A DNA stretch of 39,565 nt from Prevotella sp. (lineage in GTDB: Bacteria; Bacteroidota; Bacteroidia; Bacteroidales; Bacteroidaceae), in the NCBI GenBank assembly GCA_017413085.1, contig JAFPVC010000036.1:82874-122438 (forward strand), read 5' to 3'. Below, in pieces: positions 1-39,565 of this stretch; the stretch's first letter is position 1, and every line of letters starts with the position of its first letter. Under the pieces are notes generated by a model. That model saw nothing but the letters and a program-made list of their open reading frames with translations, was not told the DNA's origin and did not search any database. The translations under genes were made by a program, and so were the position numbers.

Positions 1-212
1 TTACATGGTAATTTGGGCCTGATTACATGGTAATTGGGACCTAATTACAATTTTGGGGGGCTGTCAGGAAGCGGAACCATTGGTTATGTTGCTGTGATAC
101 AGCAATATACTTAACGGGCAAAATTTCGGCGTATTTGAGAGAAAAATTGCGATTGGTGATTTCTATCGCAAGGAAACGGCAGTTAAATACATTTTCTGCC
201 CTGCTAAAACAA
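1..212 (-). repeat. Interspersed repeat, copy 1 (inverted relative to copy 2 near 20.6-20.85 kb)
   Basis: The left edge carries two and a half units of a palindromic motif (ATTACATGGTAAT followed by GGGxCC) at about 1-52. A stretch at 100-212 follows whose reverse complement matches 20601-20690. A 24-base core at 153-176 is identical to the reverse complement of 20621-20644, and the flanking TGTATTTAA and CTCAAATA words also match. Both parts occur in the same order in the other copy, so this is one dispersed element and not chance similarity. The element may begin outside the window. No reading frame of note lies in it. Confidence 0.75.
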
Positions 213-218
213 AAAACA

Positions 219-250
219 TTTGTCTATTTCGGAATAAATAGTTACCTTTG
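219..250 (+). promoter_or_regulatory. Bacteroidetes-type promoter of the PG_1098-like gene
   Basis: TTTG at 219-222 is separated by 20 bases from TACCTTTG at 243-250, an exact match to the Bacteroidetes sigma-70 consensus (TTTG, about 19-21 bases, TAnnTTTG). Transcription would start near 257, leaving an untranslated leader of about 85 bases. Confidence 0.8.
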
Positions 251-270
251 CATAATGTATTTCGGAGACA

Positions 271-304
271 GAAGGAGATAGAAGGAGATAGAAGGAGATA
301 GAAG
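271..304 (+). repeat. Tandem 10-bp repeat (GAAGGAGATA x3 plus GAAG)
   Basis: Three perfect copies of GAAGGAGATA and a partial fourth lie in the predicted leader of the next gene. Each copy contains an AAGGAG Shine-Dalgarno-like core, but the nearest start codon is about 40 bases further on. A short inverted repeat (ACAAC/GTTGT, about 311-324) follows. Confidence 0.8.
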
Positions 305-341
305 ACAATACAACATAGGTTGTAAGACGACAGGCAGAAGA

Positions 342-1556
342 ATGACCAACGAGGACTACATACTCAAAAACAGAGAGAAGGACGTGCGCTCCCTGGCACT
401 GGGACGAATGCCGGAGGGCGTTGACCTTTCATGGTGCCTTAGGCAGATAGAGGGGTGGCAGTTGGCAAGGAAGAAACTGCCACGATGGGCCGCGACCGAG
501 GGGCTGTGGTATCCACCGCGGCTGTCGATGGAGCAGTGTTCGAGCGAAGCAACGGCAGAGTACAAAAGACTCTCCCCTGCTCCCACCCAAGACGAAGGGG
601 TGCTCATAGACCTCACCGGAGGCTTCGGCGTTGACTTCAGTTACATGGCACGCAGGTTCGGGAAGGCAATATACGTAGAGCAGCAGAAGGTGCTCTGCGA
701 TGCCGCACGTCATAATTTCCCACTGCTGGGACTTGACAATGCGGAGGTCATAGAGGGAACGGCAGAAGAACTGCTTACCAACACTGATTCCTTATTCTTC
801 AGCAATCATTATTCGATGATATACCTTGACCCGGCGCGGCGCGATGATGCCGGAAGAAAGGTGTTTGCCATAGAAGACTGCACGCCCGACCTTACTCAGA
901 TACAAGACACGTTGCTCGAACATGCCGACTGCGTGATGGCGAAACTCTCGCCCATGCTCGACATAACACAGGCGCTGCGCTCGCTGCACTGCGTCACCGA
1001 CGTGCATGTGGTGAGTGTCAGAGGAGAATGTAAGGAACTGCTCTTCATCATGCGCAGGGAGAGCGACGCGCCCGGCATTACATACCACTGCGTAAACCTT
1101 GAAACCAACGACGAGCCGTTTGTATGGATGAAGGACGAAGGGATGAAAGATGAAGGTTTACTGCACCTTGCTTCTACAGAGGACATACGGGAGGGCACAT
1201 TGCTCCTCGAGCCCAACGCCAGCATACTGAAGGCTGGGATGCAGGACGCATACGCCATGAAGAACGGCATGAAGAAACTGCACCCACAGAGCAACCTCTT
1301 TGTCTGTAACAGCGACGTGGCAGCCGAGGTGCCGGCACGCACATTCCGCATCGTGGCGATGCACGATTTCAGCAAACAGTCGCTGAAGTCGCTGCAGCGC
1401 AACGTTAGGCAGGCAAACCTGACCATACGCAACTTTTCCTCCACCGTGGCAGACCTGCGCAAGCGACTGAAGATAAAGGAGGGAGGAAACGTTTATCTGT
1501 TTGCCACCACACTTGCCGACGGTTCTCATGCACTGCTGCAATGTGAGAAAAAGTGA
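342..1556 (+). CDS. PG_1098-like class I SAM-dependent methyltransferase with THUMP-like C-terminus
   Basis: The 404-residue protein has a Rossmann methyltransferase core at about residues 80-245. Motif I is LIDLTGGFGVDFSYMAR (88-104), and the acidic loop LDPARRD near 162-168 occupies the usual catalytic motif position. The C-terminal third (about 250-404) fits the ferredoxin-like plus THUMP-like region of the Bacteroidales PG_1098 family, which is thought to modify RNA, although the substrate is not known to me. A short duplicated MKDEG stretch near 266-274 comes from a local DNA duplication at about 1127-1155. The gene has its own promoter (219-250) and appears to stand alone, with 109 bases before lemA. 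The ATG at 342 is the first in frame after the leader. The family assignment is firm, the exact reaction is not. Confidence 0.85.
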   Translation: MTNEDYILKNREKDVRSLALGRMPEGVDLSWCLRQIEGWQLARKKLPRWAATEGLWYPPRLSMEQCSSEATAEYKRLSPAPTQDEGVLIDLTGGFGVDFSYMARRFGKAIYVEQQKVLCDAARHNFPLLGLDNAEVIEGTAEELLTNTDSLFFSNHYSMIYLDPARRDDAGRKVFAIEDCTPDLTQIQDTLLEHADCVMAKLSPMLDITQALRSLHCVTDVHVVSVRGECKELLFIMRRESDAPGITYHCVNLETNDEPFVWMKDEGMKDEGLLHLASTEDIREGTLLLEPNASILKAGMQDAYAMKNGMKKLHPQSNLFVCNSDVAAEVPARTFRIVAMHDFSKQSLKSLQRNVRQANLTIRNFSSTVADLRKRLKIKEGGNVYLFATTLADGSHALLQCEKK

Positions 1557-1618
1557 CTTTTCGCGTTGCATTTACTTTTTTTAACAAACATGAAAACCGC
1601 TGAATAAAAAAAATACGC

Positions 1619-1626
1619 TAACTTTG
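1619..1626 (+). promoter_or_regulatory. Probable -7 element upstream of the LemA gene
   Basis: TAACTTTG matches the Bacteroidetes -7 consensus 39 bases before the lemA start. No convincing -33 TTTG is present at the right distance, so strength is uncertain. Confidence 0.45.
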
Positions 1627-1665
1627 TAGCAATTTTAATTAGAATAACAAATAATCTATACAATT

Positions 1666-2265
1666 ATGGTTGCATTAATTCTTTTAGTACTTGTTTTGCT
1701 CATCGTGTTCGTAGCGATAGCAGTAGTAATCTATTTCATCAGCACACAGCGCTCGCTGGTAAGTCTTGACGAAATGTGCAAGAACGCACTCAGTCAGATA
1801 GAGGTGCAGCTCAACTCTCGTTTCGATGCAGTGGTGGCACTGGCAAAGACTGCCGCAAAATATGCTGCCCATGAGTCTGAGACCATCATTCAGACAGTTC
1901 AGGCACGTGGTGGAAATACCGGTGCAGGCAATGCCGCAGCCGACAATGCTGCCGCCATCAACCAGCAGAGCGACCTGCTCGGACAGATGATGGGCAAGCT
2001 CAACGTGGTGTTCGAGCGCTATCCTGAACTGAAGGCCGACAACCTTTACCTCGAGGTGCAGGAAGGACAGAAGCAGTATGAGGAGAATGTGCGTATTTCA
2101 CGTATGGTATACAATGACACTGCAACGAAGATGAACCGCATGGTGCGCCAGTGGCCTTCAAGCATAGTAGCATCAATGCTGCACTTCGACGTGAAAGAGT
2201 ATCTCACCATCGACGAAGAGAAGAAGAAGGCATATCCTGACCTTGACGAAGCATTCAAGAAATAA
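1666..2265 (+). CDS. lemA: LemA family membrane protein
   Basis: The 199-residue protein has one strongly hydrophobic N-terminal segment (about residues 2-26). A helical, Ala/Gln-rich domain follows with the LemA signature: a region resembling NALSQIEVQLNSRFD near 39-53, then a long helical hairpin and the conserved stretch around YPELKADNLYLEVQ. LemA proteins are N-out, single-pass or monotopic membrane proteins of unclear biochemical role. They are commonly encoded beside DUF2207 or TPM-domain proteins, as here, where the next start is 33 bases downstream. The pair probably forms one transcript and may be functionally linked at the inner membrane. Confidence 0.9.
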   Translation: MVALILLVLVLLIVFVAIAVVIYFISTQRSLVSLDEMCKNALSQIEVQLNSRFDAVVALAKTAAKYAAHESETIIQTVQARGGNTGAGNAAADNAAAINQQSDLLGQMMGKLNVVFERYPELKADNLYLEVQEGQKQYEENVRISRMVYNDTATKMNRMVRQWPSSIVASMLHFDVKEYLTIDEEKKKAYPDLDEAFKK

Positions 2266-2298
2266 TTCACATAACGAGCACAGAAAGACGGAAACCAC

Positions 2299-3942
2299 AT
2301 GACAAAGCGTATCTTCACTCTTTGCTTCTCACTCTTATTATTCTCTGCCGTTCAGGCCGCCCCGCAGCTGCATAATCTTGACATCCGCGTGGTGCTCAGG
2401 CACAACGGCGATGCACTGATTATCGAGCGACGCAACATGACCATTGACGATGAGGGCACAGAGTGCTACATCGGACTGGGCAACATGGGGCCGAGTAAGG
2501 TAAAGGACCTGCGCGTGTCAGATGAATCCAGCGTAGAGTATGAAAATGTTGGAGAATGGGATGTGGACAAAAGTCGCGACTGGAAAACCAACAGATGCGG
2601 CATAGTCAATAAGTCTAACGGCTATGAACTGTGCTGGGGACTGGGTAAGCCTGGTCGCCGCATATATCTGACGGAATACGTTATCACAGGTCTTGTACGC
2701 TCCTATCCTGATGCCGATGCCATACGCCACGTGTTCATGGACTCTGGCGTTTCGCCCAAGCCAGAAAAAGCCACTCTAAGCATCGAGTCGGAGGACTCTC
2801 TGTCATTCACTGATGAGCACTGTGGCGTGTGGGGATTCCGTTTCGGTGGCGAAGTAGGGTTCGACGATGGGAAAATTGTAGCGTACAACACTGAATCCTT
2901 TGGTTCGGAAGGCGGTCTGTACATAATGGTGCGTTTCGACAAAGGAATGTTTGCACCGTCAGTTTCCGAAGACGCCACATTCGAAGAAAAGAAGGAGGAA
3001 GCCTTCGAGGGCAGTGACTATGACACTGAAAGCGGCAGCATCTCCGACTGGACGTTTGAGGACTGGTGTTCGGTCATCTTTGTCGTCGGACTGTTTGCAT
3101 GGGGTATATTTGACAAAATCGGTGACTACGTCAGCGTATGGCGTGCAAGGCGTAAACTCAAGAAAAAACTTACGTGGTATCGCGACATTCCGCTTGACGG
3201 CGACCTGCAGGAAGCAAACAAGATTCTCAATGCCTATCGCTATGTAGGCGACAACGACAACAACCTGATTTCTGCCTGCATACTCAAGCTCATCAACATG
3301 GGTGTCATCACCATCGAAGAGCGTTTAAATGCCAAGGGCAAGATTAAGCCGAACTTCGTAATCCATCCTCTGGAGAACGCAAACGAACTGCCTAAACTGT
3401 TATGTACCATTCATGATATTTTCAGCAATGCAGCAGGAGAGGACACCGTGCTTGAAACCCAGGAACTGCGCCAATACGTTGATGCGAAATGCAACACCAG
3501 TAAGATGGAGTCGTTTGTAAGCATGCTACATTCTAAGACGTCGGTATCAAAATACAAGAAACGTGAAGATGACGTGCTGCAGGTGTTCGGCCTGAAGAAA
3601 TACCTTGAGGATTTCACCTTGCTCAATGAACGTGGTGTCAAGGAAGTGGCTCTCTGGAAAGATTACATGATTTACGCTACGCTTTTCGGCATAGCAGAGA
3701 AGGTAATCAAGGACATGAAGGCCATAAATCCTGAATACTTCAGAATGGACAAGATAGCCGCACAGATGGCTAATGACGTGACGATACATGCCATATACTC
3801 CACTTTCAGTTCTGGAACAGCCCGTGCTGCAGCACGCAAGGCAGCACGCGAGTCACGCGCATCCGGTCACGGCGGACACTCGTCATGGGGCGGCGGAGGA
3901 GGAGGCTTCTCCGGCGGCGGCGGTGGCGGCGGCGTGAGATAA
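2299..3942 (+). CDS. DUF2207 domain membrane protein with Gly-rich tail
   Basis: The 547-residue protein has a signal peptide (residues 1-20, ending VQA), an extracytoplasmic beta-rich DUF2207 domain (about 21-245), one transmembrane segment near 256-275, a basic cytoplasmic stretch ([10 protein letters not shown]) and a large cytoplasmic domain. The C-terminus is a glycine run (about 525-547, [17 protein letters not shown]) typical of DUF2207 and TPM-family proteins that accompany LemA. The function is unknown. Position directly after lemA supports a shared role. The long glycine-codon tract (3890-3936, nearly all GGC/GGA) is a place where replication slippage could change length. Confidence 0.85.
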
Positions 3943-4007
3943 AGCCGGCGACATCAGAAGATACCAATCCACACAGCAAACAAAACAAACGACCATACAT
4001 AACATAC

Positions 4008-4778
4008 ATGGGAAAAGGAAAACTGGCGAAATTCGCCGACATGGAGAAGTATGAGAATGTGTTTCAGTATCCCTACAGCGTAGTGGACAACGTGCCATTC
4101 GAAATGAAGGGACACTGGAGGGAACAGTATTTTGGCAATGACAACCCGATAGTGCTGGAACTCGGCTGCGGACGCGGAGAATATGCCGTGGGGCTGGCGG
4201 AACGCTATCCCGACAAGAACTTCATAGGCGTAGACATAAAAGGAGCACGCATGTGGACGGGTGCGACAGATGCACTGAACAAGGGATTGAAGAACGTGGC
4301 ATTCCTGCGCACCAACATTGAGATAATAGACCGCTTCTTTGCAGAAGACGAGGTGCAGGAGGTGTGGCTCACATTCTCTGACCCCCAGATGAAGAACCCA
4401 CGCAAACGACTTACCTCTACCTATTTCATGCAGCGTTACCGCCACTTTCTCGTTGACAGAGGCACGGTGCACCTGAAGACCGACTCAAACTTCCTCTTCA
4501 CCTACACGCAGCTGATGGCCGAGGCAAGCAAACTGCCGGTCGAGGTATGCACCACCGATTTGTATAGTGAAAAAGACGATGCACCAGCCATCGCAGTTGC
4601 ACAGAGCATACAGACGTATTACGAAGGAATGTGGCGCGAACGCGGTATCAGCATAAAATACATGAAGATGCAACTGCCGCGCGAAGGCGAACTGACGGAG
4701 CCCGACGTTGAAATAGAAATGGACGACTACCGCTCATACCACCGCGACAAACGCTCGACTAAAGACACTGCAAAATAA
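4008..4778 (+). CDS. trmB: tRNA (guanine-N7-)-methyltransferase TrmB
   Basis: The 256-residue protein makes 7-methylguanosine at position 46 of tRNA. The SAM-binding motif [18 protein letters not shown] lies near residues 45-62 and GVDIKGARM follows. The Bacteroidetes version of the TrmB signature, [14 protein letters not shown], replaces the FPDPWPKKRH seen in proteobacteria. The frame is open further upstream to 3885, but that stretch lies inside the Gly-rich end of the preceding gene and reads as poly-arginine, so the ATG at 4008 giving MGKGKLAKF is chosen. The gap to the DUF2207 gene is 65 bases. The gene ends at a bidirectional terminator shared with the convergent antiporter gene. Confidence 0.92.
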
Positions 4779-4782
4779 AAAA

Positions 4783-4813
4783 AACGACGCGCATACACTT
4801 AATGCGCGTCGTT
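4783..4813. terminator. Bidirectional terminator between trmB and the antiporter gene
   Basis: A perfect 12-bp stem (AACGACGCGCAT at 4783-4794 with its complement at 4802-4813) and a 7-base loop are flanked by A and T tracts, so it can serve both strands. The right arm encodes the last codons of the antiporter (KKNDAH), so the terminator and coding sequence overlap. Confidence 0.9.
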
Positions 4814-6958
4814 TTTTTTCTTGAACTTGCCTGACACCTTACGCAGTGCGGTAAGTATCTCCTGGTATGCCGACCTCTGCTCGCGGTGCGACGTAGTGGC
4901 AAAGGTGAGTGTGTCGGGAGCCGGCCCGTGCTGGTCGGGAAACACAATCATGAGATTCGTGCCATGGTAATACTCCGTCAGTTCCTCTGGCAGACGGTCG
5001 AGAGCTGACTTGTAGGACACGGTGCCCTGACGAGCCGTCACGACAACAAGCATCTCATCGGGGTTAGTGCTCTTGGCCAGTTCTATCAATCCGTTCCAAT
5101 GAGGCATGTCTCTGTATTCCGCACGCACGCTGGCATGACGGGTAGCCACATATTTCTTAATCAAGACAAGAGAATCGCTGCGGCCATTGAACACCAGCCT
5201 GCAACCGATGCTGCCCGAAAGTCTCGACAATCGTTCTATCCAACGATAGAAGCCAGGTTCAAACTCTGCGCGTGACGGTACAGCCACACGTATCGCACGC
5301 AGTGTGCTGAGCGGCTGAGTGCAGCGCGCTATGATAATCTGGCTTGACAGACCATTGAAGACACTCTGAGCAAACTCTCCCCAGAACACACGGCTGGAGT
5401 TAGGGTGGATATGCACGCCGAAGATAATCTCAGAACAGTCATACTCCTTGAAGGCATGCTTTATGCCATTGCCTATGTTGGTGGCCAAGCGCACCTGCGT
5501 CTGCAACCTGACATCGGCGGCACTGGCCTGTGCCACCATGTTCTCCAAGAGCAGCTGGCCACGATGCTGGTTACGCTCGGTATCCTCATCGTCATATACC
5601 ACGTTGAGAGCGATAAGCCCACGATTGAGTTCGGGATTGCGCATCATGGAAGCCAGCGCCAAAAGCGTGCCGGCCGTCTCAGGGTATTTCACAGGAATAA
5701 GAATCTTCTCGTCGTCACCGCGCTTGCTATTATCAATATTCTCGTTTTCCTTATCCAGCAAAGCCGTAGCACGGGCAGCACTGTCAGTTACCATGGTAGA
5801 AATGATGCAGGTGAACAGAATCATCACCACCACACCGTTTAGAGTGTCGTCACCCAAAAGATAATGCCCTGGTGACACCTCAAGCCGCATACCAATCATT
5901 ACGATGGCTATGCCGGCAGCGGCATGAGCAGAAGTGAGTCCGAACATCAAATGTCCCGACAGCCATGTCTGTCGCAGAACAACGCATGATATGTAGGCAG
6001 CCAAGGCCTTACCCAAAGTACCCACAATCACGATGCAAGCCACGGTACTGATGATGTCGGCACCGCCAAACAGCAGCCGCAGGTTGATGAGCATTCCCAC
6101 GCCTATGAGGAAATAAGGAATAAACAGTGCGTTGCCTATGAACTCTATGCGGTTCATTAGCGGCGAGAGCGGCGGCACATAACGGTTCATTATCAGGCCG
6201 CTGAAGAATGCACCGAAGATACCCTCCAAGCCCACCAGTTCACACAAGGCCGCGCTGAGGAACATCATAGACAGGACGAAGATAAACTGCATCACAGAAT
6301 CGCTGTAGCGTCTGAGGAACCAACGCGTAAGCCTTGGGAGCATGTAAAGCAACAAGGCACAGTAGCCAATGAACTTTATCACGAAAACCAGCCAGAACAA
6401 TACGCCGGGTGCTTCACCACCACCTGCAGCACCGGTAGCGGCGGCCACCACCACAAGAGTGATGAGCAGCGAGAGCATGGATGCGCCCACTGAAAGCGTC
6501 GTGGCATAATGACGCTTCAAACCGTAGCGTGCCACTATTGGATAGGCTATGAGGGTGTTAGTAGACATGATGCAGCTGAGAAGCACCGATGCCATGTGAG
6601 AATACCCAAGCAGCAAACGCGAAGCAACATACATCAGCAGGAATGGCACGGCAAACGTGAGTAAGCCAAACAATCCCACCTGTCTGGCACGCTTGCGCAA
6701 TCCCTCCATATCCATCTCAATGCCTGCGAGGAACATAATGTAGAGCAGGCCGACACGGCCAAACAACTCGAAACTGGAATCACGCTCAAGTATGCCCAGT
6801 CCGTATTTGCCCAACACGACGCCAGCAAGCACCATGCCGATAATATGCGGTATACGAAGTTTGCCCATCACTATAGGAGCAAAAAGTATCACCACAAGCA
6901 CGATGAAAAACACCATCGTAGGATTGGTTATGGGAAAATATTGTGTCAGCAGCGACAT
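4799..6958 (-). CDS. CPA2-type cation:proton antiporter with C-terminal universal-stress-like region
   Basis: The 719-residue protein has an N-terminal sodium/hydrogen exchanger domain of about 12 hydrophobic segments (about residues 12-410), with the family-typical stretches LRIPHIIGMVLAGVVLGKYG and GLEGIFGAFFSGLIMNR. A soluble C-terminal half (about 425-719) resembles tandem universal-stress-protein-like folds. This arrangement is common in Bacteroidetes antiporters and would couple ion exchange to a cytoplasmic sensing domain. Whether it moves sodium or potassium cannot be told from the sequence. It is a single-gene unit divergent from asd, and its last codons lie in a terminator stem. Confidence 0.88.
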   Translation of the reverse strand: MSLLTQYFPITNPTMVFFIVLVVILFAPIVMGKLRIPHIIGMVLAGVVLGKYGLGILERDSSFELFGRVGLLYIMFLAGIEMDMEGLRKRARQVGLFGLLTFAVPFLLMYVASRLLLGYSHMASVLLSCIMSTNTLIAYPIVARYGLKRHYATTLSVGASMLSLLITLVVVAAATGAAGGGEAPGVLFWLVFVIKFIGYCALLLYMLPRLTRWFLRRYSDSVMQFIFVLSMMFLSAALCELVGLEGIFGAFFSGLIMNRYVPPLSPLMNRIEFIGNALFIPYFLIGVGMLINLRLLFGGADIISTVACIVIVGTLGKALAAYISCVVLRQTWLSGHLMFGLTSAHAAAGIAIVMIGMRLEVSPGHYLLGDDTLNGVVVMILFTCIISTMVTDSAARATALLDKENENIDNSKRGDDEKILIPVKYPETAGTLLALASMMRNPELNRGLIALNVVYDDEDTERNQHRGQLLLENMVAQASAADVRLQTQVRLATNIGNGIKHAFKEYDCSEIIFGVHIHPNSSRVFWGEFAQSVFNGLSSQIIIARCTQPLSTLRAIRVAVPSRAEFEPGFYRWIERLSRLSGSIGCRLVFNGRSDSLVLIKKYVATRHASVRAEYRDMPHWNGLIELAKSTNPDEMLVVVTARQGTVSYKSALDRLPEELTEYYHGTNLMIVFPDQHGPAPDTLTFATTSHREQRSAYQEILTALRKVSGKFKKKNDAH

Positions 6959-7050
6959 GATTTAAGGTTCTTTTGTGCTATAAGTCAATAAAATCAAGTG
7001 CAAAGTAACAAAAAAAAACTGAAATATGCGAGAGTTTCAGCAAAAAATTG

Positions 7051-7058
7051 TAATTTTG
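7051..7058 (+). promoter_or_regulatory. Probable -7 element of the asd transcript
   Basis: TAATTTTG fits the Bacteroidetes -7 consensus 47 bases before the asd start. The -33 region is a poor match. It would drive asd-dxs and possibly the genes after them. Confidence 0.5.
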
Positions 7059-7104
7059 CAAGGAAATAACAATAAGAAAAAGCAAAAAACAATAAATAAA
7101 TAAG

Positions 7105-8163
7105 ATGAAAGTAGCAATTGTAGGCGCCAGCGGCGCAGTAGGACAGGAGTTTCTTCGTGTCCTCGACGAGAGGAATTTCCCTCTTGATGATTTGGTGTTG
7201 TTCGGCTCAGAACGTTCAGCCGGCCGTAAATACACTTTCCGTGGCAAGGAGTATGAAGTAAAACTCCTTCAGCACAACGACGACTTCAAGGACGTAGACA
7301 TCGCATTCACGAGTGCCGGTGCAGGAACATCAAAGGAGTTCTGCGAGGACATTACAAAGTATGGTGCAGTGATGATTGACAACTCATCGGCCTTCCGCAT
7401 GGAAGACGACGTGCCTCTCGTAGTGCCTGAGTGCAACGCTGAGGATGCGCTGAAGCGTCCGCGCGGCATCATCGCCAATCCAAACTGCACCACGATTATG
7501 ATGGTAGTGTGCCTGCAGCCACTTGAAAAGCTGTCACACATCAAACGCATACACATCGCTTCATACCAGTCTGCATCAGGTGCTGGTGCTGCAGCAATGG
7601 CAGAACTGCAGCAGCAGTATAAGGAACTGGCAAACGATGAACAGCCTACAGTCAACAAGTTTGCTTACCAGCTGGCTTACAACGTTATTCCTCAGATTGA
7701 CGTATTCCAAGACAATGGATACACCAAAGAAGAGATGAAGATGTTCAACGAGACCAAGAAGATTATGCACACCGATGCACGCTGCTCTGCAATGTGCGTA
7801 CGCATATCTTCACTGCGTGCACACTCTGAGGCTGTATGGATTGAAACAGAACAGCCTATCAGCGTAGAGGCTGCGCAGGAGGCTCTGCGCAATGCTGAGG
7901 GTGTGACGCTGATTGACGACCCAAAGAAGGTGGGAGCGAAAGCAAATGCCGACGCAACCAAGGAGACCATGGAAGGACTGCCCTACCCTATGCCGCTCTA
8001 CACCGCCGGCAAGGACGATGTCTACGTAGGACGCGTACGTCAGGACTTGGCTAACGACAACGGCCTGACATTCTGGCTCTCAGGCGACCAGATTAAGAAG
8101 GGTGCAGCCCTTAATGCAGTGCAGATTGCTGAATACCTCATCAAGGTAGGCAACGTAAAATAA
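7105..8163 (+). CDS. asd: Aspartate-semialdehyde dehydrogenase
   Basis: The 352-residue enzyme reduces aspartyl phosphate to aspartate semialdehyde with NADPH, the branch point to lysine/diaminopimelate, threonine and methionine. The N-terminal nucleotide-binding motif is [18 protein letters not shown] (3-20). The catalytic cysteine is C128 in ANPNCTT, and the acid/base histidine is probably H240 in SSLRAHSE. The length is normal for the bacterial type. The dxs start is 3 bases after the stop, so the two are very probably co-transcribed. Confidence 0.95.
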
Positions 8164-8166
8164 TAA

Positions 8167-10047
8167 ATGGACTATAAGTATTTAAACAACATAACATATC
8201 CGGCAGACCTCCGCAGCCTTCCTGTAGAGGTTCTGCCGGATGTATGTTCTGAGTTAAGAGACGACATAGTGAGAGAGTTGTCGGTCAATCCGGGACACCT
8301 GGCCTCAAGTCTGGGTGTGACAGAACTGACCGTGGCCCTGCATTACGTGTTCAACACGCCAGACGACCGCATCGTATGGGACGTGGGACATCAAGCATAC
8401 GGACACAAGATACTGACAGGACGCAGGGAGACATTCCACACAAACCGCAAAATGGGCGGACTACATCCGTTCCCTACGCCGAGCGAGAGCGAATATGACA
8501 CCTTTACATGTGGACATGCCTCAAACAGTATATCGGCTGCACTGGGTATGGCTGTGGCCGATGCACACAACGGACTAAGCCGCCATGTGGTAGCAGTGAT
8601 AGGCGATGGTTCAATGAGTGGCGGACTGGCCTTCGAGGGTCTGAACAACGTGTCGTCATCGCCTAACGACCTGCTTATAATACTTAACGACAACAACATG
8701 TCCATCGACCGCAGTGTCGGAGGCATGAAGCAATATCTACTGTCGCTGAACACAAACGAAAGCTATAACCGCTGGCGCGATCGTGCTGCAAGATGGTTGC
8801 GCGAGCACGGTATGCTGAATGAGAAACGCCGCCGCAAGACCATACGTCTGGGCAATGCCGTGAAATCGGCACTGTCGCCACAAGCTAATGTCTTTGAGGG
8901 AATGGACATCCGCTACTTCGGTCCAGTGGACGGCCACGACGTAAAGGAACTCGTGCGTGTGCTGCGCCAGCTAAAGGACATGAAGGGACCGAAACTGCTG
9001 CACATACACACGATAAAAGGCAAAGGATACGCACCTGCCGAGAAAGCAGCAACGATATGGCATGCACCAGGCAAGTTCGACCCTGAAACGGGCGAGCGTC
9101 AGAAGCAGGACACTTCAAATATGCCACCAAAATATCAGGACGTATTCGGCGAGACACTTGTAGAACTGGCTCAGCAGAACCCAAAGATAGTTGGCGTTAC
9201 ACCCGCAATGCCTACGGGATGCAGCATGAACAAACTGATGGCTGCAATGCCCGAGCGAGCTTTCGACGTAGGCATAGCCGAAGGACATGCCGTAACATTC
9301 TCAGGCGGCATGGCTAAAGAAGGACTGCTGCCATTCTGCAACATATACAGTGCCTTTGCACAACGTGCATACGACAACATCATACATGATGTGGCAATAC
9401 AACGGCTGAACGTGGTATTCTGCTTTGACCGCGCCGGCATTGTTGGTGAAGACGGTGCAACACACCACGGTGCATTCGACCTTGCCGCATTGAGGCCAAT
9501 ACCAAACATTACTATATGCGCACCGATGAACGAGCACGAGTTGCGCTGCATGATGTATACTGCGCAGCAGCCTGACATGGGACCGTTTGTGATTCGCTAT
9601 CCAAGAGGCAGAGGAATGATGGCAGACTGGCGTTGCCAGCTTCAACCACTTGCAATAGGCAAAGGACGGAAACTACGTGACGGCAGCGATGTAGCAGTGC
9701 TATCAATCGGGCATATAGGCAACAACGTAACACGCGCCATTGAGATGGCTAAGGGAGTTTCCGTGGCTCACTACGACATGCGTTTCCTGAAGCCTATCGA
9801 CGAGGACATACTCAACGAGGTGGGCAGAAACTTCAAGCACGTGATAACAGTAGAAGACGGAGTGCGCGAAGGAGGATTAGGCTCCGCAGTACTGGAGTTC
9901 TTTGCCGACCACGGCTACAATCCCCACGTGGTGCGTTTAGGTATGCCGTCAACTGAATTTGTAGAGCACGGCACGGTTGCCGAACTGCAACACGTGATTG
10001 GAATAGACGCTGAAGGAATTTGTAAATGCATAATGCATAATTCATAA
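8167..10047 (+). CDS. dxs: 1-deoxy-D-xylulose-5-phosphate synthase
   Basis: The 626-residue thiamine-diphosphate enzyme condenses pyruvate and glyceraldehyde 3-phosphate, the first step of the MEP isoprenoid pathway. The N-terminal GHQAYGHK (74-81), the ThDP/Mg motif [16 protein letters not shown] (146-161) ending in NDNNMSI, and the glutamate in VGIAEGHAV are all present, followed by the pyrimidine-binding and transketolase C-terminal domains. The final residues (CIMHNS) are encoded by a simple AT-rich repeat that continues past the stop codon, suggesting the natural C-terminus was altered by repeat growth. It lies 3 bases after asd and 38 before trkA. Confidence 0.96.
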
Positions 10048-10059
10048 TGCATAATTAAT
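10026..10059 (+). repeat. Simple repeat of ATAATGC-type units at the dxs 3' end
   Basis: Overlapping TGCATAAT/ATTCATAAT units run across the dxs stop codon and supply its last codons. The unit is partly palindromic (ATGCAT). Confidence 0.7.
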
Positions 10060-10085
10060 CGGGCGTTTCATTAAACACGACAAGA

Positions 10086-11429
10086 ATGAAAATCATCATC
10101 GCCGGTGCGTATGCCATAGGTAACTATCTTGCCTCGCTGCTCAGTCGCACCAATGAGGACATAACTATCATCGATGACAATGAGGATGCACTCGGAAGCA
10201 TCAACAGCGACCTCGATGTACTGACGATGCACGCATCACCCGTGAGCATCGGAGCTCTTCGTGAAATCGAAACCTCGCGGGCAGACCTTTTTATTGCCGT
10301 TACGCTCAACCAACACATCAACATCACATCATGCACACTGGCTAAATCACTCGGAGCGAAACACACCGTAGCAAGAGTTGACGAGTATGAATACGCAAAG
10401 CCGCAGAATCAAGATGTATTAAAACGGATGGGGGTTGACTCAATAATCTACCCTGAAATGCTGGCAGCGCAGGACATCATAAACGGACTGAAAATGTCGT
10501 GGGTACGTCAGCGGTGGGATGTACACGACGGTGCCCTCATCATGCTGGGCATCAAACTGCGTGAAGGCTGCACCATACTGAACCGTCCGCTAAAAGACCT
10601 GATAGGCCCGGAAGACCCTTATCATATAGTAGCCATAAAGCGTGGAGGCGACACTATCATACCTGGTGGTATGGACACGCTACAGCTGTATGACATGGCT
10701 TACTTCATGACGACCAAGGAATTCATCCCGCTTGTGCGTCATATCGTAGGCAAGGAGGATTATGCCGACGTCAGCAACGTGATGATTATGGGAGGAGGAA
10801 AGACAGCCGTGAGGGTGGCACACACAATTCCCGAGTACATGAAATATAAAATCATCGAGATGGATGCAGCGCGCTGTGAGAAACTCGGTGACTTACTGCC
10901 GCACACAGCCGACTACGTCATTAACGGTGATGCGCGCGACACTTCGCTACTCATTGAGGAGGGAATACGCAGCACACAGGCTTTCGTGGCACTGACAGGA
11001 AGCAGCGAGACAAACATACTTGCTTGTCTTACGGCAAAGCGCAATGGAGTAAGAAAAACCGTTGCGGTTGTCGAGAACCTTGACTATGTAGACATGGCTG
11101 AAAGCCTTGACATAGGCACCATCATCAACAAGAAAGCCATTGCCGCGTCACGTATCTATGAGGCACTGCTCGAGGGCAAGGCAAACAACGTGCGTTTCCT
11201 TATGCAGGCCAGGGCAGACGTGGCAGAATTCACCGCCATGCCAGGCTCACGCATAACGAAGAAAAAGATATATGAACTGGGCTTGCCGAAAGGTATTACA
11301 TTCGGCGGCCTTGTAAGAAAGGGAGAAGGCAAACTCATCTCGGGCGGCACACAGATACAAGAGGGCGACATCGTGGTCGTATTCTGCTATAACGCAGACC
11401 TGAAGCGCATAGAGAAACTCTTCAATTAA
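10086..11429 (+). CDS. trkA: Trk potassium uptake system NAD-binding protein TrkA
   Basis: The 447-residue protein contains two RCK_N/RCK_C modules (about residues 1-220 and 228-447), the usual TrkA arrangement. TrkA is the cytoplasmic nucleotide-binding regulator of the TrkH/TrkG potassium channel. The first dinucleotide loop reads AGAYAIGNYLA, with Tyr where the second glycine of GxGxxG would be. The second loop reads MGGGKTAVRVA, also lacking the last glycine. In many Bacteroidetes trkH lies next to trkA, but here hisA follows, so the membrane partner must be elsewhere. The start ATG is 38 bases after dxs. Confidence 0.9.
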   Translation: MKIIIAGAYAIGNYLASLLSRTNEDITIIDDNEDALGSINSDLDVLTMHASPVSIGALREIETSRADLFIAVTLNQHINITSCTLAKSLGAKHTVARVDEYEYAKPQNQDVLKRMGVDSIIYPEMLAAQDIINGLKMSWVRQRWDVHDGALIMLGIKLREGCTILNRPLKDLIGPEDPYHIVAIKRGGDTIIPGGMDTLQLYDMAYFMTTKEFIPLVRHIVGKEDYADVSNVMIMGGGKTAVRVAHTIPEYMKYKIIEMDAARCEKLGDLLPHTADYVINGDARDTSLLIEEGIRSTQAFVALTGSSETNILACLTAKRNGVRKTVAVVENLDYVDMAESLDIGTIINKKAIAASRIYEALLEGKANNVRFLMQARADVAEFTAMPGSRITKKKIYELGLPKGITFGGLVRKGEGKLISGGTQIQEGDIVVVFCYNADLKRIEKLFN

Positions 11430-11492
11430 TAAAGCATTATTGCAAATTTACGAAGCATTATAACAAACAGCAGACAAAAAAACAGTAGACAA

Positions 11493-12209
11493 ATGATAGA
11501 ACTGATACCAGCCATAGACCTTATAGAGGGCAAATGCGTGCGCCTGACGAAAGGCGAATACGACAGCAAGAAGGTATATAACGAAGACCCTGTTAGCCAG
11601 GCACGAGAGTTTGAGCAACTGGGGTTCAAACGTCTGCATGTGGTAGACCTTGACGGTGCAAAGTCGAAGCACATCGTAAACGACAGCGTGCTGCGTGCGA
11701 TAACAGAGGCTACGAATCTCGTTGTAGACTTCGGCGGCGGCATTAAGACTGCAGAAGACATAGAGAAGGCATTCAAGGCCGGTGCCTCGATGGTCACACT
11801 CGGCAGCATAGCCGTAACTGCTCCTGACCTGTGCTGCCAGTGGATAGCCAAGTATGGCGCAGAGCGCATAGTGCTTGGTGCGGACGTTCGCAAAGGCAAG
11901 ATAAGCATAAACGGATGGAAAGAGGATTCACAGGAAGACCTCATGCCGTTCTTGGAACGCTATATAGCCCTTGGCGTGAGAAACGTGCTGTGCACAGAAA
12001 TATCACGCGACGGAATGTTGTCAGGCCCCGCAGTGGACTTATACTGCGACATTATGAAGCGCTGGCCGCAGCTCCACCTTATCGCATCGGGCGGTGTCAG
12101 CAGCAGCGACGACATACTCGAACTACAGGCAAAGGGCATACCTGCAGTGGTATTCGGCAAGGCTTATTACGAAGGGCGCATTGACCTGGATGCACTGAAC
12201 ATAAAATAA
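11493..12209 (+). CDS. hisA: Phosphoribosylformimino-5-aminoimidazole carboxamide ribotide isomerase HisA
   Basis: The 238-residue TIM-barrel enzyme carries out the fourth step of histidine synthesis. The catalytic aspartates expected for HisA are D9 (PAIDL) and D131 (GADVRKG). Phosphate-binding loops are seen at VVDFGGGIKT (about 78-87) and IASGGVSS near the C-terminus. hisF follows after 65 bases. The rest of the histidine pathway is not in the window. Confidence 0.95.
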   Translation: MIELIPAIDLIEGKCVRLTKGEYDSKKVYNEDPVSQAREFEQLGFKRLHVVDLDGAKSKHIVNDSVLRAITEATNLVVDFGGGIKTAEDIEKAFKAGASMVTLGSIAVTAPDLCCQWIAKYGAERIVLGADVRKGKISINGWKEDSQEDLMPFLERYIALGVRNVLCTEISRDGMLSGPAVDLYCDIMKRWPQLHLIASGGVSSSDDILELQAKGIPAVVFGKAYYEGRIDLDALNIK

Positions 12210-12232
12210 GGTGGGTTCTATAAATTCCCACC
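12210..12232 (+). other. Short hairpin between hisA and hisF
   Basis: GGTGGG at 12210-12215 can pair with CCCACC at 12227-12232 around an 11-base AT-rich loop directly after the hisA stop codon. There is no clear T-run behind it, so it is more likely an RNA-processing or stability element than a terminator. Confidence 0.4.
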
Positions 12233-12274
12233 ATAAGCAATTCATATTCATTATTCTATATTTTACGAAAGACT

Positions 12275-13030
12275 GTGTTAGCGAAAAGAATAGTACCCTG
12301 CCTTGACGTAAAGAACGGCGAGACCGTAAAAGGCACGAATTTCATTAACCTGCGCTCAGCCGGCGACCCAGTTGAGTTAGGTAAGATGTATAGCGACCAA
12401 GGCGCAGACGAACTCGTTTTCCTTGATATCACGGCGTCTCACGAAGGCCGCAAGACGTTTACCGACATGGTGACGCGCGTGGCACGCGAGATTAACATCC
12501 CCTTTACTGTAGGCGGAGGCATTAACGCCCTTGAGGATGTAGAACGCATGTTGTCGGCTGGTGCCGACAAGGTAAGTGTGAACAGTGCCGCACTGCGCCG
12601 TCCCGAACTTATCGATGAGATAGCCAGACGCTTCGGTTCGCAGGTTTGCGTGTGTGCCATTGATGCCCGCAACGACGAGGATGGTTGGCACTGCTATGTG
12701 AACGGCGGACGCATACGTGTGGAACGCACGCTGCTTGACTGGGCATGCGAGGTGGCCGACCGTGGTGCCGGAGAGATTCTCTTCACGTCGATGAATCACG
12801 ACGGTGTAAAACAAGGTTTTGCAAACGAAGCTCTTGCGATGCTTGCCGATGCACTCCCCATACCAATAATCGCATCGGGAGGCGCAGGAACAAAAGAGCA
12901 TTTCCGCGACGTATTCACTGAGGGCAAGGCCGATGCTGCACTTGCAGCCAGCGTGTTCCACTTCGGCGAGATACCCGTGCCAGAACTTAAACAGTGGCTG
13001 AGACAGGAAGGTGTAAACGTCAGGATATAA
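12275..13030 (+). CDS. hisF: Imidazole glycerol phosphate synthase subunit HisF
   Basis: The 251-residue cyclase subunit produces IGP and AICAR, working with the HisH glutaminase. The start is GTG at 12275, which gives the canonical N-terminus [12 protein letters not shown] with catalytic D11. The second catalytic aspartate is D130 in CAIDARND. Phosphate-binding segments TVGGGIN (78-84) and IASGGAG are present. hisH and hisIE are not adjacent. The gene ends in a strong terminator. Confidence 0.96.
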
Positions 13031-13053
13031 TACCTTATATTATATATACATAT

Positions 13054-13101
13054 ATACGAATAAGCGCAACCGCTCAATGAAGCGGTTGCGCTTATTCGTA
13101 T
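13054..13101. terminator. Bidirectional terminator between hisF and the PL11 gene
   Basis: A perfect 21-bp inverted repeat (13054-13074 with 13081-13101) has a 6-base loop, CAATGA. It sits between convergent genes and lacks long T-runs, but the stem is exceptionally long and stable. Confidence 0.85.
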
Positions 13102-13123
13102 TTGTCAGCAATGCTATGCTGTA

Positions 13124-15571
13124 TTACTCAACGGTAATCTTGCGTGTAACGACTCCATTGGATGTTTCCTCGCGCACCATATAAATGCCGCGCGGCAAAC
13201 CTTCAACACTCTGCACGGGCAACGTGCGACCAAGCATATCACATACTGTAGTCTTGACAGGCGCAGTCTGCTGCTGAGCTTGATAGATACCGTCGGCCTC
13301 GCTTACGTGAACGGTCAGAGTAACCGTTTCCGTTTTTCCTGAATAGCCGGTCAGTACAACGGTGAAAGTATAGTCGCCCACTTCCGTTGGAGTGCCCTTT
13401 ATTGTTATTGTCTGCTCCGTATTCTTAATGTTGCGCGTGAATCCCGTAGGCACACCACTGGTCTTGCTAACGCCAGAAGGAGTTACACTCTTACGCAGTG
13501 CTATCGTACTCACGTTCTTAGCCTGAGCAACCAGGGTGAACTCCTCACCCAACACAGCGTTCGTCTCCAATGCCTCCTCTTCAAAATGCGGACGTGTCTC
13601 GTATGCCAGGTTATATCCCAGGTGCGGCGGTTGGTTGTATGCCGTGTTCTGCCAGCATATCGCCATGCGATATGTGTGGTCGTGCATCAATGTTGGCACT
13701 GCATACTTTGTCTCAATGTTGGTGGAATATATGCCAAGACAAGTCTCTGCATCGTTTACACTGTAGAGTACGAGTTCCTCACGCCAGTCACCGAATATGT
13801 CGGCACAGAGGTTCGGTGTGTTCTTACTGCCGTTACATGTTGAGCCAGGACCAAGGTCATAGAAATTCACAATGCGCGTGAATCCATTGCTGCTGTCACT
13901 GTATTTGTCAAGCTTGTTGCCATCGAGCAGGGCATCCTGCGTTGTGCCGTCCCAGTACATTCGGAAGTTTGTCGTACCACTGGCAGTGGATGCCACAGCG
14001 TTGGTTGCAGCACTACGCTGTTGACGATCATTAGCAGAACTGAACCACCAGTCGTAAGTTTTTGAAGACACTTGAGCTGCCATGCTGCGGCCATTATCTG
14101 AGTTGCCAGTGGCAGAGTATATGATTTCTCCCGTGGCGGCATCGTGCAAATCCCATCCGTATGAACCACCCTCATGTACCTGGAACACCTGCATTCCCTC
14201 ACGGCCTGCTATCATCCGCCCCATGTGTATGGCATCACCATGACCATAGCCAGTGCCGTAGAGCAGTGTTCCATCATTGTCAAGGGCTGCCGAACCCCAT
14301 ATTATTTCGTCGCAACCGTCACCATCAACGTCGCCAATGCTCATGTTGTGGTTGCCGTTCTGATACATGGTACCGCTGCCGCTACCCGACGTAGGCTTTT
14401 TGTTACTGTATGACTTCGTCGTGCTTGTGCCATCGGCACTATAAGTAGTGAGGCTGTAACTGTTAGCGTCTTTATGCGAACTGAGCCAACGCGGTATGAG
14501 CTTTTCACCATCAAAACTTACGGCCCAGATGAATGCGTAATCATAGTATCCACGACAGAATATGGCACTGGCGTTTCCTTCCGGGCCGTCAAGGTATGCA
14601 GTGGCCGCAAGGTAGCGCTCACCGCGGTTGCCATACGAACCAGTATCGTTTTTGCCTTCCACGCCCCAGTTGAATGTGCCAGATGCCTCACTTAATGCCG
14701 ATGAAGTATTGCGGTTTGGATTATATGCTATGGTGTTGATGGCCTTGCCTGTCAAGCCCTCAAACACGGTAAGATACTCATGGCCACCGTTTATACGGCC
14801 GCCGCCAGCTGCAGCCCAGTCCTTCGTATTGTCTGCCGCCTTGATGGTGGCATTGTCAGTTGCCTGGTTTACATACTCGCCAGTACCGTCAAGTGAGCCT
14901 GGAGCTGTCTTGCATATCATCTCAGCCTTGCCGTCGCCATCATAGTCATACACTTGGAACTGTGTATAGTGGGCACCTGCGCGTATGTTGCGGCCAAGGT
15001 CTATGCGCCACAGCTTTTTGCCGTTAAGTTTGTAGCAATCGATATATACATTGTCTGTTATGCCGCCCTGTGAGTTGTCCTTGCTCGTGCTTGGGTCCCA
15101 CTTCACGAATATCTCATATTCACCGTCACCGTCAACATCGCCCACAGAACAATCGTTGGGCGAATACGTGCCACCATTCGCAGCACCCGCAACCGGACGG
15201 TCAAGCAGAAGCTTCAGACATACATCCCCCCAAGGCTTCACTGGGTCAGTCGTACTGACCACTTCACCATCCACTTTTGTAACAATCTGATATTTATCCG
15301 TCAACAAACCATATTGGTCATTGTAGTTTGTCACCTTCAAGTCCTCTGCAATCGTTTCACCGTTGCGTAACACGTCAAAGGTTGTCTTACTCATGTCGTC
15401 TGTGCCGAGCTGACGCCAAGTAACGAGCCAGCCCTTTGACGATGATGATGCAGGCACTGGTACTGCCACCACGCCACGTCCAAGATTCTCCATCTGGCTC
15501 ACAGGGGTGTTCTGTGCCTTAATTGTAACCGTTGCTGCAAGCAACAGCATAATCAAGTAGTTTTTCTTCAT
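13124..15571 (-). CDS. Rhamnogalacturonan lyase, polysaccharide lyase family 11
   Basis: The 815-residue secreted enzyme is expected to cleave the rhamnogalacturonan-I backbone of pectin by beta-elimination. A signal peptide (1-19) precedes an N-terminal beta domain starting MENLGRGVVAVPV. An eight-bladed propeller follows with several calcium-binding DxDGDG loops (VGDVDGDGEYEIFVKWDP, YDYDGDGKAEMICKTAPG, IGDVDGDGCDEIIWG), characteristic of PL11. A putative Ig-like domain lies near 680-765. The last 25 residues (LPRGIYMV...RKITV) resemble a type A sorting tail for the type IX secretion system. No SusC/SusD genes are adjacent. It is transcribed alone from the promoter at 15604-15634. Confidence 0.92.
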   Translation of the reverse strand: MKKNYLIMLLLAATVTIKAQNTPVSQMENLGRGVVAVPVPASSSSKGWLVTWRQLGTDDMSKTTFDVLRNGETIAEDLKVTNYNDQYGLLTDKYQIVTKVDGEVVSTTDPVKPWGDVCLKLLLDRPVAGAANGGTYSPNDCSVGDVDGDGEYEIFVKWDPSTSKDNSQGGITDNVYIDCYKLNGKKLWRIDLGRNIRAGAHYTQFQVYDYDGDGKAEMICKTAPGSLDGTGEYVNQATDNATIKAADNTKDWAAAGGGRINGGHEYLTVFEGLTGKAINTIAYNPNRNTSSALSEASGTFNWGVEGKNDTGSYGNRGERYLAATAYLDGPEGNASAIFCRGYYDYAFIWAVSFDGEKLIPRWLSSHKDANSYSLTTYSADGTSTTKSYSNKKPTSGSGSGTMYQNGNHNMSIGDVDGDGCDEIIWGSAALDNDGTLLYGTGYGHGDAIHMGRMIAGREGMQVFQVHEGGSYGWDLHDAATGEIIYSATGNSDNGRSMAAQVSSKTYDWWFSSANDRQQRSAATNAVASTASGTTNFRMYWDGTTQDALLDGNKLDKYSDSSNGFTRIVNFYDLGPGSTCNGSKNTPNLCADIFGDWREELVLYSVNDAETCLGIYSTNIETKYAVPTLMHDHTYRMAICWQNTAYNQPPHLGYNLAYETRPHFEEEALETNAVLGEEFTLVAQAKNVSTIALRKSVTPSGVSKTSGVPTGFTRNIKNTEQTITIKGTPTEVGDYTFTVVLTGYSGKTETVTLTVHVSEADGIYQAQQQTAPVKTTVCDMLGRTLPVQSVEGLPRGIYMVREETSNGVVTRKITVE

Positions 15572-15603
15572 CTGTATTTTTATATTAGTTTTGCCTTTGC
15601 GTA

Positions 15604-15634
15604 CAAAGTTACTATTTTTTTTTCATTACAGCAA
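15604..15634 (-). promoter_or_regulatory. Promoter of the PL11 gene
   Basis: On the minus strand TTG (15632-15634) is followed after 20 bases by TAACTTTG (15604-15611), 33 bases before the start codon. This is an excellent Bacteroidetes consensus match. Confidence 0.8.
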
Positions 15635-15653
15635 CTTTTTTCTAAAATAATGC

Positions 15654-17948
15654 TTACATCGGATCTACATCATAGTATATCATCAGCGACTTGTAACGCT
15701 GGTCGCGCATCAGTGCGGCAGTACACAGCCTTATGCTCTGGCGTGTCTGCTGTATCGGCAGTGTAGTCTCTGCCTTCAGCATGATTTTGCGTATGTGCAT
15801 TTGCTTCACACGTGCCACAGCCGGGCGGTCTGGCCCCAGCACACGGGCAGCAAACACCTGACGCAGCCTGCTCGCAAGTTCTATGGATGCGCTGTTTACT
15901 ACCTGTTCGTCACGGTGCTTCATATATATATATATCAATCTGGTGAATGGCGGATAGCCGAAGTCCCGTCTCTCGCGCATCATCTGACTGAAAAACTCTT
16001 TGAAGTCGTTTCTCACTATCTGGCCTATCACAGGCAACTCTGGCCGCGACGTCTGCAGTATGACCAGTCCGTGCCGTCCCGTTCTTCCTGCACGCCCCGC
16101 CACCTGTGTCATCATGGTGAAGGCATGCTCGTATGCACGGAAGTCAGGCTGGTTGAGCATCGTGTCGGCAGAGATTATGCCCACTACGCTCACGCCGGCA
16201 AAGTCAAGTCCCTTCGTCACCATCTGCGTGCCTATGAGCAGATTGGTCTTTCCTGCCGAAAACTCTGCAATGATTCTCTCATACGCATTGCGTGTGCGGG
16301 TAGTGTCAAGATCCATGCGCGCTATGCGAAGCAAGCCTCTGGCCTCATCCTCCTTGCCGCGCAGTCCGAGTTCGTCGGTCAGTTCGTCGATAATCATCTC
16401 CTCCACCTTCTCCGTGCCAGCCCCGCGGTCGCGCAGGTCGCGGTTCTTACAGTCAGGACATTCCTGCGGCATCGTCATCGTGTGGCCGCAGTAATGGCAC
16501 GTCAGTGCAGTAGTGGTCTTGTGATACGTCAGCGACACGTCACAGTTGGGACATTTCGGACTCCATCCACACTGATGGCACTCTATCACGGGCGAGAAGC
16601 CGCGGCGGTTATGAAAGATGATAGCCTGTTCGCCGCACCGCAGAGCCTCGCATACAACCTGTTTCAGCTGCGGCGACAACATACCGCGCATAATCTTGCG
16701 GCGACGCAGGTCCTTGGTGTTCACCACTTCCACGTGTGGCAGTTGCAAGTCTCGATACCGGGTGGTCAGTTCCACAAGGGCGTATTTGCCCTGCATTGCA
16801 TTATAGTATGACTCTGCCGACGGAGTGGCGGTGCCGAGCACTACCCTCGCCCCCGCCCAGTGCGCCATCATCATGGCAACAGAGCGTGCATGGTAGCGCG
16901 GCGAGGGGTCTTGCTGCTTGAACGATGTCTCGTGTTCCTCATCTATTATCACGAGTCCCAAACGCTGATAAGGCAGGAACACAGCCGAGCGCGCACCGAG
17001 TATCACGTCGTATGGTTCGCTGGAGAGTTGTTTCTGCCATATCTCCACACGCTCTTCGTCTGAATATTTTGAATGGTATATGCCCAGGCGCTTGCCGAAC
17101 ACACGTTGCAGGCGTTGCGTTATTTGCACCGTCAGTGCTATCTCTGGCAACAGGTAAAGCACCTGTTCGCCACGCTCTATGGCCTCTTGAATGAGGTGAA
17201 TGTATACCTCCGTCTTGCCCGACGACGTGACGCCGTGGAACAATACAGGCCTCTTTTCCTCACTCCTTATCTCGTCAAATGCCGTGTGTTGCGCCACACT
17301 GAGTGCTTTAATGTTTCCCGTCTGCGGTTCGATATCGCAGTTCAAGCGCCCCACCTCAACGTCGTAAAGCCGCAACACACCCTTGTCAACCAGGGCTTTC
17401 ACATGTGTGGTGTTGCAGTGCGATACGTTTATGAGCTCCTCACGCGTAATCTGCTTGTCGGGCTGAAGGGTTATCCAGCCACTCAATTCAAGGAATGTGG
17501 TGAACACCATCTGCTGTTTAGGCGAACGCTTGAGCATGTCGAGGGCATTATGCAGCGACCTCTCATTCTGGTATTCATCGGCAAGTCGCACATAGACCTC
17601 TGTTCTCGGACGATAGCTTTCTTCTTTCTTCATGCCGTGGGGCAATGCTGCCTGCATCACATCGCCCAGCGGCGACATGTAGTAGCCGCTAATCCACTGC
17701 CACAGGCGGTATTGCTCAGGGAGCAGCACCGGTGCATCATCTATTATTTCAAGTATTGACTTGACCTCAAAGTCGCCCTGCGGCTTGTTGTCATGGCCGT
17801 TCACTATGAGTGCCGTGTAGGTTTTGGTTATGCCGAACGGCACCTTCACCCTTACGAACGGTTGCACGCGCTGCGCCATCTCCTGCGGCACGGCGTAGGT
17901 AAACAACCCCTCAAGGGGCAGGGGCAATATGACATCTACATAGTTCAT
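15654..17948 (-). CDS. priA: Primosomal protein N' (replication restart helicase PriA)
   Basis: The 764-residue superfamily 2 helicase reloads the replisome at stalled forks. Order of parts: 3'-DNA-binding domain (1-105), winged helix (about 120-210), helicase lobe 1 with Walker A GVTSSGKT (239-246) and Walker B DEEH (336-339), a zinc-binding insert with eight cysteines in CxxC pairs (CHQC, CPNC, CHYC, CPDC), then lobe 2. An upstream TTG at 17960 would add four residues, but the ATG at 17948 giving MNYVDVILPLPL is the better start. The gene begins 21 bases after the stop of the upstream sulfatase-fold gene and is probably co-transcribed with it. Confidence 0.95.
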   Translation of the reverse strand: MNYVDVILPLPLEGLFTYAVPQEMAQRVQPFVRVKVPFGITKTYTALIVNGHDNKPQGDFEVKSILEIIDDAPVLLPEQYRLWQWISGYYMSPLGDVMQAALPHGMKKEESYRPRTEVYVRLADEYQNERSLHNALDMLKRSPKQQMVFTTFLELSGWITLQPDKQITREELINVSHCNTTHVKALVDKGVLRLYDVEVGRLNCDIEPQTGNIKALSVAQHTAFDEIRSEEKRPVLFHGVTSSGKTEVYIHLIQEAIERGEQVLYLLPEIALTVQITQRLQRVFGKRLGIYHSKYSDEERVEIWQKQLSSEPYDVILGARSAVFLPYQRLGLVIIDEEHETSFKQQDPSPRYHARSVAMMMAHWAGARVVLGTATPSAESYYNAMQGKYALVELTTRYRDLQLPHVEVVNTKDLRRRKIMRGMLSPQLKQVVCEALRCGEQAIIFHNRRGFSPVIECHQCGWSPKCPNCDVSLTYHKTTTALTCHYCGHTMTMPQECPDCKNRDLRDRGAGTEKVEEMIIDELTDELGLRGKEDEARGLLRIARMDLDTTRTRNAYERIIAEFSAGKTNLLIGTQMVTKGLDFAGVSVVGIISADTMLNQPDFRAYEHAFTMMTQVAGRAGRTGRHGLVILQTSRPELPVIGQIVRNDFKEFFSQMMRERRDFGYPPFTRLIYIYMKHRDEQVVNSASIELASRLRQVFAARVLGPDRPAVARVKQMHIRKIMLKAETTLPIQQTRQSIRLCTAALMRDQRYKSLMIYYDVDPM

Positions 17949-17969
17949 GGTGTACCGCAAATCACATAA

Positions 17970-19985
17970 TCATGCACCGGGTGTCAGTTTGTTCTCTTCC
18001 ATCCGCTGCATGTAACTCTGTATTATGGCCTTGAGTTTCTGCGTCATTCCCTGCAGCACGGTCTTGAGTGCGGCATCGCCTGCCATGTTGTGCTGCATCA
18101 TCCAGTCTTTCTTTATGTTGTAGGCTGCAGTGAGTTTCGCTCCGTCAAACTGTATCACGTAGTCGCCGCTGACATACTGGTATGTGCCGTTTGAGTAGTT
18201 CACCGCCCACGTGTCGGCCGACGGTGTGTTGAGCAGGTCGCACCCGAAGGCCACGTAAGGCTGGTTGTAGCCCAGATACTGCAGCACAGTCGGCATGATG
18301 TCTGTCTGCTGTGCTATGCCACTGCGTCGGCCTCGCGGCAGCTCGCCCGACGGGTCAAATATCATTATGGGTGCCACGAACACGCCGAGGTCAGTCATGT
18401 ATTCCTTGTGGTCGGGTATGTTGGTATGGTCTGACGTAAGCACGAATATGGTGTTCTTATACCACGGCTGCTTCTGCGCAGTCTCAAAGAACCGGCGCAA
18501 CGCCATGTCGGTATACCGTATGCACTTGTGTATGGGGTTGCTGCCCTCTTCCGTGAACTTGCTTGAATATTCTTCCGGCACATTATACGGCGAATGGCTT
18601 GACGCTGTGAACACCGAGGTGACGAACGGTTCGCGCATCTCGCTCATCTTCAGCGCATAGTATTGCAGGAACGGCTCATCCCATATCGCCCATGTACCGT
18701 CAAAGTCGTTGTCGCCACGGAAGCGCTTGTCTGCATTGAACTCCGTGCGGCCATAGTAATGCTTGTAGCCCGTGGTGCGCGAGAAGGCCTCGAATCCCAT
18801 GCTGCCGTTCTGCGCTCCGTGGAAGAATGCACTCTCATAACCGCACTTGCCAAGGCAGTCGGCCAGTCCGCTGACATCGTTGAGCGAAGCTGCCGTGAGG
18901 AAGAACGGTTCAAGGAAATGCGGTATACCTGACAGTATCGAGGGCATTCCGTCAATGCTTTTCCTGCCGTTGGCAAAGGTATAGTCAAAAGTCAGCGACT
19001 GCGTGAGCAGCGAGTCGGCAAACGGTGCAAAGCCTTTGTAGTGACCGCCGTCAAGCGAACTGTTGTAGCCGCCTATGTATTCACGACCAAAACTCTCTAC
19101 TATCAGCACCACCACGTTGCGACGCTTCTTCACTGCCGGCTGTGCCGTGGTGTCGGCCTTGGCATTGAACACCGGCGTATACAGCTTGTCAAGTTCCTCC
19201 TGAGTATAGTAATGCGGATTGCGAAACGTTTTCTTGCCCATGGTGCGTATTATTGAAAACGGCGTATTCAGCACTATGGCGGCTTCTGCAGGACGGTTCA
19301 CGTATTGATTGGCATTGCTGATTGTTATTGGGCGCACTGCCGTGGTGAAACCACCGCGCATACCTGCCACGCACAGTGGCACATAGATGAGCAGCATCAG
19401 TGCCTGCACCAAGTAATAGTATGTCTTGTTCGTCTTGCCGTGACTGTAGAAACGCAGCTCTTCACTGCTTACCGCAAGGCGGCAGACGGCAAAGACAAGC
19501 AATATCCACAAAACAACGAGAAACCAGTGGTTCAACAGTTCAGTGCCGATGATTTGAAGCAGGTTGTCTTCGTTAGAGAACTCACTGAACACGCTTGCGG
19601 TCGTACGGCGGCCTGTGTATTTGAAGTAGGCGGCATCTGCAAGGTTTGCCGCCGCCATAATGCTGTTTACCAACACGAACAGCCAGCGTGCAACAGCCTG
19701 CCAGGTGGGATGCTCCTTCCTATGCAGCGGCACGAGCATCATCAAGGCATACAGTGCGTTGGTGTAAAGTATGGCTGAGGTGTCAAACAAGAGGCTGCCG
19801 TGCACCATATCGACAGTCGACAATGCACTCCATCCACTGCTGAAAGCACCATAATTCGACAGAATAAATGCTATCCTGCAAATAAAATATAAGACATAGG
19901 CCAATGCCATGTTGATAAGAAACGCCGTAGCGCAAGACGCATAGCCAGCCTTCAGTGTGGGGTGAGAGTAACTATTGTTGTTCAT
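17970..19985 (-). CDS. LTA-synthase-like membrane sulfatase-fold protein (phosphoglycerol transferase family)
   Basis: The 671-residue protein has about five N-terminal membrane segments (within residues 15-215) and a periplasmic alkaline-phosphatase-superfamily domain from about 285. Metal-site features include VLIVESFGREYIG, the nucleophile region GRKSIDGMPSILSG and the C-terminal metal motif LTSDHTNIPDH. The candidate nucleophile is the Ser (or nearby Thr/Ser) in the GRKSIDG segment. In Firmicutes LtaS polymerises glycerol phosphate. In Bacteroidetes such enzymes probably transfer phosphoglycerol, phosphoethanolamine or a similar group to envelope glycans or lipids, but the substrate is not identifiable here. 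It has its own promoter (20011-20041) and is followed by priA. Confidence 0.85.
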   Translation of the reverse strand: MNNNSYSHPTLKAGYASCATAFLINMALAYVLYFICRIAFILSNYGAFSSGWSALSTVDMVHGSLLFDTSAILYTNALYALMMLVPLHRKEHPTWQAVARWLFVLVNSIMAAANLADAAYFKYTGRRTTASVFSEFSNEDNLLQIIGTELLNHWFLVVLWILLVFAVCRLAVSSEELRFYSHGKTNKTYYYLVQALMLLIYVPLCVAGMRGGFTTAVRPITISNANQYVNRPAEAAIVLNTPFSIIRTMGKKTFRNPHYYTQEELDKLYTPVFNAKADTTAQPAVKKRRNVVVLIVESFGREYIGGYNSSLDGGHYKGFAPFADSLLTQSLTFDYTFANGRKSIDGMPSILSGIPHFLEPFFLTAASLNDVSGLADCLGKCGYESAFFHGAQNGSMGFEAFSRTTGYKHYYGRTEFNADKRFRGDNDFDGTWAIWDEPFLQYYALKMSEMREPFVTSVFTASSHSPYNVPEEYSSKFTEEGSNPIHKCIRYTDMALRRFFETAQKQPWYKNTIFVLTSDHTNIPDHKEYMTDLGVFVAPIMIFDPSGELPRGRRSGIAQQTDIMPTVLQYLGYNQPYVAFGCDLLNTPSADTWAVNYSNGTYQYVSGDYVIQFDGAKLTAAYNIKKDWMMQHNMAGDAALKTVLQGMTQKLKAIIQSYMQRMEENKLTPGA

Positions 19986-20010
19986 TATCGTTCATAGGAT
20001 ATATTCCCTG

Positions 20011-20041
20011 CAAAGTTAATATTTTCTTTTCAAATAAGCAA
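20011..20041 (-). promoter_or_regulatory. Promoter of the sulfatase-fold gene (and probably priA)
   Basis: Minus-strand TTG (20039-20041) and TAACTTTG (20011-20018) are 20 bases apart, and the start codon lies 25 bases downstream. It lies downstream of the terminator at 20075-20113, so this gene does not depend on transcription arriving from the RNA unit upstream. Confidence 0.8.
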
Positions 20042-20072
20042 GAACACGATATGCTTTTTTATTGCGAGCATG

Positions 20073-20406
20073 AAAAAACGCACTGCTGCTCTTCACGAGT
20101 GGCAGTGCGTTTTAAAGTATGTTTAACTTAAAGCCTTTTCAAATCGAAATTATGACCTCACGGTCTTGTTTCATCATCCAAGAGTTAAACAATCTTTTTT
20201 CTAACCTAATAACTAAAACCTAAATCTATTATATATCTACTAACCTAAACAATATCTCTAAAATAATATTATGGTCGAAATTTTTACCTTCTAATGTTAT
20301 AGTCGATTTTTACCTTTACTATGTCAAAGATATTAATCCTGCAATCTTTATTACCTATTAACAAAAAAAGCGTACAGCTAAATTATTATTGGTAAAAAGA
20401 ATTTTC
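20073..20406 (-). ncRNA. Candidate structured small RNA of about 330 nt
   Basis: This stretch has a -7 box (20413-20420) and a strong minus-strand terminator but no reading frame longer than about 12 codons (MMKQDREVIISI, stop; ATG at about 20172). Near its 3' end an 8-bp outer helix (20183-20190 with 20121-20128) encloses a 4-bp helix GACC/GGTC (20162-20165 with 20154-20157) capped by a GUGA loop of the GNRA type. The 5' half is very AT-rich and has two copies of an AGGTAAAAAT-TCGAC motif about 29 bases apart, and several TTAGGTTAG words. I do not recognise the family. It could instead be a leader-peptide unit. Confidence 0.5.
20075..20113 (-). terminator. Terminator of the predicted small RNA unit
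   Basis: A 12-bp stem (20075-20086 with 20102-20113) with a further CTC/GAG pairing inside its loop is followed on the minus strand by a run of six T. The plus-strand side has only TTTT. It closes the minus-strand transcript predicted to start near 20406. Confidence 0.8.
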
Positions 20407-20412
20407 ACAATG

Positions 20413-20441
20413 CAAAGTTACTTCTTTTGCGCCACCTACAA
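20413..20441 (-). promoter_or_regulatory. Probable promoter of the small RNA unit
   Basis: Minus-strand TAACTTTG (20413-20420) is an exact -7 box. A TTG lies 18 bases upstream (20439-20441), slightly shorter than the usual 19-21. A second box, TATCTTTG (20325-20332), lies further downstream but lacks a -33 partner. Confidence 0.55.
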
Positions 20442-20600
20442 AAATTTATGCAAAAAAAACATGTTCTATTTATCGTATTATTGACATTTATCAAGGTTTG
20501 TTTGCGTACACATACTTAAAAACAGAAGTATTTGTACCACTTACTGAATTTTGTTTCTGGACATCGTTCTGCTCTGCAAGAAGTCGCTCTTTAGAGCAAA

Positions 20601-20850
20601 AAAATTGTATTTAAACTGCATTTCCTTGCGATAGAAATCACCAAACTCTATTTCGGTCTCAAATATCGCAAGGAAATCGAGTTACAATTAACAACCTGAA
20701 TATCAACATATAACAGAAAGCCTTACGGCTATAAGAAGCCTGTCGCAACGTAATTGGGTACCGATTACACTGTAATCAGGTAGCGATTACACTGCAATCA
20801 GGCCCTTTTTACATTGTAATCAGGCTGCTTTAGGAGTGTAATCAGGCTGC
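20601..20850 (+). repeat. Interspersed repeat, copy 2 (opposite orientation to copy 1)
   Basis: It shares with the left edge of the window an identical 24-base core (20621-20644), the flanking TGTATTTAA and CTCAAATA words, and a terminal cluster of ATTACA palindromes. In this copy the core is part of a perfect 14-bp inverted repeat (20620-20633 with 20664-20677) spaced by 30 bases. No protein-coding capacity was seen, so it is a non-autonomous dispersed element, possibly recognised by a factor encoded elsewhere. Confidence 0.72.
20763..20846 (+). repeat. Cluster of GATTACAnTGTAATCAGG palindromic units
   Basis: Two full units, GATTACACTGTAATCAGG (20763-20780) and GATTACACTGCAATCAGG (20785-20802), are followed by two half units ending TGTAATCAGG (20811-20824 and 20834-20846). 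The first unit contains a near-perfect dyad. The spacing is 22-26 bases. Similar units lie at 1-52. Confidence 0.8.
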
Positions 20851-20993
20851 TTTTACCCGAAAATCACTCAACCAGTGAAAAACTACCTGGTAGATATTAG
20901 AACTTTACTGGTCAATATTTCGAACGATTTACTTTTTTAGAAGATTTTTTCCTTGCGTCATTTGTTCACAAATCTCCCTCATTATTTTTTACT

Positions 20994-21048
20994 AAAAATT
21001 CAGGGAAAATACCACTATCATTTTGTCATCTATGTCGTCTGAATTTTA
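20994..21048. other. Inverted repeat AAAATTCAG/CTGAATTTT
   Basis: Nine-base arms near 20995-21003 and 21039-21047 enclose 35 bases immediately before the 97-bp tandem repeat array. It may be a transcription-ending structure or an edge feature of the array. Confidence 0.45.
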
Positions 21049-21053
21049 AAAAA

Positions 21054-21575
21054 GACAACTTTGGACAACGAGGACAACTTTTTTCTCACACATCACTTCT
21101 GTCATACAGATGTTGTCGTCGTTGTCTGTGTTGTCTTCTGTTCTTCTTAAGACAACTTGGGACAACTTTGACAACTTTTTCCTCGCACATCACTTCTGTC
21201 ATACAGGTGTTGTCGTCGTTGTCTGTGTTGTCTTCTGTTCTTCTTAAGACAACTTGGGACAACTTTGACAACTTTTTTCTCACACATCACTTCTGTCATA
21301 CAGATGTTGTCGTCGTTGTCTGTGTTGTCTTCTGTTCTTCTTAAGACAACTTGGGACAACTTTGACAACTTTTTCCTTGCACATCACTTCTGTCATACAG
21401 ATGTTGTCGTCGTTGTCTGTGTTGTCTTCTGTTCTTCTTAAGACAACTTGGGACAACTTTGACAACTTTTTTCTCACGCATCCCTTCCGTCATACATTTG
21501 TTGTCATCGTTGTCTATGTTGTCTTCTATTCTTTTTTAAGACAACTTAGAACAACTTTGACAACTTTTTTCTCAC
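21054..21575. repeat. 97-bp tandem repeat array, five full copies and one partial
   Basis: Copies begin at 21054, 21151, 21248, 21345 and 21442 (spacing 97 each), with a partial copy at 21540 after a 98-base unit. The middle copies are nearly identical and the outer ones more diverged. Each unit holds three GACAAC words spaced 9-10 bases apart, a spacer with CTGTCATACAG, then three GTTGTC words spaced 9 bases apart and a GTTGTCTT/AAGACAAC inverted repeat across the unit junction. Minus-strand reading frames through it rotate because 97 is not a multiple of three, so it is unlikely to encode protein. Confidence 0.9.
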
Positions 21576-21660
21576 ATTAATCCCACTGCACAGCCAATCT
21601 AGTTAATCCGCGTAATCCGTGGTCAAAAAAAATCAGTCATCAACATACTTAACAACAAAA
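21576..21660. other. Gene-free spacer after the tandem repeat array
   Basis: This AT-rich spacer includes the word pair TAATCCGCGTAATCCGTGG, a short internal near-repeat. No promoter or reading frame was seen. Confidence 0.4.
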
Positions 21661-21695
21661 AACAAGCCGCAGGGGACTTATTCCTGCGGCTTGTT
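21661..21695 (-). terminator. Terminator of the PL1-ilvE-DUF975 transcript
   Basis: A perfect 13-bp stem (21661-21673 with 21683-21695) with a 9-base loop is followed on the minus strand by TTTTTT. It lies 6 bases after the DUF975 stop codon. Confidence 0.9.
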
Positions 21696-21700
21696 TTTGT

Positions 21701-22327
21701 TTATCCATTAATGAAAGCCTCATGTGGCGTTTCTTGTTTCAAATCTTCATAGAAATGTGCGCGTGCCGTATATATGTACGGTAGCAGAAAGAGATAGCCT
21801 ATGCCACATGACAGTATGCAGAGCAGAATCCAGCCAATAAAACTGAGGTCGAGAAGGAAAAGTTTCATCTTGTAACCCTCCATCATCTGCATACTCTTCT
21901 CTATGGCGGCGTTCTCCGTTATCTCCGGGTCATCCTTCAGTATGTATTCTGTCATAGCGTAGGAATAACTCTTGATGATGCCGGGAACGATTAACAGCAA
22001 CGTCCACAATACTGTGTAAACCATCTTCAGCAGCATGGTGATGAGAATGCGCGACCAGTTGCCACGGTAACCGTCAAACAGTTGGTCAAGCACAATCTTC
22101 TCCTGTCCGCGTACTACGTTGAGGAATATGATGATAAATCCCCACGTCATCTGAATGGTGGCAAGCGTCCATAGAAGACTTGCGTTACGGAATACGGTAA
22201 AGTTCATGATAAGTCCGACTCCACCTGTTATCAGCATATATATCAGTGTAACAATGGCAGCATCGCCCCATTTGCCTTCAAGGGAGGCTATCGCCCTGTC
22301 CTTGTATCCGGTGCAGGTGTCCATCAT
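21701..22327 (-). CDS. DUF975 family integral membrane protein
   Basis: The 208-residue protein has about five to six hydrophobic segments and the DUF975 signature LLIVPGIIKSYSYAMTEYIL (about residues 111-130), followed by the conserved DDPEITENAAIEKSMQMM. The function of the family is unknown. It begins 4 bases after the ilvE stop, so it is translated from the same message. Two adjacent ATG codons (22327 and 22324) could both serve as the start. Confidence 0.85.
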   Translation of the reverse strand: MMDTCTGYKDRAIASLEGKWGDAAIVTLIYMLITGGVGLIMNFTVFRNASLLWTLATIQMTWGFIIIFLNVVRGQEKIVLDQLFDGYRGNWSRILITMLLKMVYTVLWTLLLIVPGIIKSYSYAMTEYILKDDPEITENAAIEKSMQMMEGYKMKLFLLDLSFIGWILLCILSCGIGYLFLLPYIYTARAHFYEDLKQETPHEAFING

Positions 22328-22331
22328 AGCC

Positions 22332-23348
22332 TTATTCTATTACCACGCGTGTCCAGTTGTGAGTGTCAGGCTCAATGCCATACTGTATGTCACGCAGTTT
22401 GGTGTATAGTTTCTCAGACCATGGACCTGGCTTGTCACCGAAGTTATATTCCTTGCCGGTCTCTATATCCACAATCTTTGAGATTGGCGAGATAACGGCA
22501 GCCGTGCCGCATGCACCTGCCTCCTCGAAGGTTTCCAGTTCTTCCTCAGGAATCTGACGGCGCTCCACCTTCATGCCGAGGTCTTCTGCCAACTGCATCA
22601 GCGACTTGTTGGTGATTGACGGCAGTATGCTGGTTGACTTAGGAGTGATGTAGGTATTGTCCTTGATGCCGAAGAAGTTGGCTGCGCCAGCCTCGTCGAT
22701 GTATTTCTTCTCTTTCGCATCGAGATAGAACTCGCAGGCATAGCCGAGATCGTGCGCCTTCTTGTTGGCCTGCAGCGAAGCAGCGTAGTTGCCGCCTACC
22801 TTGTATATACCTGTGCCGAGCGGAGCCGAACGGTCGTGGTCGCGTATGATGACGTATGGGTTGGCGAAGAAGCCGCCCTTGAAGTACGGACCTACTGGTG
22901 TAACGAAGATGAGGAATAGGTATTCCGTTGCAGGATGTACGCCTACCTGTGCCGATGTACCGATGAGCAGTGGGCGTACATAGAGCGTCGCACCGCTTTC
23001 GTATGGTGGAATGAACTCCTGATTGAGGCGTATCACCTTATCGACCATCTCATTGAACTTCTCCGTAGGCAGCTCAGGCATCAAGATGCCGCGGCATGTT
23101 GACTGCAGACGTGCTGCGTTCTCGTCTGTACGGAACACGCGCACCTTGCCGTCCGGGCAGCGGTATGCCTTCAGGCCCTCGAAAGCCTCCTGACCGTAGT
23201 GCAGGCAGGTAGCAGCCATATGCATAGGGATGGTTTCTTCGGATGAGATTTCTATCTCACCCCACTTGCCGTTGCGATAGTAGCAACGAACGTTGTAGTT
23301 TGTCTTACGGTAACCGAATCCGATGTTACCCCAATCTAAGTTTTCCAT
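22332..23348 (-). CDS. ilvE: Branched-chain amino acid aminotransferase
   Basis: The 338-residue fold-type IV PLP enzyme interconverts leucine, isoleucine and valine with their 2-oxo acids using 2-oxoglutarate/glutamate. The PLP lysine is K183 in GIYKVGGNYAAS. Conserved HYGQEAFEGLKAYR (50-63) and EEAGACGTAAVISPI near the C-terminus are present, as in the BCAT type II group. It starts 11 bases after the pectate lyase stop with no visible promoter in the gap, so it is probably read from the pectate lyase promoter, though a promoter inside that gene is possible. Confidence 0.95.
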   Translation of the reverse strand: MENLDWGNIGFGYRKTNYNVRCYYRNGKWGEIEISSEETIPMHMAATCLHYGQEAFEGLKAYRCPDGKVRVFRTDENAARLQSTCRGILMPELPTEKFNEMVDKVIRLNQEFIPPYESGATLYVRPLLIGTSAQVGVHPATEYLFLIFVTPVGPYFKGGFFANPYVIIRDHDRSAPLGTGIYKVGGNYAASLQANKKAHDLGYACEFYLDAKEKKYIDEAGAANFFGIKDNTYITPKSTSILPSITNKSLMQLAEDLGMKVERRQIPEEELETFEEAGACGTAAVISPISKIVDIETGKEYNFGDKPGPWSEKLYTKLRDIQYGIEPDTHNWTRVVIE

Positions 23349-23359
23349 ATTGTATCAAG

Positions 23360-25177
23360 TTATTTTTTAATGACTTTATCTGTTGTCGTCGTACCGTCGC
23401 TGTATGTTATGCGACGTATGCTTACGCCACTCTGTGGCGTGCCGAGCTGTGTGCCGTCAAGTGCGAAGTATTCTACCTTTATGATAGAAGACGTTTGCGC
23501 CTTGGTTGTCTGTATGGCATCTGCCGAAGGCAGCTCGGGGAAGTATTCGTCAACCGCAGTTATGGCTTCAGCGTTTCCGCCCTTTACTATGTCTTCGACA
23601 ATGTTGTTGAGATATACCTCAAGGTTGGTGTACCAGCCTTTTGCATCAAGCGTGTAGAGCACAGCGTCGGCTGCACTGTTCTTGTCAAGTCCGTTAGCAT
23701 CCTCCCAAGCGTCGGGTATTCCGTCTTGGTCAGTGTCCCAGTTTGACGGACGGCTCTCACTTACCAGTTCTGGATATGACACGAGCCTACTGTCTTCTGT
23801 GGCTGCAGGGTCATTTATAAGATCAATGATACCTGGTAGTGGAGTGACAGTTGCTCCGTTGCCTGCTATGGTCACTGTACCATTATACGTTGTTGTACCA
23901 GTTCGTGCTTCCTCCACGTAGCGAGCGTCAACGGCATCGCGCATGAGTGATGCTCCGGCATATTGCAGCACTTTATCGTAGGCCTGCTGTGCTGAGTGGG
24001 TCGTCACGTCACCATGCTCTATCGGTGCATCAAGGTTCATGCAGACGCAGTCGGTGCCGTCGATGGTCGTATATTCTACTTCCGAACCATAGTAGTGGTT
24101 AGGGTCGGGACAATAGTATTTGCCGTTCTTCGTCTTCAGTCCGCTATCGTACTTTACGCCCTTCCAATCGTAGTTTTCCGGGCTGCTTGCTGCCTTGACG
24201 TAGTTGCCGTTGATGTAGTAGCGTGAGTAGTAGCCCCAGTATTTTTTGTTGTCTTTCGACGAGGTACTGTTAGCCACGCTCATAGTGGTCACTACCGTAG
24301 GAAACGACGTAGCAGGCCCCCCCTTGTAGTAGTTGTTTACAATATTGATGTAGCCGCCTCCAGGACCGCCGTAGCATCCGCCAGAACCCCAGTTGTACAT
24401 CACGCAGTTGCGGAAGTCAACCTGCTCGGCCTGTATGGTATTCTCATATAATTTAGTGTCAAGGTTGCCAGTGTAGTCATAGCGTGCACCATTGAAGCGT
24501 GGCACGCGGTTCTGCATGTGGCACAGCATATTGTGGTGGAACGATGCTCCCTTGCCTCCCCAGATACCACCGTATGAGTGTTCGCCTTTCGAATGACCGG
24601 GGTTGCGCAGTGCCTCTCCCAGCATACACCATTGCAGGGTGAAGTTCTGATTGTCATAGAACGATGCCAATTCATCAATAGACCAAGAGAAAGAACAATG
24701 ATCAAGGATTATGTTCTTATGCTGACGTCCCCATGCTGCATCGGCACCGTCGTTGATGTTCTTAATCTGCGAACGGCGGAAGCGAATGAAGCGTACTATT
24801 ACGTTGTCGCAACCAGTGAACGACACCGTGAAGTAACGTATCGTGATGCCTTCGCCTGGTGCTGTCTGTCCGGCTATGGTAGTATTGCTATATATGGGCA
24901 AATCCTTTGTCAGGTCGATGTATCCGCTGACGTCAAACACTATGGTGCCGCCGTTGTTTTTCGTCTTGTTCACCGCCCAGCGCAACGAGCCGGTGTTTGT
25001 GTCATCAGCCAGTCGAGTGACGTGGAATATGCGTGCTGCCGTTGTGGCGTTGCGTCCGCCGCTTGTGGTGTATCGCGCAAATCCCTCTGCTCCGGGGAAT
25101 GCAGGAATGTTGTCGGCGTTGGCGTTAATCGTTAGTGTAGCAACAGCGAGTGCTGCTATGCTTTTTTTAGTAGTCAT
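23360..25177 (-). CDS. Secreted pectate lyase, polysaccharide lyase family 1-like
   Basis: The 605-residue protein starts with a signal peptide (MTTKKSIAALAVATLTINAN) and then the Bacteroidetes pectate lyase opening IPAFPGAEGFARYTTSGGR. A right-handed parallel beta-helix follows (about 60-330), with GSLRWAVN, NTTIAGQTAPGEGI, VIVRFIRFR and HKNIILDHCSFSWS. A later segment has a calcium-loop-like DTDQDGIPDAWED, and the end resembles a sorting tail (RRITYSDG...KVIK). The frame is open to 25243, but the promoter at 25213-25244 lies inside that extension, so the ATG at 25177 is the start. It would cleave polygalacturonate outside the cell. Confidence 0.88.
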   Translation of the reverse strand: MTTKKSIAALAVATLTINANADNIPAFPGAEGFARYTTSGGRNATTAARIFHVTRLADDTNTGSLRWAVNKTKNNGGTIVFDVSGYIDLTKDLPIYSNTTIAGQTAPGEGITIRYFTVSFTGCDNVIVRFIRFRRSQIKNINDGADAAWGRQHKNIILDHCSFSWSIDELASFYDNQNFTLQWCMLGEALRNPGHSKGEHSYGGIWGGKGASFHHNMLCHMQNRVPRFNGARYDYTGNLDTKLYENTIQAEQVDFRNCVMYNWGSGGCYGGPGGGYINIVNNYYKGGPATSFPTVVTTMSVANSTSSKDNKKYWGYYSRYYINGNYVKAASSPENYDWKGVKYDSGLKTKNGKYYCPDPNHYYGSEVEYTTIDGTDCVCMNLDAPIEHGDVTTHSAQQAYDKVLQYAGASLMRDAVDARYVEEARTGTTTYNGTVTIAGNGATVTPLPGIIDLINDPAATEDSRLVSYPELVSESRPSNWDTDQDGIPDAWEDANGLDKNSAADAVLYTLDAKGWYTNLEVYLNNIVEDIVKGGNAEAITAVDEYFPELPSADAIQTTKAQTSSIIKVEYFALDGTQLGTPQSGVSIRRITYSDGTTTTDKVIKK

Positions 25178-25212
25178 TGTTATTGTTGTCGCTCTGTTTA
25201 ATTTTGTTTTTG

Positions 25213-25244
25213 CAAAATTACACTTTTTTCTTGAAACGACCAAA
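25213..25244 (-). promoter_or_regulatory. Promoter of the PL1-ilvE-DUF975 transcript
   Basis: Minus-strand TTTG (25241-25244), a 20-base spacer and TAATTTTG (25213-25220) match the consensus. Transcription from near 25206 excludes the longer upstream start of the pectate lyase frame. Confidence 0.82.
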
Positions 25245-25260
25245 TAATATGCAAATAAAA

Positions 25261-25289
25261 AAGTCTGCGAGCATTATACTCGCAGACTT
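25261..25289 (-). terminator. Terminator of the outer-membrane beta-barrel gene
   Basis: An 11-bp stem (AAGTCTGCGAG at 25261-25271 with 25279-25289) with a 7-base loop is followed on the minus strand by TTTTATTT. It separates this gene from the pectate lyase promoter 17 bases further on. Confidence 0.85.
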
Positions 25290-25314
25290 GTATCTGAATG
25301 ATAACTAAATTCGA

Positions 25315-25878
25315 TTAGAAGTTGTAGTAAACACCGAGGCTGATGTCTGTGTTGTCAGCATTGATGCCAAAGTTAGAACCACCACCGAATACGTCATCGC
25401 TGTACTTGCTATAACCAAGATTGCCGAGGATTGCTACGAGGCTAACTTTGTCTGAAGCCTTCAGTGAAACACCTGGACGAACACCGATTGAGAAGAGAGA
25501 ACCAGACTTGTCATACTTGACATCGCCACGGAAATTAGTGCTTGAGAAACCTACATAACCATCAGCGAAGAAAGAAGCTATGCCAGTCTTGGCAAAAGTG
25601 TAACGAACGTATGGTGCAATAGTGAAAGATGTACCAGTGAGGTTTGCCTCCAAACCATTAGTGAGGTTGTTAGCCATACCGAAACCTACCTGTGCACCTA
25701 CAGCCCAGTTGTCGTTGATGTTGTAACCTACTTCAGGAGCGATGTTAAGGGTTGTCTGTGAGTCTGCATCCTTAGATTCTTTTGTGAAGTTAAGACCAAA
25801 GCTACCACCGATGTACCACTGTGCGTTTGCAGATACAGCTGCTACAGCCATCACTGCGATCATAAAAATCTTTTTCAT
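25315..25878 (-). CDS. Small outer-membrane beta-barrel protein
   Basis: The 187-residue precursor has a signal peptide (MKKIFMIAVMAVAAVSANAQ, cleavage near residue 19). Alternating strands follow, typical of an eight-stranded OmpX/OmpW-like porin-family barrel (WYIGGSFGLNF, WAVGAQVGFGM, FTIAPYVRYTF, FFADGYVGFSS, FSIGVRPGVSLK), and it ends in phenylalanine (VYYNF), the usual barrel C-terminal residue. Six more in-frame codons lie upstream, but the ATG at 25878 gives the proper signal peptide. Its specific role is not recognisable. It is transcribed alone. Confidence 0.87.
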   Translation of the reverse strand: MKKIFMIAVMAVAAVSANAQWYIGGSFGLNFTKESKDADSQTTLNIAPEVGYNINDNWAVGAQVGFGMANNLTNGLEANLTGTSFTIAPYVRYTFAKTGIASFFADGYVGFSSTNFRGDVKYDKSGSLFSIGVRPGVSLKASDKVSLVAILGNLGYSKYSDDVFGGGSNFGINADNTDISLGVYYNF

Positions 25879-25974
25879 AATACTTTTGTTTATCACTTTT
25901 TGATTAATAAATAGAGTTTTGTCTACACATTGTCTCTTCGTCTCTTTGTCTAGTCATCCTCTCCTTTCTGGCTG

Positions 25975-25982
25975 CAAAATTA
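25975..25982 (-). promoter_or_regulatory. Probable -7 element of the beta-barrel gene
   Basis: Minus-strand TAATTTTG lies about 97 bases before the start codon. The -33 region is TTTC rather than TTTG at the right distance. The leader contains several AGAGACGAAGAGACAA-like purine-rich words. Confidence 0.5.
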
Positions 25983-26083
25983 TATGCTTTCTGACATTTA
26001 GCGAAAACTTTTAACAGGAAAATGCGTTTTTTACCGCACATTCTTGACCGCCGTCAATTCTCACTGCGGTTTTGCACACTTTT

Positions 26084-27952
26084 TCAGCCTTCTGTTAGTT
26101 CAAGTTTGCGGCAGGAGTTGTCTGCCAATACTTGGTTTACTATCTGTGTTATCTGCTGCTTTAGTTCGTTGATGAATGTGCCGGCATCGTATTTCTGATG
26201 CTCTATGTCACGCAGTTTCTTCTCCCAGATGCCTGTCAGTTCGGGCGACTTTAGCAGTTCCTCGTGAATGAGGCCGATGAGTGCTATGCCTGTCGGCGTA
26301 GCCACGATGCGCTTGCGTTCACGCTTTATGTAACGACGTTTGAACAGGGTTTCTATGATGTTGGCGCGTGACGACGGGCGGCCTATGCCGTTCTCCTTCA
26401 TGGCAGCGCGCAGTTCCTCGTTGTCAACGAACTTTCCAGCCGTTTCCATGGCACGCAGCAGCGTGGCCTCTGTATAATAAGGTGGCGGCGTAGTTTTCTT
26501 CTCCGTCAGCGTAGGAGTGTGTGGTCCGCTCTCACCTTTGACGAATGACGGCAGTGTCTTCTCTTCTGCTTCTTCTTTCTTGCCGCCCTCTTCATCTGTA
26601 TTCTGTGGCTCCGTTGCCTTTGCCTTGTCAAAGACCACACGGTAACCCGGTTCCAGTATCTCCTTGCCCGTAACCTTGAACTTCACGTCGCCAGCCTTTC
26701 CCTCCACCGTAGTGGTTGAGAATTTGCAGTCGGGATAGAACACAGCTATGAAGCGTCGTGCTACAAGGTCATACACGTTGCGCTCCATGTCGGTAAGTCC
26801 GGCAGGCACAATGCCCGTAGGGATGATGGCATGGTGGTCGGTCACCTTCGAGTTGTCAAACACCTTCTTGCTCTTTGCGAGGGGCTTGCCGCCAATGGCG
26901 CGTATGAGGTCAGCGTATGGACGCTCACCGGCAAACTGCACCTTGAACACGCCGTTCAGTGTCTGCGGACATTTCTTATATATGTCGTCGGTCAGATACT
27001 GCGTGTCAACACGCGGATAGGTGGTCACCTTCTTTTCATACAGGCTCTGTATGATGTTGAGCGTCATCTCTGCCGTGTATGAGAATTTCTTGTTGCACTC
27101 CACCTGCAGCGATGTGAGGTCGAAGAGCTGCGGCGGAGCCTCCTTGCCGTTCTTCTTTGTCACGCCGGTCACTTCAAACGGTTTGTCCTTTATCTCCTCG
27201 AAGGCAGCCTCGCCTTCCTCCTTTGATGTGAACTTGCCCTTTGTGGCGGTAAACAGCGTGTCGCGGTATATGGTGGACAGCACCCAGTAGGGTTCCGGCT
27301 TGAAATTGTCTATCTCCTTCTGCCTGTTTACGATGATGGCAAGCGTAGGCGTCTGCACCCTGCCTATCGACAGTACGCTGCTGCCGTCGTTGGTACGCTG
27401 GCGGTTGTCGCGGTATTTTATGGTATAGAGGCGTGTGGCATTCATGCCCAGGAGCCAGTCGCCGATGGCACGCGACAGTCCGGCAAGATACAGCGGTTCA
27501 TACTCCTTCTGGTCTTTCAGCGTGCTGAAGCCCTCCTTGATGGCATCCTCGGTAAGCGATGAAATCCACAGGCGCTTCACCGGACACTTCACGCCGGCCT
27601 TCTGCATCACCCAGCGCTGTATCAGTTCACCTTCCTGACCGGCATCACCGCAGTTTACAATGCTGTCAGCCTGTTTGAACAGTTTCTCCACCACGGCAAA
27701 CTGCTTTACGATGTGGTCTTGCTCTATGAGTTTAATGCCGAAGCGTGTGGGTATCATCGGCAGCGAGCCCAGCGACCAGTGTTTCCACATCTCCATATAG
27801 TCGTTGGGTTCTTTTAGCGTACACAGGTGACCGTACGTCCATGTCACCTGATATCCGTTTCCTTCTATGTATCCGTCGCGTGAGGTCGTGGCTCCCAGCA
27901 CTTTGGCTATGTCACGCGCCACGCTCGGTTTCTCTGCTATACAAACAATCAA
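26084..27952 (-). CDS. topB: DNA topoisomerase III
   Basis: The 622-residue type IA topoisomerase relaxes and decatenates DNA. The TOPRIM domain begins IAEKPSVARDIAKVLG and contains the metal loop CGDAGQEGELIQRW (101-114). The active-site tyrosine is Y312 in TTYPRVDTQYL. The later RPSSRANIIETLFKRRYI segment is also family-typical, and there is no C-terminal zinc finger. The start codon is TTG: the family N-terminus begins exactly there, and an in-frame stop lies four codons upstream. A simple ATTAAGA repeat ends just before it. The promoter is at 28053-28083. Confidence 0.93.
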   Translation of the reverse strand: MIVCIAEKPSVARDIAKVLGATTSRDGYIEGNGYQVTWTYGHLCTLKEPNDYMEMWKHWSLGSLPMIPTRFGIKLIEQDHIVKQFAVVEKLFKQADSIVNCGDAGQEGELIQRWVMQKAGVKCPVKRLWISSLTEDAIKEGFSTLKDQKEYEPLYLAGLSRAIGDWLLGMNATRLYTIKYRDNRQRTNDGSSVLSIGRVQTPTLAIIVNRQKEIDNFKPEPYWVLSTIYRDTLFTATKGKFTSKEEGEAAFEEIKDKPFEVTGVTKKNGKEAPPQLFDLTSLQVECNKKFSYTAEMTLNIIQSLYEKKVTTYPRVDTQYLTDDIYKKCPQTLNGVFKVQFAGERPYADLIRAIGGKPLAKSKKVFDNSKVTDHHAIIPTGIVPAGLTDMERNVYDLVARRFIAVFYPDCKFSTTTVEGKAGDVKFKVTGKEILEPGYRVVFDKAKATEPQNTDEEGGKKEEAEEKTLPSFVKGESGPHTPTLTEKKTTPPPYYTEATLLRAMETAGKFVDNEELRAAMKENGIGRPSSRANIIETLFKRRYIKRERKRIVATPTGIALIGLIHEELLKSPELTGIWEKKLRDIEHQKYDAGTFINELKQQITQIVNQVLADNSCRKLELTEG

Positions 27953-27954
27953 GT

Positions 27955-27988
27955 CAATTAAGAATTAAGAGTTAAGAATTAAGAATTG
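27955..27988. repeat. Simple AATTAAGA/GTTAAGA repeat abutting the topB start
   Basis: About four 8- to 9-base units of the (A/G)TTAAGA(A) type lie between the topB promoter and its TTG start codon. The same word family recurs at 36813-36882 and 37782-37816. Confidence 0.75.
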
Positions 27989-28052
27989 AAAATGCCATGT
28001 GCGGTAATAACTTCAATTCTTCAATTTTTAAATTTTTCAAATCTTCGCAGTG

Positions 28053-28083
28053 CAAAGTTACAACTTTTTGTCCAAATGACAAA
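28053..28083 (-). promoter_or_regulatory. Promoter of topB
   Basis: Minus-strand TTTG (28080-28083), 19 bases, then TAACTTTG (28053-28060). The leader is about 95 bases and includes the simple repeat. The rest of the 345-base gap to the next gene holds only the divergent hmu promoter. Confidence 0.8.
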
Positions 28084-28181
28084 GTAGATGTCAAAAAAAC
28101 AATTGTTGCAAATACCCAAATATGGTTAATGCATACAGACTTTTTACAGAAACGCGATGATTATTTACTCATTTTTAGGCA

Positions 28182-28212
28182 TTGCGTATGTTGCTAAATC
28201 ATAGTACCTTTG
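28182..28212 (+). promoter_or_regulatory. Promoter of the hmu operon
   Basis: TTG (28182-28184), a 20-base spacer and TACCTTTG (28205-28212). Transcription would start near 28219, giving a leader of about 80 bases. I did not find a clear Fur-type operator palindrome over it. Confidence 0.8.
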
Positions 28213-28297
28213 CACCGCAATTTCAACAAGCATGTAAAAAGGTAAAAAGTGTTAGTTCAACATTAATAAAATAAATATAGAAACAGAAATCAAGAAG

Positions 28298-29134
28298 ATG
28301 AAAAAAACTCTATTCTCAATGGTGACAGCTGTCATGCTGTTCTCAGTGTTCACATCATGCTCAAGCGATGAAGATGTCGTAGAAGACAAGTTCACCGCAC
28401 AGACATTCAACACATGGAGCAAGGTGGTGTTTGGCTACGGCAGCATGTTTGATGCAGGCGAGACACTGAATGTAAGCGACAGCAAGGCAACATTCCACTC
28501 CGATACATGGGGCGACGGCACATTTACTGTCAGCGAGCTCAAGAAGAATGCCGACGGCAGTTATAGCCTCATCGGCAGCGGCACCATCACGATGGCCGGC
28601 CACGGAGGTGCCAAGGACTACGAGGCCACCATTACAGGAAACATTGCCAACAGTGCTAAGACATTCACCATCAGCATTCCGTCAGTCATGGGCGGCACCG
28701 TGCTCAACGCTACCGTGGGTGAGATGCCTATGGCGGCTGCAATCGACGGCACATACAAGGGCGGTACATATGTCAACAGTAAGTATTTCCTGCACTATCA
28801 GCCAACAGAGAATGAGAAAGTGGTCATCAAGGCCAACGATGCTCTCGATGCTGCCAGCCTGAGTTATACGTCAGAGACATGGGGTGCATTCACATTCGAG
28901 ACCGTCAGCGTGACAAAGAACAATGACGGTTCATTCACACTCTCTGCCGAAGGCAAGACTCTCATGCCGGGCATGAACGGCGAGTCAAAGGAATATGCTG
29001 CAACATTCGAAGGCACACTGACCGACGGTGCCCTTGTGGCAACTTTCTCTGTCCCAGCCGTAATGGGTGGAACAACTGTTTATTTCAATGCGGCAGACTT
29101 TGATGAGGTTCTCGCAGAGTCACAGAGCAAATGA
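28298..29134 (+). CDS. Calycin-like domain lipoprotein at the head of the hmu operon
   Basis: The 278-residue protein has a lipoprotein signal peptide with C21 in the lipobox (FTSC), then two homologous calycin-like (lipocalin-type barrel) domains at about 35-145 and 150-272. They align through TWGDGTFTV/TWGAFTFET, NADGSYSL/NNDGSFTL and IPSVMGGT/VPAVMGGT, so the protein arose by internal duplication. Calycin-like lipoproteins are common in Bacteroidales and mostly uncharacterised. Its stop codon overlaps the hmuY start (ATGA), so it is translationally coupled to the haem-uptake genes. A haem- or porphyrin-binding accessory role is inferred from this position only. Confidence 0.85.
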   Translation: MKKTLFSMVTAVMLFSVFTSCSSDEDVVEDKFTAQTFNTWSKVVFGYGSMFDAGETLNVSDSKATFHSDTWGDGTFTVSELKKNADGSYSLIGSGTITMAGHGGAKDYEATITGNIANSAKTFTISIPSVMGGTVLNATVGEMPMAAAIDGTYKGGTYVNSKYFLHYQPTENEKVVIKANDALDAASLSYTSETWGAFTFETVSVTKNNDGSFTLSAEGKTLMPGMNGESKEYAATFEGTLTDGALVATFSVPAVMGGTTVYFNAADFDEVLAESQSK

Positions 29135-29790
29135 GAATGATGAATATACGCAAACAACTGTTTAACGTGCTGGGAATGGTCTCGCTTGCGGGACTGTTCC
29201 CAGCCTGTGATGTATTGGAAGGCGCATACGACAGTCCTGAGGTAGCAGTGCAGGAAGGACAGTATTATATTGATGCCACCGACTACGCCAAGTGGGTTTA
29301 CATCAACTTGCACACCCCCACGCCCACCATCACCACGTCAACCATAAACATAGATGACCTGACGGAGACCGGTGCCCCTGAGCAATGGGACATTGCCCAG
29401 CACCGCTATGACGTAAAGACCAACGGAGCGGCAGTTATGATGACAGACTATCACAGCATAGAAGAACTGGAGGCTGCCGGACTGCCCATGGGCGGAGACT
29501 GGATAGAAGATGAGGAGAGCGAACAATCTGTCATCATCGATATGTCACACATGATGGAGGGCTGGCTCACATATGCCCCAGGAAACAAGAACACAGAAAT
29601 AGGCAAGTGGGTGGAAGTTGACACCAGTAACATGCCGCCCAGCTACACCATGCATGACAACGTGATGCTGCTGCGCCTTGCCGATGGCACATACGCCGCC
29701 ATTCAACTTGCCAACTTCATGAGCACAGACAGTTATCAGATAAAGGGATGGATGACCGTGAACTACAAGTACCCGATGTTTGAGAAATGA
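29131..29790 (+). CDS. hmuY: HmuY family haem-binding lipoprotein (haemophore)
   Basis: The 219-residue protein has a lipoprotein signal with cysteine in LFPAC (residue 26 from this start). The HmuY core is clear: YYIDATDYAKWVYINL near 46-61, then WDIAQHRYDVKTNGAAV. HmuY proteins take haem from host haemoproteins and deliver it to HmuR. In Porphyromonas two histidines hold the iron, while Prevotella homologues have been described using methionines. Here MM and H residues lie together in AAVMMTDYHS and in DMSHMMEGW, so either type of ligand is possible. The start overlaps the upstream stop, and its own stop overlaps hmuR. Confidence 0.88.
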   Translation: MRMMNIRKQLFNVLGMVSLAGLFPACDVLEGAYDSPEVAVQEGQYYIDATDYAKWVYINLHTPTPTITTSTINIDDLTETGAPEQWDIAQHRYDVKTNGAAVMMTDYHSIEELEAAGLPMGGDWIEDEESEQSVIIDMSHMMEGWLTYAPGNKNTEIGKWVEVDTSNMPPSYTMHDNVMLLRLADGTYAAIQLANFMSTDSYQIKGWMTVNYKYPMFEK

Positions 29791-31733
29791 AGAAGATATA
29801 TGTCATATTTGCGGCCGCACTGCTTTCCACCGGTGCGGCGTATGCAGAAAACGAGTCAGACGACTGCGTAACGTGGAACAAAGACCCGCTCGGGCTGGAG
29901 ACGGTCGTGGTAACAGCCACCCGCACTCCGAAACCGCTCCTCGACATTCCCGTGGTGACACGTGTGATAACGGCAGACGACATACAGAAGGCAGATGCCA
30001 CCAATATCAAGGATATGCTACAGCAGGAAATCCCTGGTTTGGAATTTACTTACTCCATGGGGCAGCAGGTGCTCAACATGGGCGGCTACGATGGAAACAA
30101 CATACTCTTTCTCGTAGATGGCGAAAGGATGGCGGGAGAATCAATGGACAATGTTGACTTCTCGCGTCTCAACCTCTCCAGCATCGAGCGCATAGAGATA
30201 GTGAAGGGTGCAGCCTCCACACTCTACGGTTCATCGGCAATGGGCGGGGTCGTCAACATAATAACAAAGGGACCTTCCGACAAATGGGCTGCCAATGTGA
30301 ACAGCCGCTATGAGGGAGCTACGAAGGAATGGCACCACGGTGCGAGTGCTGACTTCAATATCGGCCGACTTAACTCGCTGACCACATTCCAAATGACCGA
30401 TGCCAAAGCACTGGACCTGGGCGAGAACTCATCGCTCCCTACTTATGGAGGCAAATCATATAATGTAAAAGAACGCCTAATATGGAATATGTCAGATGCA
30501 CTGAAGTTGACAGGCAGGATAGGATACTTCTTTCGTGAGAGGGAGTCAGGCACTGTGAGCCATGAGCGCTACCGTGACGTGAGTGACGGACTGAAGCTGA
30601 ACTGGAAAATCAATGCACTGCAGGACCTTGAGGTGGCATACAGCTTTGACCAGTATGACAAGTCAGACCTGAACATGCTCACCGACAAGGATATCCGCGA
30701 CTATTCCAACCGTCAGAACATAGCCCGTGCGCTATACAATCTCCACATGCCGTCATGGAAATCGCAGTTCACAGCAGGAGCAGACTACATGAACGACTAT
30801 ATGATGACATATCAGTTTTCTGAGGACAACAACCACCGCTCGCAAAACAGCTATGACATCTTTGCACAGTGGGACTACACTTCCTCCGGCCACTGGGACA
30901 TCATAGGCGGACTGCGCTACGATTATTTCTCTGCCGCAAAGAAAGGCAGGCCTACGTGGAAGTTGGCAGCCATGTATAAGACTGGCAAGCACCAGATACG
31001 CGTCTCATACGCTTCTGGTTTCCGTGCTCCGTCGCTCAAGGAACTCTACATGGACTTCTTCATGGGCGGTATATTCATGATTTACGGCAATACCGACCTG
31101 AAGTGCGAGACCAACCACAATTTCTCTCTTTCATGGACCAACCACGGTTCAGTAAGCGACAATCTAAAGTATTGTCTTACTGCAACGGGCTACTATAATT
31201 TCTTCAACAACTACATAACCACGGCGACCGTGCAGCGTGACGGAAAGACGGCTCAGATGTATACCAACATCGCCAACCAGCAGATAGCAGGGGCGGATGC
31301 CAGTGTGCAACTGCACCACCAGAACGGTATAGGTGCAAAGGTATCATACGCTTTCACAAAGAACATAGTGAAGAAAGGACAGCCCGACCTTACGGCGGCT
31401 CGCCCACATTCCCTGACATGGCGAATAGACTACGACCGTCAGTTTACTGAGAAATATGGTCTTTATGTGGCTTTGTCGGGACGTTTCCTGTCTGCGGTTG
31501 ACGTAACGGAATACGCATCCACAGAACTGGATGAGATGACCAAGACGCATTACGATGGTTATTCTATCTGGAAGTTGAGTATGTCACAGAGAATACTCAA
31601 AGGTATCAATATCAACTGTGCCGTGGACAACCTCTTCAACTACAAGCCAGATAATTATTATGCGAACTCACCCGTCACCCTCGGAACCACACTGACGGTC
31701 GGGGTGTCAATAGACCTGCAGAAGCTATTCTGA
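29787..31733 (+). CDS. hmuR: TonB-dependent haem receptor HmuR
   Basis: The 648-residue outer-membrane receptor has a signal peptide (1-20), the TonB-box-like segment LETVVVTATR (37-46), a plug domain (about 50-165, with VDGERM and GSSAMGGVVNIIT) and a 22-strand barrel. The haem-receptor signature FRAPSLKELY begins near residue 412, and a variant of the NPNL motif (GNTDLKCET) follows. It imports haem, probably handed over by HmuY, using TonB energy. Translation is coupled to hmuY through a 4-base ATGA overlap. hmuS follows after 48 bases. Confidence 0.93.
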   Translation: MKKIYVIFAAALLSTGAAYAENESDDCVTWNKDPLGLETVVVTATRTPKPLLDIPVVTRVITADDIQKADATNIKDMLQQEIPGLEFTYSMGQQVLNMGGYDGNNILFLVDGERMAGESMDNVDFSRLNLSSIERIEIVKGAASTLYGSSAMGGVVNIITKGPSDKWAANVNSRYEGATKEWHHGASADFNIGRLNSLTTFQMTDAKALDLGENSSLPTYGGKSYNVKERLIWNMSDALKLTGRIGYFFRERESGTVSHERYRDVSDGLKLNWKINALQDLEVAYSFDQYDKSDLNMLTDKDIRDYSNRQNIARALYNLHMPSWKSQFTAGADYMNDYMMTYQFSEDNNHRSQNSYDIFAQWDYTSSGHWDIIGGLRYDYFSAAKKGRPTWKLAAMYKTGKHQIRVSYASGFRAPSLKELYMDFFMGGIFMIYGNTDLKCETNHNFSLSWTNHGSVSDNLKYCLTATGYYNFFNNYITTATVQRDGKTAQMYTNIANQQIAGADASVQLHHQNGIGAKVSYAFTKNIVKKGQPDLTAARPHSLTWRIDYDRQFTEKYGLYVALSGRFLSAVDVTEYASTELDEMTKTHYDGYSIWKLSMSQRILKGININCAVDNLFNYKPDNYYANSPVTLGTTLTVGVSIDLQKLF

Positions 31734-31781
31734 GGATTAACCGTTAAGTAGTGTCTTAACTCCTTAAAAACACATTAATTC

Positions 31782-34700
31782 ATGAGAAAGATAAGATTGA
31801 AGAAAAAGTATATATTCCTTGGCATACTGGCTGTGATTCTTGTCACAGCCTTTGCCGCATTCTGGCGTTCTATGTGCGGCCGCACGGATATCGCCTTCGT
31901 CAACTATCAGGTAATTATGATGGGCGAGATATCCAAGGCCAATGCCAATAGCTTCATACGTCTGCATGAAGCACCGCTTGACGATATTGATTCATGGGAC
32001 GACTATGATGTGGTACTCATCAACGGCATGGGACTGCGCATAACCGAGGAACAGCGCACAAGGATTCAGGAACTGACCGAAAAAGGTTTGAAGGTGCTGA
32101 CCACGCAAGCCACGAACCCAGCAAACAACATTGTGAGCCTTGACGAATGGGATGTAGATTCCTTGAAACAGTACCTTTCTGCCGGTGGCAGGAAGAACTA
32201 CCGTAGTTTCCTCAACTACCTGCGCAACGATGTGGACGGGAAACTGTTTTTCGTAAATGATGTCGAGCCTGTGGAGGAGCGTAATGAACCACTGCTCTAT
32301 CATCCAAACCTTAAGGATGCGAATGGTGAGGAACTCGGATTTGCAAGCATAAAGGACTACAACGTATTCCTTACAGAAAACAATCTGCATAAAGCCAGTG
32401 CACCACGTATCATCATAAGCGGTATGATGGGCGATGCCACCGACCTTATCAGTGCGCTGGAAGCATCGGGCGACGTAGTGTATGCCACAAGAAACCTTGC
32501 CACGCTGATAAAGACAAATGCCATAGACAGCATCAATCCGTCGGCCATAATCAACATGGCGCACGGACGTATTGGCGACTTTGCCGTGGAATATCTGAAA
32601 AAGCAGAATATCCCGCTTTTCTCAACAGTCAACGTGAACCGTATGACTGCCGACTGGGAAGAGGATAAGAAAGGTATGCAGGGTGGTTTCTTCTCGCAGA
32701 GCATCATCACTCCGGAGATTGACGGAATGATTCGTCCGTTCGTATTGTTTGCCATCCGCGAGGGAAAGGACGGACTTCCCGAAGCATATACTATTCCTGA
32801 ACGCCTGAAAACATTCGTAACTGCGGTAAACAAGCATGTAGCGCTTAAACACATCGCCAACAAAGACAAGAAGGTAGCGATAGTCTATTTCAAAGGTCCT
32901 GGCTCGAATGCCCTTACTGCATCAGGGTTGGAGGTGGTTCCTTCACTCTATAACATGCTGGTTAGGATGCGCGAGGAAGGCTACAATGTGCAGGGACTGC
33001 CGGCAACGGCGGATGCTCTGGCACAGATGATTCAGCACTCCGGCAGTGTCTTCGGCACTTATGCAGAGGGTGCGCAGGCGAAATTCCTGAGTGAAGGCAA
33101 CCCGCAACTTGTCAGCAAAAAGGATTTTGACTTTTGGACTGACACTCTGTTCTCTGACAAGATGCGTAAGGAAATGAATAGTGTCAATGGCAAATTCCCA
33201 GGCAACTATCTGGCAAAAGATTCCGAAACACTTGGCTTGCCTGTCATCCGTTTTGGCAATATCGTACTGATGCCACAGATGCCAGCCGGCACAGGCAGTG
33301 ATTCATTTAAGATGGTACACGGCACTGAGAGTGCACCGCCATATCCTTACATAGCACAGTATCTGTGGATACAGCAAGGTTTCAAGGCTGATGCCCTGAT
33401 TCATTTCGGTACCCACGGTTCGCTTGAATACACGCCCGGCAAGCAGGTGGCATTGTCGCAGAACTGCTGGAGCGACCGTCTGGTCGGTTCGCTTCCGCAC
33501 TTCTACCTATATACTATAGGCAATGTGGGCGAAGGAATGATAGCCAAGCGCCGCACATACGCATCGCTGGTGTCTTACCTCACTCCGCCGTTTATGGAGA
33601 GCAACCTGCGCACGCTCTACTCAAAGTTGAGCAGTGCCATTGAGGCATACGATAAGAATCCGAGCAATAATGCTTCGCTGGTGGTGAAGTCCATCACCAT
33701 TGAGATGGGCATTCACAGGGAACTGCACCTCGATTCCGTAAGAAACAAACCTTACACAGAGAGTGAGATTGCCAGGATAGAGGCTTTTGCCGAGGAACTG
33801 ATGAATGAGAAGATAACGAGCAAGAACTATATCATGGGCGTGCCATACGACATGGAACGCATAAACTCATCGGTCTATGCCATGGCTTCCGAACCAATAG
33901 CATACAGTCTGCTTGCGCTCGACAAGATGAAGAAACGTGTGGCGGATGACGTGGAAAAGCACAAGTCACTCTTTACGGCACGTTATCTTAACCCTGCCAA
34001 GACGCTTGTAGGTGGTCTGCTTAACCGTCAGGGCAATGCCTCAGATGAGGAGATCTGCAGAATTGCGCATATCAGCATGGATGACTTGCGGCGTGCCCAC
34101 CATATAGACTCAGTCATCAATGCACCCCAGCAGATGATGAGCATGATGATGAGCATGGCCGTTCAAGGTAATAGTGCGAAACACAAAGCCTCTGGCAAAC
34201 ATCCTGCAGGCAAACAGAAAATGCCGACAAGCAAGGAAAAGAAAAGAATGCACGAGATGGCCAAGGGCATGAGTCCCAAGAAGGCTCTTGGCATAGCGAA
34301 GATGATGGGTGCCTCGCCTGAGCAACTGAAGAAGATGAAGGAGGGCATGATGAAAGCCAGGGGTGGCAAGCCTGACGCACATACCAGTAGCAAGATGGCC
34401 AACATGTCACCGGCAATGCAGGCAATCGTTGATAAGGTTGCTGAGGCTGCCGTACTCACCAAGGAGGATAAGAATTTCGCCCATGCTGTATTGGAGGTGG
34501 AGCGCACCATAAGGAATGTTGGCAACTACAAGACGGCGTTGCTCTCTTCGCCAAGGATAGAGATGGAGTGTCTGCTGAATGCCTTGGCGGGTGGCTATAC
34601 AGTTCCGTCACCGGGCGGTGATGTCATCAGCAATCCTAATGCCGTGCCTACGGGGCGCAACCTCTACGGGGTAAATACCGAGGCGTGTCCTTCTGAACAG

Positions 34701-36152
34701 GCTTGGGAGAAAGGCAAGGAACTGGCAGAGAATACCATCCGCCTTTACCGTGAGCGTCACCACGACAGTATTCCGCGCAAGGTAAGCTACACGCTGTGGT
34801 CAAGTGAATTTATAGAGACTGGCGGTGCAACCATCGCACAGTGTCTTTACATGTTGGGTGTGGAACCGATACGTGATGCTTTCGGAAGGGTGACTGACAT
34901 ACGCCTCATTCCTTCAAAGGAACTCGGACGCCCCCGCATTGATGTGGTGGTGCAGACCTCTGGCCAGCTGCGCGACCTTGCTGCTTCGCGCCTGTTCCTT
35001 ATAACTCGTGCAGTAGAAATGGCTGCACAGGCCAAGGGCGATGCTTATCCCAACATGGTTGCAGAAGGCGTCAAGACAGCGGAGCGTGTGCTTGTGGACA
35101 AAGGCATGTCGCCCAAAGAGGCGAGGGAGGTAAGTGCATACCGTGTGTTCGGCGGCGTGAACGGCAACTACGGAACGGGCATACAGGGCATGACGATGGC
35201 AAGTGACCGCTGGGACAAGGAGTCGGAACTGGCAGAGGTATATCTCAACAACATGGGCGCTTTCTATGGTAAGGAGGACCAGTGGGAGAATATGCGGCAG
35301 TATGCCTTTGAGGCGGCACTGGCAAATACCGATGCCGTCATTCAGCCGCGACAGTCAAATACGTGGGGTGCGCTGTCGCTCGACCATGTATATGAGTTTA
35401 TGGGTGGCATGAACATGGCAGTGCGTAACGTGACGGGCAAGGATCCTGATGCATATCTGTCAGACTACCGTAACCGCAACAATGCAAGGATGCAGGAAGT
35501 GAAAGAGGCTATCGGTGTGGAGAGCCGTACCACACTATTCAATCCTACATATATAAAGGAGAAGATGCAGGGCGGTGCCAGCGATGCCAATGCGTTTGCC
35601 GAACTGGTTCAGAATACCTACGGATGGAACGTGATGAAGCCCGAGGCCATAGACAAGGAGATGTGGGACGGCATCTATGAGACATACGTGAAGGACAAGT
35701 TCCAACTCGGCACCCGTGAGTTCTTTGAACAGAAGAACCCGGCTGCACTGCAGGAGATGACTGCGGTGATGATGGAGTCTGCCCGCAAGGGCTATTGGAA
35801 GGCTTCAGATACACAGCTCAAGGATATTGCGAAACTGCACACGGAACTGGTACGGAAGTATGGAGCAAGTGGCTCGCAGATGGTTGGCGACAATCAGAAA
35901 CTGCAGGATTTCATTGCAGAAAAGGTTGATGCTGCATCTGCCAAGGAATACAAGAAGCAAATCAGTGAGGTATGCGAGGAGAAGGTCAGCGACAAGGATG
36001 GAAAGGTGCTGAAGAAAGAAGAGATGAACCATGCGGAAGAAACCACGACGATTGTCAGCAACATTGTTGTGGCTGCTATCGCCATTGTCTTCATCGTGCT
36101 ACTCGTATTGCTTGTGCGCCGACGCCGTAACATTAATAATAAAGAGAAATAA
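31782..36152 (+). CDS. hmuS: HmuS, CobN/BchH-like membrane-anchored haem-processing protein
   Basis: The 1456-residue homologue of the large subunit of cobalt/magnesium chelatases has a hydrophobic N-terminal anchor (about residues 9-28) and a C-terminal transmembrane segment before RRRRNINNKEK. The catalytic domain should therefore lie in the periplasm. The chelatase signature HFGTHGSLEYTPGK lies near 541-554. In hmu operons this protein has been linked to removing iron from haem (reverse chelatase activity). That is family knowledge, not shown by the sequence. A Met/Lys/Gly-rich stretch (about 780-880) interrupts the conserved domain and looks disordered. The stop codon overlaps the hmuT start by one base. 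Confidence 0.9.
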   Translation: MRKIRLKKKYIFLGILAVILVTAFAAFWRSMCGRTDIAFVNYQVIMMGEISKANANSFIRLHEAPLDDIDSWDDYDVVLINGMGLRITEEQRTRIQELTEKGLKVLTTQATNPANNIVSLDEWDVDSLKQYLSAGGRKNYRSFLNYLRNDVDGKLFFVNDVEPVEERNEPLLYHPNLKDANGEELGFASIKDYNVFLTENNLHKASAPRIIISGMMGDATDLISALEASGDVVYATRNLATLIKTNAIDSINPSAIINMAHGRIGDFAVEYLKKQNIPLFSTVNVNRMTADWEEDKKGMQGGFFSQSIITPEIDGMIRPFVLFAIREGKDGLPEAYTIPERLKTFVTAVNKHVALKHIANKDKKVAIVYFKGPGSNALTASGLEVVPSLYNMLVRMREEGYNVQGLPATADALAQMIQHSGSVFGTYAEGAQAKFLSEGNPQLVSKKDFDFWTDTLFSDKMRKEMNSVNGKFPGNYLAKDSETLGLPVIRFGNIVLMPQMPAGTGSDSFKMVHGTESAPPYPYIAQYLWIQQGFKADALIHFGTHGSLEYTPGKQVALSQNCWSDRLVGSLPHFYLYTIGNVGEGMIAKRRTYASLVSYLTPPFMESNLRTLYSKLSSAIEAYDKNPSNNASLVVKSITIEMGIHRELHLDSVRNKPYTESEIARIEAFAEELMNEKITSKNYIMGVPYDMERINSSVYAMASEPIAYSLLALDKMKKRVADDVEKHKSLFTARYLNPAKTLVGGLLNRQGNASDEEICRIAHISMDDLRRAHHIDSVINAPQQMMSMMMSMAVQGNSAKHKASGKHPAGKQKMPTSKEKKRMHEMAKGMSPKKALGIAKMMGASPEQLKKMKEGMMKARGGKPDAHTSSKMANMSPAMQAIVDKVAEAAVLTKEDKNFAHAVLEVERTIRNVGNYKTALLSSPRIEMECLLNALAGGYTVPSPGGDVISNPNAVPTGRNLYGVNTEACPSEQAWEKGKELAENTIRLYRERHHDSIPRKVSYTLWSSEFIETGGATIAQCLYMLGVEPIRDAFGRVTDIRLIPSKELGRPRIDVVVQTSGQLRDLAASRLFLITRAVEMAAQAKGDAYPNMVAEGVKTAERVLVDKGMSPKEAREVSAYRVFGGVNGNYGTGIQGMTMASDRWDKESELAEVYLNNMGAFYGKEDQWENMRQYAFEAALANTDAVIQPRQSNTWGALSLDHVYEFMGGMNMAVRNVTGKDPDAYLSDYRNRNNARMQEVKEAIGVESRTTLFNPTYIKEKMQGGASDANAFAELVQNTYGWNVMKPEAIDKEMWDGIYETYVKDKFQLGTREFFEQKNPAALQEMTAVMMESARKGYWKASDTQLKDIAKLHTELVRKYGASGSQMVGDNQKLQDFIAEKVDAASAKEYKKQISEVCEEKVSDKDGKVLKKEEMNHAEETTTIVSNIVVAAIAIVFIVLLVLLVRRRRNINNKEK

Positions 36153-36841
36153 TGGAAACGGTAGTATTGGTAATGATAGTGCTGGTCTGCTTTAATTTCA
36201 TACTGAAGCAGACCTACCGCAAGTCGTGGATGGTCGGTGCCATCTCGATATTGTGTGCCTTGTTCATTATTTTTACATGGCAGTGGTCTATAGAACAAAG
36301 CAAGCCGCAGTTGCACGACTGGCTCAACAACCAGCAACTGATGCTTGATGTCGCAGTGGTGCTCAGCATAGAGGTGGTAATTCAGATGGCATACTGCATC
36401 ATGGCTGTTCACTTGATGAACACTGGGCGCGTGCGTCGGCGTACGCTGATTGCCTACAAACTGTTGCGCTGGTTTCCCGGACTGCTCATTTTCCCTGTGT
36501 TGTTCCATGTTGAGACCATCTGCATGCAGTGGCTGACGGGAGTGGACTTTGCCATGATTGCCTACATGCTGGCAGCGGCAGTTGCCATTCTTGTTCCCGT
36601 CCTTGTCTGGTGTGTCAGGTGGCTTGTGCCGGAGAAAGAGCTGCGCCTTGAGATATTCTTCCTGTCAAACGCCCTTATTGCTATTCTCGGTGTCATCGCC
36701 ACCGTGAACGGCAGGACAGCAGTTGCCGGCATCTCGGAAGTAAATCTCAATGCTCTGCTTGGTGTCGTGGGGTTGGTTGCCGTCTTGGGCGCAATAGGAT
36801 ATGGAAGGTACAAATTAAGAGTTAAGGAGATAAGGAGTTAA
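36152..36841 (+). CDS. hmuT: HmuT-like polytopic inner-membrane protein
   Basis: The 229-residue protein has about seven hydrophobic segments (roughly 2-17, 27-45, 62-88, 107-127, 133-155, 168-187, 195-215). It occupies the hmuT position between hmuS and hmuU in the Bacteroidales hmuYRSTUV operon. Its biochemical role is not established, and a permease or partner of HmuS is suggested by context. The last residues (about KLRVKEIRS) are encoded by a simple TTAAG repeat that runs on for about 40 bases past the stop, so the C-terminus is probably a recent alteration. Confidence 0.75.
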   Translation: METVVLVMIVLVCFNFILKQTYRKSWMVGAISILCALFIIFTWQWSIEQSKPQLHDWLNNQQLMLDVAVVLSIEVVIQMAYCIMAVHLMNTGRVRRRTLIAYKLLRWFPGLLIFPVLFHVETICMQWLTGVDFAMIAYMLAAAVAILVPVLVWCVRWLVPEKELRLEIFFLSNALIAILGVIATVNGRTAVAGISEVNLNALLGVVGLVAVLGAIGYGRYKLRVKEIRS

Positions 36842-36882
36842 GGAGATAAGGAGTTAAGAAGTTAAGGAGTTAAGGAGTTAAG
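36813..36882. repeat. Simple GAGTTAAG/GAGATAAG repeat at the hmuT 3' end
   Basis: Eight or more imperfect 8- to 9-base units start inside the last codons of hmuT and continue into the intergenic space. Confidence 0.8.
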
Positions 36883-36953
36883 ACATTACGTTGGCAGTTC
36901 CTATGGTACTACATTTGTCTTCGCTCGGCGCTTGCGACGCTTTGCTTGCAAAG

Positions 36954-36981
36954 AACTACTGACTACTTAACTACTGACTAC
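36954..36981 (+). repeat. Direct repeat AACTACTGACTAC x2
   Basis: Two perfect 13-base copies at 36954-36966 and 36969-36981 (15-base period) lie in the hmuT-hmuU gap. Confidence 0.75.
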
Positions 36982-36990
36982 AAAGTGAAA

Positions 36991-37165
36991 CAGCTCAACT
37001 TTCGCAAGCTCCAGTTTCGTTGAGGTTTAAGGTTTTGAAGTCGCTTCGCATCAAGGTTTTAAGGTGATATTAGGCAACTATTCACCACAATTAAACATAT
37101 TTCACCTCATGACCTTACGACCTAATAACCTGATAACCCAACAAGTTGAGCGCATGCGAAACTTG
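36991..37165. repeat. MITE-like segment with imperfect inverted ends inside the hmu operon
   Basis: The ends are related in opposite orientation: the left end CTCAACTTTCGCAAG (about 36994) compares with the reverse complement of the right end, which contains TTTCGCATGCGCTCAAC (about 37144-37165). Interior words AAGGTGATATTAGG and CCTAATAACCTGATAACC are also partly complementary. The 354-base gap between hmuT and hmuU has no reading frame. A TACATTTG box at 36910-36917 could act as a weak internal promoter, but it lacks a good -33. Confidence 0.45.
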
Positions 37166-37195
37166 AATGAAACAGAAATAAAACATAATTAAATC

Positions 37196-37795
37196 ATGCA
37201 TTACATTTCAGACATACTTTATTGGATATCTACAGGACTGCTTGTGCCTGTAATCGTTCTGCTTATCGTTATTTTTGGCCGTGCTTTGTTGATCATTGGC
37301 TCGTTTTTCGGACAGTACATATCGGTGCGCAAGACAGAATCTCTGTTGAAACAGCAATTTGATTCCCTTGACAAGGACAACGTTATGGCTTTGGCCGACG
37401 GACTACCGAAGCGTAAGGACTCGCTTGTGCTGGCATTTATCAGGAAGATGCTGGAGCATAAGGATAGTGAGGCTCACTTGCAGAAAATTCTCTCAGACTT
37501 TGAGATTGCGGCTGCATCTGACCTTGCCGCAAGTAAGACTCTGGCAAAGATGGGACCGATGCTCGGACTGATGGGAACGCTGATACCTATGGGACCGGCA
37601 CTGGTGGGACTGTCGTCCGGTGACATCGCCTCCATGGCATACAACATGCAGGTGGCTTTCGCTACGACGGTAGTAGGACTGTTCTCTGCTGCCATAGGCT
37701 TCATTACCGAACAGGTAAAGAAACGCTGGTATCAGCAAGACAGAGTGAACCTGCAGTTCCTAGCTGACCTGCTGACGTCTACAATTAAGAATTAA
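37196..37795 (+). CDS. hmuU: HmuU, MotA/TolQ/ExbB-like proton channel family protein
   Basis: The 199-residue protein has an N-terminal membrane segment (about 8-32), a cytoplasmic helical part and two further hydrophobic helices within LAKMGPMLGLMGTLIPMGPALVGLSSG and MQVAFATTVVGLFSAAIGFIT, the MotA/TolQ/ExbB signature. In this operon it is expected to form a proton-driven complex with HmuV, possibly energising HmuS or HmuT. The last three residues (IKN) fall in a simple AATTAAGA repeat. It is separated from hmuT by 354 bases of repeat-rich DNA but from hmuV by only 25. Confidence 0.85.
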   Translation: MHYISDILYWISTGLLVPVIVLLIVIFGRALLIIGSFFGQYISVRKTESLLKQQFDSLDKDNVMALADGLPKRKDSLVLAFIRKMLEHKDSEAHLQKILSDFEIAAASDLAASKTLAKMGPMLGLMGTLIPMGPALVGLSSGDIASMAYNMQVAFATTVVGLFSAAIGFITEQVKKRWYQQDRVNLQFLADLLTSTIKN

Positions 37796-37816
37796 GAGTT
37801 AGGAATTAAGAGTTAA
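37782..37816. repeat. Simple AATTAAGA-type repeat spanning the hmuU stop codon
   Basis: Units AATTAAG, AATTAAGAG, TTAGG, AATTAAGAG run from the last codons of hmuU up to 5 bases before hmuV. It is the same word family as 27955-27988. Confidence 0.75.
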
Positions 37817-37820
37817 AAGG

Positions 37821-38159
37821 ATGTTGAAAAGAAGAAATACCTCTTTGCTTGACAGTCAGGAAGATGTCGACCCAATGTCTGTCGTCAGCAACCTCTTTGA
37901 TGTGGCTATGGTCTTTGCCGTAGCCCTGATGGTGGCGCTTGTCACACGTTACAACATGACGGAGATGTTCTCGCAGGATGACTTCACCGTGGTGAAGAAT
38001 CCCGGCAAGGACAACATGGAAATTATAACCAAGGAGGGTCAGAAAATAAATCGCTATACCCCAAGTAAGGACCAGTCAAAATCCGATGGTACGAAGGGCA
38101 AGCGCGTGGGCGTGGCATACGAACTCGCAGGCGGCGAGATTATCTATGTGCCGGAGTGA
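37821..38159 (+). CDS. hmuV: HmuV, DUF2149 family small membrane protein
   Basis: The 112-residue protein has one N-terminal transmembrane helix (about 24-43, VSNLFDVAMVFAVALMVALV) and a periplasmic C-terminal domain typical of DUF2149, a family repeatedly encoded beside CobN-like and ExbB-like genes. The topology resembles ExbD/TolR, which pair with ExbB/TolQ, so it is the likely partner of HmuU. It is the last gene of the operon, and a hairpin lies 70 bases beyond. Confidence 0.85.
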   Translation: MLKRRNTSLLDSQEDVDPMSVVSNLFDVAMVFAVALMVALVTRYNMTEMFSQDDFTVVKNPGKDNMEIITKEGQKINRYTPSKDQSKSDGTKGKRVGVAYELAGGEIIYVPE

Positions 38160-38228
38160 TTATGCATTAACATGTTGTTTCTCCTTACAGAGGTGTAAAC
38201 AAAATCGGACACATTAAAAAAGAAATAA

Positions 38229-38276
38229 CATTGGCGGCCACTCATTTGTATTATGCAAATGAATGACCGCCAATGC
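38229..38276. terminator. Hairpin terminator between hmuV and the convergent small gene
   Basis: CATTGGCGG (38229-38237) pairs with CCGCCAATG (38268-38276), and an inner CATTTG/CAAATG helix extends it to about 19 pairs with two mismatches. T-rich sequence follows on the minus strand (TTATTTCTTTTTT) and, more weakly, on the plus strand. Confidence 0.8.
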
Positions 38277-38328
38277 TATTTTATCGTCACGGATTCTTTA
38301 TGTTCTTTACTAATCCGCATCAGGGAGA

Positions 38329-38481
38329 TTAATCGCCCTCGCCATCCCACCAGGGGACGTTCCTTGTGGGGTCTCCGTGTTCTTCCTCCTGTTGTGGGTC
38401 ACCGCTTTCAGCCAACAGGTGGCACGCATATTCCATATCTATTACCATCATTGATGGCTGCTCGTATATCTTCTTTTTCAT
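38329..38481 (-). CDS. Small acidic protein of 50 residues
   Basis: This reading frame begins MKKKIYEQPS and ends with NVPWWDGEGD. It starts 18 bases after the stop codon of the large surface protein, so the two are probably on one transcript, and a terminator lies about 50 bases after its stop. The N-terminal half (KKIYEQPSMMVIDME) resembles short conserved proteins often found in Prevotella and relatives. The C-terminal half is Asp/Glu/Gly/Pro/Trp-rich. No signal peptide or membrane helix is seen. The function is unknown, and a peptide precursor or partner of the neighbouring surface protein are possibilities only. Confidence 0.65.
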   Translation of the reverse strand: MKKKIYEQPSMMVIDMEYACHLLAESGDPQQEEEHGDPTRNVPWWDGEGD

Positions 38482-38499
38482 TGTCATGCACTCTATTTG

Positions 38500-39565
38500 T
38501 TATTTGATTACAATCATACGTCCATTGTTCTTGCCTTGCAAGCGACCAGAGGTCGAGCGGATATATATGCCCTTGCTGCTTGGCTTGCCATCAAGACGCA
38601 CACCGTCCAGCGTGTACCACGTCTCGCTGTCACGCTCGGCTTTGCCGCTTTGCTCGTCAAAGAAGGACAGCTCGCCCGTCTCCATGTCGAGGGTGCCGAT
38701 GGCGGTTGTTTCGCCGTCACGATTGATGAGGCGCACGGTGATGCTCTGGGGCAGGTCGTCGGTGGCGGCTGCGCGGGTCAAACCTTTAGCCGGGGCCGGG
38801 GTCTCCGTGCCGACATACGACAGATAGCAGCGCATAGGCTTGATGAAGGCACCTATAGTGAAGCGGACGAACTGCCCAGCCTCTACTGGCTCACCTCCAA
38901 CAGCTTCGCCACTTTGGGCTGCAAAGCCGTAGTCATTGCTGGCAACTGCCCAACTCTTCCATTTGTACGTGCCGTGGAAATTCCAGGCTGCATCCGTCGT
39001 GGCAGCGCCATAGACACCGTCGTTAGCCGTCGTGGTCTGTAGCGTCACGACTCCGCCCGTCATGCTCTCAATGTTCGGGAACGTCATCGTTGGCTCGTTC
39101 GTCGTCGCGTCATCCGGCATGAACAGATACGGCGTGTTGGCCGTCAGCGATGTCACGTTATTAGAGCCTTCTTCGCCCGGCTCCTGCATCGTGCAGACCC
39201 ACTTGTGCTGGTCTTCGTCGTACACCACTTCTTTGAAGCCGTAGAACTTGCCGCCCTCGTCGCCGTTGCAGATATAGCTGAACGGCAGTATCACCGTGGC
39301 GGCCTGTGCTGTGTTGAACGGGCGGTTGTAGGTCACGCTCTTGATATTGCCTACCTCCTCCGTGATGTTCACGCCCACGACGTTGACGCCTGTTTCCTGA
39401 TTGTTTGTGCCGTTGATGGTCACGTCGGCCCTCTCAATCCAGTCATTGAAGCGGTATTCCACCACTGCGTCACCGTACTTCGGCGTGTAGTACTTGCCGT
39501 TGTAGAGGAAGCCGTTCTTGTAGCCATCCACCATTCCGTGGTCGGTGGTCGCATTGCCGAGGTTG
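38500..39565 (-). CDS. C-terminal part of a large secreted surface protein (continues beyond the window)
   Basis: The frame is open from the window edge to 38502, giving about 354 residues with no start codon required inside the window. The fragment has beta-rich repeats (VTYNRPFNTAQAATVILPF, TSLTANTPYLFMPDD, FHGTYKWKSW) like those at the ends of large Prevotella and Bacteroides surface proteins. It ends with a module containing TWYTLDGVRLDGKPSSKGIYI and RMIVIK that looks like a type IX secretion or surface-sorting tail. The molecular function cannot be given from this fragment. Confidence 0.75.
   Translation of the reverse strand, partial: NLGNATTDHGMVDGYKNGFLYNGKYYTPKYGDAVVEYRFNDWIERADVTINGTNNQETGVNVVGVNITEEVGNIKSVTYNRPFNTAQAATVILPFSYICNGDEGGKFYGFKEVVYDEDQHKWVCTMQEPGEEGSNNVTSLTANTPYLFMPDDATTNEPTMTFPNIESMTGGVVTLQTTTANDGVYGAATTDAAWNFHGTYKWKSWAVASNDYGFAAQSGEAVGGEPVEAGQFVRFTIGAFIKPMRCYLSYVGTETPAPAKGLTRAAATDDLPQSITVRLINRDGETTAIGTLDMETGELSFFDEQSGKAERDSETWYTLDGVRLDGKPSSKGIYIRSTSGRLQGKNNGRMIVIK

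Follow-up and report, generated by a model that had tools for sequence, protein, structure and literature searches.

Inverted GACAAC triplets in Prevotella: a 97-bp tandem array as a possible local expansion of a dispersed repeat

A tandem array of 97-bp units built from phased GACAAC and GTTGTC words is located at positions 21052–21576 (+ strand) of the window, the whole 39,565-nucleotide stretch of Prevotella sp. DNA that was analysed. Prevotella is an abundant gut and rumen genus. The balance of the evidence leans towards a scenario in which a single copy of a dispersed repeat, to all appearances non-coding, was expanded in tandem on the spot and gave the array. This repeat, the GACAAC-triplet element, features inverted triplets of words, fixed words at a fixed pitch, free linkers, replaceable centres, dispersal in the genome, and expansion in place. 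It is read here, with somewhat more confidence than doubt, as a MITE-, REPIN-, or BOX-like element whose ends would be recognised sequence-specifically, with the window array as its local expansion.

TRF determined a period of 97, 5.4 copies, 93% matches, 0% indels, and a score of 894 for the array, and direct reading of the words resolved it into five full units and one left arm at 21054–21564. Each unit in the window is laid out as GACAAC-4-GACAAC-3-GACAAC, a 33-nt centre, and GTTGTC-3-GTTGTC-3-GTTGTC. Unit 1 (21054–21135, +) consists of a left arm at 21054–21078 with GACAAC words starting at 21054, 21064, and 21073 (steps of 10 and 9), a centre at 21079–21111, and a right arm at 21112–21135 with GTTGTC words starting at 21112, 21121, and 21130 (steps of 9 and 9). 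The word steps of unit 1 are repeated in unit 2 (21151–21232), unit 3 (21248–21329), unit 4 (21345–21426), and unit 5 (21442–21523), all on the + strand, and the unit starts are spaced by 97 throughout except for the final step, which is 98. The sixth left arm (21540–21564, +) reads GACAAC, AACAAC, GACAAC, with a mutated middle word, and it has no right arm. The array copies are 91–97% identical to the reference over 194 nt. The window contains 10 complete word triplets versus 0 in 200 first-order Markov shuffles, and the phased array reported in the preliminary description is therefore real. The same description placed the array in a gene-free region, which is confirmed by the lack of any ORF of at least 90 aa between 19985 and 21701. 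The 1715-bp gap that holds the array is bounded by a sulfatase gene (17970–19985, −) and a DUF975 gene (21701–22327, −). Neither flank is a rep or par gene, which argues against the suggestion of a partition or replication iteron array.

Two sets of inverted repeats are present in the array, one inside the unit around the 33-nt centre and the other across the junctions. The junction repeat had been noticed at the outset, and the repeat inside the unit is a second one. The 15-nt linker between units 1 and 2, TTCTGTTCTTCTTAA (21136–21150, +), is of a type that recurs between later units and makes an outward-facing inverted repeat. The predicted RNA fold of one unit junction has a z of −4.5, and that of unit 3 with its flanks (21240–21345) has a z of −3.5 on the + strand and −3.8 on the − strand. 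Elsewhere in the genome the element often stands as a single unit, so that its native form is probably arm-centre-inverted arm, from which the junction inverted repeat follows by tandem duplication.

The reading of the array as a random single-strain minisatellite, against which the preliminary description had set its own, does not agree with the distribution of the repeat. A two-unit query gave 24 blastn matches at 14 places on 8 contigs of the window genome, an assembly of 2.83 Mb in 62 contigs that is 79% complete; the matches on contigs C28 and C29 are weak. Further triplets are located on contigs C4, C15, and C18 of the window genome. The near species Prevotella sp. Tb.RUG.131 (G422) gave 20 blastn matches on 12 contigs. 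The GACAACNNNGGACAACNNNGACAAC pattern, allowing at most 3 mismatches, has 37 matches in the window genome, of which some at 3 mismatches are right arms in a shifted register, while the reversed control has 0. A genome search for the spaced unit, which had been proposed as a check, revealed that the spacing is kept in other copies and species and that the words are conserved above the linkers.

Many copies of the single unit share the same order, which is a T-rich flank ending in RAA, the left arm, the centre, the right arm, and a TTCTATTCATCT-like flank. The centre is 31–35 nt long in 46 of 48 aligned unit rows, and its sequence is similar within the pair formed by the window species and G422 and different in other species. 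The arms of the main subfamily are not mirror images, the left being spaced 4 + 3 and the right 3 + 3, a spacing that the 48-row alignment itself imposes. A second subfamily, found on C4 and C18, is spaced 4 + 4.

Conservation is concentrated in the words. For the 48 unit rows, the information content per base is 1.82 (left) and 1.83 (right) bits in the words versus 0.90 and 0.86 in the linkers. These rows were picked by 4/3 and 3/3 spacing with at most 6 word mismatches of 36, contain tandem copies that are not independent, and include three (window −, L023 −, and L204 −) that repeat, in a shifted register, units already present from the opposite strand. Of the close pairs of GACAAC, 56 of 63 in the fetched window-genome loci and 39 of 41 in G422 have a separation of 3 or 4 nt, and 4 of the 7 window-genome pairs outside this range are 12 or 13 nt apart, as though a word had dropped out. 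The 59 other permutations of the letters of GACAAC form 0–2 pairs each at a gap of 3–4 nt. In other genomes, the two arms of an element are identical at 233/252 word positions (92%) and at 46/84 positions of equal-length linkers (55%). Stronger conservation of words than of linkers is predicted by sequence-specific recognition of phased words, and since the words are fixed while the surrounding DNA changes, the comparison suggests that GACAAC words are probably recognised by something in the cell. Conserved words within one species are also compatible with recent common descent. The substitution spectra are alike in the left and right arms, with G1A and C6T the commonest changes, and this similarity does not discriminate between RNA pairing and protein tolerance.

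The family is found in a minority of the genus. The strict 4 + 3 pattern is present in 5 of 398 same-genus genomes, the window genome included. A GAA-prefixed triplet with gaps of 3–4 is present in 17 of these genomes versus 0/398 for the reversed control, and the exact GAA form has no match in the other 381. An inverted partner triplet was identified within 110 nt at 14 of 23 loci, in 12 of 16 other genomes, from a search that had used one arm alone; no significant inverted partner was found at the remaining 9 of the 23 loci tested. This test covered a single place in each of the 23 loci from the GAA-form search, a subset of the matches (11 of which are in G345). For each place, the best partner up to 110 nt away in either direction was compared with 200 Markov shuffles, the result for G274 being marginal (p 0.045). 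The pair at L272 is a perfect inverted repeat and others have diverged linkers, and the triplet pairs in other genomes face inward or outward. The two-armed unit is also present in L118, from a Bacteroidales genome of yak reticulum. Phylum-wide conservation was rejected, as the plain triplet occurs in 6/395 genomes of the phylum sample and is no commoner than its reversed control (8/395), so the family looks narrow. A blastn search with the array at E 1e-5 gave no match in 72,556 plasmid and 50,697 phage records. A scan of viral contigs for the GAA form gave 5 contigs, of which the near-identical L300 and L304 carry a single triplet each in apparently non-coding DNA; the other three were judged by eye only.

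Related arrangements of words were observed elsewhere. Triplets from Morganella, Providencia, and viral contigs (L137 3295–3480, L122, L144, L148, L155, L156, L158, L159, and L162) likewise consist of a GACAAC triplet, an AT-rich segment, and an inverted GTTGTC triplet, but they differ in that the linker CTA recurs and, in L137, in a location at the 3′ end of a primase-like gene. These triplets are probably convergent with the Prevotella element and resemble replication iterons, where "iteron" is the reading adopted here and not an annotation. Mangrovibacterium marinum (L065, L068, L071, L074, L078–L080, and others) features many dispersed direct runs of GACAAC words of the form GACAACcc GACAACttga GACAACcac GACAAC, with no inverted partner among the matches listed. 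Judged by eye, CGAGGTA, AATTCGTG, CGTTAAT, and GGATTTA form similar spaced-word inverted pairs (L072, L116, C4/L294, and G345 C32/L295), and GACAAC may therefore be one of several spaced-word families.

A constant chromosomal place, which the preliminary description had raised as a point to check, is not supported, given the 14 places on 8 contigs and the comparison with G422, even though some places are shared. The window to the right of 21657 matches G422 contig C136 at 90%, and to the left of this point C136 carries other sequence, so that the array is absent from G422 beside the same right flank. The unit on C45 is also absent from G422, and synteny breaks there. At both places compared with G422, the window locus and C45, the break in synteny falls on the element or close to it, and neither place revealed a clean empty site or a target-site duplication. 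Three places are common to the two species (L023/L213, L023/L207, and L027/L210), which vertical descent would give as well. The two species differ in copy number at a shared place, where the window genome has 5 units followed by 3 more and a right arm, and G422 has 4 units followed by a single incomplete one. Tandem expansion has recurred with other unit lengths, of approximately 223 bp on C4 of the window genome, 43 bp on C32 of G345, approximately 84 bp on C42 of G403, and 291 bp, in two copies, on C88 of G070. A direct-word array is also present in G166.

Some elements stand next to particular genes. A 1517-bp block with GACAAC units at both ends and an ATPase_2-like gene is 95% identical in the window genome and G422 and has different neighbours in each; the Pfam score of this ATPase_2-like gene is 30.6, below the curated cut-off of 33.2. 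Genes of ATPase_2-like, AAA_14/DUF4143, and PDDEXK_3 type lie beside GACAAC arrays (L021 5201–6330; L023 2071–3204 and 12728–13162; L024 3512–4642; L029 2–1363), and a motif scan placed them at 4/13 window-genome loci and 4/20 G422 loci, counts that, without a genome-wide background rate, carry no claim of association. Four of the array-side proteins were assigned by Pfam, and L029 by motif only. In L075, L076, and L164 (G226), GACAAC words were seen by eye just upstream of a GxxExxY-like gene.

In the proposed mechanism, the inverted arms would be recognition ends, and a sequence-specific protein would bind the three words of an arm cooperatively, a trans-acting transposase or recombinase being the likeliest candidate. 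The element would spread in a MITE- or REPIN-like manner, with the protein moving or copying the DNA between the ends. The hairpin-prone unit would then multiply in place by replication slippage or unequal recombination and give rise to the 97-bp array. The copy in the window probably has no regulatory role for the neighbouring genes. Like a MITE, the element is short, multi-copy, non-coding, and intergenic (outside the window this last status is partly by construction, since any ORF of which more than 15% overlapped with an element was treated as spurious and removed), and inverted GACAAC triplets at both ends provide the terminal inverted repeat. The C4 array of the window genome has a DDE transposase gene at a distance of 291 bp. 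A more far-reaching version, which is unlikely, sees in the phased GACAAC triplet the code by which a mobilisation system of the Bacteroidales, so far undescribed, would recognise its ends. Such a system would accept almost any DNA between inverted triplets and repeatedly leave tandem arrays at its landing sites. Its cargo would be the species-specific centres and sometimes whole ATPase or PD-(D/E)XK nuclease genes. If the triplets are recognition ends, they would offer a DNA probe of defined sequence with which to find a new Prevotella protein that binds or mobilises DNA, and they would account for some of the intergenic DNA found here, which is rich in repeats and rearranging. If they are merely tolerated hairpins, the contrast between fixed words and free linkers is a measurable puzzle of what holds six bases constant.

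Judged by published descriptions that were available in part, the GACAAC-triplet element belongs with the bacterial short interspersed repeats and is set apart from BrickBuilt, REPINs, and BOX. No published account of a GACAAC-triplet repeat was present among the matches listed, which consisted of titles and abstract openings and covered few subscription papers. The closest described element found in this material is BrickBuilt of Porphyromonas gingivalis, which is a Bacteroidales species. As far as the accessible description goes, the two elements share a Bacteroidales host, an intergenic location, tandem repeats with a copy number that varies between sites, inverted ends, and the lack of an internal transposase. 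BrickBuilt is described as a MITE that is always intergenic, with 19 copies in one strain, and it features a 23-nt tandem unit between a leader and a tail, ends that are inverted over ~12 nt and are like those of insertion sequences, an internal tandem copy number that varies between sites, and no transposase inside (PMC4596501). Compared by description, the GACAAC element differs from BrickBuilt in that its arm consists of three phased hexamers and its centre differs between species.

REPINs are described as inverted doublets located in extragenic space, in which a spacer parts the two copies of a short sequence. They are predicted to fold into a hairpin and are tied to RAYT transposases, and their clusters and tandem repeats are also treated (PMC3116915). 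The GACAAC element is likewise an extragenic inverted doublet with a spacer that forms a hairpin in predicted folds, whereas its arm is a triplet of direct words. Y1_Tnp, the only transposase family searched, is present in 5 of 10 element-bearing genomes, and 0/7 Y1_Tnp loci in these genomes (1.8–3.2 kb per locus examined) carry a triplet or other word cluster. Membership in the REPIN/RAYT system was rejected on this result. In the BOX element of Streptococcus pneumoniae, boxA and boxC form the ends and enclose repeated boxB modules, and several repeat families cluster in that genome (PMC3049150). Both BOX and the GACAAC element are modular interspersed repeats with variable tandem modules and clustered repeat families, whereas, compared by description, it is the whole GACAAC unit that is repeated and not an internal module. 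Phased direct-word arms do not feature in the accessible parts of the accounts of BrickBuilt, REPINs, or BOX (PMC4596501, PMC3116915, PMC3049150).

Among the rival explanations, a host DNA-binding array carries the most weight, followed by an RNA hairpin and then by a neutral minisatellite. The first, which is improbable while deserving attention, proposes a cooperative binding array for a host DNA-binding protein (a regulator, partition, or nucleoid protein) that is kept for function and not for mobility, in which inverted pairs of phased direct repeats would load an oligomeric protein along one DNA face. The 9–10 bp pitch, the fixed words with free linkers, and pairs that face both inward and outward are consistent with such an array, but the place is not constant, 381 of 398 genus genomes have no match to the exact GAA form, the array is missing beside the same right flank in G422, and copy number varies at a shared place. 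The cooperative protein-binding array of the preliminary description thus survives in one part, as conserved phased words fit recognition, while a partition, nucleoid, or replication role is unsupported.

A long structured RNA had also been suggested. As an RNA-level element, which is unlikely, the repeat would be transcribed as a long hairpin (a 3′-end stabiliser, a terminator-like stem, or an sRNA) and serve as a target of an RNA-binding protein or as an RNase III substrate. Hairpins are indeed predicted, for the window unit as given above and, with lower z, for L272 (−9.6), L060 (−8.9), L257 (−7.4), and L259 (−6.7), but most linkers are unpaired in the fold of the window unit and the window has no Rfam match at the gathering threshold. 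Position gives a divided picture. In other species, 10 of 22 elements (L263 among the 22 is misplaced) are no more than 40 bp away from the 3′ end of a gene, so an RNA role is conceivable there, whereas this holds for only 3 of 17 clusters in the window genome, one of which (L022 5335–5445) overlaps a gene, and for 3 of 20 in G422. Convergent gaps are not favoured, with elements in 2/9 of them versus 15/39 tandem and 9/17 divergent gaps; these counts, like the 3′-end distances, are based on rough, mechanical ORF calls. The gap orientations indicate that the elements do not look terminator-like in the window species, and together with the 3′-end distances they leave a terminator role there unsupported. 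The terminator scan found no terminator-like site, and as it admits loops of 3–8 nt only, the hairpin of the element is invisible to it and a stem at 21658–21698 was missed too. A neutral minisatellite, formed by slippage at hairpin-prone sequence and spread by homologous recombination with no recognition, is very unlikely, for although the near-identical array copies, the tandem arrays of several unit lengths, and the synteny breaks at or near repeats would suit it, drift would not keep words at 92% versus linkers at 55% between the arms of one element, nor would it account for 17 of 398 genomes having the GAA-GACAAC triplet when the reversed control is present in 0.

Other repeats are located in the window. 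A 370-bp composite repeat (20597–20973) adjoins the GACAAC array and features an inverted pair around TTTCCTTGCGATAGAAATC / ATCGCAAGGAAA and a GTAATCAGG/GATTACA word array at 20750–20824; it is present in G422 too. The window segment 20550–21060 has 59 matches in the window genome, itself included, of which two are near-full at 80% identity and many are partial. The sequence at 21580–21627 is a remnant of another dispersed repeat of the CCCACTGCGCAGCCAATCCG..TATCCGTGTTC type, which is often found 3′ of GACAAC units. The stem at 21658–21698 is a perfect 16-bp inverted repeat with a 9-nt loop and a T tract, is located beside the 3′ end of the DUF975 gene, and also occurs in G422; it is a likely terminator. 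Additionally, TRF identified an 8-bp tandem repeat, TTAAGGAG, with 8.6 copies at 36815–36882.
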